Under the pieces are notes generated by a model. The model saw only the letters and a program-made list of their open reading frames with translations, was not told the origin of the DNA and ran no database searches. The translations under genes and the position numbers were made by a program. A DNA stretch of 54,517 bases from a virus: IMG/VR virus record IMGVR_UViG_3300044577_000018, positions 1-54,517 of that record, one strand, 5' to 3'. Shown piece after piece: positions 1-54,517 of the stretch (positions within the stretch are counted from its first letter, which is position 1; every line of letters begins with the position of its first letter).

Positions 1-34
1 GTCAAGGAGGGGTGTAAGGAGAAAGTAGCTGTAT

Positions 35-757
35 ATGCCTAAGAAGGCCGCACCGCGACGCAGGGCTGCCGTCAAGCCTCGTAAGAAGCCTGACAGTAAA
101 CTGCCCAAAACTGACGGTAAACTGCCTGAAGTTGCTGCCCCGCCGCCAAAACGTGGTGATGATCTGCTGTCTAATGCCGAGACGGCGCGACTCCTAGGTC
201 TCAACAGCAACTCGCTCGAGCGGTTACGGATGAAGGGCAACGGAGCGGGACCGCCCTACACCAAGGACTCGAGCGGGCGCATTTGGTACAAGCGATCCGA
301 CGTCACGGCTTACGTTGCGCCAGCACAGGAGTCTACGCGCTTCAACACGCTTGCGCCGTCTCACCTGCCCGAGCCCGAGCCGATACGTAAGGGTAAGCTC
401 TCGAAGCGTAACCTAGCTATCTGCGAAGCGATGGCGCGGACGGGTAATGACTTGGAGCTCATACTCGATCGCTTAGGCGCATCTCGCACGGCGATCGATA
501 CGGATGTACTCGAGCGTCTTATGAAAAGCATAGCTATGTGGCGCGCCGACTCTATCTATCTAACACGGAGGGCGGTCATCTCGAATGCTATAACGTCTAA
601 GCAAATAGCCGATCGGCAAATGGCTGAGAAAATACTAACCGATACAAACGACATTGTAGGCTGGGCTGAGATAGGGGAGAGTACAAGAGATCGGATCATG
701 GCTCTGATCGAGAAGGCAAGGCGGATCGAAAAGCTTAAACGAGAGGGGAAACACTAG
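35..757 (+). CDS. Probable terminase small subunit (HTH DNA-binding protein)
   Basis: The 240-residue product starts with a Lys/Arg/Pro-rich basic tail (about 1-45). A helix-turn-helix of the excisionase/AlpA type follows at about 46-95, read from NAETARLLGLNSNSLERLR followed by GPPYTK and the wing-like IWYKRSDV. The C-terminal half is helical and charged. A DNA-binding protein a short distance upstream of the large terminase is typically the small terminase, which recognises the packaging site, and that is the inferred role. An AAGGAG-type ribosome site lies just before the ATG. The function rests on fold and position only; a transcriptional regulator is the main alternative. Confidence 0.6.
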   Translation: MPKKAAPRRRAAVKPRKKPDSKLPKTDGKLPEVAAPPPKRGDDLLSNAETARLLGLNSNSLERLRMKGNGAGPPYTKDSSGRIWYKRSDVTAYVAPAQESTRFNTLAPSHLPEPEPIRKGKLSKRNLAICEAMARTGNDLELILDRLGASRTAIDTDVLERLMKSIAMWRADSIYLTRRAVISNAITSKQIADRQMAEKILTDTNDIVGWAEIGESTRDRIMALIEKARRIEKLKREGKH

Positions 758-774
758 AAGCCGAGAGGTGAATT

Positions 775-1164
775 ATGGGTTTGTTAAATACCAGTTTTTA
801 CGTTGAGATGGTTTCGATGGGTGAATGTATCAACTGCGGTGTGCCGATCTGCGCTCCGAGTCCATTCAAAGAGAAGCGCCTTAAGGATCACTCTAAGATG
901 TTCTATTGTATTAACGGGCACGCACAGCACTACATCGGCAAAACCGAAGCCGAAAAGCTTAACGATGTGATCAGAATAGAGCGCTCTAGAAACGAGTTTA
1001 CGCGCGCCCGCCTAGAGCGCGAGCAAAACTCTCACCGCGCCACCCGCGGGCACCTAACTCGAGTCAAGAAGCGGATAGCGTCTGGCGTTTGTCCGTGCTG
1101 CAACCGGACCTTTCAAAACGTAGCGCGTCATATGAAGACGCAGCACCCGGGTTACGGCACGTGA
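775..1164 (+). CDS. Small zinc-finger protein
   Basis: This 129-residue protein has two likely metal sites. Near the N-terminus is CINCGVPIC with a later FYCINGH, a treble-clef-like arrangement. At the C-terminus CPCCNRTFQNVARHMKTQH is a classic C2H2 finger (Cys-x2-Cys then His-x4-His). The middle (about 60-100) is a charged helix that may be coiled. It sits between the small and large terminase genes, 17 bases after the previous stop, with a GAGAGG ribosome site. A nucleic-acid-binding role is inferred from the finger; the actual partner is unknown. Confidence 0.7.
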   Translation: MGLLNTSFYVEMVSMGECINCGVPICAPSPFKEKRLKDHSKMFYCINGHAQHYIGKTEAEKLNDVIRIERSRNEFTRARLEREQNSHRATRGHLTRVKKRIASGVCPCCNRTFQNVARHMKTQHPGYGT

Positions 1165-1198
1165 GAGCTAATAAGAAGTTTGGGAAAGGGGTCTAACG

Positions 1199-1420
1199 GT
1201 GGCGTGGATCTGGTTTTGCACATACGACAAGGGGCACGGGGTCGATAGAGAGGTTTGCGGTGCCAAGTATCGGAAGCGCCATAAGACTAGAAAGTCGGCT
1301 TACGCAAACGGTCTCCGACACGCACGGCATCCTGTCGGTTGGGTGCGATCCCATGAGGGTTACGTAGTTGTTCGTGAGGTAGATCGTGAGGTAGACGGTA
1401 GCGAGGATATAAGAATATGA
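1199..1420 (+). CDS. Hypothetical small basic protein
   Basis: A 73-residue protein with a GTG start after a purine-rich GGGAAAGGGG ribosome site. It begins AWIWFCTYDKGHG and is rich in Arg, Lys and His, with Cys at two N-terminal positions and one HARHP motif, so metal binding is possible. Its stop overlaps the next ATG by ATGA, which supports real coding and coupled translation. I do not recognise the family. Confidence 0.5.
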   Translation: MAWIWFCTYDKGHGVDREVCGAKYRKRHKTRKSAYANGLRHARHPVGWVRSHEGYVVVREVDREVDGSEDIRI

Positions 1421-1788
1421 GCGTGTATAGCGCATTTCAACTTCTACGCCTTCGTGTAAAGGGTTGGTTTGTCCGTTGGCTGGTGAAGCGTGCAGGCGGC
1501 TACCCTCGTGTTGACCAGCGCGATCGCGTTGTGGACGTTACCTCTGGCTGGGCCGTACCCAAGGAGTATGGCTCCGATCTAATCAAAGGTAGGTGCTTTC
1601 TCGACGGTGTTGAGGTTACCAACGATACCTATTTCGCGAACGAGACGCTAGGTATTGTAGATCGCTACGCGCGTGATGAGAAGGGTAAACGCTACATTGT
1701 CGACGTCGACGGGGATAAGGAGGTAGCTAGGCAGCCGCGCGCTTATGGGCACGTGCGCATTTATACCCGAGACGAGATACCCGAATGA
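1417..1788 (+). CDS. Hypothetical protein
   Basis: The 123-residue product begins with a hydrophobic/basic segment (FQLLRLRVKGWFVRWLVKRAG) that could be an amphipathic or membrane-associated helix. A soluble, mostly beta-like region rich in Asp, Val and Tyr follows. It overlaps the previous gene by ATGA and lies in the small-gene cluster before the large terminase. No family is recognised. Confidence 0.5.
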   Translation: MSVYSAFQLLRLRVKGWFVRWLVKRAGGYPRVDQRDRVVDVTSGWAVPKEYGSDLIKGRCFLDGVEVTNDTYFANETLGIVDRYARDEKGKRYIVDVDGDKEVARQPRAYGHVRIYTRDEIPE

Positions 1789-1798
1789 TGATGAGCAG

Positions 1799-2026
1799 AT
1801 GAATAGACGAGAGTTTTTTGCAAAGGCTTTAGCAGTAACGGCAACCGGCATCTTTGCGCCTGAGTACCTAGTACGCGGCCGCTCTATGGTTTCGCTTTGC
1901 AGTGCCAGATACGACCTTGTACCGTCAGAAGTGACCGCTGAGTTTGTAGAGCTGCTTCGACGATATCGGCGATTATACCCGCGTGTATGGGTTGCAAAGT
2001 TTGGACCCGTGTCAGCTCTCCAATGA
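1799..2026 (+). CDS. Small protein with twin-arginine-like signal
   Basis: The 75-residue product starts MNRREFFAKALAVTATGIF. The pair of arginines followed by x-F-F and a moderately hydrophobic stretch is the pattern of a Tat signal. A short mature part of about 45 residues follows, rich in Arg and aromatic residues. I chose the ATG at 1799, 18 codons inside a longer open frame, because the signal begins exactly there. Its stop overlaps the terminase start by ATGA. Export is inferred from the motif; the role is unknown. In some phages, small Tat-like proteins near head genes are annotated without known function. Confidence 0.5.
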   Translation: MNRREFFAKALAVTATGIFAPEYLVRGRSMVSLCSARYDLVPSEVTAEFVELLRRYRRLYPRVWVAKFGPVSALQ

Positions 2027-3423
2027 TGAACGAGTCTCTCTATGTCGCCGCTCGAGCTCTAACAGCTCAGTCTCCTGCCGTCACACGGCGTGTAATATCC
2101 GATCTATCAGACACAGACGCAAAGGTACTAGCTCTAGCCCTTACGTACGACTGGCACGCCATACGGCGCAAAAAGCAAGTACTGCCACCGGGCGACTGGC
2201 TTTGGTGTTTGTTCTCATGCGGCAGAGGGTGGGGGAAAACCCGAGTCTCTATGGAGTTACTACGTGAGTTCGCGGAAAACGGAGAGGACGAATACGTAGC
2301 CGTTATAGCCGCGACGCACCTAACCCTGCGGCGAGATCTCATATACGGTCCGTCTGGTATTATGCGTATATCGCCGCCGTGGTTTCGCCCGACCCTCACA
2401 AAAGACGTACTATGGTGGCCTACTCATCCTGTAACAGGTGTCCGCATGCGAGCTAACCTTATGTCGGGCGAAAAGCCGGATCGTATCCGTGGTGACGAGG
2501 TGTCCAAGGCACTACTAGACGAAATGACCACTTGGCAAAACCCGTACGATGCGTGGACTCAGGTGGAGTTGATACTACGGCGTGGGAGCGACCGACAAGG
2601 TATTATCACCTGCACTCAAAAGCGCAGCGGTGCCGGCTCTCTATTCTCGCGCGATCTTCTGTGGGGTCCGCGCAGCAAAGAGGATAACGTGCGTCGTCAG
2701 CGCCCTGATATGATCGTTGTCCAAGGCAGTACCTACGAGAATGATGCGCTCGATCAGAAGACTCGAGACGGTTTCATGAGGCGCTTCGAGGGAACAGCTG
2801 ATGCGGTTACCGAGCTCGAGGGTGGGCTACCTAAGGAAGCTGAGGGCGCCTTGTGGACGCCGGAAAGCATACAGGAATTCCGCGTCCCAGCCATACCGGC
2901 CGGCGTTACGCTCGAACGGATAGTTACAGCCGTCGACCCGACTAGACAACGCGTGGGCGCGGGTGACTTAGCAGGCATCATGACCGGTGCTCTGGGTAGC
3001 GATAAGCATGCTTATGTTTACGCGGACAATACTCTAGCTGCCGGCCCCGAAAGGTGGATGGATGAAGCGGTAGCCGCGTACGAGATCAACCGATCCGACT
3101 ACGGCGTCTATGAGCAGAACCGGTTGCCGCCCGACTATGTAACACTCCTACGTGAGCGCGCCAACCGGCACGGTCAACATTGGAAGCCTGTAACAGCACG
3201 TAAACAGAAGGTAGAGCGCGCAGAGCCGGTAGCCGCCTTGTGCCGGTCGGGGCGCGTGCATCATGTCGGGTATCTGCCAGAGCTAGAGGAGGAACAATGC
3301 GGTTGGGATCCTCATGAGAACGAAAGGCAAAGCAGCCCGAATAGGATAGACGCTTTCGTGCATCTGGTACGGGAGCTGCTACTATCTGAGCAGGCGCAGA
3401 GGAAGCCGCTGATAGTGCGGTAG
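2023..3423 (+). CDS. terL: Terminase large subunit (packaging ATPase/nuclease)
   Basis: This is the packaging motor, which cleaves concatemeric DNA and drives it through the portal. With the start at 2023 (ATGA overlap with the preceding gene), the Walker A motif CGRGWGKT lies at about 66-73 and Walker B ALLDEM at about 162-167. The RNase H-like nuclease domain begins around VTAVDPTR with its acidic residue near 305. The length of 466 residues is normal for the family. An ATG at 1987 in the same frame would add 12 residues, but neither start has a good ribosome site. The Lys of the P-loop and the DE of Walker B are intact, so the motor should be active. Confidence 0.92.
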   Translation: MMNESLYVAARALTAQSPAVTRRVISDLSDTDAKVLALALTYDWHAIRRKKQVLPPGDWLWCLFSCGRGWGKTRVSMELLREFAENGEDEYVAVIAATHLTLRRDLIYGPSGIMRISPPWFRPTLTKDVLWWPTHPVTGVRMRANLMSGEKPDRIRGDEVSKALLDEMTTWQNPYDAWTQVELILRRGSDRQGIITCTQKRSGAGSLFSRDLLWGPRSKEDNVRRQRPDMIVVQGSTYENDALDQKTRDGFMRRFEGTADAVTELEGGLPKEAEGALWTPESIQEFRVPAIPAGVTLERIVTAVDPTRQRVGAGDLAGIMTGALGSDKHAYVYADNTLAAGPERWMDEAVAAYEINRSDYGVYEQNRLPPDYVTLLRERANRHGQHWKPVTARKQKVERAEPVAALCRSGRVHHVGYLPELEEEQCGWDPHENERQSSPNRIDAFVHLVRELLLSEQAQRKPLIVR

Positions 3424-3434
3424 GTGCAGGAGAA

Positions 3435-3653
3435 ATGGACGAAAAAGAAGAAGAAACTAAGGCCTGGAATGCGTGGTTGTGCTGGCTTCAAGATAATGTT
3501 CCAGAGTCCGAGCCGCTCTTAGAGGCGATAATGAATCAAGACGAGGTCGGTTTTCGGTATGCTCTTGCTTTGTTGCCTGCGGCGTTGAAGCGTGTTCCAG
3601 ATGGGATCATGGTAAAGATGCCGATGCCGCCTGTGGATCTGAAGTTGAGGTAG
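3435..3653 (+). CDS. Hypothetical acidic protein
   Basis: A 72-residue protein with an acidic N-terminus (MDEKEEETKAWNAW) and a helical middle, starting 11 bases after terL with a CAGGAG ribosome site. It has no recognisable motif or membrane segment. The close spacing indicates co-transcription with terL. The family is not recognised. Confidence 0.5.
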   Translation: MDEKEEETKAWNAWLCWLQDNVPESEPLLEAIMNQDEVGFRYALALLPAALKRVPDGIMVKMPMPPVDLKLR

Positions 3654-3656
3654 AGA

Positions 3657-3878
3657 ATGGCGATCTTTATTTGGGTTGTCACGAGTGTGCTCTTGGGCGT
3701 GCTCTTGGGTTGTTACCTACGACGGCAAAGGCAGCGATACGAGTACGCGCAATACCTCAAAGCTTGCGAAGACGCTGCCCGTGAACTCTACTTTTTTGGT
3801 CCCGATCGTAGTCAAGAAGAAATACGCCGAGCTAGGCTACATCTAGATATGGTTATTCAAGGGCGCCCAAGGGGTTAG
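3657..3878 (+). CDS. Small single-pass membrane protein
   Basis: The 73-residue product opens with a strong hydrophobic helix (IFIWVVTSVLLGVLLGCYL, about residues 3-21). A run of Arg/Gln follows, and then a charged helical tail, presumably in the cytoplasm. It starts three bases after the previous stop. The arrangement fits a membrane-anchored protein of unknown job; a lysis or superinfection role cannot be decided from sequence. Confidence 0.55.
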   Translation: MAIFIWVVTSVLLGVLLGCYLRRQRQRYEYAQYLKACEDAARELYFFGPDRSQEEIRRARLHLDMVIQGRPRG

Positions 3879-3882
3879 GGTG

Positions 3883-4011
3883 ATGGGGTGCAGAGGGTAT
3901 AAGCGCATACAACACATCTTCGAAGACTGGAACGTGGAAGATGTGTTGTACGTGCTGTGGTGGGTGGCCGTGATGCTTGGTTTTGTAGGTTATGTTGCTT
4001 TGGGCTGTTAG
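3883..4011 (+). CDS. Very small membrane protein
   Basis: A 42-residue open frame starting ATG GGG TGC. The N-terminal half is polar and charged (RGYKRIQHIFEDWN). The C-terminal half is a hydrophobic helix (VLYVLWWVAVMLGFVGYVAL) ending at the stop. It begins four bases after the previous gene with a weak GGGTG ribosome site. The packing and the clear transmembrane segment make it plausible, but the small size limits certainty. Confidence 0.4.
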   Translation: MGCRGYKRIQHIFEDWNVEDVLYVLWWVAVMLGFVGYVALGC

Positions 4012-4023
4012 CTCTTTTATATT

Positions 4024-4746
4024 GTGTTGCACATGATAGTAGCCGTCATCCCCTTCCGAGCCAACTCGAAAGGCGTACCCGGTAAAAACACCCGCCTCGT
4101 GGCTGGTAAGCCCCTTTGGGTGTGGTCTCTAGAAGCTGCCGAGCGCGCCCGCTGCGTCGATCGCATTATCATTACAACGGACATTGATAGAGTCTCTCTT
4201 TTCAACCGGACGGGAATTGGTGCACTCGATCAACTCTACACCTCTGCCGGTATCTCGCTTCGGACTGAGTACATACAGCGTCCCGCCGAGCTGGCAACCG
4301 ATACCGCCACTCTAGACGAAGTCTTAATACACGCTGCCGACGCCTCTGTACCTCGTCTACCCGACGACGCAATAATAATGCTACTCCAGCCTACAGTTCC
4401 CGTCCGCCGGCCAGGTCTTCTAGACGACTGCTCTATTCTGTTTTCGCGTTTCCCCGCGGCTAAGTCCCTGCTAACCGCCAACCCGCTACACTACATCTGG
4501 CACGGCGACTCGGGGCGTCTTCTAAACCCGCCGCGCCGGAACCGCCAGGACATGAGCGGAGAGCAGCGCTACTTCCACGAGGACGGATCGGTATTCATGG
4601 TGCGCGCTGGCGACTTACGCGCTACCGGTAGCCGGGTTGTGGAGCCTGTTGTGCTGTTTGAGACTGAGCAGACAGTAGATATAGACACCGAAGCGGATAT
4701 GCGTTTAGCTGCTAGTCTACTCTCGTGCAACGATGGTACGAAGTAG
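4024..4746 (+). CDS. CMP-nonulosonic acid synthetase-like cytidylyltransferase
   Basis: Proteins of this family couple CTP to a nine-carbon acid sugar (sialic, legionaminic or pseudaminic acid) to give the CMP-activated donor. The nucleotide-binding signature VAVIPFRANSKGVPGKN lies near residues 6-22. It is followed by LWVWSLEAAERA and the strand IIITTDIDRV typical of the NeuA/PseF fold. A later segment, IIMLLQPTVPVR, matches the family's LLQPTSPxR, and the C-terminal VDIDTEADMRLA is also typical. The length of 240 residues is normal for a single-domain synthetase. It sits between terL and the head genes, apart from the other sugar genes near 50-54 kb. The exact sugar is not decidable here. 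Confidence 0.85.
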   Translation: MLHMIVAVIPFRANSKGVPGKNTRLVAGKPLWVWSLEAAERARCVDRIIITTDIDRVSLFNRTGIGALDQLYTSAGISLRTEYIQRPAELATDTATLDEVLIHAADASVPRLPDDAIIMLLQPTVPVRRPGLLDDCSILFSRFPAAKSLLTANPLHYIWHGDSGRLLNPPRRNRQDMSGEQRYFHEDGSVFMVRAGDLRATGSRVVEPVVLFETEQTVDIDTEADMRLAASLLSCNDGTK

Positions 4747-4859
4747 GGCCGCAACGCATCGATGACGACGTGAAGAGGAGGATCGTTGAGTAGCGATTCC
4801 GCTGCATACTTTCTACTGCACTGCACACCCTCTACCGCACCCCAACATCTAGTTGTCAT

Positions 4860-4889
4860 TTGACATAGCCACCTATAACCGCGCATAAT
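4860..4889 (+). promoter_or_regulatory. Sigma70-like promoter for the head genes
   Basis: TTGACA (4860-4865) is followed after 18 bases by CATAAT (4884-4889), five of six matches to the -10 consensus. It lies in a 309-base stretch without genes and points at the protease-capsid operon. The start site would be near 4896. Confidence 0.6.
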
Positions 4890-4913
4890 TCTCTGGTGAG
4901 GGCAGTGCGATCG

Positions 4914-5033
4914 CCTGCGTTGTTTAGTCGCCTCTGGCTGTCACCGACGCGGCTCTTTTGCTCCGACGCAGGTTTCCGCTGTAAGGAGCCTGTAGCTCGA
5001 AGCCCATCGGCGGGTTACCGGGTTACAGGCTCC
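4914..5033 (+). promoter_or_regulatory. Structured leader upstream of prohead protease
   Basis: The gene-free stretch from 4747 to 5055 has two inverted repeats downstream of the promoter. CCTGCGT (4914-4920) pairs with ACGCAGG (4966-4972), and GGAGCCTGTA (4985-4994) pairs perfectly with TACAGGCTCC (5024-5033). No T-run follows, so it is not an ordinary terminator. A nearby GGCTC (5034-5038) could compete for the second stem. The rest of the stretch, 4747-4859, shows nothing recognisable. A regulatory leader is inferred from the layout. Confidence 0.4.
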
Positions 5034-5055
5034 GGCTCAAGAGGGCCTATATTAG

Positions 5056-5961
5056 ATGACGAAGGCTAAGATGGCTAAAACGCCCGCTAACCCCTGCTTC
5101 AAAACCCTCTCAGCGACACTCAAGCAAGACGAGAACGGCGACGGCCGGGAGTTCACCTTTACGTTTTCGTCTGAGGAGCCCGATCGCGACAACGATATTA
5201 TCGTTCAAAGCGGCATCGATCTAACCCGCTTCCGCGAAAACCCTGTAGTGTTGTGGGCGCATAATCAAGGTTTCACAACTCCTCCGCCGCCCGTCGCAAG
5301 GGTTCTGCGTACGTGGCTTCGCGACAACAGGCTCATGGGTACGCTCGAGTTTCCGGTCGCAGGTATACACGCTCTAGCGGACACCTTGCGCGGCCTCGTG
5401 AGCACCGGCTTTCTCAACGCGGTTAGCATCGGCTTTCGGGTGCTGAAGTGGACCTTTGACGAGGATCGAGACGGCTTTGACTTCCTAGAAACTGAGCTAT
5501 TCGAGCTGTCTCTTGTGCCCGTGCCGGCTAACGCCGATGCGCTGATAGAAGCGACTCTAGCAGAAGGAACCTCGTTGAAGCCTCTGGCTGAGTGGGTAGA
5601 GCAGACGAAGAGTATGCTAGATAAGCTAGATGCGGCTGGCAATGCGGAGCTTGTAGCCGAGTCGCCTGATCTGGTTCCCGCGCTCGCGTCTCCGGTAGTC
5701 GAGCCCGTTCTCGATTTTGCGGCTAGCGTGAACACTAGAATGGATGAGGTGTTTGACTCGTTTGAGAAAAAGCTAGCTCAGTACCAACCGTCTCAACAAC
5801 CCAGCCCTATCCAAGCTTCTACTTCTGTATTACCAGTTACTACCACTTCCCGATCCATGACGGATCAAGAGCGCGACACTCTCAAAGGAGTTGTAAAGGC
5901 CGCGCTTCGCGATACGGCCGTTAGTGAGGTGCGTAACCACACAGGGCGGCTGGAAGACTAA
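5056..5961 (+). CDS. HK97-type prohead maturation protease
   Basis: This serine protease (S78/U35 class) trims capsid and scaffold during head maturation. In the 301-residue product the probable catalytic His is in LWAHN (His69), the Ser in NAVSIGF (Ser124), and the acidic residue in TELFELSLVPVPAN (around Glu145-150). These are the family's three landmark motifs in the usual order. The Gln/Pro/Ser-rich region after about 190 may act as a scaffold (delta-like) domain, since no separate scaffold gene is visible. The capsid gene follows directly. Confidence 0.88.
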   Translation: MTKAKMAKTPANPCFKTLSATLKQDENGDGREFTFTFSSEEPDRDNDIIVQSGIDLTRFRENPVVLWAHNQGFTTPPPPVARVLRTWLRDNRLMGTLEFPVAGIHALADTLRGLVSTGFLNAVSIGFRVLKWTFDEDRDGFDFLETELFELSLVPVPANADALIEATLAEGTSLKPLAEWVEQTKSMLDKLDAAGNAELVAESPDLVPALASPVVEPVLDFAASVNTRMDEVFDSFEKKLAQYQPSQQPSPIQASTSVLPVTTTSRSMTDQERDTLKGVVKAALRDTAVSEVRNHTGRLED

Positions 5962-5994
5962 ACATCGGACACCTTTAAAAAGGAGTAAAGCCCG

Positions 5995-7290
5995 ATGACA
6001 GAACCGCAAGTTATACCGGCTCTGGACCCCAACAAGGCGGCACCGACACCGGTAGAAACCAAGTTCGATATGGCGGACGTCGCCGATATCGTCAAGCAGG
6101 CTATTGAGGAACATGCGCCCGTTGCGATGAAGGAAGCGATTGCGCCTTATGTCGAAAAGTCTGCAACTCTTGAGAAGTACGCCGACGCTATCGTAGAGTT
6201 AGAGCGTAAAAAGCAAGAGCTAAATACGCCCCCTGGAATGAAGGGTTGCGCTTTTGTTCGTTACGCTCGCCTAAATGCGTTAGGCAAAGGCAACTGGGAG
6301 CTGGGCATTCGCGAAGCCAAGCAACGTAGCGCTTGGGGTCCAGACGATCCAACCGCTATAGCTGCTGAAAAGGCGCTAACGGCTTCCGATCCCAGCGCGG
6401 CCGGTAGCATCATACCTGCTGTGATGGCTGCTGAGTTCATTGAGCTCTTGCGTGGTCGTACTACCGTGCGATCTATCGCGCGTATTATTCCCATGCCTCA
6501 AGGTAATCTCACCTTGCGCAAACAGACGGCGGCCGCAACTGCCACCTACACGGGTGAATCTACAGTAGTCAACGCATCCCAGCAAACAGTGGGCGATGTT
6601 GTTCTCGCCTTCAAGAAGTTGGTCACGATCACTGCTGTATCGAATTCGCTTCTGCGGTTTTCATCTGGTGTAGCGGATGAAATGGTGCGTGACGACCTTC
6701 TAATGGTGATGGCACTCAAGGAGGACCTTGAGTTCATTACCGGAAATGCTGCTTCTAGTACTCCGCAGGGCATACTCAATCGTGTGGCGGATGCCAACAA
6801 GTTCGACGACACGGGCACGACGTACGCGCAACAAATAGCGGACTACGCCAAAGCTATTCGTTTGCTCGAAGACGCTAACATTCCGTTAACGTCTACTACC
6901 GGTTGGTGGATCATGCATCCCCAGATATTCTGGGGTATTTTTGCAACGACCGGGACAACCGAAGACGCTACGTCACCGTTCCAAGCTGGGCTTAATCTCA
7001 ATCCGCCTCAGCTTCTAGGCTACCCGGTACTGAAGACCACTCAGACCGGAGCGTCAGGTGCGTCTACCGGACGTATCTACTTTTGTCACGGCCCTACGCT
7101 ACTGATCGGTGACTCTCTGAATATGGAGGTCACGTCATTCGACGGTGCCTCTTATGTCGACTCTACCGGTACTCTCGTCTCGGGTGCGTCTCGTGACGAG
7201 TCGATCATCAGAGTCGTTAGCGAGCATGACTTCAACATGCGTCATGATCTCGGAGCCTCTATTATTGAAACCGTTACGGTGGGTTCGTAA
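5995..7290 (+). CDS. Major capsid protein (HK97 fold)
   Basis: The 431-residue product begins with a charged, helical N-arm (about 1-130), of the kind often cleaved by the protease. It continues with sequences typical of the HK97 family, such as GSIIPAVMAAEFIELLRGRT, TYTGESTVVNASQQTVGDVVL (first 20 residues characteristic) and LEFITGNAASSTPQGILN. The C-terminal part SIIRVVSEHDFNMRHDLGA is the standard domain end. A strong AAAAAGGAG ribosome site precedes the ATG, as expected for the most abundant virion protein. It follows the prohead protease. Confidence 0.92.
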   Translation: MTEPQVIPALDPNKAAPTPVETKFDMADVADIVKQAIEEHAPVAMKEAIAPYVEKSATLEKYADAIVELERKKQELNTPPGMKGCAFVRYARLNALGKGNWELGIREAKQRSAWGPDDPTAIAAEKALTASDPSAAGSIIPAVMAAEFIELLRGRTTVRSIARIIPMPQGNLTLRKQTAAATATYTGESTVVNASQQTVGDVVLAFKKLVTITAVSNSLLRFSSGVADEMVRDDLLMVMALKEDLEFITGNAASSTPQGILNRVADANKFDDTGTTYAQQIADYAKAIRLLEDANIPLTSTTGWWIMHPQIFWGIFATTGTTEDATSPFQAGLNLNPPQLLGYPVLKTTQTGASGASTGRIYFCHGPTLLIGDSLNMEVTSFDGASYVDSTGTLVSGASRDESIIRVVSEHDFNMRHDLGASIIETVTVGS

Positions 7291-7318
7291 TCTGGTTTGA
7301 GATAGAAAGGAGTTTAGA

Positions 7319-7795
7319 ATGTCAAGTGCTCTCATGTTTCGCAAACCGGACTACTTCACTAAGCCCGTACACGGTGGCATAGTTGCGCTCAGAGCGCTGC
7401 TTTCTACAGGTGCGGCGTCCGCTACAGGTTTGACTGTCGACAAGTTGGCCGTGGTAGCTGGAAAACACTTTCAGGGTGTGCTACTCGAGCTGCCCGTGCA
7501 GGTGCTTCTCGATAGCGGGCAGTCACAGACGGTAGCTCTTACGCTAAACGACTCGTCGGCTAGCGGCGGCACTTATGCTTCATTCGCAACCGGCAGCACG
7601 GTGTTTACTAACTCGACTACGGTGACGGGTGTAACAGTTCGAGGCGTGGCTGCGTTGGCGGTAAATCTGATAGGTGCAAAGCAGTGGGTACGCGCTAATG
7701 TGGTATTCACCGGATCGGCTTCTGACACGGGAGGAGATCAGGACGCGAGCAACTTTACGCTCAACTTCGTGGGTCCGAACGAGAGTCCGGCTTAG
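7319..7795 (+). CDS. Putative capsid decoration protein
   Basis: A 158-residue protein rich in Ser, Thr, Gly, Ala and Val, with predicted beta character and no Cys. It follows the capsid gene by 28 bases with an AAAGGAG ribosome site and is the last gene before a strong terminator. The position and composition suit a head decoration or other virion protein. I do not recognise a specific family. Confidence 0.5.
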   Translation: MSSALMFRKPDYFTKPVHGGIVALRALLSTGAASATGLTVDKLAVVAGKHFQGVLLELPVQVLLDSGQSQTVALTLNDSSASGGTYASFATGSTVFTNSTTVTGVTVRGVAALAVNLIGAKQWVRANVVFTGSASDTGGDQDASNFTLNFVGPNESPA

Positions 7796-7812
7796 TTGAA
7801 GGGGGTTTATCG

Positions 7813-7862
7813 GCTAGAGCGCCTTGTACTAGTTGGGTGTGAGGGCGCTCTAGCTTTTTTTT
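7813..7862 (+). terminator. Rho-independent terminator after capsid genes
   Basis: A perfect 11-bp stem, GCTAGAGCGCC (7813-7823) with GGCGCTCTAGC (7844-7854), has a 20-base loop and is followed at once by eight T (7855-7862). It would end the protease-capsid transcript before the next gene. Confidence 0.85.
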
Positions 7863-7877
7863 GAGAAAGGCTGCTTC

Positions 7878-8783
7878 GTGGAACAGACACCGAGAACCGA
7901 ACCGGCTCTGACGAATGCCGACATAGCGGGCAACGGGGAGGGCTTGCCGGCATACGAGCCAAATACCCGTGACACCAGCCCCTTGCGCTCCCTGCGCAGT
8001 AACACGCTAGCGATTGTCGGCTTCTCAGAGAGCACGCGCCACCTGGCACCTTTCGAAGACGTATCCGACGACGCACCCGAGATATGGATATGCAACCGTC
8101 TCGGCTTACAACCGGGTATAACTCGTTGGGATCGCCACTTCGATCCACACCCGCTATCGTGGTCCAAGATAAACCACCATCCCGAGAACTGGCGCACTTA
8201 CTCCGAGTGGTTGGTTAACGACTTCGGCGAGTCTCTGGTTTATTTGCCGTCTTCCGATCCCGAAACTCTAGAAGTGCCTAACGTAGTAGCCTTTCCCACC
8301 GACGAAGTACTAGAGGAAGTAAAACGTAAATACTTCGCCTCGGCTATCGGTTGGCAACTCGGCCTGGCTCTGCTACTACATACCCGCTACGGTGCTCCTA
8401 CTCGTATAGAGCTCTACGGCATTGATCTAAGATCCGCTGCCGAGTATGAGTACCAGCGGCCTAATGTAGAGTGGTTGTGCGGTATAGCTGAGGGTCGCGG
8501 CATAGAAGTTGTTATACCCGACGAGTCGGCACTACTCAACCAAGACGGCCGTAGCCCGCTTTACGGCTTCGAGATCTACTCCGGTCACTCGGGTAACTTG
8601 GGCATGGGTTCTATGGAAAAGGCTTTAGAGGAGCGCATTACGGAAATAGTCGCTAAAACGAAAGAGCTTAGGGCCCACCACGACGCTACTTTACGCGAAA
8701 TGAGCACATGGGACGGTGCGCTACAGGATAGCAAGGCATGGCACGAAAGAGTCGTACAGTATCGAAGGGGCGGAAAGCTTTAA
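7878..8783 (+). CDS. Rossmann-like phage protein, possible sugar/nucleotide enzyme
   Basis: A 301-residue protein with a GTG start 15 bases after the terminator. The core begins with a strand-loop LAIVGFSESTRHLAPFED and EIWICNRLG. It continues with DRHFDPHPL, YLPSSDP and a second strand RIELYGIDLRS. This resembles phage proteins of the DUF115/SPO-like Rossmann group that are often placed near glycan genes. The protein at 52593-53393 has the same layout (aromatic RYF followed by a small-residue helix, then an I-x-GI/VD strand), so the two look related. A sugar-handling role is an inference. Confidence 0.5.
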   Translation: MEQTPRTEPALTNADIAGNGEGLPAYEPNTRDTSPLRSLRSNTLAIVGFSESTRHLAPFEDVSDDAPEIWICNRLGLQPGITRWDRHFDPHPLSWSKINHHPENWRTYSEWLVNDFGESLVYLPSSDPETLEVPNVVAFPTDEVLEEVKRKYFASAIGWQLGLALLLHTRYGAPTRIELYGIDLRSAAEYEYQRPNVEWLCGIAEGRGIEVVIPDESALLNQDGRSPLYGFEIYSGHSGNLGMGSMEKALEERITEIVAKTKELRAHHDATLREMSTWDGALQDSKAWHERVVQYRRGGKL

Positions 8784-8986
8784 AATCCGTCAACCAAGTC
8801 AAAGTACGCATGCTGCGTACGGTTGGCAAATGTAAGGTAGGTGGGGTATATAGCTTTGCGCACTACCGTGCTATCGAGCTAGTGGAGTCCGGTTTAGCCA
8901 CGCTCAATCTTAACCTACCGCTACCTGCTAAGTCCTATGAGTCACCTGTGGATCGGATGTTGCGTAGCTATGGGACCAAGGGGTAG
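8738..8986 (+). CDS. Hypothetical small basic protein
   Basis: An 82-residue protein that begins inside the end of the preceding gene (46-base overlap) and starts MARKSRTVSKGRKALK. The middle contains VGKCKVGGVYSFAHYRAIELVESGLATL. This pattern is common in small phage head-tail proteins that contain a short beta hairpin followed by a helix. The function is not known, and the stop is three bases before the connector gene. Confidence 0.5.
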   Translation: MARKSRTVSKGRKALKSVNQVKVRMLRTVGKCKVGGVYSFAHYRAIELVESGLATLNLNLPLPAKSYESPVDRMLRSYGTKG

Positions 8987-8989
8987 CGT

Positions 8990-9883
8990 ATGGGTCTAGC
9001 CGTTACTACGCCTACCAACACGGTACTACTTACCACAATAGAGCAGGCTAAAACCGAGATAGGCGTTAGTGTCGCTACTCACGATCCTATTTTCGACACG
9101 TTCGTACGTCAGGCCGGCGACATGGCTGACAAGTATTGCCGCCGCGTTTTCATGCGCCAAAAGTACACGGAGACGGTAGGCGCTTTTGGTACGCCCTACT
9201 TCTCACTTAGCCAAGCTCCTGTCTTGGTACTACATTCGTCAACCTACAAAGGGGATACGCTAACCGACGTCTCTATAGCCGATGCGGGCGAAGGTTTACT
9301 GTACAGGCGAGGCGGCTTCTTTTGGACGGCTCAGGGATTCGGCGCCGGCGGTTTAGGGTCCGGTTTGTTTCTTAGCCGCGGTATACCCATACCGCTAACC
9401 GAGGAGCCTGACTACGTATTCGTTCACACGTCCGGATACCTAACCCGAGCTCACGATCTATGTGCCAAGTCCACGCTATCCGCTTCCGTCACCGACGACT
9501 CCTTCAATGATTCGGCTTCCGGCTTCCCTCCTTTGATTCAATCAGGCGACATTGTAGAGGCTTCCGGCTTTACCAACGCAGCAAACAACGGTCGGCACGT
9601 GGTATCGGGTACGCCTACGATAGCCAAGATAGTAGTAGGCACGACTTTGGTAACCGAGTCAGCAGCAAAGGGGCGTACAATATTGTTCTCTACTCTGCCG
9701 GGTGACGTAGAGCGGAGCATTCTCGAGATCGTTAAGTCGCTATACGCGCAAAGAGCCACAGACTCAATGCTGATTGAAAAACAACTTGGGCCTGCACGCG
9801 TTAGGTACTCCGAGAATCGGGGATCGGGTGCTATAGGGCTACCGCCTACAGCGGCGGCTTTACTCAAACCGTGGATTAGATAG
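8990..9883 (+). CDS. Head-tail connector (adaptor) protein
   Basis: The 297-residue product has the helical opening typical of gp6/gp15-like adaptors: TIEQAKTEIGVSVATHDPIFDTFVRQAGDMADKYCRR (quoted in part: DPIFDTFVRQAGDMADKYC). A beta-rich middle follows and a C-terminal helical part, DVERSILEIVKSLYAQR. Adaptors form the ring below the portal. The neighbours are other neck proteins and the portal. It is longer than a minimal adaptor, with an inserted region at about 150-230. Confidence 0.65.
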   Translation: MGLAVTTPTNTVLLTTIEQAKTEIGVSVATHDPIFDTFVRQAGDMADKYCRRVFMRQKYTETVGAFGTPYFSLSQAPVLVLHSSTYKGDTLTDVSIADAGEGLLYRRGGFFWTAQGFGAGGLGSGLFLSRGIPIPLTEEPDYVFVHTSGYLTRAHDLCAKSTLSASVTDDSFNDSASGFPPLIQSGDIVEASGFTNAANNGRHVVSGTPTIAKIVVGTTLVTESAAKGRTILFSTLPGDVERSILEIVKSLYAQRATDSMLIEKQLGPARVRYSENRGSGAIGLPPTAAALLKPWIR

Positions 9884-9892
9884 GAGACTACA

Positions 9893-10114
9893 GTGCATTT
9901 GGGAGTTTGCAGGGATTGTCAAGAGGTTACTAGCGGCGACTGTGGGAAGCACGACGGCTTACTGCATTTCGGTACTCTAGATACTCTACGTACTCTAGAT
10001 ACTCCACATATTGTGGACGGCAGTCGCATAGCTACTGACGCAGAGGTACGCGAGCTACTCGAAAGACACATACGCGAGTCCAAAGAGTTGTACGAGAAGT
10101 TAGCGAAACTGTAA
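9893..10114 (+). CDS. Small zinc-ribbon-like protein
   Basis: A 73-residue protein with a GTG start and a TAGGAG ribosome site. The N-terminus has VCRDCQEVTSGDCGKHDG, giving Cys-x2-Cys and Cys-x2-His ligands for a metal site. The C-terminal helix VRELLERHIRESKELYEKLAKL may be a coiled coil. It is in the neck gene cluster, so a virion-assembly role is possible but not shown. Confidence 0.5.
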   Translation: MHLGVCRDCQEVTSGDCGKHDGLLHFGTLDTLRTLDTPHIVDGSRIATDAEVRELLERHIRESKELYEKLAKL

Positions 10115-10447
10115 ATGCCTCTCGATCCCTCACTACTAGAGTTCATGCCCGATGAAATAACGATCGAACCCTTCGAGTCTACAACCGTGACACAAGCTCA
10201 CGTCTACGGTCCGGCTGTTACTCATGCGGCTCAAGTCGTCAATGAGTACGAGCGTGTTATCGATCGCAATGGGCGTGACGTAAAGTCAATAGCCCGCGCT
10301 ATCGTAGCGGAGCGCTTACATATAGATCCGCGCTCGAGGATAACGCTCCCCACAGGTTGGGTGCCGAACCAACCAGCTATCATCGCCGTGCGCCCTAAAG
10401 GTGGGATAGCTACTATTGGCATGGATACCACGGAGATACTTTTCTAG
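10115..10447 (+). CDS. Putative head-tail joining (stopper) protein
   Basis: The 110-residue product has a beta-rich layout typical of small stopper proteins: TIEPFESTTVTQAHVYGPAV, then ARAIVAERLHIDPRSRITLP and IIAVRPKGG. It starts within TAAATG at the end of the previous gene. Its size and its place between the adaptor and the tail-completion genes support the stopper role. Confidence 0.55.
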   Translation: MPLDPSLLEFMPDEITIEPFESTTVTQAHVYGPAVTHAAQVVNEYERVIDRNGRDVKSIARAIVAERLHIDPRSRITLPTGWVPNQPAIIAVRPKGGIATIGMDTTEILF

Positions 10448-10448
10448 C

Positions 10449-10691
10449 GTGGTCTACGTAGATGACGCTCGCAACTCTTACGGTCGGATGCTTATGTGCC
10501 ACATGATGGCGGATCGCGATAGACAGTTGCACGAAATGGCGGACAGCATAGGCGTTGCGCGTAGGCATCATCAAGGCGATCATTACGACATCTGTCAGTC
10601 GAAACGCGCTCTAGCTGTGTCGTTAGGTGCTGTAGAGATATCTCAGCGTCAGATGGTTACCGTTAGACGTCGTCACAGGAGTCGGCACTAG
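10449..10691 (+). CDS. DUF4031 domain protein
   Basis: I start this at the GTG at 10449, giving an 80-residue protein that begins VVYVDDARNSYGRMLMCHM. Together with LHEMADSIGVARR, HYDICQSKRALAVSLGAVEI and the terminal ...RQM, this is the DUF4031 signature almost end to end. The function of that domain is unknown. The conserved Asp, His, Asp and Lys residues look like a catalytic or nucleotide-binding set. Its location between stopper and portal genes is unusual. A longer TTG-initiated version from 10416 is less likely. Confidence 0.75.
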   Translation: MVYVDDARNSYGRMLMCHMMADRDRQLHEMADSIGVARRHHQGDHYDICQSKRALAVSLGAVEISQRQMVTVRRRHRSRH

Positions 10692-11974
10692 TGGGTTTTC
10701 TAGCTAACGCTCGTACGCGCTTCAAACAGCTATTCCCGCGCACCCGAGCCAACCCACGCGCCGAGGTCTTCGGGCATCGCTCCGAGCCTCCTGTACGCGG
10801 TACGCAGGATTATCTAGAGTCGTATAACGAATCTCCTTGGGTGCGCGGTGTCTCGAGTCGGGTAGCTCAAGTAGTAGGTGAAACTGTTTGGACGGCCGCA
10901 CGTACTGATCGCACCGATCGACCGGTACCGTCTAATCATTTAATGCTTCAAACGCTACGTCGTCCTAACGAGCTGCTATCCGGTACGTCCTTAATGCGAG
11001 TAACGCAGCTGTGTTTGGATCTCACCGGAGACGCCTTCTGGTTGCTCGAGCGCAACAGCGTCGATGCGCCGGTTAAGTATTGGCCTATACCGCCGCATTG
11101 GGTCGCTGACCTACCGCGTCAGGATAGACCCACGTACAGAATATCCTGGCAAACGTGGCAGGCGGAGATACCCGAGCGTGAAGTATTTTGGGCGCACGAC
11201 CCCTCGCCAGTCAACCCATACGGACGCGGGCACGGGATCATACAAGCGCTAGCGGATGAGGTGACTACGGACGAATTCGCGGCCAAGCATACGGGTACCA
11301 TGTTCTTTAACAAGGCTACGCCTGAGTTTGTAGTCATGGATCCGGATGCCGGTTCAGGGGAAATGGATACGCATGAGCGCCATTGGAATGAGCGCCTACG
11401 AGGGTTGTACCGTGCTTTTAAGCCGTACTTTACCAACCGTGCGCTTACATTCTGGCAGCCTCAGCAAATGAATTTAGAAAACCTCACGCTCGTACCCTTG
11501 CGTAAATTCGAGCGCGACATCCAGCTACAGTGCTGGGGTATGCCGCCTGAGCAGCTCGGTATTGTCGAAAAGTCTAACCGCGCGACGGTAGACGCTTCTA
11601 GCTTCATATTCGAATCCCGTCTTATACGCCCGCGTAGATCATTTCTAGCGGATGAGTTGACACTGAAGCTAGCTCCCGAATATGACAAACGGCTGGCGAT
11701 CGGCTTCATAGATACAACGCCTCAGGATAAGGTGCATACGCTTAATGTTATGAAGGCTAACCCGGCAGCCTTTACCTTCGATGCGTGGCGTAAGCTAGCC
11801 GATATGCCGCCTGAGGAAGATAAGGATCTAGGTAACGCTCGTACGATACCCCTCAACCTGTACGTTACTAGCGATCCGCTGGATAATACCCAACGTCCGA
11901 ATCAACCGGGTGCAGCAGCTAACACGGACGGTGATCCTGATCCTCCTGATCCTGATCCTGAGGACGATGACTAA
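10691..11974 (+). CDS. Portal protein (HK97 type)
   Basis: The portal is the dodecameric ring through which DNA enters and leaves. The 427-residue product has family features: SYNESPWVRGVSSRVAQVV near 50-70, the LLERN...PVKYWPIPPHWV strand set, VFWAHDPSPVNPYGRGHGI, and MPPEQLGIVEKSNRATVDAS near 280-300. The C-terminus is a disordered acidic Asp/Pro tail. The GTG start overlaps the previous stop by one base. In most HK97-like phages the portal precedes the protease and capsid; here it follows the adaptor. Confidence 0.85.
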   Translation: MGFLANARTRFKQLFPRTRANPRAEVFGHRSEPPVRGTQDYLESYNESPWVRGVSSRVAQVVGETVWTAARTDRTDRPVPSNHLMLQTLRRPNELLSGTSLMRVTQLCLDLTGDAFWLLERNSVDAPVKYWPIPPHWVADLPRQDRPTYRISWQTWQAEIPEREVFWAHDPSPVNPYGRGHGIIQALADEVTTDEFAAKHTGTMFFNKATPEFVVMDPDAGSGEMDTHERHWNERLRGLYRAFKPYFTNRALTFWQPQQMNLENLTLVPLRKFERDIQLQCWGMPPEQLGIVEKSNRATVDASSFIFESRLIRPRRSFLADELTLKLAPEYDKRLAIGFIDTTPQDKVHTLNVMKANPAAFTFDAWRKLADMPPEEDKDLGNARTIPLNLYVTSDPLDNTQRPNQPGAAANTDGDPDPPDPDPEDDD

Positions 11975-12414
11975 TGGCTGGCGACACTAGGATCCGCTTC
12001 GGCAAAGCACGTATAGAGCTCAGGGGTTTTACTAAGCTATTTACGCGCGTTGATCGTATAGGTCTAGATACTGTGGATGTGTCTAAGGACGTGTACGCCG
12101 CTGCGATTAAGCGGGTGCTTGCGCGTAGCCAGTCCCAAGTCCCGGTAGACAAGGGTAACTTACGTGCTTCCGGTCGCGTATCGAAACCTCGAGTCAACAA
12201 ACGTACCCGCGTAGTCACCGCCTCAGTCAACTATGGCGGTACGGTGCTCAAGCGTCTAGCTCCTGGGGAGCCTATGATCTACGGTATCGTTGTACACGAG
12301 GATCCGACCGGAAGCGGTTTCAAATTTCTAGAGCGCCCTATGGTAGCCGAGAAGGCGGCCGTAATGGGTGATCTCCAAAGGCGTATCAAGGCTAGGCTAG
12401 AGCGCGGGAGGTGA
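11974..12414 (+). CDS. Neck/tail-completion protein (HK97 gp10-like)
   Basis: A 146-residue protein with the diagnostic central motif SQVPVDKGNLRASGRV (about residues 50-65) and a later YGIVVHEDPTGSGFKFLERP. Both are typical of the HK97 gp10-like family, which completes the tail end that meets the head. The start overlaps the portal stop (TAATGG). The order portal, gp10-like, tail terminator is normal. Confidence 0.8.
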   Translation: MAGDTRIRFGKARIELRGFTKLFTRVDRIGLDTVDVSKDVYAAAIKRVLARSQSQVPVDKGNLRASGRVSKPRVNKRTRVVTASVNYGGTVLKRLAPGEPMIYGIVVHEDPTGSGFKFLERPMVAEKAAVMGDLQRRIKARLERGR

Positions 12415-12415
12415 C

Positions 12416-12574
12416 ATGCGCGTAAGATTCACAGTAACCGATACTCCCTATCAGGCGGGTAGCGAATACGACTTGCCGGCGGGTGAGGCTAAGAAGTTCA
12501 TACGGCACAAGGTAGCTGTACAGGTCGGCAAGGAATCGAAGCCGGTCACGCGGAAGGTAACCAAGAAGAGGTAA
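12416..12574 (+). CDS. Hypothetical 52-residue protein
   Basis: The product starts MRVRFTVTDTPYQAGSEYDL and continues PAGEAKKFIRHKVA, ending in a Lys/Arg-rich tail. The pattern of a short beta hairpin followed by a GE-A-xxFI helix is common among small phage head-tail genes, usually without known function. A strong GGGAGG ribosome site lies five bases before the ATG, and the gene fits exactly between its neighbours. Confidence 0.55.
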   Translation: MRVRFTVTDTPYQAGSEYDLPAGEAKKFIRHKVAVQVGKESKPVTRKVTKKR

Positions 12575-12585
12575 AAGGAGCTGAT

Positions 12586-12777
12586 ATGAGATGGCAAATC
12601 AAGATGTGGGGTAGACAGAAGAAGGAAGCTATTCTCCGCTGGCTAGCGATGCGAGTGCCGCGCTCGCTCCGCTATTACGCCTTTATTCAGGCTACGGCGG
12701 ATTATTCGATCGAGGTCGAGCCCAACACGGAAGCGGGCGCTATCAGAGCTATAGACGTAGTGAAAGTGTTGAGGTGA
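12586..12777 (+). CDS. Hypothetical small protein
   Basis: A 63-residue basic protein preceded by AAAGGAG. The sequence MRWQIKMWGRQKKEAILRW followed by RVPRSLRYYAFIQATADYS and a VEPNTEAG stretch has no match I know. It lies inside the neck-tail cluster and is probably translated with its neighbours. Confidence 0.5.
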   Translation: MRWQIKMWGRQKKEAILRWLAMRVPRSLRYYAFIQATADYSIEVEPNTEAGAIRAIDVVKVLR

Positions 12778-12787
12778 GCGGGTAAGG

Positions 12788-13198
12788 ATGGCGTCCGTAC
12801 CAGAAGATCTCATAACGCAGCTCGTCACCGACACGGGTATAGCTGAAATAGCGGGTACGGATATCTTTAAGGGTCCGCCTCCCGAGATGCCCGAGAATGT
12901 AGTTGCTATCACCCACTACGCCGGCGAGGCTGCCGATGACCGTACTATGGGTCCGTCCCTTACTGCGCCCGGCCTAGAGATAGCTCTCGTACAACTATTC
13001 GTACGGCATTCATTAGAAGCTACCGCCAAGACTAAAGCCGACGTCTACCATGCGCTTTTGGACGGCCTAGATGGTACACTGAGCGGACGCAAATACTTTA
13101 ACGTAGAGAGCATCGACTCTATGCCTTACTCAATAGGGCAGGACTCGAGGCACCTGTATCGTATTGTTTGCAACTTCAGGGTGGAACATGCACGCTAA
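12788..13198 (+). CDS. Putative tail terminator protein
   Basis: The 136-residue product has the fold pattern of minor capsid/tail terminator proteins. An N-terminal helix (PEDLITQLVTDTG) is followed by PENVVAITHYAGEAADD, a LVQLFVRHSLEATAKTKADVYHALLDGL helix-strand region (abridged), and a C-terminal strand HLYRIVCNFRVEHAR. The position between the gp10-like protein and the major tail proteins supports the assignment. Confidence 0.65.
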   Translation: MASVPEDLITQLVTDTGIAEIAGTDIFKGPPPEMPENVVAITHYAGEAADDRTMGPSLTAPGLEIALVQLFVRHSLEATAKTKADVYHALLDGLDGTLSGRKYFNVESIDSMPYSIGQDSRHLYRIVCNFRVEHAR

Positions 13199-13502
13199 CG
13201 TGGACGTGGTAGAACGGTTACGTAAGTTACGGCTACTTGTTGAAACGCAAGCCGAGTTGTGCATAGGCATGCTGGATGGTGCGATAGCTGAGATCGAGAA
13301 TGCCGGTCTACACGATCCGGTTGAGGTTGATCCGGTTTTGTGCGTAGCTTGCAAAGAGAGAGATCCCGAGAAGATAGAAGACACCACCTACTACGAAGGT
13401 GACAAGCGAATAAAGCGTATGACGTGCCTCACGTGTGGTCTGAGCCGGTACCCTACGTCAAACGACGACAGCTTACATTTGGAGGTTCCTGCTAATGGCT
13501 GA
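13188..13502 (+). CDS. Small zinc-ribbon protein
   Basis: A 104-residue protein whose ATG at 13188 overlaps the previous gene. The N-terminal half is a helix (VVERLRKLRLLVETQAELC). The C-terminal half carries LCVACKERD and MTCLTCGLSRYP, two CxxC knuckles spaced about 27 residues apart. This is a typical zinc ribbon. A longer TTG-started version from 13164 has a poorer start. The role in tail assembly is unknown. Confidence 0.55.
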   Translation: MHANVDVVERLRKLRLLVETQAELCIGMLDGAIAEIENAGLHDPVEVDPVLCVACKERDPEKIEDTTYYEGDKRIKRMTCLTCGLSRYPTSNDDSLHLEVPANG

Positions 13503-14271
13503 GCCTACACTACTAAAAAACGTAGCGTGCTGGTTAGGTGGGTATGACTTCTCGAGTCACTTAACCGCTATCAACCTGACTGCGGCAAAGGCGGAACTAG
13601 CTAACGCGCGGTTTAGTGACGAGGACGTATTCTTTCCTGGACTGCATCAGATATCCGCTGAGGTTAGCGGCTTCTATGCGTCTTCGGTTGCTGCCGATCC
13701 CGATCCGGTGATATGGGTTCGGCTAGACCCGTCACTTACGCCGGCGTCGTGGCCGCTGCTTATGTTCCCTCCCTTTTCCCCCGCTGGTGCGCCTAATACA
13801 TTCGGCAACCGGGGCTACTTAGTCGTAGGGAATCAATTCAACTACAACCTAGGCGGCACTCATGGGGAACTCCAGCAGTTCGCTCTGGGCACAAAGCTAG
13901 GTACTACCTACGCTCTTACCCGCCAACGGCTCATGGCGGCTAAGGCAGCTGTATCTGGTACAACTACCGGCACGGGGCTGCAACTCGGCGCCTTGTCGGC
14001 TACCCAGCGTATGGTTATCAGCTACCACGTTTTTCTGATCACGGGCACTGGCTCCTGGACACTCACCATTGAGAGCGATGACAACTCCGGGTTTACATCC
14101 GCCACAGTACGCGCTACCGCTACCGTTGTGTCCGATGCCGACGATCCGGCTACCGAAGTACTAACCGTAGCCGGAGCTGTCACCGATGATTGGTGGCGTG
14201 CAGTGTTAACCGAGACCTCAGGTACTTCAACCGTCACCTATGCCGTTAGCATGGGCATAGATCCCACGTAA
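13495..14271 (+). CDS. Major tail protein paralogue A
   Basis: The 258-residue product begins AEPTLLKNVACWLGGYDFSS and has FFPGLHQISAEVSGFY followed later by TFGNRGYLVVGNQFNY. These are the strand pattern of siphovirus tail-tube proteins. It is closely related to the next gene: both open MAEPTL and share LT-KAELAN followed by an FFPGL strand and GAHGEL/GTHGEL. A C-terminal extension of about 90 residues (from about 165) looks like an added Ig-like domain. Its ATG overlaps the previous stop region. Confidence 0.65.
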   Translation: MAEPTLLKNVACWLGGYDFSSHLTAINLTAAKAELANARFSDEDVFFPGLHQISAEVSGFYASSVAADPDPVIWVRLDPSLTPASWPLLMFPPFSPAGAPNTFGNRGYLVVGNQFNYNLGGTHGELQQFALGTKLGTTYALTRQRLMAAKAAVSGTTTGTGLQLGALSATQRMVISYHVFLITGTGSWTLTIESDDNSGFTSATVRATATVVSDADDPATEVLTVAGAVTDDWWRAVLTETSGTSTVTYAVSMGIDPT

Positions 14272-14286
14272 AAGGAGAGCTAACAA

Positions 14287-14739
14287 ATGGCTGAGCCTAC
14301 ATTATTCAAAAACGCGAAAGCTGCATGGGCTACCGGCACTGCTACCGGTGCAACGCTTACTCAGATATCAGACGTCAAGAGTGTTGCTCTACCTCTAACC
14401 AAGGCAGAGCTAGCTAACAGCGTCATGAGCGACGATGGGGAGACGTTTTTTCCTGGTCTGATCTCCGCGCCTATTACCGTCGTCGCTCGACAGTCGTTTG
14501 CGACAGGATCGACAGCGGTAGATCAGCAAGCGTACGACCGTTGGAATGGCGGTGACAAATTCCGCTTCGAGTTCGCGCCTGTCAATGCTGCTCTATCGGC
14601 TACTAACCCCGCGTACCACTTCTCGCGTGTAGGTGTATTTAGCTTTACGCCTATCAACGGTGCGCACGGTGAGTTGCTAGAGAACTCAATCGAGATGCGC
14701 ATGCTCTCCGGGTGCGTACTCTCGCGCAAGACTGCGTAA
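14287..14739 (+). CDS. Major tail protein paralogue B
   Basis: A 150-residue protein that aligns with the preceding gene at MAEPTLFKN, LTKAELANSVMSDD, FFPGLISAPITVV and NGAHGELLENSIEM. It lacks the C-terminal domain of its neighbour. Two tube-like genes in tandem suggest either a tube protein plus a decorated variant, or a duplication. Which one forms the tube cannot be told from sequence; abundance would tell. A strong AAAGGAG site precedes the ATG. Confidence 0.65.
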   Translation: MAEPTLFKNAKAAWATGTATGATLTQISDVKSVALPLTKAELANSVMSDDGETFFPGLISAPITVVARQSFATGSTAVDQQAYDRWNGGDKFRFEFAPVNAALSATNPAYHFSRVGVFSFTPINGAHGELLENSIEMRMLSGCVLSRKTA

Positions 14740-14767
14740 ATTGTAAACGTTGTAAAGGAGGAACGAC

Positions 14768-15172
14768 GTGTCTACTACTAAGACGGTGAGCCCGATTACA
14801 TTTGACTTTGGAGAGGGCAAGACTCGTGAGCTCAAGTTCACGCTCTCAGCTCTTCGCTTCTTCAAAGAGAATTTTGGCAAACCTCTCTGGCGCGTAAGGC
14901 TCATAGGACCCGGCGAGATCATGCCCGAGATGGCTGTCGATCACGTTTGTATGACGTTCGTTGTACAGGCGGCTTTGCTTGTAAGCGATTCCGAAATAAC
15001 CTTCGAGGCTACCGAAGAGCTGATGCAGTCCTACATTTCGTCTGGTGGCGATATACAAAAGATAGGTACTGCACTTCGTAACGCTTTCGAGGCTTCGGGT
15101 TTATTTGGTGAGCGCAAGGGCAAGGGCAAGGGCAAGGACCCAAACGAAAAGGGGGCTACTCCTTTGAATTAG
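14768..15172 (+). CDS. Tail assembly chaperone (gpG-like)
   Basis: The 134-residue zero-frame product is alpha-helical with FDFGEGKTRELKFTLSALRF at its start. A Lys/Gly-rich repeat (GKGKGKGKDPNEKG) near the end covers the frameshift site. It lies between the tail tube and tape measure genes, the standard place for the chaperone pair. GTG start after TAAAGGAGG. Confidence 0.75.
   Translation: MSTTKTVSPITFDFGEGKTRELKFTLSALRFFKENFGKPLWRVRLIGPGEIMPEMAVDHVCMTFVVQAALLVSDSEITFEATEELMQSYISSGGDIQKIGTALRNAFEASGLFGERKGKGKGKDPNEKGATPLN
15148..15154 (+). other. Programmed -1 frameshift site AAAGGGG
   Basis: In the chaperone frame the sequence reads A AAG GGG, a canonical X-XXY-YYZ slippery heptamer. Slipping back one base puts ribosomes in a second open frame that ends at 15432. 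The site lies six codons before the zero-frame stop. A downstream pseudoknot was not assessed. Confidence 0.75.
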
Positions 15173-15432
15173 ATAAGGAGGATCCCTCAGAGAAGTTATT
15201 AGATCTCTGGGAGCTAATCGGTTACCGATTAGGTCTTACGCCGGCTGAGATCGCTATCAGTACAGGTGCAGAGATCATGCAAATGTGGGAAGGCTACCAG
15301 TGGCGTGCTGGGGAGTCGTCTCGCTTGTTTGCTCTACAAACCTTCTACACGCTATCCATGTTTTCTAAAGACGTAACACCTGAGCTGCTGCTAGAGAGCT
15401 TCGGTGTTTACGATCCCGGCGACGAGGACTAG
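15154..15432 (+). CDS. Tail assembly chaperone extension (gpT-like, by -1 frameshift)
   Basis: After the slip, 92 further residues are read, beginning GYSFELDKEDPSEKLLDLW and ending FGVYDPGDED before the TAG just ahead of the tape measure ATG. The full fusion would be about 221 residues. A well-conserved helical run GLTPAEIAIS...MQMWEGYQWR is typical of gpT-type chaperones. The segment has no good independent start, which supports expression by frameshift only. Confidence 0.7.
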   Translation, partial: GYSFELDKEDPSEKLLDLWELIGYRLGLTPAEIAISTGAEIMQMWEGYQWRAGESSRLFALQTFYTLSMFSKDVTPELLLESFGVYDPGDED

Positions 15433-18400
15433 ATGGCTGTAGTTGGCGTTTTAACCGCGCTCTTTAAGTTCGATACCAAGGACGCTGAGAGGGGCGCTAA
15501 GAAGCTCAAGCGCACGCTTGGTTCGGAGCTGGCAAACTCTTTACGGGGTATGGGGGGTGCTGCCGGGGTTGCAGGTAAAGCACTCTCGGGTCTTGGTTCA
15601 GGCGGCGTTAAGAGTATGGCCCTTTTGGCGGGTGCGGTCGGAGCAGGCGCAGTTGGGATCACCAAGCTGATCGGCGTTGTCTCTAGCGGCGTCAGATCCT
15701 TTGCTTCCTTTGAATCCTCCATGACTCGCATCGAGACGCTTGTAGGTGTTAGCCGCAAGGAAGTCGACAGAATGTCGGACGCTGTCCGAGGGATCTCCAT
15801 TGCTACCGGACGAGGTCCCCAAGAACTAGCCGAAGGTTTGTTCCAGATCACATCGGCAGGTCTTAGGGGCGCTGAGGCGATGGAGACCCTAGAAGCCGCT
15901 GCTCGAGCTAGCGCGGTCGGGCTTGGTAGCGTTACAACTATAGCCGGGGTCGCTACTAGTGCGGTGAATGCTTACGGCAGCGCGAACATTACCGCCGAGA
16001 CAGCCGTAGGCGTTCTGCTGAAAACTGTACGAGAAGGCAAGGCATCGCCTGAAGAGTTGGCCGGGGCCTTAGGCAGAATCATTCCTGTCGCCGCTGCGAT
16101 GGGTGTTGAATTCTCAGAGGTGTCAGGCATCGTTGCCAGCATGACGCGGATCGGTTTATCGGGTTCGGAAAGCGTTAATGCGTTGCGCGGTGCAATGTTG
16201 GCGATTCTATCTCCAACGGAGCAAGCTAGGAAGGCGTTAAAAGAGGCCGAACTATCGATGGCTACCGTAGAGGCGGTGCTAAAAGAAGATGGCCTGATAG
16301 CTGCACTTCAACTTTTGCGCAAGAACCTAACGACGGATCAGCTGAAAAAGTTCTTAGGGAGATCGGAAGCTTTGGCCGGCGTTTTGGCCATTACTGGTAA
16401 TCGCTTTAAGGAGACAGCCGAGATCGTAGCGAGTACAGCCGATACGATGGGTGTCGTTGATGATGCGTTTGCGCGCACAAGTGAGACGGCTGCACAGAAA
16501 GCGGCAATCGTAACTCAAGCGTGGCAGGTTACTAAAGACAAAATCGGCGAAGCCTTTACTGATATGGCGTTTTCTACGCTAGAACTAGGAGACGCTGTCG
16601 GGCTTACCTCAATTCAAACAGCCGCAGCTACAACAGCACTGGCGCCTTATGTTTTTGCGTGGGAAGCGTTAGGTAGTGTACTTGAGTCTTTGGGGCTTAA
16701 AGAGACGAAAAAGAATATCGAAGAGCTGAGCGAGGCTGTAGATGCGTCAACCCTAAGTCTTGAGTTTGCACAAGAGCAGCAAGCAGCTACATTCGCCAGG
16801 CTGGACAAGGAAGTCGAGAGCAGAGCTAAGCGCGCTGCCGAGGCCGCCGCGAAGCTCGCTAAAGAGGCGAGAACGCTAGCTGAGATAGAGAAGACTCGTC
16901 TTACTGTTCTAGCGCCACTCGTAGAGATGCAACTCGAGTTTGCAGAGTCGGCAGAAGAGGCGGCATTTCAAGCGGAAGCTCTGAGTGACGCTCTAGATGA
17001 GTTTCCCGATGATACGGGCTTCGTAGAGTTACCCTTATTCCTAGACGAGACTGTAGGTGGTTTAGAGGACATAGGCAAAGCGATCCTAGGCAGTGTCGTA
17101 CCCGGTGTAGGCGATATAGAGGGAGCCACAAAAAAGGCTAAAGAGGGAGCCGACGCGTTCTCTAGATCTATAGCCGACTTGTCTAACCTCTTTAACGTAC
17201 TAGGGCTCGACGCTACCTCGTCTCTTGGGTCCGTCTTGAGTTCTGTAAGCGCGCTGTCCTCCGCCATCCAATCCGACAAAATAGACGTAAGCAAGATATT
17301 CGGCGATCCGGCTGAAGCTCAGAAAGCGGCTCAAGCTGTTATAGGTGGCATAGGTGCTATAGCTCAAGCTACCAGTTCAGGCTCTACCAAGTCGCGCGCG
17401 GGCAAGGGAGCTCTAGCGGGTGCTGCTGCTGGTGCTCAGTTCGGTCTAGTAGGTGCAGGTGTCGGTGCCGCTGCCGGCGCTATCACGGGTCTCTTACGCG
17501 GACGTAGTGCCGAGAAGGCTATGAAGACCATCGAGCGCGAGGTAGGTATCCGCGTCTCGGAAGGACTTCTAAAGGGTATCCGCGACTCGGGCCGACCTGC
17601 TGCTTTATTCATTGGAGACATATTCGCAGAGGGCATAGCAGCGGGTACAGCCAATGTCGACGATCTAGCGCGCGAAATGGGCGATGTATTCTCAGCCTTA
17701 CAGCAAGGCGGGATAACGGAATTCGAAGCCATCAAATCTCTTGAGGAGGCTACACCTCTACTACTTCAAAACCTACGAGACCTAGGTCCCGCAGGCGAGG
17801 AACAGATACAACGTATCATCGGCGCTGCTCAAGAGATGGGTCTAGAATTCAATGGCTTGGCTGAGATCATAGCTACCACCTTTGCGCCGGCCACAGTTGA
17901 AACCTTTAAGTCTCAGTTCGGGCTCACTAACGACGAGATCCGAGCCATGAGCAAGCTTCTAGGGATCGATATACAAACCGATCTACAACGTCTCGCTGCC
18001 TCAGTCGGACTCACAGCTAAGGAATTCAATGAATTAGGTGCAGCACTTGAGTCTAAGGTAGGTGTACCTGCAGAGCAGCTAGCGGAATTCCTAGAGGCTA
18101 GCGGGTTGTCAGCTGCCGAGTTGGCTCAGTCTCTTGGCGTAGACGTCGGCAAGGGGGCCGAGCTACTGGCAGGCGCACAGGGTAGAGCTAACGATCGCCT
18201 ACAAGAAGGTGCGCGTCTTGCCGATAGGTTGGCCGGTTCGCTACAAGCGGCTGCTAGGGCCTCGGGTAACATACGTGTACCGAGTGGCGGCAACATACAA
18301 GGGGCACAGCATGGAGAGATCGTTACCAGTCCAGCGCTGCGTGTTGTTGGAGAAGGAAGCGGAGCAGAGGTTATAGCACCTGTCAAAGCGCTACTGGATG

Positions 18401-18513
18401 CGGCTGCGCGGGTGGCGGCTGGCGGGGATCCTGAACTCCGACGCGCTATCAAGGACTTGCCGGCGGCTGTACAACGTGCTGTGATTGGCGGCATGCAAAG
18501 GAGCCTCACCTAA
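15433..18513 (+). CDS. Tape measure protein
   Basis: This 1026-residue protein sets tail length and is threaded inside the tube. Typical features are the N-terminal FKFDTKDAERGAKKLK repeat-like helix and a Gly/Ala-rich hydrophobic region (about 35-90). The TP901-type segment SSMTRIETLVGVSRKEVDRM...GLFQITSAGLRGAEAM follows, then several long coiled-coil stretches. The central block at about 640-690 (AGKGALAGAAAGAQFGLVGA) is a glycine-alanine membrane-like segment that may be used for DNA ejection. By the usual rule of about 0.15 nm per residue, the tail would be near 150 nm, an inference only. The ATG follows the frameshift product's stop with no gap. Confidence 0.88.
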   Translation: MAVVGVLTALFKFDTKDAERGAKKLKRTLGSELANSLRGMGGAAGVAGKALSGLGSGGVKSMALLAGAVGAGAVGITKLIGVVSSGVRSFASFESSMTRIETLVGVSRKEVDRMSDAVRGISIATGRGPQELAEGLFQITSAGLRGAEAMETLEAAARASAVGLGSVTTIAGVATSAVNAYGSANITAETAVGVLLKTVREGKASPEELAGALGRIIPVAAAMGVEFSEVSGIVASMTRIGLSGSESVNALRGAMLAILSPTEQARKALKEAELSMATVEAVLKEDGLIAALQLLRKNLTTDQLKKFLGRSEALAGVLAITGNRFKETAEIVASTADTMGVVDDAFARTSETAAQKAAIVTQAWQVTKDKIGEAFTDMAFSTLELGDAVGLTSIQTAAATTALAPYVFAWEALGSVLESLGLKETKKNIEELSEAVDASTLSLEFAQEQQAATFARLDKEVESRAKRAAEAAAKLAKEARTLAEIEKTRLTVLAPLVEMQLEFAESAEEAAFQAEALSDALDEFPDDTGFVELPLFLDETVGGLEDIGKAILGSVVPGVGDIEGATKKAKEGADAFSRSIADLSNLFNVLGLDATSSLGSVLSSVSALSSAIQSDKIDVSKIFGDPAEAQKAAQAVIGGIGAIAQATSSGSTKSRAGKGALAGAAAGAQFGLVGAGVGAAAGAITGLLRGRSAEKAMKTIEREVGIRVSEGLLKGIRDSGRPAALFIGDIFAEGIAAGTANVDDLAREMGDVFSALQQGGITEFEAIKSLEEATPLLLQNLRDLGPAGEEQIQRIIGAAQEMGLEFNGLAEIIATTFAPATVETFKSQFGLTNDEIRAMSKLLGIDIQTDLQRLAASVGLTAKEFNELGAALESKVGVPAEQLAEFLEASGLSAAELAQSLGVDVGKGAELLAGAQGRANDRLQEGARLADRLAGSLQAAARASGNIRVPSGGNIQGAQHGEIVTSPALRVVGEGSGAEVIAPVKALLDAAARVAAGGDPELRRAIKDLPAAVQRAVIGGMQRSLT

Positions 18514-18514
18514 A

Positions 18515-21500
18515 ATGGCTGAAGCCTTCCCGACTAGCGTCAAGCTCGAGATCAATCGATCCGAGCCTGTGGTGGTCGACGCCAATGAACTCGTACTTGC
18601 CGCTAACGGCGACCGTACGGCTATCATCCGCGAGGTTACTTCAGAGGCCTTGTACGCGATAACGCACACTCCGGACGAGGGAGATAGCGGTACTATTGCT
18701 GAAGCGGGGAATTCTATTTCGACCACCTTTACAACGACTAGTCCTTTTACCTTCACGTTCACACCTTCGTCTACACCTAAAGGTATACTCCTCTGGATAG
18801 CCAACAATACGGACTCGACGAACAGGGTTACTAAAGTGACCTACGGCGGCGTGCTCATGGCATTCGGCGGCGGCGGGTCTCGATCCGGTACAGGTTTTAT
18901 GGGGCTCTACTACCTTCTTAGCGGTGTACCTAGCGGCCTGCAGACGGTTAGCATAACGCACGACGGAAATGCCGCGGTTAAAATTGCTTTAATAGTAGGG
19001 GTTACAGGAGAAAGAGATCTCCAGATATCCGAGAGTTTAAACAAGGCAGGTCTTTTGGCCGATCCGGCTACCGGCTTGTTTTCTACACGCTTGGCTGTGC
19101 GCTACGGTTGTGTGCTATCGGAGCACAATACCGTTGCCGGTATACCTGTACTGTCCACTAGCACTAGTCTAGAAAGTAATGATTTTGGCACAGAAGTAGT
19201 ACACCTCTGTAGACGGACAGCTATAGATCTAGGTACTACAGAAGTAGGGTTCTCGTTCGCAACTAGCATAGAACAGGCGATATTTATTAGTGTTGCCTTG
19301 GAAGAGGTGCCTTTTGTTAGCAAGCTGGAAGAGTACGACGTTCCTATCTCGTCCGCCCCGACTCTTACTAGAATAGTTACCGTTGTAGATGATCTCGTAT
19401 CTAACACGTCCGAGCACTCTATGGTTTTCAACAGTACGTCGAGTCATCTGTACGTGCTCGGCTCAGCTGGCACCCTTTACACGTTAGATATCGGGGTGTC
19501 GCCTCCCACTTTGGTAGACACACAAGCGGGATTCGGGGGTAGGCCGTCTGACGGGGGGCACTACGGGCACACGATACACCGCGTAGGATCCAACCTCTAC
19601 GTCGCGTCAGCTTACCCGGCAACGCTTCAAAACGGACAAATTCACAAATTCGATATTTCTACTCCTGCTGCTCCTTCGTCAACTCAAATACTATCTACTA
19701 CTACGCTACAGTCGGGTACGGCTACGCCTTTGAGCGTAGGGTACGTGACGCCAGACGAGAAGTGGATCCTCTATCCCGTGTTTGCCAGTGAGTCGGTAGG
19801 GGGCGTTATAGCTAGGATAGATATCGACGGCACCATGACCGAGGGTGCTGCAGTCGTGGCATCGGCTGTTAGCACTGGCGGGCCTAAGATTCAACCTCGA
19901 GCGCTAGCCTTTCTCCCTAACGTCTTGCGTACCCCACCACCCAGCGCGGCTGTAGGTGAGAGTCGCGGTGTAGCTGTTGCCATAGGGATCGGTACTACAA
20001 CTATCAGTCCCTCCGTAGGGCGTAGTGCCGGCACCGCAACCGTAGTAGGTCAAAGCCTACAGAATAAATTTCTAATACTGCAGGCACGGTACACAGATAC
20101 TAATTCGCTAGGGGGCGGCGTAAGTGCCTCTGTACATCACTACTTCTGGATGACTTACCGCACGGATGTAGACACCTCTTGGGACACCATAGTGCCCCAC
20201 TCCCATGATGATGACGGTGGTATAGCGGACGCCAGCAGGGCAAACCTGTCGCTCTTAGGACTAGGTGACGCCGCCGGTAGGTTTCGCATATCGACTACAC
20301 CGGAAAATGCGCGACTAGTCCGAGCGGAAAGAGACGAGAGCTATGTCTACGTGTTTATCAGCGACGACGACATTACGCTCCCTGGTCGACTCGCTGTTTA
20401 TGAATTCACGGATTTAAATCTGGCTATAGACGGCAGAGTGGGGCGCACAGTACCCAGGCTGTTGACGAGTATAGAGATCGGCAGCTTGCGTGATCTAGGC
20501 GCACTAATAAAAGTGTCAACCGCCTTGGTCGGCATAGGGGGCAACGAGTCTCTAGACGATCGATCCTTGATAGAGTTCACCGAGCCTACAGGCTGGGTGG
20601 AGCTCCCTGCGGCGGTCAATAGCCCAGGCATCAGTATCGATTACGGTTTGGCGGGCAGCGGGCCTATGGATCGGATCGCCGATACCGGCGTTATGACTTT
20701 CGAGCTCGATAACTCGCAGTTTGCTCCTGGTGGCGCTCTTGGGCGGTTCTCCCCTGACAATACAGATCTGTTTACAGGGCTCCGAGTCGGGCGTGAGATA
20801 CGGTTAGCTGTGGTTCTAGATGCGGTTACTTATTACCCGTGGTGGGGTGCGATCAATACTATTACACCCAGCCCCGGAAAGAATCTAGATCGTAGATCGT
20901 CCGTTACCTGCGTCGACTTTATGGACTATCTATCTAGGTCGCGCACACGGTTACTGGCAATGCGTTTCGACGACAGCGCAGCGCAAGGTGTGCATCTAAT
21001 ACTCAATAGAGTTGATAACGATCCCGTTGGGATCTACCACCTCAACGAACCGGGCGACTCGGATATATACCCCGTGCTATTCGACAAGGCTCGAGATGAG
21101 TCGACTTCGATCATTACCGAGCTGCAGAGGGTATGTCAGTCTGAACGCTCATTAGTTTATGTCGTAGGCGGTGTGCTCTACGTCGAAGGGCGTAACGTAC
21201 GATCGGATGCCGTCGAAGGTGCAGCAGACTTGGTGTTAACCGACAGCAACCTACAAGCGTTGGAGACAGATCATACCGCCGAGAACGTGATAAACGATAT
21301 CGAGGCAAAGGTACACCCTCGTAGACGAGATACTGTTGCCGTTACTCTGTTCACTTATCAGAACACACCTGAGATAGCGCCTTTAGGAGAGTTGAAGTTT
21401 GTTGCGCCTTACAGCGATCCCGAGCAAATAGCGCAACGTGTCGGCGGGTTTGATCTAGTACAGCCTGTACTAACAACGGACTACACCTTTAACACCGCTG

Positions 21501-22096
21501 AAGACGGATCCGGGGACGACATCGTCGGATATATATTTGTTAACGTCAAGTTCGGTAGCAACTCAGCCGAAGTGCGTGTCTTGAATGTAGGCGCGTCGTC
21601 GGGGTTTCTAACCCTATTCAAGATTCGTGGAAAAGGTGTTTATACCTACGAGGCTGTCACGGCTCGAGGACAGAACAGGCAGATCGAATCTCAGTTCGGC
21701 CCCCTACAGTCCCTTTACGACATGCCTTACCACGATCAACCGGGAGTGGCTGAGGACGCAGTCGGGTACATTCTGCACAAGTACGGGACGCCCGCTACGT
21801 TTGTGCGAGCTATTACTATTTGGGCTAACCAGAGCTCTACGTTGCTAGACTTTGTGGTCAAGTCGCGAGTCATAAGCACGCTAATCGATCTTACGGAAAC
21901 GGTTACCGGCTTAACGGGTGTCGACTACTTCGTACAAAATGCGCGTGTCATCTACAGAGAGAAGCAGCTGATTTATGCTACTCTTGGTCTAGCACCAGCT
22001 GATACAGACGTTATCTTTAAGTTCGGAGAGGGACCAAGTACCGGCTCCGAGTTTGACGGTACAGATGTACTAGGGTCCGCTTTCATAGAAGCGTAG
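18515..22096 (+). CDS. Large tail-tip/tail protein with embedded repeat
   Basis: A 1193-residue structural protein starting after AAAGGAG at the tape-measure stop. The N-terminal part (to about 260) has Ser/Thr/Gly-rich beta sequence. About 270-480 contains several short strands such as LYVLGSAGTLYTLDI and GHTIHRVGSNLYVAS, reminiscent of a beta-propeller. Around 485-515 there is a two-unit copy of the RSAGTATVVG repeat that dominates the protein at 30702-33632. The C-terminal third has the VTYYPWWGAINTITPSP and YVVGGVLYVEGRN features seen in phage tail hub/tip proteins. The exact structural slot is uncertain. Confidence 0.6.
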   Translation: MAEAFPTSVKLEINRSEPVVVDANELVLAANGDRTAIIREVTSEALYAITHTPDEGDSGTIAEAGNSISTTFTTTSPFTFTFTPSSTPKGILLWIANNTDSTNRVTKVTYGGVLMAFGGGGSRSGTGFMGLYYLLSGVPSGLQTVSITHDGNAAVKIALIVGVTGERDLQISESLNKAGLLADPATGLFSTRLAVRYGCVLSEHNTVAGIPVLSTSTSLESNDFGTEVVHLCRRTAIDLGTTEVGFSFATSIEQAIFISVALEEVPFVSKLEEYDVPISSAPTLTRIVTVVDDLVSNTSEHSMVFNSTSSHLYVLGSAGTLYTLDIGVSPPTLVDTQAGFGGRPSDGGHYGHTIHRVGSNLYVASAYPATLQNGQIHKFDISTPAAPSSTQILSTTTLQSGTATPLSVGYVTPDEKWILYPVFASESVGGVIARIDIDGTMTEGAAVVASAVSTGGPKIQPRALAFLPNVLRTPPPSAAVGESRGVAVAIGIGTTTISPSVGRSAGTATVVGQSLQNKFLILQARYTDTNSLGGGVSASVHHYFWMTYRTDVDTSWDTIVPHSHDDDGGIADASRANLSLLGLGDAAGRFRISTTPENARLVRAERDESYVYVFISDDDITLPGRLAVYEFTDLNLAIDGRVGRTVPRLLTSIEIGSLRDLGALIKVSTALVGIGGNESLDDRSLIEFTEPTGWVELPAAVNSPGISIDYGLAGSGPMDRIADTGVMTFELDNSQFAPGGALGRFSPDNTDLFTGLRVGREIRLAVVLDAVTYYPWWGAINTITPSPGKNLDRRSSVTCVDFMDYLSRSRTRLLAMRFDDSAAQGVHLILNRVDNDPVGIYHLNEPGDSDIYPVLFDKARDESTSIITELQRVCQSERSLVYVVGGVLYVEGRNVRSDAVEGAADLVLTDSNLQALETDHTAENVINDIEAKVHPRRRDTVAVTLFTYQNTPEIAPLGELKFVAPYSDPEQIAQRVGGFDLVQPVLTTDYTFNTAEDGSGDDIVGYIFVNVKFGSNSAEVRVLNVGASSGFLTLFKIRGKGVYTYEAVTARGQNRQIESQFGPLQSLYDMPYHDQPGVAEDAVGYILHKYGTPATFVRAITIWANQSSTLLDFVVKSRVISTLIDLTETVTGLTGVDYFVQNARVIYREKQLIYATLGLAPADTDVIFKFGEGPSTGSEFDGTDVLGSAFIEA

Positions 22097-22105
22097 AAGA
22101 GGGTA

Positions 22106-22621
22106 ATGAGCTTTACTACACCTATCACGGTTTCGGCTTTCGATAAGTTTCTCGCTAGCTACTGGAACACGTACGTACGCGATAACCTCAACTTCCTGAA
22201 AACCGAAAAGCCCGACTGGGTGTCTGTAAACCGTACGACGTCTGACTTTATTAAAAATGCCAACACGACCTTGAGCGACGTTACAGGGCTTAGCTTCTCT
22301 ATAGCTGCAAGCGAGGCGTGGTTGTGGTGGGCATCCGTGTACTTTCTCTCTGATGTAACGGCTGATCTTAAAATCGGCATCACCTTTCCGTCTGGCGCTG
22401 CTGGTCGTTATGGCGGTATAGCTGAGGATTCCAGAAGTGTTGTGCTTAGCGCGTCGACGGCCTTTCCATCAAACGGAGCTGACGAGCTTCTTATAGTAGC
22501 TGGGTTGGTTGTCAACTCCACTACCGCTGGTACGCTTCAGATACAAGCGGCGCAAAATGCATCAGACGTCAGTAATACAACTATCTATACACACAGTAGC
22601 GTACTAGCTATACGTGTATAG
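22106..22621 (+). CDS. Virion structural protein, tail-fibre associated
   Basis: The 171-residue product begins FTTPITVSAFDKFLASYWNT, a pattern common at the start of phage tail-associated proteins. It continues with a beta-rich region including LADEL-like LLIVAGLVVNSTTAGTLQIQ and QNASDVSNTTIY. It lies between the large tail protein and the next tail gene. The ribosome site is AGAGGG. Confidence 0.55.
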   Translation: MSFTTPITVSAFDKFLASYWNTYVRDNLNFLKTEKPDWVSVNRTTSDFIKNANTTLSDVTGLSFSIAASEAWLWWASVYFLSDVTADLKIGITFPSGAAGRYGGIAEDSRSVVLSASTAFPSNGADELLIVAGLVVNSTTAGTLQIQAAQNASDVSNTTIYTHSSVLAIRV

Positions 22622-22651
22622 GTGACCTAAAGAAAATGTTAGGAGGCTCCA

Positions 22652-23083
22652 ATGAGTAAAGGCAACACTTTCGAAAACGATTTACTGAAACTGATCTTTC
22701 AGGGTACGGATATCGCCTTACTAGCGGATAACGCTACGACAGGTGCGCTAACTAACCTGTTCGTAAGCCTGCACACCGCGGATCCGGGTGAGGCAGGCGA
22801 TCAAGGTACAAGTGAGTCGGCCTACACCGCCTATGCGCGGCAGTCGGTAGCACGCACAGCGACAGGTTGGGTGGTGGCTGCTAACGTAGCTAGCCCTAAT
22901 GCTAATATCGACTTTCCCGAAGCTACCAACACAGGTCCGAATATTACGCACTTCGGTATAGGGGATCTAACCGCTGCTACGAGCGGGAAGCTCATGTTCT
23001 CCGGTACTGTGACTCCAAACGTGAATGTACAATTGGGAGTGACCCCACGCTTAACTACTGGTTCTACTGTTACTGAGGACTAA
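22652..23083 (+). CDS. Small tail fibre/minor tail protein
   Basis: A 143-residue protein with FENDLLKLIFQGTDIALLAD and LFVSLHTADPGEAGDQGTSE, followed by AYTAYARQSVAR and ITHFGIGDLT. This is a widely distributed phage virion protein, usually annotated as a tail fibre or minor tail protein. The AGGAGG ribosome site is strong. It closes the tail cluster before the membrane genes. Confidence 0.65.
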   Translation: MSKGNTFENDLLKLIFQGTDIALLADNATTGALTNLFVSLHTADPGEAGDQGTSESAYTAYARQSVARTATGWVVAANVASPNANIDFPEATNTGPNITHFGIGDLTAATSGKLMFSGTVTPNVNVQLGVTPRLTTGSTVTED

Positions 23084-23092
23084 AGGACTAGA

Positions 23093-23767
23093 ATGCTAAA
23101 GCCTAAAACCAAACAGAGGCTAGTTATCGGACTGTGTGCCGGTTTCGGAGGTACGGCTCCTAACTTGTTCCGCCTTGCAACCAGTATGACTGTGCCGGGC
23201 GCGAGCCTACCCAGTCCGTCGTACCTGCTGGGTATACTACTGTTTGCGTTTATGGGCGGTGTTACCGCGTTAGCATTCGATGAGGTAGACAAGCGTAAGG
23301 CTGTCTTGCTTGGTTTAGGCTTGCCGGCTATGTTCCAGTCTAGCGCACAGGATATGGTAGCCATCTCGAGTCGAGCTAACTTGATAATGCCTATCGCTTA
23401 CGCTATGGAATTCGAAGAGCCGAAAAGGCCGGTACAGATCCTATGGGAGGGGGAGGTAGAGCCCGCTAAATTCTCTCTGGTTTACAGGTTCGAGGACGAG
23501 ACTCGTAGACTTAAAGACGACTTTGCGCCTACGCTCAAGGCAGAGCACTATTGCCCGCCAGAGGCTACAGGTGTACAGGCTGTTGTAGGAGACATAGCTA
23601 CAGGTCCGCGTACTGGTTGGCTTGAGCTCGATCCGGGTCTTGAGCCGCTAAACCTCATTTTGACTGTACGGCCTAAGCTTTGGAGTGGCTTACAAAAGGC
23701 TGTAGGCATACGGGACGCAGCTAGCGTCTCGGTTGAGTTGAGGATCAACAACCTGCTAGATAGGTAG
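23093..23767 (+). CDS. Membrane-anchored protein of unknown function
   Basis: The 224-residue product has two hydrophobic segments near the N-terminus (about 10-30 and YLLGILLFAFMGGVTALAF at about 44-62). A soluble domain of about 150 residues follows, ending in a beta-rich region. It precedes the holin-like gene and amidase, so an envelope or lysis function is plausible. No family is recognised. Confidence 0.5.
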   Translation: MLKPKTKQRLVIGLCAGFGGTAPNLFRLATSMTVPGASLPSPSYLLGILLFAFMGGVTALAFDEVDKRKAVLLGLGLPAMFQSSAQDMVAISSRANLIMPIAYAMEFEEPKRPVQILWEGEVEPAKFSLVYRFEDETRRLKDDFAPTLKAEHYCPPEATGVQAVVGDIATGPRTGWLELDPGLEPLNLILTVRPKLWSGLQKAVGIRDAASVSVELRINNLLDR

Positions 23768-23789
23768 GTGAAGTAGTAAGGAGAGTTAA

Positions 23790-24083
23790 ATGGAAGAGAC
23801 TAACGGATTGAAAGACATACTATTGTGGGTAGTAAGTGCTGGCGGGCTTACCGTCATAGGTCAGCTGCTCAGATTTGCAAACGTTACGCAAAGGATCCCA
23901 GCAGCCGTGAGGCCCTTTCTAGGGCCGGCCTTGGGTCTTCTTGCGTCGGTTCTGTCTAGCGCTTTGGGCATCCCCGTAGACTTGAGCCTGTTAGAGGGTG
24001 CGTTGTTAGGTACAACGTCAGCCATGCTATTCGACTTAGGTCGAGGCACTGGTGTTCTATCCGGCACGGGTACCGGCAAGTAA
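23790..24083 (+). CDS. Putative holin
   Basis: The 97-residue protein has hydrophobic stretches (ILLWVVSAGGLTVIGQLL, about 10-27; FLGPALGLLASVLSSALGI, about 43-61; a weaker one about 66-84). Small multi-pass membrane proteins just upstream of an amidase endolysin are usually holins, which open the inner membrane for lysis. Assignment is by position and topology. Confidence 0.55.
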   Translation: MEETNGLKDILLWVVSAGGLTVIGQLLRFANVTQRIPAAVRPFLGPALGLLASVLSSALGIPVDLSLLEGALLGTTSAMLFDLGRGTGVLSGTGTGK

Positions 24084-24153
24084 GATCAGCCAGAGGTTAC
24101 TGCTCTAACGTCCTCCTGTTGGAGCGGTACGAGGGGATGTCGGGCAGATGTAC

Positions 24154-24201
24154 GGTGATTCCCGTAGCGGGTTATCGGGTGATTCCCGTGACGGTTACCG
24201 G
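24154..24201 (+). repeat. Tandem 24-bp direct repeat upstream of endolysin
   Basis: Two adjacent copies (24154-24177 and 24178-24201) share the core GGTGATTCCCGT and differ at a few later positions. They lie in the 147-base gap before the amidase. An imperfect hairpin, GCTCTAAC with GTTGGAGC, lies just upstream at about 24102-24125. An operator or regulatory role is possible but untested. Confidence 0.5.
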
Positions 24202-24230
24202 CTTGTCCGGCACCCCTTTAGGAGTTAGTT

Positions 24231-24761
24231 ATGCAGATAGCTCTAGTAGTAGGTCACAAGTCAACCAGCACGGGCGCAGATAACACGACGCGCGTAGTAT
24301 CCGAGTGGGAATATAACGCTAAGCTCGCAATCGATGTATGGAAACGCATCAAGGTTATGGGTGTCCATGAAGCCTGCGTCGTTCACCGACGTACATACTC
24401 AACTCTACCCAAGGACATCAACCGCTTGAACCCAAAGCTCGTCATCTCAATGCACTGTAATGCCTTCAATACACAAGTCAGTGGTACAGAAACGCTCTAC
24501 TATCACAGGAGCGCGTCAGGCGAGGATATAGCTCGAGAGATGCAGAAGATATTCGTGCGCGAGCTGAAACTTCCAGACCGTGGTGCCAAGGCTCTAACGA
24601 AGGAAGATAAGGGCGGGAATGTGCTCGCCAAAACAAACGCTCCGGCTATTCTTTGTGAACCATTCTTCATCGATAACGATGATGACTTCGAGCGCGCCCA
24701 ATACGTGGAAATGGCTGAAATCTATTTCCGCGCAATCCTGGAGGCTTGTAAGTGGATTTAA
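24231..24761 (+). CDS. Endolysin: N-acetylmuramoyl-L-alanine amidase (Amidase_3)
   Basis: This zinc enzyme cuts the bond between muramic acid and the peptide stem of peptidoglycan. The 176-residue product is a single Amidase_3 domain with the expected ligands: His9 in ALVVGHK, an acidic residue in SEWEYN (Glu25 or Glu27), His75 in ISMHCNAF, and the catalytic Glu143 in ILCEPFF. There is no signal peptide or cell-wall binding domain, so it depends on a holin for release. Ribosome site TTAGGAG. Confidence 0.88.
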   Translation: MQIALVVGHKSTSTGADNTTRVVSEWEYNAKLAIDVWKRIKVMGVHEACVVHRRTYSTLPKDINRLNPKLVISMHCNAFNTQVSGTETLYYHRSASGEDIAREMQKIFVRELKLPDRGAKALTKEDKGGNVLAKTNAPAILCEPFFIDNDDDFERAQYVEMAEIYFRAILEACKWI

Positions 24762-25258
24762 AGCGAGTTCTGTTCGTCATCCTGTTGCTTGGTCTAGCGT
24801 GCAATGATATTACTAACGAATCGAATGGCCCATTAATATTTGACACACCGCCTGTCGCGGATCAGAAGCTTCACGTCATCGTCTCTGAACCTGACCGTAT
24901 ATTCGTGGAGCACCCGCCTGTGATGGTAGGTGGCGGAGGCGCGGAGTTCATCTACAGGGACACATTAGTACTTGAGATCGGTGGGCGTACAGTGCGCGAG
25001 GTGTTTGTATTTCATGGCTTAGACCGCGGCGACATCGTAGAAATGGATACGAATTTGGCCCTTGATGGTGTACCGATTTTTCTACGCTCGGAACATAAAG
25101 AGGATCTTAATGCCTTCAATTCGTGGACAAGTAAGCACGTAGACGTCCCTGGTTACGTCCTGAGAATCAATATCAAATGCGGTGTGACTGGAGTCAACAC
25201 GATCTTGAATCGCTTCGCAGCTCGCTCACATTGGGGTATTTGGATAACATTCGAGTGA
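24752..25258 (+). CDS. Predicted lipoprotein
   Basis: The 168-residue product has a GTG start overlapping the endolysin end, then MDLKRVLFVILLLGLACND, a lipoprotein signal with lipobox LGLAC. The mature part is rich in beta structure and charged residues. Being directly coupled to the amidase, it may act at the outer membrane in lysis like a spanin, but its length and content do not match a known spanin. Function unassigned. Confidence 0.6.
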   Translation: MDLKRVLFVILLLGLACNDITNESNGPLIFDTPPVADQKLHVIVSEPDRIFVEHPPVMVGGGGAEFIYRDTLVLEIGGRTVREVFVFHGLDRGDIVEMDTNLALDGVPIFLRSEHKEDLNAFNSWTSKHVDVPGYVLRINIKCGVTGVNTILNRFAARSHWGIWITFE

Positions 25259-25290
25259 TACGCGGCTGACTGCTCGTGGGTAACTTTTGA

Positions 25291-25641
25291 ATGAGAGAGA
25301 TAAAGATAGATTGGCCTGAAGGTGTGGCAAGTGTCCTTGAACTGGACTGCTTTCACTGCTCTCGTAAAGTGTGCTTTGATTTTACAGTAGAGGACGAATT
25401 GTGGTTAAAGGTGGTGCCTGTAGAGCACAGGAGGAACGTGTGCTGCCTTCCGTGTTTCGATACTATTGCAACTAACAAGAGAATCAATATTTCGCAAAGT
25501 CTGCAACAGGTGCAGTTCACCGGGTTAGGAAAAACAATAGTGCTAACTCCTGAGTTTGTTCATCTGTACGGCAATGACGAAGACGACGCCGATGGTGAAG
25601 TTACTCCGTCGTCCGATCTGCCTGAGAATGTGTTTGAATGA
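25291..25641 (+). CDS. Zinc-binding protein of unknown function
   Basis: A 116-residue protein with an N-terminal Cys knuckle LDCFHCSRKVCFDF and a second VCCLPCFD about 35 residues later, which together form a likely zinc site. The C-terminal tail is acidic (DEDDADGEV). The ribosome site is weak, but the stop overlaps the next ATG (ATGA). Function unknown. Confidence 0.5.
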   Translation: MREIKIDWPEGVASVLELDCFHCSRKVCFDFTVEDELWLKVVPVEHRRNVCCLPCFDTIATNKRINISQSLQQVQFTGLGKTIVLTPEFVHLYGNDEDDADGEVTPSSDLPENVFE

Positions 25642-26630
25642 GAAGGTTGTTGCTCATATGCGCGCTAGCTGTCGGGTGCGATAACCCGATAGACGTAGGC
25701 CCTCCTACAATGCCGAGCCCGACAACGGTACCACCTATCGCTCCGCCTATGCCGCGTGTGGATATACCGTTCAGCTTCGACGCCGGCACCGGGTCTACTC
25801 TGTTCGCAGGGGCTAGGGCAGATGAAGCCCAAATCTGGCAGGAGGTCACTCGGGCGCAGTCCCGTCTCGGCATGGGTACTTGGTTTCGCGTCTGTGCTGA
25901 AGTTCAGAGCTGGCCCGGTGGCGACAGACCGTGGCTTCCTCGCGGGGTAACGGCTAGGCCGTTCGACAGCACCGCGCCGGCATACACCCAGCTACACAAT
26001 TTCCTTGACGTCATGGCGACGATACCCGGAGCGCAAGTGTTGCTAATGCCGATCTGCAATCTGAAGGAGGACGGCACTAGCCCGGCGAATCGCAGGAAGT
26101 GGGTTGAGACAGTTGCGAGACTCGCCGACGGATACGAGAACACCGCGCTCGAAGTGGCGAACGAGTTCGTCCATCCAAACTCGAACATCAGCGAAGGCGA
26201 AATGGTGACGTTGATCTCGACAGCACGCCGAAACTTTCGCGGGCTCATCGGAACCGACGATGGAATTAGACGCGGAAACCTGCGGTACAACGGAGCACTG
26301 CGAGGGCTCGTCGACTTCGTTTCGTTTCATCCGTGTCGAACGGACAACAGCCATCCTGACGGGCTCGACTGCAACTGGCGCGGCGGTGGACAGAATCCAT
26401 CCCCGGCGGACTTACGAGAGATCGCCGAGAAGAACGGCCCGTACATCCTTACGGAGACGACAGGCTTCGACGACTTCAATCGACCAGGCGGCTGCTGCAC
26501 ATCAAATCGCGACAGCATTATAGAATATAAGAGAGCGTGCGGTGCCATCGCGGACTGTACTTTTCTGTATCACTGCGTCGGTAATCTCGGCTGGCCCGAG
26601 ACATCGTGCAGTTGGTACCCGGAGGGGTAG
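25638..26630 (+). CDS. Lipoprotein with glycoside-hydrolase-like (TIM barrel) domain
   Basis: The 330-residue product starts with a lipoprotein signal (RRLLLICALAVGCD) and a Pro/Thr linker. The following domain resembles clan GH-A hydrolases. LEVANEF carries a likely acid/base Glu (about 176) and ILTETTG a likely nucleophile Glu (about 273), and VDFVSFHPC looks like a beta-strand end. These enzymes use two glutamates about 100 residues apart. It could degrade a capsule or other surface glycan during release. The codon use of this stretch looks different from the tail genes, which suggests acquisition. Substrate unknown. Confidence 0.6.
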   Translation: MRRLLLICALAVGCDNPIDVGPPTMPSPTTVPPIAPPMPRVDIPFSFDAGTGSTLFAGARADEAQIWQEVTRAQSRLGMGTWFRVCAEVQSWPGGDRPWLPRGVTARPFDSTAPAYTQLHNFLDVMATIPGAQVLLMPICNLKEDGTSPANRRKWVETVARLADGYENTALEVANEFVHPNSNISEGEMVTLISTARRNFRGLIGTDDGIRRGNLRYNGALRGLVDFVSFHPCRTDNSHPDGLDCNWRGGGQNPSPADLREIAEKNGPYILTETTGFDDFNRPGGCCTSNRDSIIEYKRACGAIADCTFLYHCVGNLGWPETSCSWYPEG

Positions 26631-26639
26631 AGGTCACTC

Positions 26640-26903
26640 ATGAAATCACGGCGCGATAATCGTCCCGCTGCAATCCGCGATCTTTTGCCTCCGCTACCGC
26701 CTCCGGGCGTATTAACGGTTCCTTGGAATCGAGGGTATCGTGAACAATTCAAGGGTGATGAGCTGAGCTATTGGCGTGGACATCACGTAGGGATTCACGA
26801 TGCTTATAAATTCCTAGTCAAAATACATCCGCGAGTGGCGTACAAGCTACTTAAACATTTCGGAATGAACAAAGACGGGAGTTATGGGGGAGTGGGAGGT
26901 TAG
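26640..26903 (+). CDS. Hypothetical basic protein
   Basis: An 87-residue protein, MKSRRDNRPAAIRDLLPPLP with a PPPG region, then YWRGHHVGIHDAYKFLVKIH. There is no signal or membrane helix. A GGAGGGG ribosome site precedes the ATG. Function unknown. Confidence 0.45.
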   Translation: MKSRRDNRPAAIRDLLPPLPPPGVLTVPWNRGYREQFKGDELSYWRGHHVGIHDAYKFLVKIHPRVAYKLLKHFGMNKDGSYGGVGG

Positions 26904-26907
26904 TTTT

Positions 26908-27318
26908 ATGAACCCGTTCAAAATAATCTGGAAGGGCGTCAAGGTTAGCGGCAAGGGAATGAAGATCGCTTACCAGCAGGCGACACGTCCCGAAGTGATG
27001 GCGATGCTTCAAATCGGTGGCATGTTCTTTCCACCGCTCAACGCGCTCGGCATCTTGAAATTCATGACTTTCGCGAAGGACGCAGAGGCTAGATTCGTGG
27101 GGCCGGGCAGAGGTCGAGACAAATTGAAGTGGGTTGTAGATCGCGCAGTCACATTTGCTCCAGAGCTGAAACGGATGGGCGTACCACGAACGGAATGGGC
27201 AGAGTACATCGAGAGCGCGTTGTTGCTGATTGATGGCAAGGCGTCGCTCGTAAGTGACGACACCGGCGAAGAGCTTCTTGAGAAAGACCTTGAGCGGCTA
27301 TCCTCTCTATTCGAATAA
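26908..27318 (+). CDS. Hypothetical protein with hydrophobic segment
   Basis: I start at the ATG at 26908, after a GGGAGGT ribosome site. The 136-residue product begins NPFKIIWKGVKVSGKGMK. It has a moderately hydrophobic region (VMAMLQIGGMFFPPLNALG) and a C-terminal helix (YIESALLLIDGKASLVSDD). A weak membrane segment is possible. Function unknown. Confidence 0.5.
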   Translation: MNPFKIIWKGVKVSGKGMKIAYQQATRPEVMAMLQIGGMFFPPLNALGILKFMTFAKDAEARFVGPGRGRDKLKWVVDRAVTFAPELKRMGVPRTEWAEYIESALLLIDGKASLVSDDTGEELLEKDLERLSSLFE

Positions 27319-27330
27319 GGAGAATAAGAA

Positions 27331-28626
27331 ATGAAACGACTACTGCTAGTTTTGCTTTTGGTGACCACTACCGCGTCGGCTGAGTGGACGCGGGCAGCGA
27401 AGGATGAAGTGGGCGCGCAGCTCACTGCAATGTCTAAGGTTTCCGGCCTACTCAGCTACGCCTTTGCAGATATGCGGGCTAATCCAGAGCGGATATTGGA
27501 CTACCAGGGCGTCTTCCGGAAAGTGGGCCTAGCCTACGGCGGCACAAACGCCACAGAGCAGGGGTTCAACGCCCTCATCTACCTCATGGATGCTAGTGGG
27601 AATTCAAATAACGGATCCTTCGTGCGGGATTCGACACGCGCGGAGATCATAGCTAGGGGTTTGAGTTGGTTCTCCAGCGCCGGGGGGCAGTATGTAAGCG
27701 CTCTCGCAGCCTTGGATGCAATGATCGCGAGCTACCCAGAATGCTCTGGAGGGTGTAATGCGAAAACTGTTCGGAACTATATACAAACCGTTCTCAACGC
27801 CCACTCCACGTTCAACCCGAATCACGATTGGACCGAACCGCGTCTAGATGCGAACCTCGCATTCAGTGCCGCCGCAGGGTCGACAGACCTTAGAGATCTA
27901 ACTGCCATCGCTGGTCCACATGGGGATTACCGTCTTCTACTCCAGGGCATGAGCGGGCTTCAGTTATATAGCGCATTGACGCTCGAGGACTTAGTCGCGG
28001 CTGGCGCAATTGCATCTAGCGCCGATGCTAGAAATGCTGCCATTGGAGGCGATGCCGCCTTCTACTTCAATGTGGCGTTTCATCGGGCCTATTTAGTAGC
28101 GGGCCTTGCTATTGACTATGAGGATCCCGCAGTGGCTACTGACATAGAAACGGCGTTTGCTCAGGGTTCTACCGGTAGGGGGCGCGAGTTTTTTCAAGGG
28201 GCCATGATGTCTCAACTACTGCTCAATGTGAGCAATAGAACAAGTCGCCCAAACGGCTTCGGCCTCCTAGAGTTTAGGGGCGTCGCGGGCGCTTTCGGTT
28301 CCGTTCGCTACGTCTTCAGAGATACTCTGCTTGCGGCGAACGGTGATCAGGGTGTCGTGACTAGAGTTGCTCTAGCTCAAGAACATCTCCTTGATGCATG
28401 GACACGATTGGACCGAGCCGCTTGGGACGGCGCTATCAAGTTCACGCTGAAGAATCCACCCTTCATCGGTGGCGGTGATCCTGCACCGTGCCCGGACTGT
28501 CCTCCACCTGCACTGTGCCCGGACTGTCCGCCGCCGGTAGTGTGTCCGCCGACACCTACGTTCGATCCTGTTCTTTCCGTCGATTCACTCGGTGGAGTAT
28601 CCGTGGCGTGTGTAGAGGTGCCGTAG
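27331..28626 (+). CDS. Secreted protein with Cys/Pro repeat tail
   Basis: The 431-residue product has a clear N-terminal signal (KRLLLVLLLVTTTASA) and a large helical-rich body of about 370 residues with no family that I recognise. It ends with a short Cys/Pro region of repeated CPDCPPP and CPPTP units. These resemble linkers in secreted bacterial proteins. The ATG follows a strong AAGGAG site. A surface enzyme or adhesin is possible. It sits with the hydrolase-like lipoprotein and other envelope genes. Confidence 0.5.
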   Translation: MKRLLLVLLLVTTTASAEWTRAAKDEVGAQLTAMSKVSGLLSYAFADMRANPERILDYQGVFRKVGLAYGGTNATEQGFNALIYLMDASGNSNNGSFVRDSTRAEIIARGLSWFSSAGGQYVSALAALDAMIASYPECSGGCNAKTVRNYIQTVLNAHSTFNPNHDWTEPRLDANLAFSAAAGSTDLRDLTAIAGPHGDYRLLLQGMSGLQLYSALTLEDLVAAGAIASSADARNAAIGGDAAFYFNVAFHRAYLVAGLAIDYEDPAVATDIETAFAQGSTGRGREFFQGAMMSQLLLNVSNRTSRPNGFGLLEFRGVAGAFGSVRYVFRDTLLAANGDQGVVTRVALAQEHLLDAWTRLDRAAWDGAIKFTLKNPPFIGGGDPAPCPDCPPPALCPDCPPPVVCPPTPTFDPVLSVDSLGGVSVACVEVP

Positions 28627-28675
28627 ATACCGAATCTCGATGTGCTAAAAGCAGAGTGAAGCAGGGAGGTTGTAG

Positions 28676-29257
28676 ATGGCGCTACCGGATAGTTTAGTTA
28701 TCCAAGTCGGCGCGCAAATTGTTCTTGGCGTCAGTGGATCGTTTAACCCCGTTGACGATGCGGTCAACTGGGCAGGCGCGAGCGGAAGCATTACAGATGT
28801 ACTAACGCTTGCCTCTCTGGCTGATGGATCTGGACGCCAGAGCGCCAAGGTGGATCTAGGTGCCTCGCGTGCTCCGACGTTTGGCTTATACGCGTGTGTG
28901 GATTTCACTGGCGAAACCCCTACACAGGGGGAAGTCATCGAATATTACTGGGCCCCTTCACCGGATGGAACTGATGCTGTAGCAAATGTTGGTGGCACTT
29001 CTGGTGTTGATGCTGCAGCCCCCGACAGCGGTCTCGGCTCGCTGACTTTGGCCGACATGGTCAAGCTCTGCATCTTCATAGGCAACCTCGTCGTTCACGA
29101 TGGAGTGTCGGTTCAAAACGGATTCGTGGGTATGTTTATCCCGCCAGCTCGCTATGGGCAGCTCATCGTGAAAAACGAAAGCGGAACCGCTTTCGAGGCG
29201 GATGATGTTGAGATGCACCACGTTATTGAGCCTATCAACGAAGTAGTGATCGACTGA
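28676..29257 (+). CDS. Putative appendage/structural protein
   Basis: The 193-residue product is Gly/Ser/Thr-rich with beta-strand character (SLVIQVGAQIVLGVSGSF, IVLGVS and later NVGGTSGVDAAAPD). It ends in VEMHHVIEPINEVVID. It follows AGGGAGG and precedes the lectin-like gene. It probably belongs to the tail-fibre or appendage set, but the family is not recognised. Confidence 0.45.
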   Translation: MALPDSLVIQVGAQIVLGVSGSFNPVDDAVNWAGASGSITDVLTLASLADGSGRQSAKVDLGASRAPTFGLYACVDFTGETPTQGEVIEYYWAPSPDGTDAVANVGGTSGVDAAAPDSGLGSLTLADMVKLCIFIGNLVVHDGVSVQNGFVGMFIPPARYGQLIVKNESGTAFEADDVEMHHVIEPINEVVID

Positions 29258-29264
29258 GGACGCC

Positions 29265-30311
29265 TTGCTGATTAAACGACGAAGGCCACAAACATCAGGG
29301 GGCATCCACCTTGAAAACAGGGCTGAGAGGTCCTTCGTCTTGAACTCTGAGTCTAGGCATGCAAAAGGACTCATCCTCTGGATCCCTCCCGTTTGGGGGC
29401 CGCACACAAGCACTGTTTACGATCTCAGTCACTACAAAGAGCACGGTGTCGGGAGCGGTTGGAATCCTGCAACTCAGCCAATGTATGTCACCTATGACCC
29501 TACTAATGTGACTCCCCATGTTCCCTTCATCGGCTTCGATGGGCTTACGGCCGGCGATACGGTTATAAATTGGAGTTCTCCTTCTGTACGTCTTCGCGAC
29601 CTACCTCTCACCTACAATTTTTCTGTAGCATCGTGGCTGTCACCCGAAAGCCGGACTCTCACGAACTCTTTGTGGGCTTGGAGTGGGACCGATGACATCG
29701 TCTATTACCCAAACGACTCCAGCGTCAGTGGGAGTAGATTATTTTGGCGAGATTTGGGCGGCAGTATTTTGGTTGACGCGAATGCCGACCCAACGGGCGG
29801 GGATCCTGTTTGGGATGTTTTTGTGTCCAGGGCTAGCGATAATCACGAGTTATACCGAAACGGCAAATCTATAGACACAGACGTCGCTACTGGGTCAGCC
29901 GGCCCATTTACAGCATTCCATTATGGGGCGTGGGTGTCCGGCTCGCAGCAATTTGCTGGATGGTACGGGGATTTGCGTGTCTATGCCAGGGCTCTTACAT
30001 CTGACGAAGTCCTGGATATGTACGAAGACCCGTGGGATCTCTACTACGAGATTGGCACGAAGAGTTATGTCTTCTTCGGGGCAGCGGGTATAACTATCGA
30101 GCAGGAGGGTTTTCGCTTTCGCAATGACGACGGCTCGGAGGCTGCTGCTACGTGGCGGCAAGCACAAGACGTTGACGATAGCGCAGCTAAAGACTTGTGT
30201 ATCCGTCTTCGTACGTTGGTTAACGCTACAGGAGATCCGGCGTCGTCTCAGTATCAACTGGAGCAAAGATTAGTCGGCGGCAGCGCGTGGACTAAGATCG
30301 ATGTTGAGTAA
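29265..30311 (+). CDS. LamG/concanavalin A-like lectin domain protein
   Basis: The 348-residue product uses a TTG start with TGAGGA eight bases upstream. The central region reads as a LamG/ConA-like jelly roll: NFSVASWLSPESRTLTNSLW, WDVFVSRASDNHELYRNGK, and WYGDLRVYARALTSDEV, whose YxRALTxxEV end is typical. Such domains bind carbohydrate or host surfaces, so this is a candidate receptor-binding part. The N- and C-terminal regions are not assigned. It overlaps the next gene by 11 bases. Confidence 0.65.
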   Translation: MLIKRRRPQTSGGIHLENRAERSFVLNSESRHAKGLILWIPPVWGPHTSTVYDLSHYKEHGVGSGWNPATQPMYVTYDPTNVTPHVPFIGFDGLTAGDTVINWSSPSVRLRDLPLTYNFSVASWLSPESRTLTNSLWAWSGTDDIVYYPNDSSVSGSRLFWRDLGGSILVDANADPTGGDPVWDVFVSRASDNHELYRNGKSIDTDVATGSAGPFTAFHYGAWVSGSQQFAGWYGDLRVYARALTSDEVLDMYEDPWDLYYEIGTKSYVFFGAAGITIEQEGFRFRNDDGSEAAATWRQAQDVDDSAAKDLCIRLRTLVNATGDPASSQYQLEQRLVGGSAWTKIDVE

Positions 30312-30702
30312 GACGCTACAGGTTGCGGTGCTCTATTCTGATCTCGCTGTATGCAAGGTGGAGTGGTCGGGGAAAGAAACCCTAAAACGTGACGACGTTC
30401 TCGCAATCGCGATAGTTCACCCGAAGGAAGAAGCTCGTAGGAAGCGCCACCAGGCCGTCATCGAGCATGACTTTTACGTACTTGCATGGACGGATACCGA
30501 ATGCTACCTCGGTGGCTACGACGACGACTATTACTGGTTCAGCCTGACTGAACCATGGAAGCCGTACGGTGAAGGATTCACGCATCGGTTTCCGTTCACA
30601 CTTCCAGAGAACTCAATGCTGTTCGAAGGTGTCTTCGTTGACAAGGAAGTCTACGCACAGGCGAAGCTGATCTTCGGTGACCGTGAAGGGCCGATGTTCT
30701 AA
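30301..30702 (+). CDS. Hypothetical protein
   Basis: A 133-residue protein that overlaps the preceding gene and shares a one-base junction with the next (TAATGG). It has two apparently folded parts: VAVLYSDLAVCKVEWSG and the aromatic, acidic GGYDDDYYWFSLTEPWKPYG. It is probably part of the appendage cluster. No motif is recognised. Confidence 0.45.
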   Translation: MLSKTLQVAVLYSDLAVCKVEWSGKETLKRDDVLAIAIVHPKEEARRKRHQAVIEHDFYVLAWTDTECYLGGYDDDYYWFSLTEPWKPYGEGFTHRFPFTLPENSMLFEGVFVDKEVYAQAKLIFGDREGPMF

Positions 30703-33632
30703 TGGCATTCGTTAGTCCTGATCTTGCGGAAGGTGTCAACCTTACCAGCGCCGCTGCCGACGACGGATCGAAAAATACAGAAGCCAACCTGAACGACGGC
30801 AATACCGGCACCACAGCCTTGAACGAAATCCGGAAAGGGATGTCTGGGTACAAGATGACCCACGACATCGGCTTCGCCGTCGCGAACATCGATACTCTCA
30901 AGGTCCGTGCGTTCGACGGCGTGATGATGGCGACGGGCGACAGCCCGATCTACCCGTACTCGTCGGGCGACGTAGCAGTTGTCACTGGCAACGAGCAGAA
31001 CCTAACGATAAACGACAACGGCGCCTACGACGAGATCACTATGTCGGCGGCCTTTATCGCTGACCTTGGTGACGTCGGTACTAACCAGATCAGTATCCGC
31101 TTCTCGTATGACGGGTCTATTCGCGGTCGGTTCAATCAGATACAGCTTGAGGTGACGGAAGCCGCAAGCGGATCAGTTGGATCGTCCTCAGGGCTTGCTA
31201 CCGTTCTCGCTGTAGGACTGTCGCTATTCTCGGGAGTAGGGTCTAGTGCGGGCGCGGCTACTGTCTCAGGTGCGGGCGCGGCCATACATTCAGCTACAGG
31301 CGCTAGCGCAGGTACTACAACTGTCTTGGGTGCCGGAGCTGCTATCCACTCAGCCGTGGGGGCTAGCGCGGGTGTCGCTACCGTCTTAGGTGTAGGGCAA
31401 GCTGTAATCGGCGGCAGCGTCGGCGCTAGTGCGGGCGATTCAACTGTTCTAGGCGTTGGTGCTTCTATCCACTCTGGTGTTGCCTCAAGTGCCGGTACTT
31501 CAACCGTCCTAGGCGTCAGCGCTTCTACGAATGCGGTCACGGCTTCTAGTGCTGGGGTCGCTACTGTATCCGGGGTGGGGGTTGGCGTCCATTCGGCTAT
31601 AGCCTCGTCTGCCGGTACAACCGTTGTACTGGGTGTGGGGGCTGCTACAGGAGGTTCTATTGGCGCTAGTGCAGGCAGCTCAACTGTTGTAGGTGTAGGG
31701 GCTCCTCTTGTTTCAGTTGTTGGCGCGGCATCGGGTACGTCAACCGTTCTAGCCGTTAGCGCATCCACGAACGCGGTCACAGCTTCCAGTGCCGGTATAG
31801 CTACAGTAGTCGGGGTAGGGGTTGGTATTCACTCGACTGTAGCCTCGTCAGCTGGCGCTGCTACCGTCACAGGTCTAAGTGTTGATGAGATCGTATTGTG
31901 CTTGTCGGCCAACATAGCCGCAAGCGGTGAGAACACCACCGCACAACTCACAGCGCCATCCGGTAAAACTACCGGCGACTTTGATGCCGGTCGTATACAG
32001 GATGACGAAAACCCGGCCGATGCTGTAGACATTACCCTTGACGACTACACCGAGATGGAGTGGGCGATCAAGGGTAGCGTCACCGCCGCGCTTGCTCAGT
32101 ATGAATTCCGCGTCACGGTCAGCGGCACAGTACTAGATACCTACACCGTTACCCCTAAGCTGACCTTTACCGATGTAACCGGTTCCGTTGCTGCTAGCGC
32201 GGGTACTACAGCGGTCGTAGGCGTAGGTACTGGTATTGCGTCGGGGGTTGCGAGCTCGGCTGGCGTTGCAACTGTATCCGGGATAGGGGCCGGTGTTCAT
32301 TCAGGCGTTGGCGCTAGCGCGGGCGTAGCGACTGTTACGGGTGTTGGAGCCGCTATACATTCTGCCGTTGGCTCTGCAGCGGGCACCGCTACCGTACTAG
32401 GGGTTAGCGCCTCCACGAATGCCGTAACCGCGAGTGCAGCCGGTACGTCAACCGTATTAGCCATCAGCGCCTCTACCAACGCGGCTACGGCTTCGTCTGC
32501 TGGTGTCGCAACCGTCATCGGTGTAGGTGCGGCCACTCACTCAGCGGTAGGTGCGGCGTCAGGTACCACTACCGTCGTAGGCGTCGGCGCGGGTGTCGTG
32601 TCATCGGTTGGTAGCTCAGCCGGTACAACAACTGTAGTAGGTACTGGGGCTGCTATCCACTCAGCCGTAGCAAACGCGGCTGGCACTACGACTGTATTAG
32701 GTATTGGTCAAGCGGTAACAGCGGGATCGGTTGGCGCTAGTGCAGGCGCTTCAACCGTTCTAGGTATCGGAGCGGCTACCCACTCAGCTGTTGGATCGGC
32801 CGCCGGGACCACGGTCGCGTTAGGCGTTAGCGCCTCCACGAATGCCGTTACAGCATCTAGCGCGGGTGTCGCGACCGTCTTAGGGGTTGGGACGGGCGTA
32901 GCTTCAGGTGTCGGCTCAAGCGCAGGCGCTACAACAGTCACAGGTGTAGGCGTCGGATTAGCCTCTTCGGTGGCGGCCACCTCAGGCAGCTCTGTTGTCT
33001 TAGGAGTTGGAGCTGCTACCCACTTAGCCGCCGGCTCGAGTGCAGGCACCTCTACCGTACTAGGGGTTAGTGGAGCCGGTATTACGGCGGCTGTAGGATC
33101 GGCTGCCGGTACCTCGACTGTAGCGGGTATCGGCGCTGCGACAGCTTCTAGCACTGCTGCGGCTACGGGTACAACTGTTGTCTTAGGAGTTGGCGCTTCT
33201 ACCGCTACCGCTGTAGCATCCAGCGCTGGCGTCGCAACTGTTACGGGTGTTGGTACCGGTCTCGTTGTTTCTGTCGGCACCAGCGCAGGTGCTTCAACCA
33301 TCGTAGGTGTCGGTACTGGGGTTGCATCCAGTATCGCTTCCTCGGCAGGCGTTGCTACCGTAGCGGGTGTCGGTAGAGCTACCCACTCAGCTATTGCGAG
33401 TGCAGCCGGTACAACAACCGTAGCGGGTATCGGTGCCAGTACAGCTTCCAGCATTGCTTCCTCTGCTGGTGTCGCTACAGTGCTAGGCATTGGCACCGAT
33501 GTGTCCGCGCTTATAGGGGATGTTATCATTGCTACGGTTGTGGATCTCAACGCCACACGTACGGTAGCGGATCTAAATACCACACGTACCGTCGCAGCTC
33601 TGGTAACAAAACGTACGACGGTAAAATTGTAG
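30702..33632 (+). CDS. Large repetitive tail/appendage protein
   Basis: A 976-residue protein. Residues 1-155 form a beta-type head (including VTGNEQNLTINDNGAYDEIT). About 34 near-20-residue units follow, with consensus SSAGxxTVxGVGxxxxSxV, in two blocks of about 12 and 22 units. The blocks are separated by a distinct domain at about 393-490 (SANIAASGENTTAQLTAPSG). The C-terminus carries short TVADLNTTRT-type repeats. Low-complexity Gly/Ala/Ser/Thr/Val units like these occur in phage tail proteins and probably form a long fibre or coat. The same unit occurs twice in the 18515 protein. Confidence 0.6.
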   Translation: MAFVSPDLAEGVNLTSAAADDGSKNTEANLNDGNTGTTALNEIRKGMSGYKMTHDIGFAVANIDTLKVRAFDGVMMATGDSPIYPYSSGDVAVVTGNEQNLTINDNGAYDEITMSAAFIADLGDVGTNQISIRFSYDGSIRGRFNQIQLEVTEAASGSVGSSSGLATVLAVGLSLFSGVGSSAGAATVSGAGAAIHSATGASAGTTTVLGAGAAIHSAVGASAGVATVLGVGQAVIGGSVGASAGDSTVLGVGASIHSGVASSAGTSTVLGVSASTNAVTASSAGVATVSGVGVGVHSAIASSAGTTVVLGVGAATGGSIGASAGSSTVVGVGAPLVSVVGAASGTSTVLAVSASTNAVTASSAGIATVVGVGVGIHSTVASSAGAATVTGLSVDEIVLCLSANIAASGENTTAQLTAPSGKTTGDFDAGRIQDDENPADAVDITLDDYTEMEWAIKGSVTAALAQYEFRVTVSGTVLDTYTVTPKLTFTDVTGSVAASAGTTAVVGVGTGIASGVASSAGVATVSGIGAGVHSGVGASAGVATVTGVGAAIHSAVGSAAGTATVLGVSASTNAVTASAAGTSTVLAISASTNAATASSAGVATVIGVGAATHSAVGAASGTTTVVGVGAGVVSSVGSSAGTTTVVGTGAAIHSAVANAAGTTTVLGIGQAVTAGSVGASAGASTVLGIGAATHSAVGSAAGTTVALGVSASTNAVTASSAGVATVLGVGTGVASGVGSSAGATTVTGVGVGLASSVAATSGSSVVLGVGAATHLAAGSSAGTSTVLGVSGAGITAAVGSAAGTSTVAGIGAATASSTAAATGTTVVLGVGASTATAVASSAGVATVTGVGTGLVVSVGTSAGASTIVGVGTGVASSIASSAGVATVAGVGRATHSAIASAAGTTTVAGIGASTASSIASSAGVATVLGIGTDVSALIGDVIIATVVDLNATRTVADLNTTRTVAALVTKRTTVKL
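31177..33520 (+). repeat. Coding repeat array (about 34 units of 60 bases)
   Basis: The protein-level repeat (20 residues, 60 bases) spans 31177-31890 and 32185-33520. The units vary in codon choice, so the DNA copies are diverged while the protein pattern stays conserved. That argues against recent slippage alone and for selection on the protein. Confidence 0.7.
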
Positions 33633-33643
33633 GGAGTTTGGGT

Positions 33644-33958
33644 ATGGCTATCACTATTAATGTAGTACAGGATTGGACGGGTCCTCTCGACTTCCGGCTC
33701 GAGGCTGACGGATCGGCTGTTGATCTCACAGGCACAACGCCGCTACTTATTCTCTCAGAAGAGAATGGGGCGTCTATAACACTAGCAGGTACGTCGGCTC
33801 TGTTAACGGCTACCGGCGGCACGGTGCGCTTTACGCCGGCTACGGGTGATCTTATCAAGGGCGGATATCGAGGACGTTGGAAGATCACAGACGGGAGCTC
33901 GAATGACGTGTACTTTCCTAACGAAGAAGCGGATACGTGGAAGGTGCGGTATCCGTAA
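33644..33958 (+). CDS. Putative baseplate/fibre-associated (BppU N-terminal-like) protein
   Basis: The product of about 104 residues, started at the ATG at 33644 after AGGGAG, begins with the strand-rich pattern ITINVVQDWTGPLDFRLEAD, typical of BppU-like N-terminal domains (a beta fold in siphovirus fibres). It ends VYFPNEEADTWKVRYP, also typical. It is the last gene of the late block. Confidence 0.55.
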   Translation: MAITINVVQDWTGPLDFRLEADGSAVDLTGTTPLLILSEENGASITLAGTSALLTATGGTVRFTPATGDLIKGGYRGRWKITDGSSNDVYFPNEEADTWKVRYP

Positions 33959-34023
33959 AGCTATTCGCGCCAACTCGGTAAAAAGATTTACTCCATGGTG
34001 TTGGTACGTAATCAGACGCGAAA

Positions 34024-34063
34024 CGTGCAATTCTGCACGCGCGGGTGTTGCCGGGTCGCCCGC
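34024..34063 (+). other. Tandem hairpins at the end of the late operon
   Basis: CGTGCA (34024-34029) pairs with TGCACG (34034-34039), and GCGGG (34041-34045) pairs with CCCGC (34059-34063). They lie after the last late gene and before an early promoter. There is no T-run, so factor-independent termination is uncertain. Confidence 0.35.
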
Positions 34064-34085
34064 ACAGCTAAGCCGTAATTAGCAC

Positions 34086-34115
34086 TTGACAGCTAGTCAC
34101 GTAGGGTTTTATACT
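34086..34115 (+). promoter_or_regulatory. Sigma70-like promoter before replication module
   Basis: TTGACA at 34086-34091 and TATACT at 34110-34115 are separated by 18 bases. The surrounding CACTTGACAGCTAGTCACGT (34083-34102) is repeated exactly at 45885-45904. It points to the first replication gene, whose ribosome site AAGGAG lies only about 8 bases after the -10. Confidence 0.65.
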
Positions 34116-34135
34116 TGCTCTCAAGGAGCAAAAGA

Positions 34136-34303
34136 GTGAGACAGCCGATAGCCGCAAGAAAGCACACGCGGATCGAGGTCGCTTGGATGCGAGCCGCGTT
34201 ACCGAAACTGCGCAAGCCCTATCCACGCGTTCGGATAACTCAGAGGCAGATCAATGCACAGGCGCGCAACTGGATTTTGTTTGGGGAAGGGGAAGACAAA
34301 TGA
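34136..34303 (+). CDS. Hypothetical small basic protein
   Basis: A 55-residue protein, started at the GTG at 34136 (seven bases after AAGGAG), begins RQPIAARKHTRIEVAWMRA and is strongly basic. The same frame is open further upstream from a TTG at 34115, but that lies inside the promoter. The stop overlaps the next ATG. The function is unknown; nucleic-acid binding is possible from the charge. Confidence 0.5.
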   Translation: MRQPIAARKHTRIEVAWMRAALPKLRKPYPRVRITQRQINAQARNWILFGEGEDK

Positions 34304-34515
34304 AAGGCTTGATATTAGGAAAAACCTACGATGTTGTGCACAGCCGCAAAGGTCATTTCTGTTTTCGTGTGGTGGCAGACGACGGTAAATGGGTAACCGG
34401 AGAGATTATCAGCGGTAGAGCAATAAACATCAGTCGCGATATCGCTGATAACGTCTCAGGCGAAGTAATAACTATTCGCAAAAACATGGCGTCGTTCGAC
34501 TTTGTAGAGAGTTGA
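34300..34515 (+). CDS. Hypothetical protein
   Basis: A 71-residue protein started at 34300 (ATGA overlap, GGAAGGGG ribosome site), with LILGKTYDVVHSRKGHFCFR followed by GEIISGRAINIS. A small beta-barrel-like fold is suggested. Short proteins of this form (KGLILGKTY) are common in phage early clusters; the function is unknown. Confidence 0.5.
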   Translation: MKGLILGKTYDVVHSRKGHFCFRVVADDGKWVTGEIISGRAINISRDIADNVSGEVITIRKNMASFDFVES

Positions 34516-34519
34516 CGCC

Positions 34520-36124
34520 ATGAAAGTCGCTAGCATGGATCTCTGGCCGGACGATCCGAACCCGACTCTAGAACCCGAGCCCGCGATATCCGATATAGTT
34601 CTCTCACCGCAACAAGCCGCGATCATGGACTGGGTTGACGACGGTAGCGGCTCCGCATTTGTCGAAGCGGTTGCCGGCTCTGGCAAGACGACTACATTAA
34701 TAGAAGCGTGCAAACGTATGTCTGGCTCCGTTGCCTTACTAGCCTTCAACAAGAAGATAGCCGACGAAATCAAGATGCGTATACGGGGTGTAGCTGACAA
34801 CGTACGCGCGGGCACCTTTCACAGCTTCGGGCTCGCTGCATGGAAGGGCCGCTATCCGAAAGTACGGGTAGACGCGCGCGCGAAGTCCAAGGCGATGATA
34901 GCGGAGTGTAAGGTGCCGTATCTTCTACAGCCGGCAGTCAAGAAGCTTGTGTCGTTAGCTAAGCAGGCAGGCGCAGAAGATACCCGACACAGGGAGACAG
35001 AAAAGACGTTTGTGCTTATAGACCACCTGATCGACCGTCATGACGTCATAGCTGATGTCGATACACGAGGCATGGATCAGGAAGCGATAGCGGATGTCGT
35101 TTTAGACTTAGGTAAGTATGCGGTGAGGTGCCTCGAATGGTCGCGCGAAGCCGGCTCACATACTATCGACTACGACGATATGATCTGGCTTCCTGTCACT
35201 ACTCAGGGTGCTAGCTTCACGTACTACGACTGGGTTCTAGTGGACGAAGCCCAGGACACGAATACCGTACGTCGCATGCTGTCCTCTCAAATATGTACAC
35301 TCGACGCGCGTACTATCTGGGTCGGTGACAGACACCAAGCGATTTACGGTTTCACTGGAGCGGACGCGAACGCGATCGATATCATTATTAAGAAGTTCGA
35401 TTGCACTTCGCTACCCCTTACCACCACGTACCGATGCCCGAAAGCTGTTGTACGGGTAGCCCAGCAGTGGGTTAGTCATATCGAAGCTCATGAGTCGGCA
35501 CCCGAGGGACTCGCGTACACTACGTCTGCCGCACTCGAAGAGTGCAATCTAGTTACCGGAGACGCCATATTGTGCCGCAATACCCGGCCGCTAGTGTCGC
35601 TTGCCCTTGCCCTTACACGACGCGGCAAGGGGTGTCATGTAGAGGGACACGACATAGGGCAAGGATTGATCCGCATGGCGACTCAGTGGAAGGTGCAATC
35701 GGTAGCCGGGCTTATTAAAAACCTCGAGGCGTACCGCATCCGAGAGACTGAGCGGCTACGAGCTCGGGAAGCTGACTACGCTATCGAAGCTCTCAACGAT
35801 CGTATTGATACCTTGTTAGTCATCACGGACGGATGCGACACGGTAGCCGAGTTGACGGCTAAGATAGACGGTATGTTCCAAAACACGACGAGCGAGGGCA
35901 AGGCTAGCACGATCATTCTTTCGACAGTTCACAAGGCGAAGGGGCGCGAGTGGGATCGGGTTTTTATTCTCGGCTTCGATATCTATATGCCGTCCAAGTG
36001 GGCTAAGAAGAGCTGGCAGAAGGATCAGGAGACTAACCTAATGTACGTAGCGGCAACGCGCGCCAGGAAAGAGCTAGTGATGCAGATAGGTGATTTGAAA
36101 GCGAGAGATGGGGTGGAGCGGTGA
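34520..36124 (+). CDS. SF1 (UvrD/Rep-type) DNA helicase
   Basis: The 534-residue product has the SF1A helicase motifs. Motif I EAVAGSGKTTTL lies near 48-59, motif II DWVLVDEAQDTN near 236-247, and motif III/IV follow in WVGDRHQAIYGFTGADANAI. Motif V TVHKAKGREWDRVFI and motif VI MYVAATRARKEL lie near the C-terminus. It unwinds DNA 3'-5' during replication or repair in the usual family mechanism. It is the first enzyme of the replication block, immediately after two small genes. All catalytic motifs are intact. Confidence 0.88.
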   Translation: MKVASMDLWPDDPNPTLEPEPAISDIVLSPQQAAIMDWVDDGSGSAFVEAVAGSGKTTTLIEACKRMSGSVALLAFNKKIADEIKMRIRGVADNVRAGTFHSFGLAAWKGRYPKVRVDARAKSKAMIAECKVPYLLQPAVKKLVSLAKQAGAEDTRHRETEKTFVLIDHLIDRHDVIADVDTRGMDQEAIADVVLDLGKYAVRCLEWSREAGSHTIDYDDMIWLPVTTQGASFTYYDWVLVDEAQDTNTVRRMLSSQICTLDARTIWVGDRHQAIYGFTGADANAIDIIIKKFDCTSLPLTTTYRCPKAVVRVAQQWVSHIEAHESAPEGLAYTTSAALEECNLVTGDAILCRNTRPLVSLALALTRRGKGCHVEGHDIGQGLIRMATQWKVQSVAGLIKNLEAYRIRETERLRAREADYAIEALNDRIDTLLVITDGCDTVAELTAKIDGMFQNTTSEGKASTIILSTVHKAKGREWDRVFILGFDIYMPSKWAKKSWQKDQETNLMYVAATRARKELVMQIGDLKARDGVER

Positions 36125-36384
36125 CAGCTACACGTTACCGGGTTTCGTTTTGGGGGTTTTGGCTGGGAGTTTTAGCAGGTGTACTGGTGGGAGCGTTAGT
36201 AATGGCCCACAATGCGTCACCGTGTGAGCCGTGCACTGCCGAGAGCGCAACCGTCGCGGGACCACACGGCAACGCAGCCGAGATCATAGAGGCGCAAGCT
36301 AAGCTCATCGTAGCGCAAGCCGATCTCATTCGTGGGCTAGAGGAAGTTACGCTAGTATCGCCGCATCTTATTTTGGGAAAGTGA
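36121..36384 (+). CDS. Small membrane protein
   Basis: An 87-residue protein with a GTG start overlapping the helicase stop by GTGA. A single transmembrane segment (FWGFWLGVLAGVLVGALVM, about 10-28) is followed by a short region with two Cys (CEPC) and a helix (AAEIIEAQAKLIVAQADLIRG). This resembles an inner-membrane anchor with a periplasmic coiled coil, but it lies among DNA genes. Function unknown. Confidence 0.5.
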   Translation: MTATRYRVSFWGFWLGVLAGVLVGALVMAHNASPCEPCTAESATVAGPHGNAAEIIEAQAKLIVAQADLIRGLEEVTLVSPHLILGK

Positions 36385-36402
36385 CCTCGCCGACCTAAGA
36401 GT

Positions 36403-37719
36403 ATGACGCCTGCCGATCTAGGTCTACCTGCAAAGTTTACCGCTTTCCGAACCGGCCAAGCCGACCTAGTCCACTCTCTAGCCGAGCGTGACTACCGCTT
36501 CGATCTTCTATCCGCTCCTACGGGTTCTGGAAAGTCCGTCATTTATGTAGCAGCCGCTATCCTGTTCGATGCAGGGCGCACAGTGATCGTCACTAAAACC
36601 AAAATGCTTCAAGAGCAGCTAGAGCGTGACTTCGGTGAAATGGGCTTCGAGGACATACGCGGTAAAGATAGCTACTGTGCTATCGGTGACGTTGTACAGC
36701 TAAAGTATTGGAGAAAGAGGAACGCAGCTAAACGCTCGAGCTTCGTGGTAACAAATTACGCCTACTGGCTAACGAGACACCCGAAGGACGATGTCGGTAC
36801 GTTCGATTTACTCATCCTGGACGAAGCGCATCAAGCGCCAGACGGACTGTTAGCGTCCCGCATCAAGCTCTTTAAACCATCGTCGTGTCGGTCGCGCAAG
36901 CACTACGAGGACGAGTCTCGGTATGTGATAGACGCTACAAGAGACGCTAAAGGCCGTATGCGTGCTATCCCTATATGGACGCGCGACGAGGTACAAGAGC
37001 AAGCGGAGCGCTACCTATTCCGAGATATCGATAAGGTGATTCTAGTATCCGGTGTACTGCATCGTCGGGTTATAGATTATCTAGGACTACCTGAGAACCG
37101 TACGCGCTTTCAAGAATACGCTTCGCACTTCGATCCCAAGCGCCGGCCGCTGATCTACCTGCCGACTGCTCGAGTCGATCACCGTATTAATGAAGGCGGC
37201 ATGCGCCAGCTGGTAAACCGTATCGATCGAATCATTGAGAAGCACGCGATCGGTCTAGGTCAAAAGGGCATCATACACGCGGTCAGCTTTGTACGCGCTT
37301 GGGAGATAGCAAATCGCAGCTCCAACAAAAGCCGGCTGCTAACTCATGAATCCAACAATACGAAAGAGACGGTGAATAAGTTTAAGCGCGCTAAGCCCGG
37401 TACCGTACTGTTGAGTCCATCTGTAGAAGAAGGATACGACTTCCCGCTAGACGAATGCCGGTTTCAGATCCTAGTGAAGGTGCCTTTTGTGTACTCCAAA
37501 ACCCCGATCATCCAAGCGCGCGCTAAGTCCGATAAGCGCTACCTCGATTACATAACCGCAATGCGTGTTGTTCAGCAGGTGGGGCGCGGTATGAGGTCAG
37601 TAGATGACGAATGTACGTCGTATATTCTGGACGACCATTGGTTTTGGTTTCGGCACAAGTCGCGGGATATGTTCCCAGAGTGGTTTCAAAAGGCGTGGAA
37701 AGATAGGGTAACCGTATGA
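36403..37719 (+). CDS. SF2 helicase (DinG/XPD-like)
   Basis: The 438-residue product has the P-loop APTGSGKS (about 38-45) and a DEAH box LLILDEAHQAPD (DEAH at 140-143). The C-terminal motif VQQVGRGMRSVDDE is typical of DinG/Rad3-like enzymes that need a Q-x-x-GR box. The family often carries an Fe-S cluster of four Cys; here too few Cys are present near the expected place, so a cluster-free form is likely. It probably assists replication or repair. Confidence 0.8.
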   Translation: MTPADLGLPAKFTAFRTGQADLVHSLAERDYRFDLLSAPTGSGKSVIYVAAAILFDAGRTVIVTKTKMLQEQLERDFGEMGFEDIRGKDSYCAIGDVVQLKYWRKRNAAKRSSFVVTNYAYWLTRHPKDDVGTFDLLILDEAHQAPDGLLASRIKLFKPSSCRSRKHYEDESRYVIDATRDAKGRMRAIPIWTRDEVQEQAERYLFRDIDKVILVSGVLHRRVIDYLGLPENRTRFQEYASHFDPKRRPLIYLPTARVDHRINEGGMRQLVNRIDRIIEKHAIGLGQKGIIHAVSFVRAWEIANRSSNKSRLLTHESNNTKETVNKFKRAKPGTVLLSPSVEEGYDFPLDECRFQILVKVPFVYSKTPIIQARAKSDKRYLDYITAMRVVQQVGRGMRSVDDECTSYILDDHWFWFRHKSRDMFPEWFQKAWKDRVTV

Positions 37720-37844
37720 GAGTTAGCTTGACTAAAGATGTTCGCTGTTTGACGTGAGGGCTCAAGTATGGTATTCGTTAGCAGTAGCTAAAACCCGACA
37801 CCTAAAAACAAAAATGGTGACAGCCGAAAACGCACTCCCGCGTA

Positions 37845-37874
37845 TTGACAGCCGTCCCCCTCTTACCCCATAAG
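37845..37874 (+). promoter_or_regulatory. Weak promoter-like sequence
   Basis: TTGACA (37845-37850) is followed after 18 bases by CATAAG (37869-37874), four of six -10 matches. The TTGACAGC start resembles the two other replication-region elements. It would overlap the ribosome site of the next gene, so it may give a leaderless transcript or be fortuitous. Confidence 0.3.
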
Positions 37875-37886
37875 GGAGTACCCACT

Positions 37887-38711
37887 ATGGCACCTAAAAG
37901 AAAAGACCCGCCCGGCGTAGCGTCAATGAACCCGGATAACATGGTTTCCGGCGGGCTGATGGACGATTTCGACGGGCTGGTAACCAGGGCCCGTTTGTGT
38001 TTTTTCGACTACGAGGGTAAGGGGCAGCGCACTCTAGCTGTAGCCCTTGCTATCAAGCCGGACGACGACGACGAGTTTACTCAACACTACTCGAGCGGCA
38101 ACCCGGAGCACTTCTCGCCTACCATGGACGGCGTCAACCCAGCCGAAGAGGGCGTGTACGCCTTGCCTACGGATAACAAGTCGCAAATGAATAACAATAC
38201 CAACTGGGCGCACTTCACGCTGGCGTGTCTAGATGCCGGCTTTGCGAAAAAGGATCTAGGCGCTTCGGTCGAGTGGGTCGAGGGGTTGTACGGACACTTC
38301 AACCGGGTGCCTCAACGCAAGCGTTCCGGCATTCAAGTCGAAGCCGTGGGATCGGACGGCCGACAGAGGAGCAACGACATCCTCGTTGTCACCGAGATCA
38401 AGACTGCGCCTGCGGGTGCTGGAGCGGGTAGAGTTGCAGCTGCTACGGGCAAGGGCAAGGCGCTACCGGGGCACGGCTCGGCCGGGCCAGCAGATAGCGA
38501 TCTGGATGCACGTCTCTCGGAAGTCTTGCTGGTAGCTTTGGCTGAGTCTGAGGAAGGGATACCGAAGACCAAGCTAGCGGGATCGGTTATCAAGTCATTT
38601 ACTGGTGCCGAAAAAGCAAAAGCTGTGAAGCGCGTTAACGACTTGGCTTTTCTTGAGGCGGTCGATGGCGCAACCTTTGACGCGGACTCGGCTACCCTGT
38701 TTCTAGGATAG
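37887..38711 (+). CDS. Conserved replication-module protein with SMNP motif
   Basis: The 274-residue product, started at the ATG after AAGGGAG, begins with a basic tail and a PPGVASMNPDNMVSGG motif that recurs in the 39680-40780 protein. A folded domain at about 30-165 is followed by a Gly/Ala/Lys-rich linker (about 180-205) and a C-terminal domain that looks like a winged helix (LLVALAESEEGIPKTKLAGS). The architecture resembles DNA-binding accessory proteins, but I recognise no family. It is encoded just before the candidate structured RNA. Confidence 0.5.
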   Translation: MAPKRKDPPGVASMNPDNMVSGGLMDDFDGLVTRARLCFFDYEGKGQRTLAVALAIKPDDDDEFTQHYSSGNPEHFSPTMDGVNPAEEGVYALPTDNKSQMNNNTNWAHFTLACLDAGFAKKDLGASVEWVEGLYGHFNRVPQRKRSGIQVEAVGSDGRQRSNDILVVTEIKTAPAGAGAGRVAAATGKGKALPGHGSAGPADSDLDARLSEVLLVALAESEEGIPKTKLAGSVIKSFTGAEKAKAVKRVNDLAFLEAVDGATFDADSATLFLG

Positions 38712-38723
38712 GGTGCCGGTAGG

Positions 38724-38844
38724 GTGGGGGATTACAAACACGGCGGCGAGAGTCGCTTGCCGGGGCTTGACGAAGCCGACAAGGTGGAGGGTCTTAATAC
38801 GCTCTCTGTTGCGTCTCTCAGGTACCGGCCGCCGTGGCCCCCAC
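38724..38844 (+). ncRNA. Candidate structured RNA element
   Basis: The 152-base gap between genes holds nested helices. GTGGGGG (38724-38730) pairs with CCCCCAC (38838-38844), and CACGGCGGC (38739-38747) with GCCGCCGTG (38828-38836). GAGAGTCGC (38748-38756) pairs with GCGTCTCTC (38811-38819) with one mismatch. An inner hairpin GGCTT-GACG-AAGCC spans 38764-38777. A competing helix, GCCGGTA (38715-38721) with TACCGGC (38823-38829), overlaps the second. It resembles a switch or structural RNA; none of the classes I know matches. Confidence 0.5.
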
Positions 38845-38863
38845 TTCCGAGGTTTGAAACGCT

Positions 38864-39442
38864 ATGACGCCTAAGCTAATAGCTTCCGGCCTATCCGAGC
38901 TCGTACCCATGCAGCGATCGGGCGACGAGACCCACCACGTCTCCTGGATCATTCGTGAGCTGTGCATCAAGCTTGGCCATTTTACTACGTCTTCTATGAC
39001 ACCCGAGCAGCAGACGCGAATGGAGCTCGGCTCGGTATTCGAGGACGCGGTTGTACATGCGCTAGCAGCTAGATACGCAAGCTCAGATGACAGCTTTGTG
39101 CAACCCGGTGAGTTCGAGCTAGACGGCTTGATAGGGACGCCTGATCTGCTAGATAACCAGGTAGGCGCGCTCACGGTTATCGAGATCAAGCTTACCTGGA
39201 TGTCCTCTCGCTGGGATCCCGAAGACGTCAAGTACTGGCGCTACTGGGTTCAGCTCATGGCTTACTGCAAGCTAGTGGGTACGCCACATGGCAGACTCCA
39301 CGTATGCCACATTAACGGCGACTACCGCGAGAACCGGCTACCCGACTACAAAGTTTATGAGGTAGAATTTAGTCGAGCCGAACTGGACGAGAATTGGCGC
39401 ATGCTGGTTACAAACGGGAAAGTCCTAAGGGGAAAACGGTGA
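38864..39442 (+). CDS. PD-(D/E)XK exonuclease/Cas4-RecB-like nuclease
   Basis: The 192-residue product carries the PD-(D/E)XK fold landmarks. A helix with G56 and E60 (ELGSVFEDAV) is followed by GTPDLL with Asp94, EIK with Glu107 and Lys109, and the downstream helix motif QLMAY (Gln130 and Tyr134). This is the RecB/lambda-exonuclease style found in phage recombination modules. It would digest a DNA end to single strands for the Sak4-like protein nearby. Confidence 0.82.
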   Translation: MTPKLIASGLSELVPMQRSGDETHHVSWIIRELCIKLGHFTTSSMTPEQQTRMELGSVFEDAVVHALAARYASSDDSFVQPGEFELDGLIGTPDLLDNQVGALTVIEIKLTWMSSRWDPEDVKYWRYWVQLMAYCKLVGTPHGRLHVCHINGDYRENRLPDYKVYEVEFSRAELDENWRMLVTNGKVLRGKR

Positions 39443-39747
39443 GATACGAACCGCTCTCGTCTAAGCCGGTGATGGCTGAAGCAGCTGAGTACATCATAAC
39501 CGAAGGCGTAGCCGGCGTATGGCATTATCACCTCTCTACGCCTGACCTACCGTACCGCTCTCTATGCAACATGGTAGTCATGCGCACGTCTGCGCCTCTT
39601 GAGTACTGGAACAAGACACCGAAGGGCTACCATCTTCCTGAGACCTGGTGTAAGACGTGCGAAAGAAAACGGAGCAGCTATGACAGCGACAATGACAGTA
39701 GCGAAGTCCCCGAAGCGCAAGCTAAGCCGCCGGGAAAAACAACGTAG
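39439..39747 (+). CDS. Small Cys-containing protein
   Basis: A 102-residue protein with a GTG start overlapping the nuclease stop by GTGA. A single folded segment, TEGVAGVWHYHLSTPDLPYR, is followed by SLCNM, and a later WCKTCERKR supplies Cys for a metal site. The C-terminus is Ser/Asp/Pro-rich and disordered, and it overlaps the next gene. Function unknown. Confidence 0.5.
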   Translation: MRYEPLSSKPVMAEAAEYIITEGVAGVWHYHLSTPDLPYRSLCNMVVMRTSAPLEYWNKTPKGYHLPETWCKTCERKRSSYDSDNDSSEVPEAQAKPPGKTT

Positions 39748-40780
39748 ATTAGACCTAAAGATCAAGCTTAGAAAAGCTCGCCGATCCAACCTGCCCGACT
39801 ACAAACAGCGCATTACCGACTACCTCACCCGCGATCCCAACGATCTAGAACCCCTGCGTTGCTGCAACTTTCAGCACTACGTCCGCTACTTTCTAGCTGC
39901 TCCCAATGTAGTAGAGAGGGCCTTTCGCCCCTGTAGAGCATGTGCCGACGACATGATCGAAACGGTGAAGATAGCGCGCGACGGCGACAAGGCCGTTACC
40001 GACAGCTGGGGCAACCGTTGCAGACTTGAGTTAGCGTCTACCAAAAACGAGTACAACGCCTTACGCAAGAAGATCACCCGCTCGGGCTGCAAACAGCATT
40101 TTATGATCAGGGCTGACGACGACCTCGTAGCCGTGCTCATACATCCGGACGCCGATATAGGCGTATTCTATGACGACGCCTTAGAGCTGCTCAATACCAT
40201 TTACGGGGAATGGACCGACCCGTCGATAGGAGGTACCTTGACGACTAGCGGACGGCACAGAAATAAGAAAAAGGGCAAGGGACGGGGCAGGGGACAGAAT
40301 GTCTCACCTGGGGGTAGGCAGAGTATACCCGCTAATGGGACACCCGAGACGTCTAACGAGCAGCCGGAGGTACAGCAAGTGACTAAAACGGGACAGCGCA
40401 CAGACGCCGTTCCCGCCTCTATGAATCCTGAAGACTTCGTAAGTGATGAAAACGAGAGGGTAGTCGCTTCTATGAATCCGGACGACATGACTGATGAGCC
40501 CGAAACCGAGCTGCTAACAGAGGAACAACGCTATACAGTCGCTATGTTGCCCAATGATACCCCTTATTCACAGCTACCCGAGGACGTCCGTAAAACCCTA
40601 CGTGATGGGCGTACTACCTCCTGGGGGCTTTCTCCTCCGGGTTTTATGGAATGTGCGGAAAAGAATGGGGCTCAGAATTTCCTCATACGCGGTCGACACA
40701 TTACGTGGATACCGCGTGAGAGCTATAAGAAGTTCAGGCATGAGGTAGAGAATTACAAGCCTGAGCTCGTTACCCCTTAG
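39680..40780 (+). CDS. Conserved protein with two SMNP motifs
   Basis: Started at the ATG at 39680 after a GGAGC ribosome site, the product has 366 residues. It has a basic N-terminus (KRKLSRREKQRRLDLKIKL) and a Cys-containing part (about 57-90: CCNFQHYVRYF and PCRACADDM). A disordered Lys/Gly/Arg-rich middle follows, containing two copies of ASMNP(E/D)(D)(F/M). The C-terminal domain ends PESYKKFRHEVEN. A scaffold or replication-factor role is inferred from the shared motif and position only. Confidence 0.5.
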   Translation: MTATMTVAKSPKRKLSRREKQRRLDLKIKLRKARRSNLPDYKQRITDYLTRDPNDLEPLRCCNFQHYVRYFLAAPNVVERAFRPCRACADDMIETVKIARDGDKAVTDSWGNRCRLELASTKNEYNALRKKITRSGCKQHFMIRADDDLVAVLIHPDADIGVFYDDALELLNTIYGEWTDPSIGGTLTTSGRHRNKKKGKGRGRGQNVSPGGRQSIPANGTPETSNEQPEVQQVTKTGQRTDAVPASMNPEDFVSDENERVVASMNPDDMTDEPETELLTEEQRYTVAMLPNDTPYSQLPEDVRKTLRDGRTTSWGLSPPGFMECAEKNGAQNFLIRGRHITWIPRESYKKFRHEVENYKPELVTP

Positions 40781-40802
40781 CGACTAAAGGAGCCCCCTCA
40801 CC

Positions 40803-41600
40803 GTGGCCAAGACGCCGGAGCACCTCAGACCCGACCCCTCTGTCATCTGGGAGGACGCCCCCACCGAGTTCGTCCGCCGCTTTACCCATATGGGTATTTA
40901 CGGTGATACCGGCACCGGGCGCACCTCTCTTGCTCTTACCGCACCTGGTCCTATCGGACTCGCCCACACGGCTGAGAAGATCGACGGCGTGGTACAGCAG
41001 CACTCAAAAGAGAAGGTGATCCGCGTCGTCAACTTCGGCGGCGTTTTCTCCGGCAGCCCCCAGCAGATAGCCGAGCAAGCAAACCCCAAATGGGAAGCGC
41101 TCAAGGTTGCTTGGAATGACGGCGTCGATAACTGGGCCAAGACTGTAGTCATGGATACCGACACCGAGGCGTGGGAGATATTACGCCTCGCACGCTTCGG
41201 CACTCTTGCACCTAAGGGGCGCATGGATAACCTCTACGGTCCCGTCAACGCAGAGTGGCGCGGCGTCATCAAACGGCATCGGCTAACCGAGCGCTGCAAC
41301 GTCATCACCATAGGGCAAGCCAAGGACGAGTACATAGAAAAGAAAACCGACAAAGGATCCATGGGCCAGCGTACGGGTCGCACTGTTCGAGCTGGGCAAA
41401 AGGAGATCCCCTACATGGCGGATGTCATCGTACGTACACATAAGACTTATGCCGATGACGGCGGAGTTGTGTTCTCGGCTGTGATCGAGAAGGGTTGGTT
41501 TAATGCTTTTATCGAAGGCATGGAAGTCTTCGGGGATGAGGTGCGGTTCAGTTACATTATGAGTTTGGTAACCGAGACAGACGAGGAAGAATGGTTGTGA
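40803..41600 (+). CDS. Sak4-like single-strand annealing ATPase
   Basis: The 265-residue product matches the AAA_24/Sak4 family of RecA-like phage recombination proteins. A P-loop YGDTGTGRTSLAL lies near 33-45 and a Walker B-like TVVMDTDTEAWEIL near 114-127. The remaining core contains IGQAKDEYIEKK and VIVRTHKTYADD. The usual P-loop Lys is replaced by Arg40. This would anneal strands produced by the nearby nuclease. GTG start after AAGGAGC. Confidence 0.7.
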   Translation: MAKTPEHLRPDPSVIWEDAPTEFVRRFTHMGIYGDTGTGRTSLALTAPGPIGLAHTAEKIDGVVQQHSKEKVIRVVNFGGVFSGSPQQIAEQANPKWEALKVAWNDGVDNWAKTVVMDTDTEAWEILRLARFGTLAPKGRMDNLYGPVNAEWRGVIKRHRLTERCNVITIGQAKDEYIEKKTDKGSMGQRTGRTVRAGQKEIPYMADVIVRTHKTYADDGGVVFSAVIEKGWFNAFIEGMEVFGDEVRFSYIMSLVTETDEEEWL

Positions 41601-42375
41601 GGCGACATGGCGGGCGAGACCCGGTATGGTACGGCGCGGTCGGGTGCGGTCTGGTTAGGTCAGGCAGACGGGGCACGGAGAGACGGGGCGGGGCAAGACA
41701 CGGCCAGGCGTGGAATGGCTCGGTGGAGGTGAGGTCAGGTGAGGCAGGCGGGGCCGGGCGGGGCCGGGTATGGCCCAGTCAGGCGCGATGCGGCATGGTA
41801 AGACAAGGCAGGCGCGGTGGTGGCAGGGCTCGGTACGGTCAGGTCGGGCTGGATAAGGTTCGGTGAGGCAGGCATGGCATGGTCCGGAAAGGCTAGGTAC
41901 GGCAGGCGGGGCAGGTGTGGTCTGGCCGGGCTGGGCAGCATGAGGCACGGTTCGGTGTGGCATGGCTCGGTCGGATTCGGTACGGTTGGGTACGGCTGGT
42001 GAGGCTCGGCACGGCCCGGCGAGGTTAGGCGCGGCTCGGTGAGGTCGGGTCTGGTGGGGTTGGGTACGGTTCGGCGCGGCCTGGTCGGGTCAGGTCCGGC
42101 TGGGCAGGGCAGGCGAGGTGTGGTGACGTCAGGCAAGGCATGGTTGGGTGACGCCAGACAAGGTACGACGAGGCAGACAGAGCACGGCACGATTGGGTGT
42201 GGTGAGCCAAGGTGTGGTGGGGCAAGGCAGGCAGGTCGAGGTCCGGTTAGGTCGGGCGCGATCCGGCGTGGTAGAGCAAGGCAGGCAAGGCAGGCGCGAT
42301 ATGGCGCGGTCTGGTACGACCCGGCGTGGCTCGGTAAGGTTCGGTCTGGTCTGATAGGGCATGGCAGGCAAGGCA
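41601..42375 (+). repeat. Degenerate five-base (GGYNN) array 1
   Basis: The gap after the Sak4-like gene is filled by five-base units of the form GGYNN, with occasional four-base steps such as GGCA. The first two bases are almost always G and the third is C or T, while the last two vary freely. A stretch of 23 perfect units lies at 41996-42110. No stop-free frame here has the codon pattern of the phage's genes. It ends where the ribosome site of the next small ORF begins. Confidence 0.9.
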
Positions 42376-42390
42376 AAGGAGGAAGAAAGG

Positions 42391-42459
42391 ATGAGCAGAA
42401 AACGAATAAGGACAGCCCGTAAGGTTGGAAAGGTACGAGGAGATCAAAAGGGATCCTAA
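42391..42459 (+). CDS. Possible 22-residue leader peptide
   Basis: A short open frame MSRKRIRTARKVGKVRGDQK... with a very strong AAAGGAGGAAG ribosome site eight bases upstream. It is strongly basic and is followed by the gene at 42503. The ribosome site makes translation likely, but the size makes a product function uncertain. A leader or a coupling peptide is possible. Confidence 0.35.
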   Translation: MSRKRIRTARKVGKVRGDQKGS

Positions 42460-42502
42460 TGGTGGGTTCTCTTTGAAGTACAACGAAAAGAAGGAGCAAA
42501 AA

Positions 42503-43387
42503 ATGGCAGTAGCAAAGAAGAAACCAAACGCGCAAGAAGAGATCCCAGTTCTAGAGATCACACAAGGTTGTATCGACTTCCATATAGTCGGTACCACGCC
42601 TCTGATCTGTAACTCTATGTCCGAGAAGGCTGCGCACGAGTTGCTTTTGCCCAAGGGCCGGAAGACGGACGCCGAGAAACGATCCACTTTAAAGCATAAT
42701 CCGCCTGAGGAGTACCGCGACAGCATCTACCGGGCTACCGAGAGTGATGCACCGACACGCATTACGATCTTAGCCACGTCGTTCAAGAGTGCTTTGCGCG
42801 ATGCGGCGATCGACATGCCGGATGTCAACAAGTCACAGATCGGACGCTTGACATACGTGGAGGGGGACTATCGCAACGGGAGCTATGTGCACATTTACGG
42901 TGTCCCTGAATTGCACATGTGTTTCGTACGTAGCGCCAATATGGCCCGTACTCCGGACGTCCGTACCCGTGCGATCATACCTGAATGGGCCTGCATCCTT
43001 CGCATCAAGTACACTATGCCTCTGCTACGCGAGAGATCGGTTAGTAATTTGTTGGCCGCTTCGGGACTCATTCGGGGTGTAGGAGACTGGCGCCCAGAGA
43101 AAGGTTCAGGCAGCTACGGACAATTCAAGCTTGTGCCCAAGAGCGACAGTCAATTCAAGCGGATCGTGAAAAACGGCGGACGCGAAGATCAGGATTCGGC
43201 TCTGCTGAACCCTTCTTGCTACGACGGCGAGACGGCTAAGCTACTTACGTGGTTCCATAGTGAGTTGTCGAATCGCGGCTTCGATGAAAAGGGTCGTCCT
43301 ATCGGTACCCTTGCCAAGTCGGATAGTAATGCCTTCGTAGACAACGGTGAAGATGAGACGCACGACGAGGCTCGTCTTCAGGGCTAA
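42503..43387 (+). CDS. Conserved phage protein with glycine-rich loop, possible RAMP-like fold
   Basis: The 294-residue product starts at the ATG after AAGGAG. It opens FHIVGTTPLICNSMSEKA and contains the characteristic LRDAAIDMPDVNKSQIGRLT, MARTPDVRTRAIIPEWAC and, near residue 220, GVGDWRPEKGSGSYGQFKL. I know this pattern from other phage genomes next to recombination nucleases. The glycine-rich C-terminal loop (GhGxxxxxGxGxFG) resembles that of Cas7/RAMP proteins, so an RNA- or DNA-binding fold is possible. It is coded between the two GGYNN arrays. Confidence 0.6.
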   Translation: MAVAKKKPNAQEEIPVLEITQGCIDFHIVGTTPLICNSMSEKAAHELLLPKGRKTDAEKRSTLKHNPPEEYRDSIYRATESDAPTRITILATSFKSALRDAAIDMPDVNKSQIGRLTYVEGDYRNGSYVHIYGVPELHMCFVRSANMARTPDVRTRAIIPEWACILRIKYTMPLLRERSVSNLLAASGLIRGVGDWRPEKGSGSYGQFKLVPKSDSQFKRIVKNGGREDQDSALLNPSCYDGETAKLLTWFHSELSNRGFDEKGRPIGTLAKSDSNAFVDNGEDETHDEARLQG

Positions 43388-43394
43388 CCCATTT

Positions 43395-43444
43395 TGATTC
43401 AGAGCTGCCGCTTGAAAGTTAAAAGCGGCAGCTCTGAATCTTTT
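43395..43444 (+). terminator. Strong Rho-independent terminator
   Basis: A perfect 18-bp stem, GATTCAGAGCTGCCGCTT (43395-43412) with AAGCGGCAGCTCTGAATC (43422-43439), has a nine-base loop and is followed by TTTTT (43440-43444). It ends the transcript after the 42503 gene. Confidence 0.85.
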
Positions 43445-43460
43445 ATCAGGAGGTTTTCAA

Positions 43461-43970
43461 ATGAACATGCCCAACACCAAAAGACGCGCGTTAGTAGAAA
43501 ACGCCATACGTGCACTAGAAGATGATCAAGGTTGCATAACGCCTGAGAATGTTATCGACGTCGCAAGGGATCCCAGAAGCGCTTTGCACTCAGAGTTCGA
43601 ATGGGATGACGCCAAGGCCGGACACGCCCACCGTCTGGACCAAGCTCGGGTACTCATTCGCAGTGTCAAGGTGGTCGTCACAATTGAAAGACACACGATC
43701 GCCGCTCCCTACTATGTGCGTGACCCTAATGTGCAGCCGGCCGAACAGGGCTATGTCGCGCTCGAACGCATACAAAAGGATCCACAAGGTGCGTTAGCTA
43801 TGCTGAATTACGAATTTACGCGGGCTAACGCACACTTGACGAGAGCGGAAGAGATAGCGGAGGCGGTTGGTATGAAGGCTGATTTGGCAGCTGCTATACG
43901 TAACGCTCGAGCTGCTAGCAAGAAGATCGAGAAGACGGTTAAGCGTTTGAAGGACAAGGGCGAAGAGTGA
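43461..43970 (+). CDS. Hypothetical helical protein
   Basis: A 169-residue mainly helical protein, RALVENAIRALEDDQGCITP at the start, with a beta-containing centre (VKVVVTIERHTIAAPYYVRD) and a long C-terminal coiled coil (ARAASKKIEKTVKRLKDK). It is preceded by CAGGAGG and lies between the terminator and array 2. No family is recognised. Confidence 0.5.
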   Translation: MNMPNTKRRALVENAIRALEDDQGCITPENVIDVARDPRSALHSEFEWDDAKAGHAHRLDQARVLIRSVKVVVTIERHTIAAPYYVRDPNVQPAEQGYVALERIQKDPQGALAMLNYEFTRANAHLTRAEEIAEAVGMKADLAAAIRNARAASKKIEKTVKRLKDKGEE

Positions 43971-44530
43971 CGGCAGGGTTAGATGCGGCCCGGTTCGGTC
44001 GGGCGCGGCTTGGCGGGTATGGCGCGGCAGGGCGAGGTGAGGTTCAGTCTGGTGAGGCTGGGCGAGGCGGGGTGAGGTATGGTCTGGTAAGGCAGGTGCG
44101 GCCGGGTTAGGTCTGGTCGGGCGAGATCAGGCGAGATGTGGCTTGGTCTGGTGAGGCAGGCAAAGGCAAGGCGCGGTACGGCTTGGTGGGGTCGAGTGAG
44201 GCTTGACTCGGCAGTCGGGGTCCGGCCCGGTTTGGCGCGGCAAGGTTAGGTAAGGCAGGTACGGCCCGACGGGGCTTGGTACGATAGGGTTGGGCGAGGT
44301 TCGGTAAGGCGTGGCAGGTGCGGTAGGTTCGGCTGGGTATAGTCTGGTTGGTCAGGTTCGGTAGGGTATGGTGCGGTCGGGTCCGGCGTGGCAGGCGAGA
44401 CACGGACTGGCCAGGTGAGGCGAGGCTGGGTTGGGCCGGGCGTGGTTTGGTACGGCAGACGAGGTTAGGTCAGGTAGGGCACGGTATTGTATGACTCGGT
44501 TCGGTTCGGTGAGGCAGGCGGGACTCGGCT
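43971..44530 (+). repeat. Degenerate five-base (GGYNN) array 2
   Basis: A second tract of the same GGYNN five-base periodicity begins at the stop of the 43461 gene and runs to just before the ERCC4 nuclease. Like array 1 it is G-rich, with variable last two bases and some slips of phase. Units such as GGTGA, GGCTG, GGCGA, GGCGG are read in the line 44041-44100. Confidence 0.88.
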
Positions 44531-44561
44531 TAGATCGCGGGAGTAGGGGCAGAATGGTAAA

Positions 44562-45305
44562 GTGCTGATAGATGACCGTGCCGGCTCCCGTGATCTGATA
44601 GGCTACTCGCCCCTTACCTCAACTTCCGAACTCACTCGCCTGGACTCTGGCGATGCCCTTATAACCGGCAACGGTCCTAACGATTCGGTTCTACTCATAG
44701 GCGTCGAGCTGAAAACCATATCCGATCTACTCTCCTCCACCGCAACCGGACGCCTACAAGCAACCCAGCTCCCGGCTATGCTCAAGCACTACGATATCTC
44801 CTACCTTCTGTACTACGGTCATTACCGATCGGGGCGCAAGGGCGAGCTACAGACTTACCGCTACACCAAACGACGCAAGCGTTACGAGTGGCGATCCATA
44901 CCCATTAGCCGATCGCGTTTGATACCGTACTCGTATCTCGACAGCTTCCTACTGACTCTGAGCGCTGTAGGCGTACGCTTGAAGCACGTAGAGTCCATAA
45001 CCCATGCGGCTCTATGGCTTGGCATTCTCGAGAAGTGGTGGTCGAAGCCGTGGGACAAGCACAGGGCGCTACATACGTTTGACAACTCGAGTACGATAAG
45101 CCTTTTGCCGGGCTTAGATCCGGACGTGCTACAGCGCGCGCGGGTGGCCCAACAGTTGCCGGGAGTAGGCTTCGAGCGCGCGGTAGCTGCGGCAAGACAC
45201 TTCTCAAGCATACGAGACATGATGAATGCTACAGCCGAGCAGTGGGAAGAGATAGAGGGGATCGGTAAGGTGGTAGCGAAGGCGGTTGAAAGAGCTATTA
45301 GATGA
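44562..45305 (+). CDS. ERCC4-type nuclease with helix-hairpin-helix
   Basis: The 247-residue product opens with IDDRAGSRDLI and includes VELKTISDLLSS with TGRLQATQLPAM. These match the ERCC4/XPF-like nuclease core (D...E-x-K...SDL, Q). The C-terminal part (VAQQLPGVGFERAVAAARHF and EIEGIGKVVAKAVERAI) is a tandem helix-hairpin-helix that binds branched DNA. It probably processes recombination intermediates. The GTG start lacks a strong ribosome site, so the true start is uncertain. Confidence 0.78.
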   Translation: MLIDDRAGSRDLIGYSPLTSTSELTRLDSGDALITGNGPNDSVLLIGVELKTISDLLSSTATGRLQATQLPAMLKHYDISYLLYYGHYRSGRKGELQTYRYTKRRKRYEWRSIPISRSRLIPYSYLDSFLLTLSAVGVRLKHVESITHAALWLGILEKWWSKPWDKHRALHTFDNSSTISLLPGLDPDVLQRARVAQQLPGVGFERAVAAARHFSSIRDMMNATAEQWEEIEGIGKVVAKAVERAIR

Positions 45306-45394
45306 CTGCAACGATTCGCTGCTCCCGTTGCCCTAGGGAAGCTACGCACGAGTGCTATATATGCTCTTGTCTACAAAATAATGAGCCTGATTGA
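45302..45394 (+). CDS. Possible 30-residue Cys-rich protein
   Basis: A short frame overlapping the nuclease stop by ATGA reads MTATIRCSRCPREATHECYI and then CSC. Its CxxC and CxxCxC spacings suit a small zinc knuckle. The overlap and Cys pattern support it; the length keeps certainty low. Confidence 0.4.
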   Translation: MTATIRCSRCPREATHECYICSCLQNNEPD

Positions 45395-45407
45395 AAGGGG
45401 CTATTCG

Positions 45408-45608
45408 ATGATCTCTGAACGCAAGGACAAGCGCTACCGCAGAGTTAGAAGACGGACGCAGATACCCGCTCACAGAAAGTACGCTGCCGAAGTTCACCGG
45501 GTCGCTACGGCTCATCTCGAAGTGTTGTCATGTTGCGCCACGATGACCGACGCTATTAGACACATCACCAGATCAGGCCGAGTACCCACTGTATGGAAAA
45601 AACCGTGA
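45408..45608 (+). CDS. Hypothetical small basic protein
   Basis: A 66-residue protein started at the ATG at 45408 following a GAAAGGGG ribosome site. It begins ISERKDKRYRRVRRRTQIPA and has a helix with two adjacent Cys (HLEVLSCCATMTDAIRH). A start at 45381 would add nine residues. Function unknown; the basic N-terminus suggests nucleic-acid contact. Confidence 0.45.
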   Translation: MISERKDKRYRRVRRRTQIPAHRKYAAEVHRVATAHLEVLSCCATMTDAIRHITRSGRVPTVWKKP

Positions 45609-45624
45609 CGTTGGGCGCAAGGAA

Positions 45625-45891
45625 GTGAAGCTCAAGGGCTGGGGTAAGGGCGTCTTGAATCTACGCACTGGACCCATTAGACCTGACACTCTTGAGCTCT
45701 GGATTCTTATCGACGGCCGCCCTAATATGTGGCACAAGCCCCGTGTCTCTACCCGATCGCACGGATCTCATGTTCTAACTCTCTGCGGCAGAAAAATGCG
45801 TAATACCGGCGTCTCCGCTGTCGACCATCTTAGAGACGAGCCTTGGCTGCAACCGCAACCCCGGTGCAAACGCTGCCGTATAGCCACTTGA
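45625..45891 (+). CDS. Hypothetical protein with C-terminal Cys motif
   Basis: An 88-residue basic protein with a GTG start. The sequence has GVLNLRTGPIRPDTLELWIL and, at the C-terminus, LTLCGRKMRNTG and RCKRCRIAT, which supplies CxxC. The stop (TGA at 45889) lies inside the promoter element for the polymerase. A zinc-binding role is possible. The ribosome site is poor, so the start is uncertain. Confidence 0.45.
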   Translation: MKLKGWGKGVLNLRTGPIRPDTLELWILIDGRPNMWHKPRVSTRSHGSHVLTLCGRKMRNTGVSAVDHLRDEPWLQPQPRCKRCRIAT

Positions 45892-45917
45892 CAGCTAGTC
45901 ACGTCGTGTGTTAGCTT
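45888..45917 (+). promoter_or_regulatory. Promoter-like element before DNA polymerase
   Basis: TTGACA at 45888-45893 lies in an exact 20-base copy (45885-45904) of the replication promoter at 34083-34102. The -10 region (TAGCTT at 45912) is weak. The start codon of the polymerase is only about 40 bases downstream and has no ribosome site, which hints at leaderless initiation. Confidence 0.45.
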
Positions 45918-45927
45918 TCTAATTGCC

Positions 45928-48612
45928 GTGAAAGTGACAGCCGACACCCGCACACGCGATCGTGACGCGCACCTTGAACACGCTATCGAAGTACATGGGC
46001 GCGGCACTTCCCCGAACCGGGTCATGATCGTAGGCGAGCGCCCCGGACGCGAGGAAGTCGAGCAAGGCCGCCCCTTTGTAGGCCCATCCGGCAAAGCCCA
46101 AGAGCACTACCTACGCCTACACGGCTACTCATCTCATCAAGCGTACGTTACTAATCTTTGCAAGTCCTACGATGAGCACAACCTAGATCCCAACCCTGAA
46201 GACGTTGAGTACTGGTCGGCTACCTTGCAGCGGGAGGTGGACGATTGCAAGCCGGATATCATACTCACGATCGGCGCATACGCTACCCGCTGGTTTCTAG
46301 GTAAGCACGTCTACATGGCTGACGTACACGGAATACCGCATAAGTCGCCGAGAGCATCCAAGGCGATCGTTATGCCGTGCTTCCACCCAGCCGGCGGCTT
46401 CTACGACTCGAGCGCTAGGACCTTGATAGCGTGGGACTATGCGCAAGCGGTAGCGGCTATTAAAGGGCGGGTGGCGGAGCCGGCGGTTGATGAGTACGTC
46501 GGACGTGAGAAATACTTGGATGTCACGGGCGAGCAGTTGGCCGCCATAACTCTAGAGCGCTTTGGATCAAGCGACGTGCGGGCTCTCGGTCCGGTACCCT
46601 CGAAGTATCGTATCCCGTACTCCCTAGCTGTAGATACCGAGGGAACGCCAAGCAACCCGTGGTCCATTCAGGTGTCCGTCTACGCAGGTACCGGCTACGT
46701 CCTTCGCTGTACGCAACCCGACTTTGCAACCGGTATCCAAGCTCTACAACGTGTAGCCGACTCGGGCACCACCATTGCGATCCATAACGGCATGTACGAC
46801 CTAGAAATGTGTCGCGTCATGGGACTCGATCTATATGACGCGCACCTATGGGATTCCATGTACGCGGCTTACGTCTTACGCGTCGAGCCCCAAGGTCTAA
46901 AACCGCTAGCCTACCGTTGGTGTGGTATGGAGATGAAGTCTTATCAGGACGTAGTAGGTGACGTAGGACTAGAAAAGCAGATCGACTACCTGGTAGCTGT
47001 GTCGGATCTAGATACCCCGGACCCGGAGCCCCGCATCATCCAGGATAACGACGGCACGGCTAGACTCTACAAACCCCAACCGCTGCGCCGTAGGGCTGAA
47101 TCAATACTCGTCGACTACTACAGCGAGAAGCTCGATAAGGACGGCAACCGTACAGACCCTTACAAGCGGTGGACGAAGCAAACGCCGCGCGACCTCCGCG
47201 AGCCTGCGGAAGACATACTGGGTCCCATGCCCGAAGGTACACTAGGCGACTTACCTCTTGAGGACGCCGTACGCTACGCAGCCCGCGACCCCGACGCTAC
47301 CTTACGTCTCATGCGCGCGTTAGTACCTGCACTAGAAACGCATGATCTTACCGATCTCCATCGCGACGGCATGGACGTGCTACCCGTTTTCGAGGAAATG
47401 CAATCGAATGGCATACCCGCGCGTAAGACGCACTTCGAGGATCTATCCGAGCACGTACGCACGGAAATGGACAAGCGTCAAGTACACATAGCGGTTAAGT
47501 ACTACGAAAACCGCCCCTTCAACCCTGGGAGCCCTAAAGACGTCGCAACCTTATTACGTCGTCGCGGTCTCGTTCCCGAGAAGCATACTCCCACGGGTAA
47601 GATCTCAACCGGTAAAGAGTCAATAGAGCACTTCCGTTTCACCGACGACGCCATTAAAAACGTGATCGAATGGCGCGAATTGCAGAAGGTGGATACCGGC
47701 TTTTGTCGTCCTTTGATAGAGACCTTTCCCCTTGGCGTCGATCATCACCCGGTACGCACCAAGATCCTAACGACTCGTACCACGGCGCGTCGGATAGCTG
47801 CCAAGGGTATCAATTTTTTAGCTATCCCTATCCGACACGAACTAGGTAAGCGGCTGCGTAACGGCTTTGAAGCGGACGAGGGCTGTGTTTTCGGTGCATG
47901 GGATCTGAGTCAGATCGAGATGCGCTACACTGCTCACGTCTCGCGCGATCCGCTACTCGTTAAGCTGTTCCGCGACGGCCGCGACATTCACGCCGAAACC
48001 GCTGCCTCTGTATTCGGTATCCCTCTAGCCGACGTCGATGAGCTCGAGCACCGCTACCCATCCAAGCGTGCGGGGTTCGGCATCCTTTACGGCATTCAAG
48101 GGTACGGGTTGCTAGATCAGCTACGCATGTTTGGTTGCAAGGGGTGGACTGTCGACAAGTGCGACGAGCTCATAGCTGAATGGCTCAAGCTCTATAAGGG
48201 CGTTCCTGCGTACAGTGAGCTGTGTGTCAACGAAGCGCGCGAGAGTGGTGTGGTTCGAGATTGCTGGGGTATGCCTCGGTACGTACCTGAGATATGGTCG
48301 GACGACTCGTATACACGGGCAGAGGCGGAGCGCTTCATTATGTCGCACAAGGTCCAAGGCGGGGCACAAGGCATGATCCAAAAGTCCATGGCTTGGCTCA
48401 AACCCTACGTACGGTCTCTTAGGGCTGCGCATGTGCGCGTTGAGTGGTTACTACAGATACACGACGAGCTGATGTTTATGTTTGCCGAGCACTTGTGGGA
48501 AGTAATGGATCCGCTTGTTACTGAAGCGCTAACCAAGCACTCGCTTGAGCTGATCGTACCTGTAGAAGCTAAAGGCGGGATGGCTAAAAGGTGGGGCGGG
48601 TTGAAAGGATGA
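45928..48612 (+). CDS. Uracil-DNA glycosylase-like domain fused to family A DNA polymerase
   Basis: The 894-residue protein has three parts. An N-terminal family 4 UDG-like domain (about 25-180) shows VMIVGERPGREEVEQGRPF and later CFHPAG. A 3'-5' exonuclease follows with AVDTEGTP and HNGMYDLEMCR. The family A polymerase has motif A WDLSQIEMRY (about 656-665), motif B KRAGFGILYG (about 713-722) and motif C QIHDELMF (about 843-850). All catalytic carboxylates are visible. It is the replicative polymerase of the phage. Start choice between GTG at 45928 and 45934 is open. Confidence 0.85.
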   Translation: MKVTADTRTRDRDAHLEHAIEVHGRGTSPNRVMIVGERPGREEVEQGRPFVGPSGKAQEHYLRLHGYSSHQAYVTNLCKSYDEHNLDPNPEDVEYWSATLQREVDDCKPDIILTIGAYATRWFLGKHVYMADVHGIPHKSPRASKAIVMPCFHPAGGFYDSSARTLIAWDYAQAVAAIKGRVAEPAVDEYVGREKYLDVTGEQLAAITLERFGSSDVRALGPVPSKYRIPYSLAVDTEGTPSNPWSIQVSVYAGTGYVLRCTQPDFATGIQALQRVADSGTTIAIHNGMYDLEMCRVMGLDLYDAHLWDSMYAAYVLRVEPQGLKPLAYRWCGMEMKSYQDVVGDVGLEKQIDYLVAVSDLDTPDPEPRIIQDNDGTARLYKPQPLRRRAESILVDYYSEKLDKDGNRTDPYKRWTKQTPRDLREPAEDILGPMPEGTLGDLPLEDAVRYAARDPDATLRLMRALVPALETHDLTDLHRDGMDVLPVFEEMQSNGIPARKTHFEDLSEHVRTEMDKRQVHIAVKYYENRPFNPGSPKDVATLLRRRGLVPEKHTPTGKISTGKESIEHFRFTDDAIKNVIEWRELQKVDTGFCRPLIETFPLGVDHHPVRTKILTTRTTARRIAAKGINFLAIPIRHELGKRLRNGFEADEGCVFGAWDLSQIEMRYTAHVSRDPLLVKLFRDGRDIHAETAASVFGIPLADVDELEHRYPSKRAGFGILYGIQGYGLLDQLRMFGCKGWTVDKCDELIAEWLKLYKGVPAYSELCVNEARESGVVRDCWGMPRYVPEIWSDDSYTRAEAERFIMSHKVQGGAQGMIQKSMAWLKPYVRSLRAAHVRVEWLLQIHDELMFMFAEHLWEVMDPLVTEALTKHSLELIVPVEAKGGMAKRWGGLKG

Positions 48613-48800
48613 TAGCCAGCGAATATGTACCCAACTGTCCGTGTTGCGGTCGACCCTTCCGTACTGGCGATACATTCTACCTTACGTCCGCCCGTGGTAT
48701 CCATTGCGCCGCTTGCTTGTCGTGTACGGTAGAGTGCAGGGGGCCCAAGGTTTTGCAGTTCCCAAAACAAAAGGAAATCAGAAGGAGTAAACGTGGCTAA
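48609..48800 (+). CDS. Small zinc-ribbon protein
   Basis: A 63-residue protein, started at the ATGA overlap with the polymerase stop after GAAAGGATG. It contains NCPCCGRPFRTGDTFYL and HCAACLSC, giving two CxxC knuckles, and ends with a basic tail. Function unknown; coding next to the polymerase suggests nucleic-acid association. Confidence 0.55.
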   Translation: MIASEYVPNCPCCGRPFRTGDTFYLTSARGIHCAACLSCTVECRGPKVLQFPKQKEIRRSKRG

Positions 48801-49305
48801 GAAAAAAAGAGTCCTAAAGAAAATGAAAAAGAAGCCCGTACGTGCGAGTACGCGCAAGAAAGCCAAGACAGGTAAGAAGGTCAAGACAACAACCCGTAGC
48901 CGTAAACCCGCGGCCGAACCGGAGGCAAGGCCGGCTGTACCTCTCGAGGTTTACGCGGATCTAAACGATACCGGCTTCTCGGATTTATGTGGTCGGCATC
49001 TAGAGATACAAGCCGAGATCAAGACACTCAAAACCGAGAAGGGCGACCTATCCGATGCTATCCAAGGGCTCATGGAAGTCGTAGAGGCGGACTCTATCCT
49101 GGGCGATGAGTGGGTAGCTACACACGTGCGGACTAAGGGGCGAAGTACTATCTCTCGGGAGCTCCTGTTGAAAAACGGCGTCACTATCGATGTGGTCCAA
49201 AAGAGCACGAAACGCGGTGAGGGTTCGGAGTCCGTGCGCATTACCAAGAAACCTGTAGAGGGGGCCGCAATACTGCCTTTTCCAGTGGCGGATGAGGCGT
49301 CCTAG
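48793..49305 (+). CDS. Lys-rich N-terminal, helical protein
   Basis: A 170-residue protein with a GTG start after AAGGAG. Residues 1-45 are a strongly basic tail (KKKRVLKKMKKKPVRAST). A helical coiled coil follows (LEIQAEIKTLKTEKGDLSDA), then a beta-rich end (EWVATHVRTKGRSTISRELL). It could be a DNA-binding or nuclease-inhibitor-like protein; the family is not certain. Confidence 0.5.
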   Translation: MAKKKRVLKKMKKKPVRASTRKKAKTGKKVKTTTRSRKPAAEPEARPAVPLEVYADLNDTGFSDLCGRHLEIQAEIKTLKTEKGDLSDAIQGLMEVVEADSILGDEWVATHVRTKGRSTISRELLLKNGVTIDVVQKSTKRGEGSESVRITKKPVEGAAILPFPVADEAS

Positions 49306-49307
49306 CG

Positions 49308-49544
49308 GTGGCTATCCGGTGGTGTGCTACTCGAGGGTGCACCTCTAAGCCCATGCCGCCTTCCGAGACACGGTGTCAGACCTGCATAGCGCGTATATCT
49401 GGCTATGATCCTGCTCATATATCGAAAGTGCTGCGCGGCAAATCGCGCCCGAGCTTAGAAGCCGCTAACCGGATAGCTGGTGCTCTCGGTATGGAGCTCG
49501 GCGCGTTTAACCGCTACCTCGACAGAGTAAAGGGGAAACCGTGA
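49308..49544 (+). CDS. Zinc-knuckle plus helix-turn-helix (Cro/C1-type) protein
   Basis: A 78-residue protein with a GTG start three bases after the previous stop. The N-terminus has WCATRGCTSK and RCQTCIA (four Cys), and the C-terminus reads HISKVLRGKSRPSLEAANRI followed by GALGM, the core of a Cro/C1 helix-turn-helix. The combination in so short a protein is unusual. A regulator of the phage's own operons is plausible. Confidence 0.6.
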   Translation: MAIRWCATRGCTSKPMPPSETRCQTCIARISGYDPAHISKVLRGKSRPSLEAANRIAGALGMELGAFNRYLDRVKGKP

Positions 49545-49663
49545 GTGACTATTCGATCGACTTTCCTAGCGGAGCACGCATAGTGGCTAGCGTTCTCTTC
49601 GTGATCTTTACTGTGTTCGGTTTGGGGTTTCTATTCGGGTTCTGCTCGGCAGGCGTGAGGTGA
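49541..49663 (+). CDS. 40-residue membrane protein
   Basis: The GTG start overlaps the preceding stop by GTGA and follows AAAGGGG. The sequence has a polar N-terminus SDYSIDFPSGAR and then a hydrophobic helix (VASVLFVIFTVFGLGFLFGF). It is a single-pass protein of unknown function. The overlapping starts on both sides support it. Confidence 0.5.
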   Translation: MSDYSIDFPSGARIVASVLFVIFTVFGLGFLFGFCSAGVR

Positions 49664-49842
49664 GGTGCCCTGAGTGTGGAAACACTGTCGAATACCCGAC
49701 TGTCGATATAGGCATAGGAGAGGTGCAGTGTGGACCTGCATCCTGCCCCGAATGCAATTGGGCTGAAGAGGATCCTAAGGATAAGAGTGAGGCTGGTTTT
49801 GGTGAGATCCCTTGGGACGAAGGTGAGGACGAGTTTACATGA
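49660..49842 (+). CDS. Small zinc-ribbon protein
   Basis: A 60-residue protein with a GTG start at the previous gene's end. RCPECGNTVEYPTVDIGIG is followed by CGPASCPECNW, giving two CxxC pairs for zinc. The C-terminal half is acidic (DEGEDEF). The stop overlaps the next ATG. Function unknown. Confidence 0.55.
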   Translation: MRCPECGNTVEYPTVDIGIGEVQCGPASCPECNWAEEDPKDKSEAGFGEIPWDEGEDEFT

Positions 49843-51224
49843 CCCCTTACGAGCTCCTAACCAAGCTGTTCCACATACCCCGATCTCTAACCGGTCCCGG
49901 CGTGCGTGAGGCGTTATTCGTCATCAACACCGAGCTCGACGACCTGCTAACTATTCAGGAGGTCCCATCCGGCACCCGCGCTTATGACTGGGTAGTACCC
50001 CCTGAGTGGCGATTTAAGCTAGCGCGCATGAAACGTAAGGATACGGGTGACGTGGTATTCGATACCTCGAAAGGCGATTCTCCGCTGCACGTCGTTGGCT
50101 ACAGTGCATGTACTGATACGGCGCTCTGGTTAGAAGACAACGATCCGCACATACACGTAGGTCCTCGCGAAATGCCTAACGCGATCCCTTACGTCACGAC
50201 CTACTACGCGGATCCGCCTATGTGGGGCATTTGTCTGTCGCACAACCAGTACGAAGCCCTCGATCCTAAAGCCGAATACGCGATAGAGATCGTCTCCGAA
50301 TTCCTAGGTCCCGGCGAATGGCCCGACAGCCTACGCGCTAACGGATCCCTCACTTACGCCGAAGCGGTTATACCCGGCGACACGACGGACGAGATAGTAC
50401 TCTCGAGCTACATCTGTCATACAGGCGGCATGGCTAATAACGAGTGCTCAGGTCCGGCAGTGCTGACGGAGATCGTCAAGTGGTGGCGTAGTCAGCCGCG
50501 CCGATACACCTTGCGAATATTACTCGCACCCGAGACGATAGGCCCGCTCGTTTGGATGAGTCAACAAAAGGGGCCGGAGTCGTGGACAGGGCTTGACTGG
50601 CTCAAGGCGCACGTTAAAGCTGGCTTTACTCTTACGTGCATGGGAGGTGGTGGTACCGGCTACGTCCAGCAAGGCCGACACCCAACGTACGCGAGTCGAA
50701 TAGCTAAGGCGGCACTCGCTATGGGAGACGCGTCTAAGCGCGTGCTGAAGTGGCGATCTCGTATGTCGGACGAGCGCCAATGGTGTGCGCCTGGTATCGA
50801 CTTACCCTGGGCAACGATCATGAAAACGCACCCCAAGGATCCGGAATACGAATACAGATACCATACGTCGGCGGACGATCTTACCTACGTGACCGAAAAG
50901 CAGATAACCGAATCTGTAATAGCTGTAAAGGGTGTACTCGAGGCGGTAGAGCTCGATCGCGTATGGCGTACACGGGTCCTAGGAGAGCCGCAGCTAGGTA
51001 AGCGCGGTTTGTACGATACGATTTCGAAAACCGGGTCCTCTGCACCGTCGCGTTCTTTACTGGACGTGTTGTCGTATTGCGACGGCTGCAGCATGTTAGA
51101 GATAGCGGAGACACTCAAGCGTTCGTTTTCGAGTGTGCAGGCTGATATAGATCGGCTGCGTGAATTCAAACTTATACCGGTATCACGCATTTTTCTACCG
51201 CAGAAGGGTGTGGTGAAGTCATGA
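49839..51224 (+). CDS. DUF4910 aminopeptidase-like protein with winged helix
   Basis: The 461-residue product matches the DUF4910 type of M28-like peptidase fold found in surface-polysaccharide loci. LFHIPRSLTGPGVREAL lies at the N-terminus and LSSYICHTGGMANNECSGPA near 190. Further motifs are LAPETIGPLVWM, and DEVRYHTSADDL-like EYRYHTSADDLTYVTE near 340. The end SMLEIAETLKRSFSSVQADI is a winged helix (HTH_47 type). The metal ligands are partly altered (His-Thr rather than His-Pro), so catalysis is not certain. It precedes the acetyltransferase and PseG-like genes. Confidence 0.7.
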   Translation: MTPYELLTKLFHIPRSLTGPGVREALFVINTELDDLLTIQEVPSGTRAYDWVVPPEWRFKLARMKRKDTGDVVFDTSKGDSPLHVVGYSACTDTALWLEDNDPHIHVGPREMPNAIPYVTTYYADPPMWGICLSHNQYEALDPKAEYAIEIVSEFLGPGEWPDSLRANGSLTYAEAVIPGDTTDEIVLSSYICHTGGMANNECSGPAVLTEIVKWWRSQPRRYTLRILLAPETIGPLVWMSQQKGPESWTGLDWLKAHVKAGFTLTCMGGGGTGYVQQGRHPTYASRIAKAALAMGDASKRVLKWRSRMSDERQWCAPGIDLPWATIMKTHPKDPEYEYRYHTSADDLTYVTEKQITESVIAVKGVLEAVELDRVWRTRVLGEPQLGKRGLYDTISKTGSSAPSRSLLDVLSYCDGCSMLEIAETLKRSFSSVQADIDRLREFKLIPVSRIFLPQKGVVKS

Positions 51225-51475
51225 GTAGAAATAGCGAAAATAGGATCGTACTAGATCTTGTGAAGCGGATAACTCTGCTAGAGAGTCGGATAGCTCGTCT
51301 AGAGTCGGAGATAAGGGGGGCGGAGTGGGTTCCTGTACGTCAGATGACTAGCGCTGGCGGGTGCCGTTGGGTTCCGGCTTCGGCTTATCCTCACTACCCG
51401 CGTTACGATCTCATGCTCGAATATTGGCATGTAGGATATGACAGTGATAGCCGAGACAAGAGCCGAGACGTCTAA
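51221..51475 (+). CDS. Hypothetical protein with coiled coil
   Basis: An 84-residue protein whose start overlaps the DUF4910 stop by ATGA. Residues 8-33 form a heptad-like coiled coil (VLDLVKRITLLESRIARLES). An aromatic C-terminal part (WVPASAYPHYPRYDLMLEYW) resembles a small surface domain. It overlaps the next gene by 38 bases. Function unknown. Confidence 0.5.
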   Translation: MSRNSENRIVLDLVKRITLLESRIARLESEIRGAEWVPVRQMTSAGGCRWVPASAYPHYPRYDLMLEYWHVGYDSDSRDKSRDV

Positions 51476-52283
51476 AGCGGACCTAGTATCCGACTTGCAC
51501 GCTATGGGTGTAAGCAACCGCCACGTGATGGTGCATTCGTCCTACAAGCTGCTAGCGCCTGTCGAGGACGGTCCTAAGGGTGTTGTGGACGCGTTTGTGA
51601 AAGCTGTAGACGCGGGTACCTTGCTGTTCCCGACTTACGACTTTACGAGCTGGACGGAACGCGGATATTGGAGCCGAGACGATACGCCGTCTCAAATGGG
51701 CGTCATATCCGAGACAGCGCGCACAGATCCCCGGTTTTGGCGCACAACTCATCCGGTACTGAGCTACGCGGTCTATCACGATGCGAAAGGCGGGCGTGGG
51801 GGTAGGCGGGTGTGGGGGTACGGGGATGACGTCGTTAACGCGCACGGTCTCGGCTCTGTATTCGATCGGCTAGTTCGCAACCGGGGGCTTTTGATATCCA
51901 TAGGCGCTGAAAAGCAAACCGGGTTCCGTGCTAACGACACAGGCTTCACCATTTCAAACCACGCGGCTCTGTTAGCTGGTGCCCACTGGCGCAAGATAAA
52001 AGTGTTTGAAGGTCTTTATCAAGGCAAGGGCAGTATGCTACGCAGGTACGCGCTATCCGTTAACGCAGATCCGACCAAGTACGTAACGCAAGTAACACCC
52101 GCACACGTACAGGCCGAGAAAGAGGGCGTGATACAGCGTATGACGCTAGGTCGTACCGAGTGCTGGGTAGCGGATGCAGCCGAGTTCGTAGAGTGGGCTA
52201 TCCAAGCGCATAGGGATCGGCCTGAGTTGTGGTTTACGAGCTCGATGATGAGAGTCCCGGACTGGGATTGGAGCGACGTTTGA
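51438..52283 (+). CDS. AAC(3)-fold N-acetyltransferase
   Basis: The 281-residue product has the AAC(3) core. VMVHSSYKLLAPVEDGPKGV lies near 30-50, followed by TLLFPTYDFTSW and the TTHPVLSYAV motif whose His-Pro-x-x-Ser is diagnostic. Although the family is named for aminoglycosides, members in sugar loci acetylate amino sugars. Given its neighbours, a nonulosonic acid or amino sugar is the likely substrate. It is encoded between the DUF4910 and PseG-like genes. Confidence 0.75.
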   Translation: MTVIAETRAETSKADLVSDLHAMGVSNRHVMVHSSYKLLAPVEDGPKGVVDAFVKAVDAGTLLFPTYDFTSWTERGYWSRDDTPSQMGVISETARTDPRFWRTTHPVLSYAVYHDAKGGRGGRRVWGYGDDVVNAHGLGSVFDRLVRNRGLLISIGAEKQTGFRANDTGFTISNHAALLAGAHWRKIKVFEGLYQGKGSMLRRYALSVNADPTKYVTQVTPAHVQAEKEGVIQRMTLGRTECWVADAAEFVEWAIQAHRDRPELWFTSSMMRVPDWDWSDV

Positions 52284-52338
52284 TAGTCCATACCTCAGAT
52301 AGCAAAACGAGGAGTAAAACAAAAGGAAGGGGAGTAAA

Positions 52339-52596
52339 ATGGAAACGGTTATTTCTGTAGGATCGGGTTTTGGCAGGGCAACAATTGCAAAAGGTACAAG
52401 GCTCAAGAACCTAGATCCCAGACACTCGGCTGTAGTTATTGTGACCTACGTCGGTAGCGAATACGTACATTATACGTCGCCTAAGAATGGTCGGGATTGC
52501 ATGATCTCTATCAATCGCTTGCGCAAAACATGGGGACACCGTAACGGCTACCGGCTAGCTGATGGGGAGACTCCTGCTACGGTCATTCTGCCATGA
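52339..52596 (+). CDS. Hypothetical small protein
   Basis: An 85-residue protein with a GGAAGGGG ribosome site. It has beta-strand character: TVISVGSGFGRATIAKGTRL and AVVIVTYVGSEYVHYTSPKN, with a basic C-terminal RLRKTWGHRNGYR. The stop overlaps the next ATG. Function unknown. Confidence 0.5.
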   Translation: METVISVGSGFGRATIAKGTRLKNLDPRHSAVVIVTYVGSEYVHYTSPKNGRDCMISINRLRKTWGHRNGYRLADGETPATVILP

Positions 52597-53393
52597 AAAC
52601 GCTATACATCAAGGGTTGCCTACCCTCACCTGAATTAGCCGACGCTGTCTTACTCGAGGGTGACGAGGTATGGACTATCAACGTGCAACCGCTACCGCTC
52701 GAGAAGCCCATTACACGTCACTTCTCACTGCATGGGCTAGAGCATGAGCTCGAGAGTCATGGACGCAAATACCTATTATGGCTCTCTAAGTCTGCGGCTC
52801 CTGTCTACTTATTCAGAGATCAGATCCCTTTGTGGGACGGTATTACCTACGAGAGCGGAGGATTGCTACCTAGACCTGCGGATGTAAGAGCCTTTCCACT
52901 AGCGTCGATAGAGGAGGCACTACTAACGCCGCGTCGCTACTTCACGGGTTCGTTTGCCTACCTGCTAGCCTATGCACTTTATTGCGATTTCGACGCGGTG
53001 CATATCGTAGGCGTTGCGTTTTCGGATAGCGGACTGTGGGACTCGCGTTTGCAAGCCGCTGAATGGGTAGAGGGGGGGTACCCTCTTGATTATGCTGGAA
53101 AAAAAAGATCCCCTCGGAGGTCTCCCGAGTACGAGCAGAAGCTTGAAACGTATCGCAAGGCAAATCACGTAATAGACGACTTACGTGGTATGGGTACGGG
53201 CGATGAGTCATGGGCGCGGGAGTGCATTATGTACTGGTGCGGCCGGCTCGAGCAGGCGGGCATACGAATCGCAGTAGGGCCTACCTCTCAGCTGTTCCAC
53301 AACAAGTGGATCAAGACACATTGCAAGTACCCTGATGATCCTAAAGCTGAGTGCGGGCTTTATGGGTTGTGCGAGTGCATAGGAGGCAAATGA
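52593..53393 (+). CDS. Rossmann-like protein related to the 7878 gene
   Basis: The 266-residue product begins TLYIKGCLPSPELADAVLLE and has DEVWTINVQ, RYFTGSFAYLLAYALYCDFD, VHIVGVAFSD and IRIAVGPTSQLF. This is the same sequence of motifs as in the 7878-8783 protein. A sugar-modifying or nucleotide-sugar role is plausible because it lies between sugar genes. Start at an ATGA overlap. Confidence 0.5.
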   Translation: MKTLYIKGCLPSPELADAVLLEGDEVWTINVQPLPLEKPITRHFSLHGLEHELESHGRKYLLWLSKSAAPVYLFRDQIPLWDGITYESGGLLPRPADVRAFPLASIEEALLTPRRYFTGSFAYLLAYALYCDFDAVHIVGVAFSDSGLWDSRLQAAEWVEGGYPLDYAGKKRSPRRSPEYEQKLETYRKANHVIDDLRGMGTGDESWARECIMYWCGRLEQAGIRIAVGPTSQLFHNKWIKTHCKYPDDPKAECGLYGLCECIGGK

Positions 53394-54481
53394 CTTACTC
53401 AAACGTCTGCATAGTCACTGAAGGCGGCGGCGACCGAGGGCTAGGACACGTGTACCGATCCATAACGCTGGCAGCTCAGCTACCCGGCTCATACATCAGC
53501 CTACCTTTGACGGTGGGTGCAGAGGCGCGTGCTCTTGTCACCAGCTCGGGGTTAGCTGATGGACCCAGAAACGCGTGGCCTAGTCCTGCCGATGTATTAA
53601 TACGTGACATTCCGATGGGCTACTCAGTAGGACGTGGCGCGCTCCTAACTGTAGACATATGCGACGACATAGCCGAGTCAAGCGGTACGGCTGACGTGAC
53701 GTTTGCTTTCCTCGGTACCAAGGAAGCGAATGCACACGTAAGCGATCATGCAGCCGGCAAGTACTACGGTCTACGGTACGCTATCCTACGTCAGGAATTT
53801 GCGGACCCCGTACCCTACGCCCAGCGTGACAAGGACACGATCACCATATGTTTGGGCGGTGTCGACCCATCACACGCCACGGATGCTATCGCCTCAGCCA
53901 TTCAACCGATAGTCGCTGAGTCGGCTGGATGTGAGCGCGTTCAAGTTATCAAGGGACCGGGCAACGAGCCTAGCACGGGAACGCTAGACAGGGATCGAGA
54001 ACCCGTCACCCCTACCCCTGTCAAACAACTCCCGGTATGGCAGGCCCTATCTCGGTCCCGCCTCGCTATCGTCTCACCCGGCTCGACCCTCCTCGAGTGC
54101 GCCGCCATGGGAGTACCAGCACTCGTGGTATCTCATAACGAGCGGGAACACAACCGAGTTATGAATATGATGCGAGCGGGGTGCGACTGGTTCGATTACT
54201 CTGGTGGCGCTTCTGACTTTCTCGGCTTCTATCTCGACAGGGTTACCGAGCTGGTAGCGTCTAATGTCGCGTACTATATAGACCCCCCCAATGTATGCGC
54301 CTTGAATGCTATGTCCACCGCCGGCTCCCGATCCCTAGACGGGTGCGGGGCATGGCGTGTAGGGGGGGCACTTCGCCGCAGGATTCACGAGCTCAACGCT
54401 TCCGCTCCCGCCCCCGCTGTGCAGTTTCATGGTAACGAAGATGAAGATACATCGTTAGGAGGGTGGGTAGGTAATGACTGA
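53390..54481 (+). CDS. PseG-like UDP-sugar hydrolase
   Basis: The 363-residue product, started at the ATG after AGGAGG, has the GT-B-like layout of PseG, which removes UDP from a 2,4-diacetamido-trideoxy-altrose in pseudaminic acid synthesis. TEGGGDRGLGHVYRSITLA lies near 9-27, TICLGGVDPSH near 160-170, and VSPGSTLLECAAMGVPALV near 230-248. The N-terminal nucleotide loop and the C-terminal acceptor motif are both present. The C-terminus is extended by about 40 residues. Its neighbour is a second sugar protein. Confidence 0.8.
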   Translation: MTYSNVCIVTEGGGDRGLGHVYRSITLAAQLPGSYISLPLTVGAEARALVTSSGLADGPRNAWPSPADVLIRDIPMGYSVGRGALLTVDICDDIAESSGTADVTFAFLGTKEANAHVSDHAAGKYYGLRYAILRQEFADPVPYAQRDKDTITICLGGVDPSHATDAIASAIQPIVAESAGCERVQVIKGPGNEPSTGTLDRDREPVTPTPVKQLPVWQALSRSRLAIVSPGSTLLECAAMGVPALVVSHNEREHNRVMNMMRAGCDWFDYSGGASDFLGFYLDRVTELVASNVAYYIDPPNVCALNAMSTAGSRSLDGCGAWRVGGALRRRIHELNASAPAPAVQFHGNEDEDTSLGGWVGND

Positions 54482-54517
54482 CCCTATAACCGGGTTCCGT
54501 TTCAAGAGGGGGTATAC
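54474..54517 (+). CDS. Partial start of next gene
   Basis: An ATG at 54474, overlapping the PseG-like end and following TTAGGAGGG, begins MTDPITGFRFKRGY before the window ends. If the genome is circular, the frame would continue into the first bases of the window and stop at 28, giving a 23-residue peptide. The family cannot be told from this fragment. Confidence 0.35.
   Translation, partial: MTDPITGFRFKRGY

Follow-up and report, generated by a model that had tools for sequence, protein, structure and literature searches.

A long G+C-rich stem behind gene U of an uncultured tailed phage as a possible tail-less terminator or mRNA 3'-end stabiliser

The gap between gene U and a RecE-like exonuclease gene in an uncultured tailed phage (IMG/VR record IMGVR_UViG_3300044577_000018; all 54,517 bases were analysed and are called the window here) contains a long outer stem, P1+P2, which is present beyond chance. 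With confidence that is about evenly balanced, we read this stem as an intercistronic hairpin of the U 3' untranslated end, acting as a tail-less terminator or attenuator and/or as a 3'-end stabiliser. It is probably an ordinary operon hairpin, and neither a riboswitch nor a new class of RNA is demonstrated.

Results

The gap lies in an apparent replication operon

The neighbouring genes are all on the + strand, and the gap therefore looks like part of a replication/recombination operon (Table 1), with the helicase and U on one side and the exonuclease downstream, in agreement with the original prediction, which had placed a structured RNA between two replication genes. Promoter and terminator scans listed neither a sigma-70-like promoter nor a terminator site within the gap. 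Using blastn against 50,697 phage records we found no DNA relative of the tested stretch, and the best matches of the capsid protein were distant phages of proteobacteria (about 30-34% identity), so no host-specific rule was transferred to the window.

Gene U had no Pfam or PHROG match. Its structure models were poor (pLDDT 52-56) and gave no significant Foldseek or PDB-profile match. At this low confidence they point to a beta domain at the N terminus and a winged-helix-like domain at the C terminus, and the idea that U is SSB-like remains a guess. The U stop codon is TAG at 38709-38711 and the stem begins 12 nt later. The region had been described as having no coding frame, which is not strictly right, since the U frame stays open for 51 codons past this TAG; stop-codon readthrough was none-the-less rejected, as the corresponding frames in relatives L006, L020 and L022 stop within 3-8 codons, and the readthrough peptide had no Pfam match.

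Table 1. Coordinates of the stem, its surroundings and a conserved element in two relatives
Feature	Position	Strand	Remarks
DEAD-box/Helicase_C_2 helicase	36403-37719	+	
Gene U, 274 aa from ATG	37887-38711	+	ORF open from TTG 37845; no family assigned
Intergenic gap, 152 nt	38712-38863	+	upstream ORF ends 38711, downstream ORF starts 38864
Competing arm GCCGGTA	38715-38721	+	partner TACCGGC, 38823-38829; pair probability 0
P1 5' arm GTGGGGG	38724-38730	+	pair probability 0.98-1.0; reaches 38722 with G-U pairs
8-nt bulge ATTACAAA	between P1 and P2 5' arms		
P2 5' arm CACGGCGGC	38739-38747	+	pair probability 0.89-0.98 for seven pairs, 0.3 for last two
Apical region	38748-38819	+	alternative small helices, no single defined fold; MFE and centroid disagree
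P3, 5+3 pairs	38748-38752 + 38754-38756 with 38811-38813 + 38815-38819	+	
Apical hairpin	38764-38768/38773-38777	+	
Apical hairpin	about 38786-38807	+	
P2 3' arm GCCGCCGTG	38828-38836	+	
P1 3' arm CCCCCAC	38838-38844	+	followed by TTCCGAGG
Probable Shine-Dalgarno GAGG of exonuclease gene	38849-38852	+	4 nt past P1; from sequence
PD-(D/E)XK RecE-like recombination exonuclease	38864-39442	+	phrog_434 E 5e-7; PF12705 below cut-off; homologues
Sak4-like annealing protein	40803-41600	+	
Conserved noncoding element, 69 nt	L021 1248-1316, L022 1758-1828		behind U; fold z -5.9 and -4.2

The outer stem ranks first among long closed stems of the window

The outer stem consists of 7 + 9 Watson-Crick pairs separated by an 8x1 internal loop and encloses ~80 nt. 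We scanned the 54.5-kb window for long closed stems, defined as at most two stacked helices with an inner loop of <=10 that enclose >=50 nt. The outer stem ranked first, with a score of 46 against 40 for the next, and 0 of 1000 dinucleotide-shuffled gap sequences scored as high; allowing G-U pairs and a smaller enclosed segment gave p 0.002. This statistic was devised after the feature had been seen, and the genome-wide rank is the fairer number. A canonical Rho-independent terminator carries a U tract right after its stem. Here the G+C-rich stem-loop is found with a pairing probability of ~1 in all but the last two P2 pairs, and directly after it stands TTCCGAGG instead of a U-tract, which bears out the earlier observation that no T-run follows. 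What the gap does contain is the arrangement of a tail-less, or I-shaped, terminator, a stem near a stop codon that is not followed by a U-tract.

All the helices originally described, of seven, nine and eight pairs (the last as 5+3) with an inner five-pair hairpin, exist in the sequence. Comparison of the whole fold with shuffles, the check that had been proposed for them, was borderline. For exactly 38724-38844 z was -3.25, but it was -1.59 for 38710-38850; p was 0.036 when the best window of 121 nt was taken, 0.15 with the whole gap and 0.10 when all window sizes were considered. Allowing for the choice of boundaries, the whole-fold energy is thus marginal (p 0.04-0.15), and some coding stretches of the window fold equally or more strongly for their G+C. 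Inner helices have a pair probability of about 0.3, and the interior fold as drawn makes up ~30% of the ensemble. The description as a structured RNA is supported for the outer stem.

The whole-gap and all-sizes values, together with closest relatives in which there is no gap, speak for a chance or relic inverted repeat without function in a tolerated gap. We consider this quite unlikely, given that the outer stem ranks above every other in the window, that three other lineages also carry long stems at this end of U and that the element of one pair of relatives (L021/L022) is conserved above its coding flanks. Compared with its own shuffles, the complementary strand does just as well (z -3.25), and the long perfect inverted repeat lies between the helicase/U gene and a recombination exonuclease, as might be expected of an element acting as DNA and not as RNA, such as a replication origin or a single-strand initiation hairpin. 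That explanation appears highly improbable, as GC skew is unchanged at the gap, no repeated protein-binding words were found in it and the stems that recur in relatives have no common sequence.

The competing helix is not populated at equilibrium

The original prediction had further proposed that a seven-pair helix competes with P2, as in a switch. This helix is present in the sequence, yet forcing it changes the folding energy from -68.3 to -58.6 kcal/mol, 9.7 kcal/mol worse, and it is essentially never paired at equilibrium, so the two mutually exclusive folds of comparable energy that mark a riboswitch were not found and the switch is not supported. The helix may have a transient role while transcription runs. 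A cis-regulatory RNA, either a riboswitch or a protein-binding leader, would control the exonuclease by alternating between the P2 fold and the 38715-38721/38823-38829 helix, which could form before the 3' arms of P1 and P2 exist, and the exonuclease Shine-Dalgarno adjoins the stem. Besides its energetic cost of about 10 kcal/mol, the competing helix does not touch the Shine-Dalgarno, no relative shows conserved aptamer-like sequence and the element is absent in L008 and L010, all of which makes such control very improbable.

Known RNA families argue against it in the same way. At gathering score there were 0 Rfam matches in the window and the ten relative loci, in line with the earlier statement that the feature resembles no known riboswitch or small RNA, and matches at a relaxed E-value were at chance level (E 1.3-8; for example HIV-1_DIS at 1.3 and CRISPR-DR9 at 5.1). 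A CRISPR-repeat mimic, considered because of GAGGTTTGAAAC at 38849-38860, was dropped at 13.4 bits against the 45 needed, and a tRNA/tmRNA search found none.

Unrelated long stems recur behind U in relatives

Relatives were found via the upstream gene and then by profile alignments, giving ten distinct loci that share the gene neighbourhood (L006, L008, L010, L011, L014, L020, L021, L022, L023 and L024); L025 is the same as L024 over the fetched stretch and was not counted separately. An intact U homologue is present in the fetched DNA of nine of the ten, and that of L023 is known from its 3' end only and was judged by eye. Although the flanking genes have relatives, the sequence of the element has no homologue in the ten loci, and a 20-mer search of viral_contigs gave no match. 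The element is single copy in its own genome, and exonuclease profiles detected no provirus relatives in genome_contigs.

L008, the nearest relative by exonuclease identity (58%, with U about 50-54% identical), has only 28 nt between U and the exonuclease, and in L010 the two genes are 4 nt apart; neither has the element. L006 has a 161-nt gap, which gives no meaningful alignment with that of the window, and carries a long stem, GTACCGGGG...CCCCGGTAC, followed by CTTTTTTG with its U6 tract, a terminator-like arrangement. In L020 a 13-pair perfect stem closes a multi-branched region, L021 and L022 have in common a stem of 17 pairs interrupted by a bulge of one base, in L011 GTTTTGG comes after a short hairpin, and the gaps of L014 and L024 are G+C-rich with no significant long stem. 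In L023 roughly 380 nt without an annotated gene (134-520) run from the end of the U homologue to the exonuclease, with a fold z of -2.46; against the drum RNA family this stretch scored weakly and below threshold (20.9 bits vs 43).

Tested with the closed-stem statistic, the window (p 0.002), L006 (0.028), L020 (<0.002), L021 (<0.002) and L022 (0.002) have a long closed stem behind U, as opposed to L014 (0.36), L011 (0.17) and L024 (0.54). Unrelated, similarly long closed stems therefore stand behind U in three lineages, L006, L020 and L021/L022. As 2 of 11 other noncoding stretches of the window also reached p <0.05, this recurrence is enriched but not exclusive. Furthermore, a control stretch of 152 nt from the U stop of L008 gave p 0.006 with a stem almost wholly in exonuclease coding sequence, which shows that a significant value of the stem statistic does not by itself mark a noncoding element. 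One could also imagine an RNA element conserved in position and free in sequence, a long closed stem with a branched apex re-invented repeatedly in an uncultured phage lineage behind the gene of a rapidly diverging replication protein, U, and recognised by shape, by U or a partner, for autoregulation of the replication module; we rate this as very unlikely.

The coding blocks of L021 and L022 are about 79-82% identical. Their 69-nt element behind U is 91% identical, compared with 78% for the median 69-nt window and about 55-75% for noncoding neighbours, and both stem arms are unchanged, with the differences confined to the apical loops. This pattern supports selection on the L021/L022 element, not directly on that of the window. 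The L021/L022 element had no Rfam match and would serve better than the element of the window to seed a search for an RNA family.

The gene that follows the stem is the exonuclease in the window and L006 and other small genes in L020, L021 and L022. Since the next gene varies by lineage, the stem goes with the 3' end of U, which favours a 3'-end role over a leader dedicated to the exonuclease. The same variation counts against the main rival, an RNase III-type site at which a host double-strand RNase would cut the duplex, separate the U and exonuclease messages and leave a protected end beside the exonuclease Shine-Dalgarno. This rival is unlikely in our estimation, but it draws on the position between cistrons of a replication operon, on >14 stacked pairs with an asymmetric bulge and on a stem that ends 4 nt before GAGG and 19 nt before the exonuclease ATG. 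Sites of this type are expected to be duplexes of about two turns that are cut in or near an internal loop; the stem here has 7+9 pairs with an 8x1 loop.

Other features of the record

Intergenic hairpins just before Shine-Dalgarno sites also occur at 43395-43445 (a perfect 18 pairs, then TTTTAT), 24090-24215, 4985-5040 and 7815-7865 (with T8), and a hairpin at 34484-34523, CATGGCGTC...GACGCCATG, would bury the helicase gene start codon at 34520. A 29-nt direct repeat, CACTTGACAGCTAGTCACGT..., at 34083-34111 and 45885-45913 is 90% identical, and by chance its 18-nt core would be expected 0.08 times. The two copies, upstream of the helicase and polymerase genes, are likely phage promoters or operator sites. 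Two arrays of a degenerate 5-nt unit, GGYNN, lie on the + strand at 41599-42378 and 43958-44518 (about 780 and 560 nt), with GGY every 5 bases and both N positions near random; 47 exact six-unit matches were counted, with 0 on the other strand and 0 in the ten relative records. We found no match to these arrays in the literature, and they are striking and may represent a new kind of repeat. Between the structural and replication genes, a 976-aa ORF (30702-33632) made up of repeats of about 20 residues (period of 60 nt in the DNA, motif like SSAGxxTVxGVG) had no Pfam or PHROG match. Near the right end, cargo-like genes at 49839-51224 and 51438-52283 encode a DUF4910/HTH_47/DUF2172 protein and an aminoglycoside 3-N-acetyltransferase-family (Antibiotic_NAT) protein.

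Discussion

In the mechanism we propose, P1+P2, a 16-pair G+C-rich stem, would fold directly behind the U stop codon during transcription of the operon, where it would probably pause the polymerase or partly terminate transcription as a tail-less, I-shaped terminator or attenuator, and/or shield the 3' end of the U mRNA from exonucleases, and U would consequently be made in excess over the exonuclease encoded downstream. We infer the transcription through the gap, the termination or stabilisation and the effect on the gene ratio. This attenuator/stabiliser reading draws on the top-ranked stem and its absence from the shuffles, on the long closed stems behind U in L006, L020, L021 and L022, on the U6 tract after the L006 stem and the GTTTTGG after the L011 hairpin, and on the conservation of the L021/L022 element with its unchanged arms. 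Against it stand the missing U-tract of the window stem, L008 and L010 with no gap or element, L014, L024 and L011 with no significant stem, strong folds in coding regions too, and the two other window gaps with significant stems.

In mycobacteria, hairpins that lack a U-tract and stand behind stop codons are reported to lower transcription in vivo (PMC5335608). Dependence on a U-tract is disputed (PMC5335608), and mycobacterial RNA polymerase reportedly requires a U-tract in vitro (as cited in PMC5335608). In a survey of 13 genomes, poly-U near hairpins was the exception, and hairpins <=80 nt from a stop codon without poly-U were common at RNA-seq ends (PMC8355165). Like the Mycobacterium TtsaD terminator (PMC5335608) and the tail-less terminators attributed to the early region of actinophage phiC31 (Ingham et al. 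1995, as cited in PMC5335608), the window has a G+C-rich stem behind a stop codon in an operon and no U-tract; unlike them, its stem is long and bulged with a ~80-nt branched apex, and termination at it is a prediction. The canonical Rho-independent terminator, exemplified at this boundary by L006, likewise places a long G+C-rich stem behind U, but L006 has CTTTTTTG after the stem and the window has no U-tract. The early region of phage T7 has five RNase III processing sites (PMC4858673), which are likewise irregular duplexes between cistrons of an early or replication operon and upstream of a Shine-Dalgarno, whereas the window apex is larger and multibranched.

If the proposed role is false, the element is ordinary. 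If it is true, this would be another phage operon that sets gene dosage via intercistronic hairpins lacking U-tracts, which terminator finders miss. The stems recurring behind U keep their position while their sequence is replaced, and covariation searches are therefore blind to such elements.

What the first reader, a model, noticed from the sequence alone, without database searches (positions are those of the whole stretch)
41601..42375. A 775-base degenerate GGYNN array in the recombination module
Between the Sak4-like gene and the next coding block the DNA is built almost wholly of five-base units in which the first two bases are G, the third a pyrimidine and the other two variable. Phase slips by single four-base steps, often at GGCAGGY. 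The last two positions look saturated, while GGY is kept, which is not expected for a recent slippage repeat. I know of no named repeat class with this design. A role in replication, recombination, RNA binding or packaging is possible.
Basis: partly seen in the sequence, partly recalled or inferred. Interest (0 to 1): 0.9.

Follow-up and report, generated by a model that had tools for sequence, protein, structure and literature searches.

The report
Phage VIPR guide-RNA arrays beside vipr
The strange GGYNN stretch is one of two long arrays of guide RNAs belonging to VIPR, a recently reported RNA-guided DNA-recognition system of phages related to CRISPR, and its four-base slips seem to mark where one guide ends and the next begins.

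Summary
Window 41609-42376 holds about 156 GGYNN units (lag-5 identity 0.52 against 0.317±0.015 in shuffles). Between them are two genes. The first (42503-43387) encodes a RAMP/Cas7-fold protein homologous to the solved "SUSP1 Vipr protein" (profile E=2.3e-40; the 50 best fold matches shown are CRISPR RAMP proteins). The second (43461-43970) encodes a recurrent small neighbour. Vipr occurs in 66 of 77 viral loci with good arrays. All four relatives found through this Vipr alone also carry arrays. What I add: the 4-nt units (mostly GGCA) recur every 8-16 units in many phages, close to the reported guide length. In close relatives a GGCA-bounded block is shared while its neighbours differ. Other phages use other short separators. 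So these are probably tandem guide arrays punctuated by GGCA. No natural target was found for the four window guides scanned. Expression and targeting were not testable here.

The parts
41609..42376 (+). Array 1: about 156 GGYNN units with 15 four-base units (13 GGCA); candidate vrRNA guide array
42503..43387 (+). vipr: 294-aa RAMP/Cas7-fold protein, phrog_4652; glycine-rich loop GVGDWRPEKGSGSYGQF; extra C-terminal helices and tail
   Evidence: profile match to PDB 36pp SUSP1 Vipr E=2.3e-40; AlphaFold pLDDT 89.2; fold matches to CRISPR RAMP proteins; phrog_4652
43396..43440 (+). Perfect 18-bp stem-loop followed by TTTT between vipr and the next gene; terminator-like
   Evidence: -34.9 kcal/mol, z=-8.5; sequence
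43461..43970 (+). Probable vap (vipr-accessory) gene, 169 aa, phrog_15946
   Evidence: family found in over 30 loci beside vipr and arrays; AlphaFold pLDDT 92.7; weak matches, several of them winged-helix DNA-binding proteins
43972..44531 (+). Array 2: 114 GGYNN units with 11 four-base units (8 GGCA); candidate vrRNA guide array
   Evidence: regular GGCA spacing 13,11,9,12,16,13,12
44525..44605 (+). Strong stem-loop directly after array 2, overlapping the annotated start of the ERCC4 gene (44562); possible RNA tail or terminator
   Evidence: -34.8 kcal/mol, z=-3.65

Best explanation
The window carries a VIPR system: array 1 - vipr - vap - array 2, all on one strand. The arrays are transcribed into vrRNAs. 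Copies of the RAMP-fold Vipr protein sit along the RNA, probably one per five bases, holding each GGY. The NN pair of each unit is presented to base-pair with DNA, skipping one target base per unit. Bound sites, probably in competing phages, prophages or satellites, are repressed. Here the guides do not each carry a structured tail as in SUSP1; they are strings of roughly twenty guides of about 9-16 units, with the four-base unit GGCA at the joints. Shown here: the arrays, the Vipr homologue and its predicted fold, the constant association, the regular spacing of GGCA, and a shared GGCA-bounded block between relatives. Taken from the preprint: RNA expression, binding and the skip rule in SUSP1 and P. 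fulva systems. Inferred: that this phage's arrays work the same way, and that GGCA marks guide ends.
For: Design identical to the published vrRNA consensus. Vipr homology excluding Felix-type rows, E=2.3e-40, and RAMP fold. Vipr in 66 of 77 viral loci with good arrays, on the array's strand. Reverse test: Vipr-only searches gave loci with arrays in 4 of 4 and 9 of 10, the tenth cut at its edge. GGCA-type gaps: 62% at 9-13 units against 18% for random placement, n=219. A GGCA-bounded block shared by L403-L406 next to unrelated blocks. Other separators at similar intervals in L017 and L089.
Against: No RNA data for this phage. No natural target found for four window guides. The skip rule was not significantly supported in fetched DNA (two independent matches with at most one mismatch at skip 1, one at skip 3, about 0.9 expected). 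GGCA spacing in array 1 itself is not regular (one 40-unit stretch, several doublets). No tail between guides.
Confidence: 0.93

Rival explanations
1. The arrays are Vipr-bound RNA but in this lineage serve as decoys or regulators of Vipr rather than as DNA guides.
For: No target found for the window guides scanned; mycobacteriophage Gaia carries two arrays without any vipr gene.
Against: NN is hypervariable and guide content is not shared between phages even where Vipr is well conserved, which suits changing targets better than a decoy; reprogrammable targeting shown in two systems.
Confidence: 0.04
2. A DNA element (replication origin by R-loop, G-quadruplex tract, recombination or packaging signal) read as DNA rather than RNA.
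For: Strong G skew; location in a replication/recombination module.
Against: Constant partner is a RAMP-fold protein, not replication genes; strict five-base register, Y at position 3 and one preferred four-base unit are not needed for such elements; one genome carries several arrays.
Confidence: 0.02
3. A tandem-repeat protein-coding region or neutral microsatellite.
For: Forward ORFs of 91 and 127 aa and reverse ORFs up to 266 aa overlap array 1; a phage record annotates an ORF over such an array (UmaThurman gene 40).
Against: Period five with four-base slips breaks every frame; NN entropy is near maximal and adjacent units share NN bases at chance level; microsatellites among bacterial hits look different.
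Confidence: 0.01

Closest known systems
VIPR systems (Vipr + vrRNA), preprint PMC13142463, 2026; PDB 36pp SUSP1 Vipr
   Same: RAMP-fold Vipr protein; alternating GGY/NN arrays in flanking intergenic DNA; small accessory gene; phage genome
   Different: Here about 270 units in two long arrays with only GGCA between presumed guides and no tail after each; accessory protein not alignable to that of a SUSP1-like phage.
Class 1 CRISPR effectors (Csm3/Cas7 backbone on crRNA)
   Same: RAMP fold and glycine-rich loop; protein thought to oligomerise along a guide RNA
   Different: No constant repeats and contiguous spacers, no cas genes; gapped dinucleotide code; period five, not six (last point from general knowledge)
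TRAP-binding RNA ((G/U)AG triplets spaced by two bases), from memory
   Same: Triplet plus two free bases, period five, read by an oligomeric protein
   Different: Different triplet, far more units, hypervariable NN thought to carry target information, RAMP partner

Membership tests
VIPR | Vipr protein: single RAMP/RRM fold with glycine-rich loop | tested here: met
   Profile E=2.3e-40 to SUSP1 Vipr; fold search gives CRISPR RAMP proteins; loop conserved in the alignment
VIPR | vrRNA genes of alternating GGY and hypervariable NN next to vipr | tested here: met
   Two arrays flanking vipr/vap; association in 66 of 77 loci
VIPR | Small accessory (vap) gene in the locus | tested here: met
   169-aa family recurrent beside vipr in over 30 loci; that it is one of vap1-6 was not testable
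VIPR | Arrays transcribed and RNA bound by Vipr | not testable with these tools
   Needs RNA sequencing and pull-down
VIPR | NN dinucleotides match DNA targets with a 1-nt skip | tested here: inconclusive
   At most one mismatch in 20: two independent matches at skip 1, 0 at skips 0 and 2, 1 at skip 3, about 0.9 expected; no window target found
VIPR type II (SUSP1-like) | Structured 3' tail (pseudoknot in the SUSP1 clade) after each GGY/NN tract | tested here: not met
   Blocks abut with only GGCA between them; a stem-loop only after array 2
VIPR type II (SUSP1-like) | vap1 homologue | tested here: not met
   hhalign of the window accessory family against the vap-position gene of a SUSP1-like phage: probability 0.6%
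CRISPR array | Identical repeats separated by unique contiguous spacers, with cas genes | tested here: not met
   Only GGY conserved, period five; no cas operon among the neighbouring genes examined
Known Rfam RNA families | Match at gathering score | tested here: not met
   No match in the window or five phage loci

The most novel reading that the evidence does not exclude
A compact VIPR architecture in which many guides are stored head to tail in one array and separated only by a four-base unit (GGCA, or other short constant separators such as CGCA, GGCGTTCAR or GGCTAATG in other phages) that acts as guide boundary, with blocks gained, lost and moved as units like CRISPR spacers. The preprint's main text does not describe such punctuation, but its closed supplement (staggered arrays) might.
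Probability: 0.5. Interest if true: 0.75.

Novelty: new member of a known kind. Interest (0 to 1): 0.62.

Why it matters
VIPR was reported only in April 2026 and changes ideas on how RNA can guide proteins to DNA and on where CRISPR came from. This window shows a phage storing roughly twenty guides in two arrays. The GGCA punctuation gives a candidate rule for cutting such arrays into guides, which is needed before anyone can predict what they target. Relatives suggest that guides turn over as blocks, so how phages acquire new guides becomes a question that sequence comparison can address.

Tried and rejected
R-loop/G-quadruplex origin, TRAP-like regulation, Chi-like sites, Rho sites and coding repeats were considered and dropped once vipr proved to be the constant neighbour. 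Rfam search: nothing. Early literature searches on pentamer repeats found nothing useful; the Felix O1 genome paper lists direct repeats, and the passages found do not mention these arrays. The bacterial-genome pattern scan was mostly microsatellites. Target searches for four window guides failed: 8-unit seeds matched 10, 1, 10 and over 120 contigs without extension through the whole guide; the large set is almost all one tail-fibre-like motif (SDFDTGVR, wobble phase), and a 10-unit extension of it had no match. The skip-1 counts include loci fetched by that very pattern and are circular, so only the L011 and L031 matches were counted. Shared guides between arrays of different phages: essentially none beyond contigs of the same phage. 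The A1 profile hit to SUSP1 Vipr was inflated by Felix-type rows and was repeated without them.

Full report
What is there. Lag-5 identity is 0.521 against 0.317±0.015 in shuffles. Position 2 departs from G mostly to A; the NN pairs are close to uniform. Four-base units occur, 13 of 15 being GGCA. A second array with the same properties, 43972-44531, lies 1.6 kb downstream on the same strand. The two arrays frame two genes, 42503-43387 and 43461-43970.

How common it is. Most of these hold degenerate arrays of the same kind, whereas bacterial genome hits were mostly simple microsatellites or GC-rich DNA. Cultured phages have them too: Felix-type coliphages (L243, L244), Mycobacterium phages Quico and Gaia, and Gordonia phage UmaThurman.

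What goes with it. Clustering the neighbouring proteins showed one family next to the arrays. A profile found it in 66 of 77 viral loci with good arrays, and among bacterial hits only in four loci with degenerate or short arrays beside it. It is phrog_4652. A profile without any Felix-type sequence matches the solved SUSP1 Vipr protein, 36pp, at 2.3e-40. The AlphaFold model (pLDDT 89) resembles CRISPR Csm3/Cas7-type RAMP proteins: the 50 matches shown are chains of CRISPR RAMP complexes. In the reverse direction, the window's own Vipr fetched four further contigs, each with arrays around the gene. Another Vipr fetched ten loci, nine with arrays and the tenth cut at its edge.

What it is. The preprint PMC13142463 describes exactly this: VIPR, a phage-encoded RAMP protein (Vipr) with vrRNAs of alternating GGY and NN, where the NN pairs read double-stranded DNA with one skipped base per unit, repressing competing phages and satellites. 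The window is therefore a member of a kind first reported in April 2026. The second gene (169 aa) is a recurrent neighbour, probably an accessory vap gene; its model is confident (92.7), but fold matches are weak, with several winged-helix DNA-binding proteins among them. It is not alignable to the equivalent gene of a SUSP1-like phage, and the window lacks a tail after each guide, so it does not look like the SUSP1 type.

What is added here. (1) The four-base units are not random slips. Pooled over 30 arrays with at least four of them, 62% of 219 gaps are 9-13 units against 18% for random placement, with a peak at 10-11; the preprint gives 9-16 units per vrRNA. Pooled over viral arrays the unit is GGCA 220 times against 50 for GGCG, GGCT and GGCC together. 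In the window, array 2 shows the regularity (p=0.001) and array 1 does not, because of one 40-unit stretch and several doublets. (2) Other phages use other short constant separators at similar intervals: GGCGTTCAR in L017, GGCTAATG in L089. (3) In six contigs whose Vipr proteins are 87-100% identical to the query, arrays sit in the same places but guides differ, except for one GGCA-bounded block shared by L403-L406, and a related block that lies in different arrays in L407 and L408. These facts favour GGCA as guide boundary and blocks as units of turnover. That is an inference; RNA ends would settle it.

What could not be shown. Ten-unit windows of all arrays were compared with all fetched DNA under skips of 0-3. 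With at most one mismatch in 20 there were two independent matches at skip 1, none at 0 or 2, and one at 3, with about 0.9 expected. One of them, from L011 to L119, runs exactly between two GGCA units and has the skipped base at the wobble position of a long reading frame: encouraging, not proof. Four window guides were searched in 2.9 million viral contigs without a convincing target. Pooled NN composition resembles codon positions 1 and 2 of the window's genes, as expected if the skipped base is the wobble base, but composition alone is weak evidence.

Verdict. Observation confirmed and extended. Interpretation partly right. A new member of a known, very recent kind, with a probable punctuation rule that may be new.

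Noticed in passing
L245 and L402 (Mycobacterium phage Gaia, NC_026590.1, about 6543-6616 and 42980-43045, minus strand): Two short GGY arrays, each followed by a strong terminator-like hairpin; the first is antisense to the capsid/head-tail genes and has a -10-like TACACT upstream. No phrog_4652 (vipr) match anywhere in the genome: orphan vrRNA-like RNAs that might use or jam another phage's Vipr.
   Followed up: partly
L017 1986-2353; L089 4600-5060: Arrays punctuated by other constant separators (GGCGTTCAR; GGTAAGGCTAATG) every 6-13 units.
   Followed up: partly
L403, L405, L406, L408 downstream arrays: A conserved insert GGAACCTGGGCACGTTCGAAAACTGCCCA between guides could form an H-type pseudoknot, like the tail described for SUSP1 vrRNAs.
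   Followed up: partly
L015, L049: Arrays of 140 to over 300 units with almost no four-base units or other visible separators, so guide boundaries there are unclear.
   Followed up: no
window 45928-48612: Family-A DNA polymerase with an N-terminal uracil-DNA-glycosylase-like domain and a 3'-5' exonuclease domain.
   Followed up: no
window 44562-45305: ERCC4-HhH nuclease-like gene directly after array 2; its annotated GTG start lies inside a strong stem-loop, so the true start may be further down.
   Followed up: no
window 30702-33632: 976-aa protein in the tail region built of degenerate repeats of the type SSAGVATVxGVG.
   Followed up: no

What the first reader, a model, noticed from the sequence alone, without database searches (positions are those of the whole stretch)
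43971..44530. Second GGYNN array, flanking a two-gene block with the first
The second array has the same rule but different units, and starts right at the stop codon of its upstream gene, as the first does. Together the arrays bracket the genes at 42391-43970 (basic peptide, RAMP-like protein, helical protein). Two copies of a rare pattern around one block suggest a functional unit, or a cassette moved by recombination.
Basis: partly seen in the sequence, partly recalled or inferred. Interest (0 to 1): 0.8.

Follow-up and report, generated by a model that had tools for sequence, protein, structure and literature searches.

The report
Phage guide-RNA arrays of VIPR system
The two odd GGYNN repeat arrays and the two genes between them form a VIPR system, a recently described phage relative of CRISPR in which a small Cas7-like protein uses RNAs made of GGY-NN units as guides against (usually rival) DNA; this copy has an unusual, well-punctuated pair of arrays.

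Summary
Observation confirmed: 43971-44530 is a + strand array of GGYNN pentamers, like array 1 (about 41601-42377); 47 perfect 6-unit matches versus 0 in shuffles. Between them lie a Cas7-fold RAMP gene (42503-43387) and a helical gene (43461-43970). In IMG/VR at least 120 contigs carry such arrays; the RAMP family is by far the commonest neighbour (61 of 121 loci). All 9 homologues found in bacterial genomes, and all 11 isolated Mycobacterium/Gordonia phages inspected, have an array beside the gene. The RAMP profile matches PDB 36pp 'SUSP1 Vipr protein' (E 9e-37). This is the VIPR system of PMC13142463 (2026 preprint): guides of GGY/NN units whose NN dinucleotides read DNA with a 1-nt skip. 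New here: arrays are cut into blocks of about 8-16 units by a 4-nt GGCA slip (212 of 226 four-base slips); this class goes with the second gene's family; near-identical isolated phages differ by whole GGCA blocks while vipr is 99-100% identical. 'Functional unit' is right; recombination ends are not the best reading. No target of the window's 19 guide segments was found convincingly. Verdict: new member of a known, very recent kind.

The parts
41601..42377 (+). Array 1: GGYNN guide-RNA array of about 130 GGY motifs, cut by GGCA slips (about 10 segments)
42391..42459 (+). 22-aa basic ORF with a ribosome-binding site; role unknown, possibly only a leader ORF
   Evidence: read from sequence; no homologue tested
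42503..43387 (+). vipr: RAMP / Cas7-fold protein, phrog_4652 family, with a C-terminal extension of about 80 aa absent from SUSP1 Vipr
43396..43440 (+). Perfect 18-bp hairpin followed by CTTTTAT, terminator-like, between vipr and vap
   Evidence: z -7.3; self-complementary match
43461..43970 (+). vap: helical protein of the phrog_15946 family, predicted helices + beta hairpin + C-terminal coiled coil; weak winged-helix-like similarity only
43971..44530 (+). Array 2: GGYNN guide-RNA array of about 100 GGY motifs, cut by GGCA slips (about 9 segments)
44532..44596 (+). 12-bp stem (44532-44543 with 44585-44596) just after array 2; possible 3' tail or end of the array transcript
   Evidence: z -1.8, weak

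Best explanation
The block is a phage-borne VIPR system. The arrays are transcribed on the + strand into guide RNAs (vrRNAs) of repeated GGY-NN units; the Cas7-like Vipr protein coats the RNA, holding the GGY triplets and presenting the NN dinucleotides, which pair with double-stranded DNA in the pattern NNxNNx. The complex binds and silences genes of rival phages, satellites or prophages; Vap is an accessory, probably a DNA-binding protein. In this class the guides are strung together without separate tails, and a 4-nt GGCA slip marks the boundary between guide blocks of about 8-16 units, giving about 19 guides here. Shown here: array structure, protein family and fold, constant association, block punctuation and block turnover. 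Taken from the preprint on SUSP1 and P. fulva: guide loading, skip rule, silencing. Inferred: that this copy does the same, and that GGCA marks the ends of individual guides.
For: RAMP family in 61/121 array loci, adjacent in 46; next commonest family (21 loci) is vap. Profile to SUSP1 Vipr: hhalign probability 99.7; PDB 36pp 'SUSP1 Vipr protein' E 9e-37. AlphaFold model (pLDDT 86) matches class 1 CRISPR RAMPs, chiefly Csm3, Z up to 9.9. Reciprocal: 9/9 homologues in bacterial genomes and 11/11 isolated phages inspected have an array beside vipr on the same strand. Preprint PMC13142463 describes GGY/NN vrRNAs, Vipr and vap. GGCA: 212 of 226 four-base slips; GGCA-GGCA intervals 64% within 35-65 nt versus 28% if random, 116 of 144 equal 4 mod 5. 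ByChance lacks one whole block of Saal (vipr 100% identical); Donkeykong has two extra whole blocks relative to Brocalys (vipr 100% identical).
Against: No expression data. No convincing target: the best hit (L131, 23/24 bases over 12 units, in an HTH_17 gene of a satellite-like contig) has the skip base at codon position 2, not wobble, and is about what 63 hits could give by chance. Unbiased tests over 1.2 Mb of loci and 0.28 Mb of actinobacteriophage-related sequence showed no enrichment of the 1-nt skip. No structured tail per guide as in SUSP1. Vap is not related by sequence to SUSP1 vap1. In 60 of 121 array loci vipr was not recognised (short contigs, divergence or crude gene calling).
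Confidence: 0.9

Rival explanations
1. The arrays are G-rich, R-loop or G-quadruplex forming DNA (GG with 3-nt loops; coding strand G-rich, as in immunoglobulin switch regions) that serves as a replication origin or recombination hotspot beside the replication genes.
For: G fraction 0.47 on the coding strand; helicase, Sak4-like, ERCC4 and PolA genes flank the arrays.
Against: The Y at position 3 is usually kept even when a G is lost (GAY, AGY, CAY units), which G4 or R-loops do not need; arrays follow the vipr gene, not replication genes, in unrelated phages and in prophages; in Gordonia phage ODay the block sits between tail genes.
Confidence: 0.05
2. The arrays are recombination ends that moved the two-gene block as a cassette.
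For: The block is portable between unrelated phages.
Against: Many loci have only one array or three; the arrays have no shared segments (longest common run 3 units), so homologous exchange between them is unlikely; the arrays turn over by internal blocks.
Confidence: 0.03
3. The array RNA is a decoy or a regulator bound by a ring or filament protein of the TRAP kind (NAGNN triplets), not a DNA-reading guide.
For: TRAP also reads triplets spaced by NN (own knowledge); no target found here.
Against: NN would not need to be hypervariable between near-identical phages; the SUSP1 Vipr homologue is shown to read DNA (PMC13142463).
Confidence: 0.04

Closest known systems
VIPR system of Escherichia phage SUSP1 (type II; PMC13142463, PDB 36pp)
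   Same: Homologous Vipr protein; GGY/NN arrays on the coding strand beside vipr; accessory gene next to it; phage-borne.
   Different: SUSP1 has four separate vrRNAs of about 100 nt with a structured tail (GGY runs seen at L125 27.9-29.2 kb); the window has two long tail-less arrays cut by GGCA slips, a different vap family and a Vipr with a C-terminal extension.
VIPRs with staggered arrays of overlapping vrRNAs (mentioned in PMC13142463, fig. S18)
   Same: Probably the same architecture as the window's arrays.
   Different: Cannot be checked: supplements are not held, so the type number is unknown.
Class 1 CRISPR-Cas (Csm3/Cas7)
   Same: Same RAMP fold; guide modules in an array.
   Different: No identical repeats, no other cas genes among the flanking proteins scanned; guides read DNA non-contiguously (preprint).

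Membership tests
VIPR | Vipr RAMP homologue (RRM core, glycine-rich loop) | tested here: met
   conserved G-x-G-D-x-RP...G-x-F near the C-terminal end of the core
VIPR | Tandem repeats of alternating conserved GGY and variable NN beside vipr | tested here: met
VIPR | NN hypervariable between related systems while GGY is kept | tested here: met
   (UmaThurman/Pipp, ODay/Ecliptus, cluster F phages); vipr 88-100% identical
VIPR | Guides of 9-16 units | tested here: inconclusive
   GGCA-to-GGCA segments mostly 8-16 units, one of 22; RNA ends unknown
VIPR | Conserved structured 3' tail on each vrRNA | tested here: inconclusive
   only a stem after array 2; no tail between blocks; staggered types may differ
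VIPR | vap accessory gene beside vipr | tested here: met
   phrog_15946 protein adjacent in window and relatives; not homologous to SUSP1 vap1
VIPR | Encoded mainly by phages and proviruses | tested here: met
   window is an IMG/VR virus record; isolated phages, bacterial contigs
VIPR | NNxNNx targets (1-nt skip) in competing elements | tested here: inconclusive
VIPR | Vipr-vrRNA complex that binds DNA and silences genes | not testable with these tools
   needs experiment
Class 1 CRISPR-Cas | CRISPR array of identical direct repeats with unique spacers | tested here: not met
   one search finds only short degenerate tandem repeats in the arrays; segments share no run of more than 3 units
Class 1 CRISPR-Cas | Other cas genes next to the RAMP gene | tested here: not met
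   no Cas1, Cas10, Cas5 or Cas6 among flanking proteins scanned

The most novel reading that the evidence does not exclude
In the GGCA class of VIPR, guides are stored as modular blocks bounded by a 4-nt GGCA slip and are gained, lost or replaced as whole blocks between near-identical phages, so VIPR arrays evolve like CRISPR arrays without any known adaptation machinery; GGCA would mark the end of one guide and the start of the next.
Probability: 0.5. Interest if true: 0.7.

Novelty: new member of a known kind. Interest (0 to 1): 0.48.

Why it matters
VIPR is only months old in the literature and few copies are characterised. This locus, and the unannotated copies found in well-studied Mycobacterium cluster F and Gordonia phages, give laboratory-ready members of another class of it. 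How VIPR guides are acquired is open; the GGCA block grammar and the block gain/loss among nearly identical isolated phages make that question directly testable.

Tried and rejected
CRISPR array: rejected (no repeats, no other cas genes). Structured RNA families and hammerhead ribozymes: no Rfam match in the window up to E 1. Sigma-70 promoters in 40.7-44.8 kb: none above chance. Target search for six window guides (8-unit patterns) in IMG/VR: 63 hits; only L131 extends notably (23/24 over 12 units), but the skip base is at codon position 2; treated as unproven. The excess of skip-1 hits is an ascertainment effect, because those loci were fetched with skip-1 patterns. One Mycobacterium szulgai guide against 198 Mycobacterium genomes: 3 hits with 1-2 mismatches, one of them in what reads as a host mycoredoxin gene; chance. 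All-against-all guides in 1.2 Mb and cluster F/Gordonia guides against Che8, TM4, Giles, Bxb1: no enrichment over shuffles. Vap fold: no confident PDB match. Alignments of distant RAMPs could not seed a collection scan.

Full report
1. The observation. Two arrays of GGYNN pentamers are present on the + strand, array 1 at about 41601-42377 and array 2 at 43971-44530, each starting at the stop codon of the gene before it. The exact pattern of six GGYNN units occurs 47 times, all inside the arrays, against none in 100 dinucleotide-preserving shuffles. The rule is stricter than 'G-rich': where a unit deviates, a G is usually lost but the pyrimidine kept (GACAA, GATTC, AGTCA, CATGA; read). All 16 NN dinucleotides occur in array 2 and 15 in array 1, and no two segments share more than 3 consecutive units.

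2. What goes with the arrays. In these contigs (GC 39-71%) the arrays are mostly on the coding strand of the neighbouring genes. Clustering all ORFs gave one dominant neighbour: the family of the window's 42503-43387 protein, in 61 of 121 loci and adjacent to the array in 46; second was the family of 43461-43970 (21 loci, 22 after profile search); every other family was in 11 loci or fewer. In the other direction, all 9 homologues found in bacterial genomes, among them Mycobacterium szulgai, Sphingomonas soli, Sphingopyxis indica and Novosphingobium, have an array on the same strand beside the gene, and so do all 11 isolated Mycobacterium cluster F and Gordonia phages inspected, where it is unannotated or covered by spurious ORFs.

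3. What the protein is. Pfam and PADLOC have no model for it; PHROGs has one of unknown function, phrog_4652. The AlphaFold model (pLDDT 86) matches class 1 CRISPR RAMPs, chiefly Csm3, at Foldseek E 3e-6 and Z 9.9 over 157 residues. A full-text search led to PMC13142463, which describes VIPR: a RAMP protein (Vipr) with guide RNAs of alternating GGY/NN, the NN dinucleotides reading DNA with a 1-nt skip, silencing of competing phages, and an accessory vap gene. The window family is the same as SUSP1 Vipr: hhalign probability 99.7, and the profile finds PDB 36pp 'SUSP1 Vipr protein' at E 9e-37; the window protein alone, without the profile, does not reach it.

4. The second gene. It is predicted with high confidence (pLDDT 91) but has no confident structural match (the weak top hit is a DNA-binding protein). 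It is not related by sequence to SUSP1 vap1. It follows vipr in the closest relatives (L030, L099, L204-L207) and in M. szulgai, so it is this class's vap. A perfect 18-bp hairpin with a T-rich tail lies between the two genes.

5. Grammar of the arrays. The 5-nt register slips by one base at a recurrent GGCA. Over 100 arrays, 212 of 226 four-base slips are GGCA and the median distance is 9 units. In GGCA arrays 64% of intervals are 35-65 nt long against 28% for random placement, and 116 of 144 intervals equal 4 modulo 5. Other loci use other punctuation at the same spacing (L020 GGCGTTCAGGG, L107 GGCTAATGGG, L003 GGTRAGGACTTTAGGG). Among loci with vipr and a long array, GGCA punctuation goes with the phrog_15946 gene: 8 of 12 against 1 of 29. 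The window therefore holds about 19 guide segments, mostly of 8-16 units, which fits the 9-16 units of the preprint. The preprint mentions staggered arrays of overlapping vrRNAs, which may be this class; its supplement could not be read.

6. Block turnover. Among cluster F phages with vipr 99-100% identical, ByChance lacks exactly one GGCA block (59 nt) that Saal has, and Donkeykong has two extra whole blocks relative to Brocalys. In Gordonia, UmaThurman/Pipp and ODay/Ecliptus keep vipr at 88-89% DNA identity and similar array edges but share little guide content. So the arrays, not the genes between them, are the variable part, and in cluster F they vary in whole blocks. Whether these are gains or losses is not shown.

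7. Is the block a unit? In the closest relatives none of 12 other window genes tested is found near vipr-vap, so the block is a portable cassette. Array position varies: L204 has arrays before, between and after; L206 and M. szulgai on both sides; many have one. The arrays are better read as guide stores than as recombination ends.

8. Targets. Six window guides were searched in IMG/VR with exact 8-unit NNxNNx patterns. Flanking units match well only in L131 (23 of 24 bases over 12 units), in an HTH_17 gene of a contig whose ORFs include, by eye, a primase-helicase-like and a terminase-small-like protein, an arrangement that recalls satellites. But its skip base falls at codon position 2, and the match is near what chance allows over all hits. 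Other tests gave nothing above shuffles. Targets remain open.

9. Mechanism. Shown: anatomy, family, fold, association, punctuation, turnover. From the preprint on homologues: guide loading, 1-nt skip, silencing. Inferred: that this phage uses about 19 guides against rival elements and that GGCA ends a guide.

10. Verdict. New member of a known kind (VIPR), of a class with GGCA-punctuated arrays and a phrog_15946 vap.

Noticed in passing
window 45928-48612: PolA-family DNA polymerase fused at its N-terminus to a uracil-DNA-glycosylase-superfamily domain (UDG 28-161, exonuclease 232-340, polymerase 502-890).
   Followed up: partly
window 4024-4746 and 49839-54481: Sugar-modification-like genes in a phage: a cytidylyltransferase (CTP_transf_3), a DUF4910 + winged-helix protein and an Antibiotic_NAT-fold acetyltransferase; 53351-54481 reads like a PseG-type protein but had no Pfam match.
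   Followed up: partly
window 43396-43440: Perfect 18-bp terminator-like hairpin between vipr and vap, suggesting that the two genes are not simply co-transcribed.
   Followed up: partly
L121-L124, L208-L214: Unannotated VIPR loci in Mycobacterium cluster F phages (Saal, Brocalys, Philus, Pippy, ByChance, Gorge, Donkeykong) and Gordonia phages (ODay, Ecliptus, UmaThurman, Pipp); in ODay the block sits between tail chaperone and tape-measure genes.
   Followed up: yes
L020, L107, L003, L083, L106: Arrays with other recurrent punctuation of 8-14 nt at the same spacing of 8-12 units, possibly other VIPR types.
   Followed up: partly
L131 73-375: Satellite-like contig whose HTH_17 gene matches 12 consecutive units of window segment 41998-42107 at 23/24 bases by the 1-nt skip rule.
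   Followed up: partly
window 30702-33632: 976-aa protein of many degenerate repeats (SSAGVATVxGVG type), probably a phage surface or tail protein.
   Followed up: no
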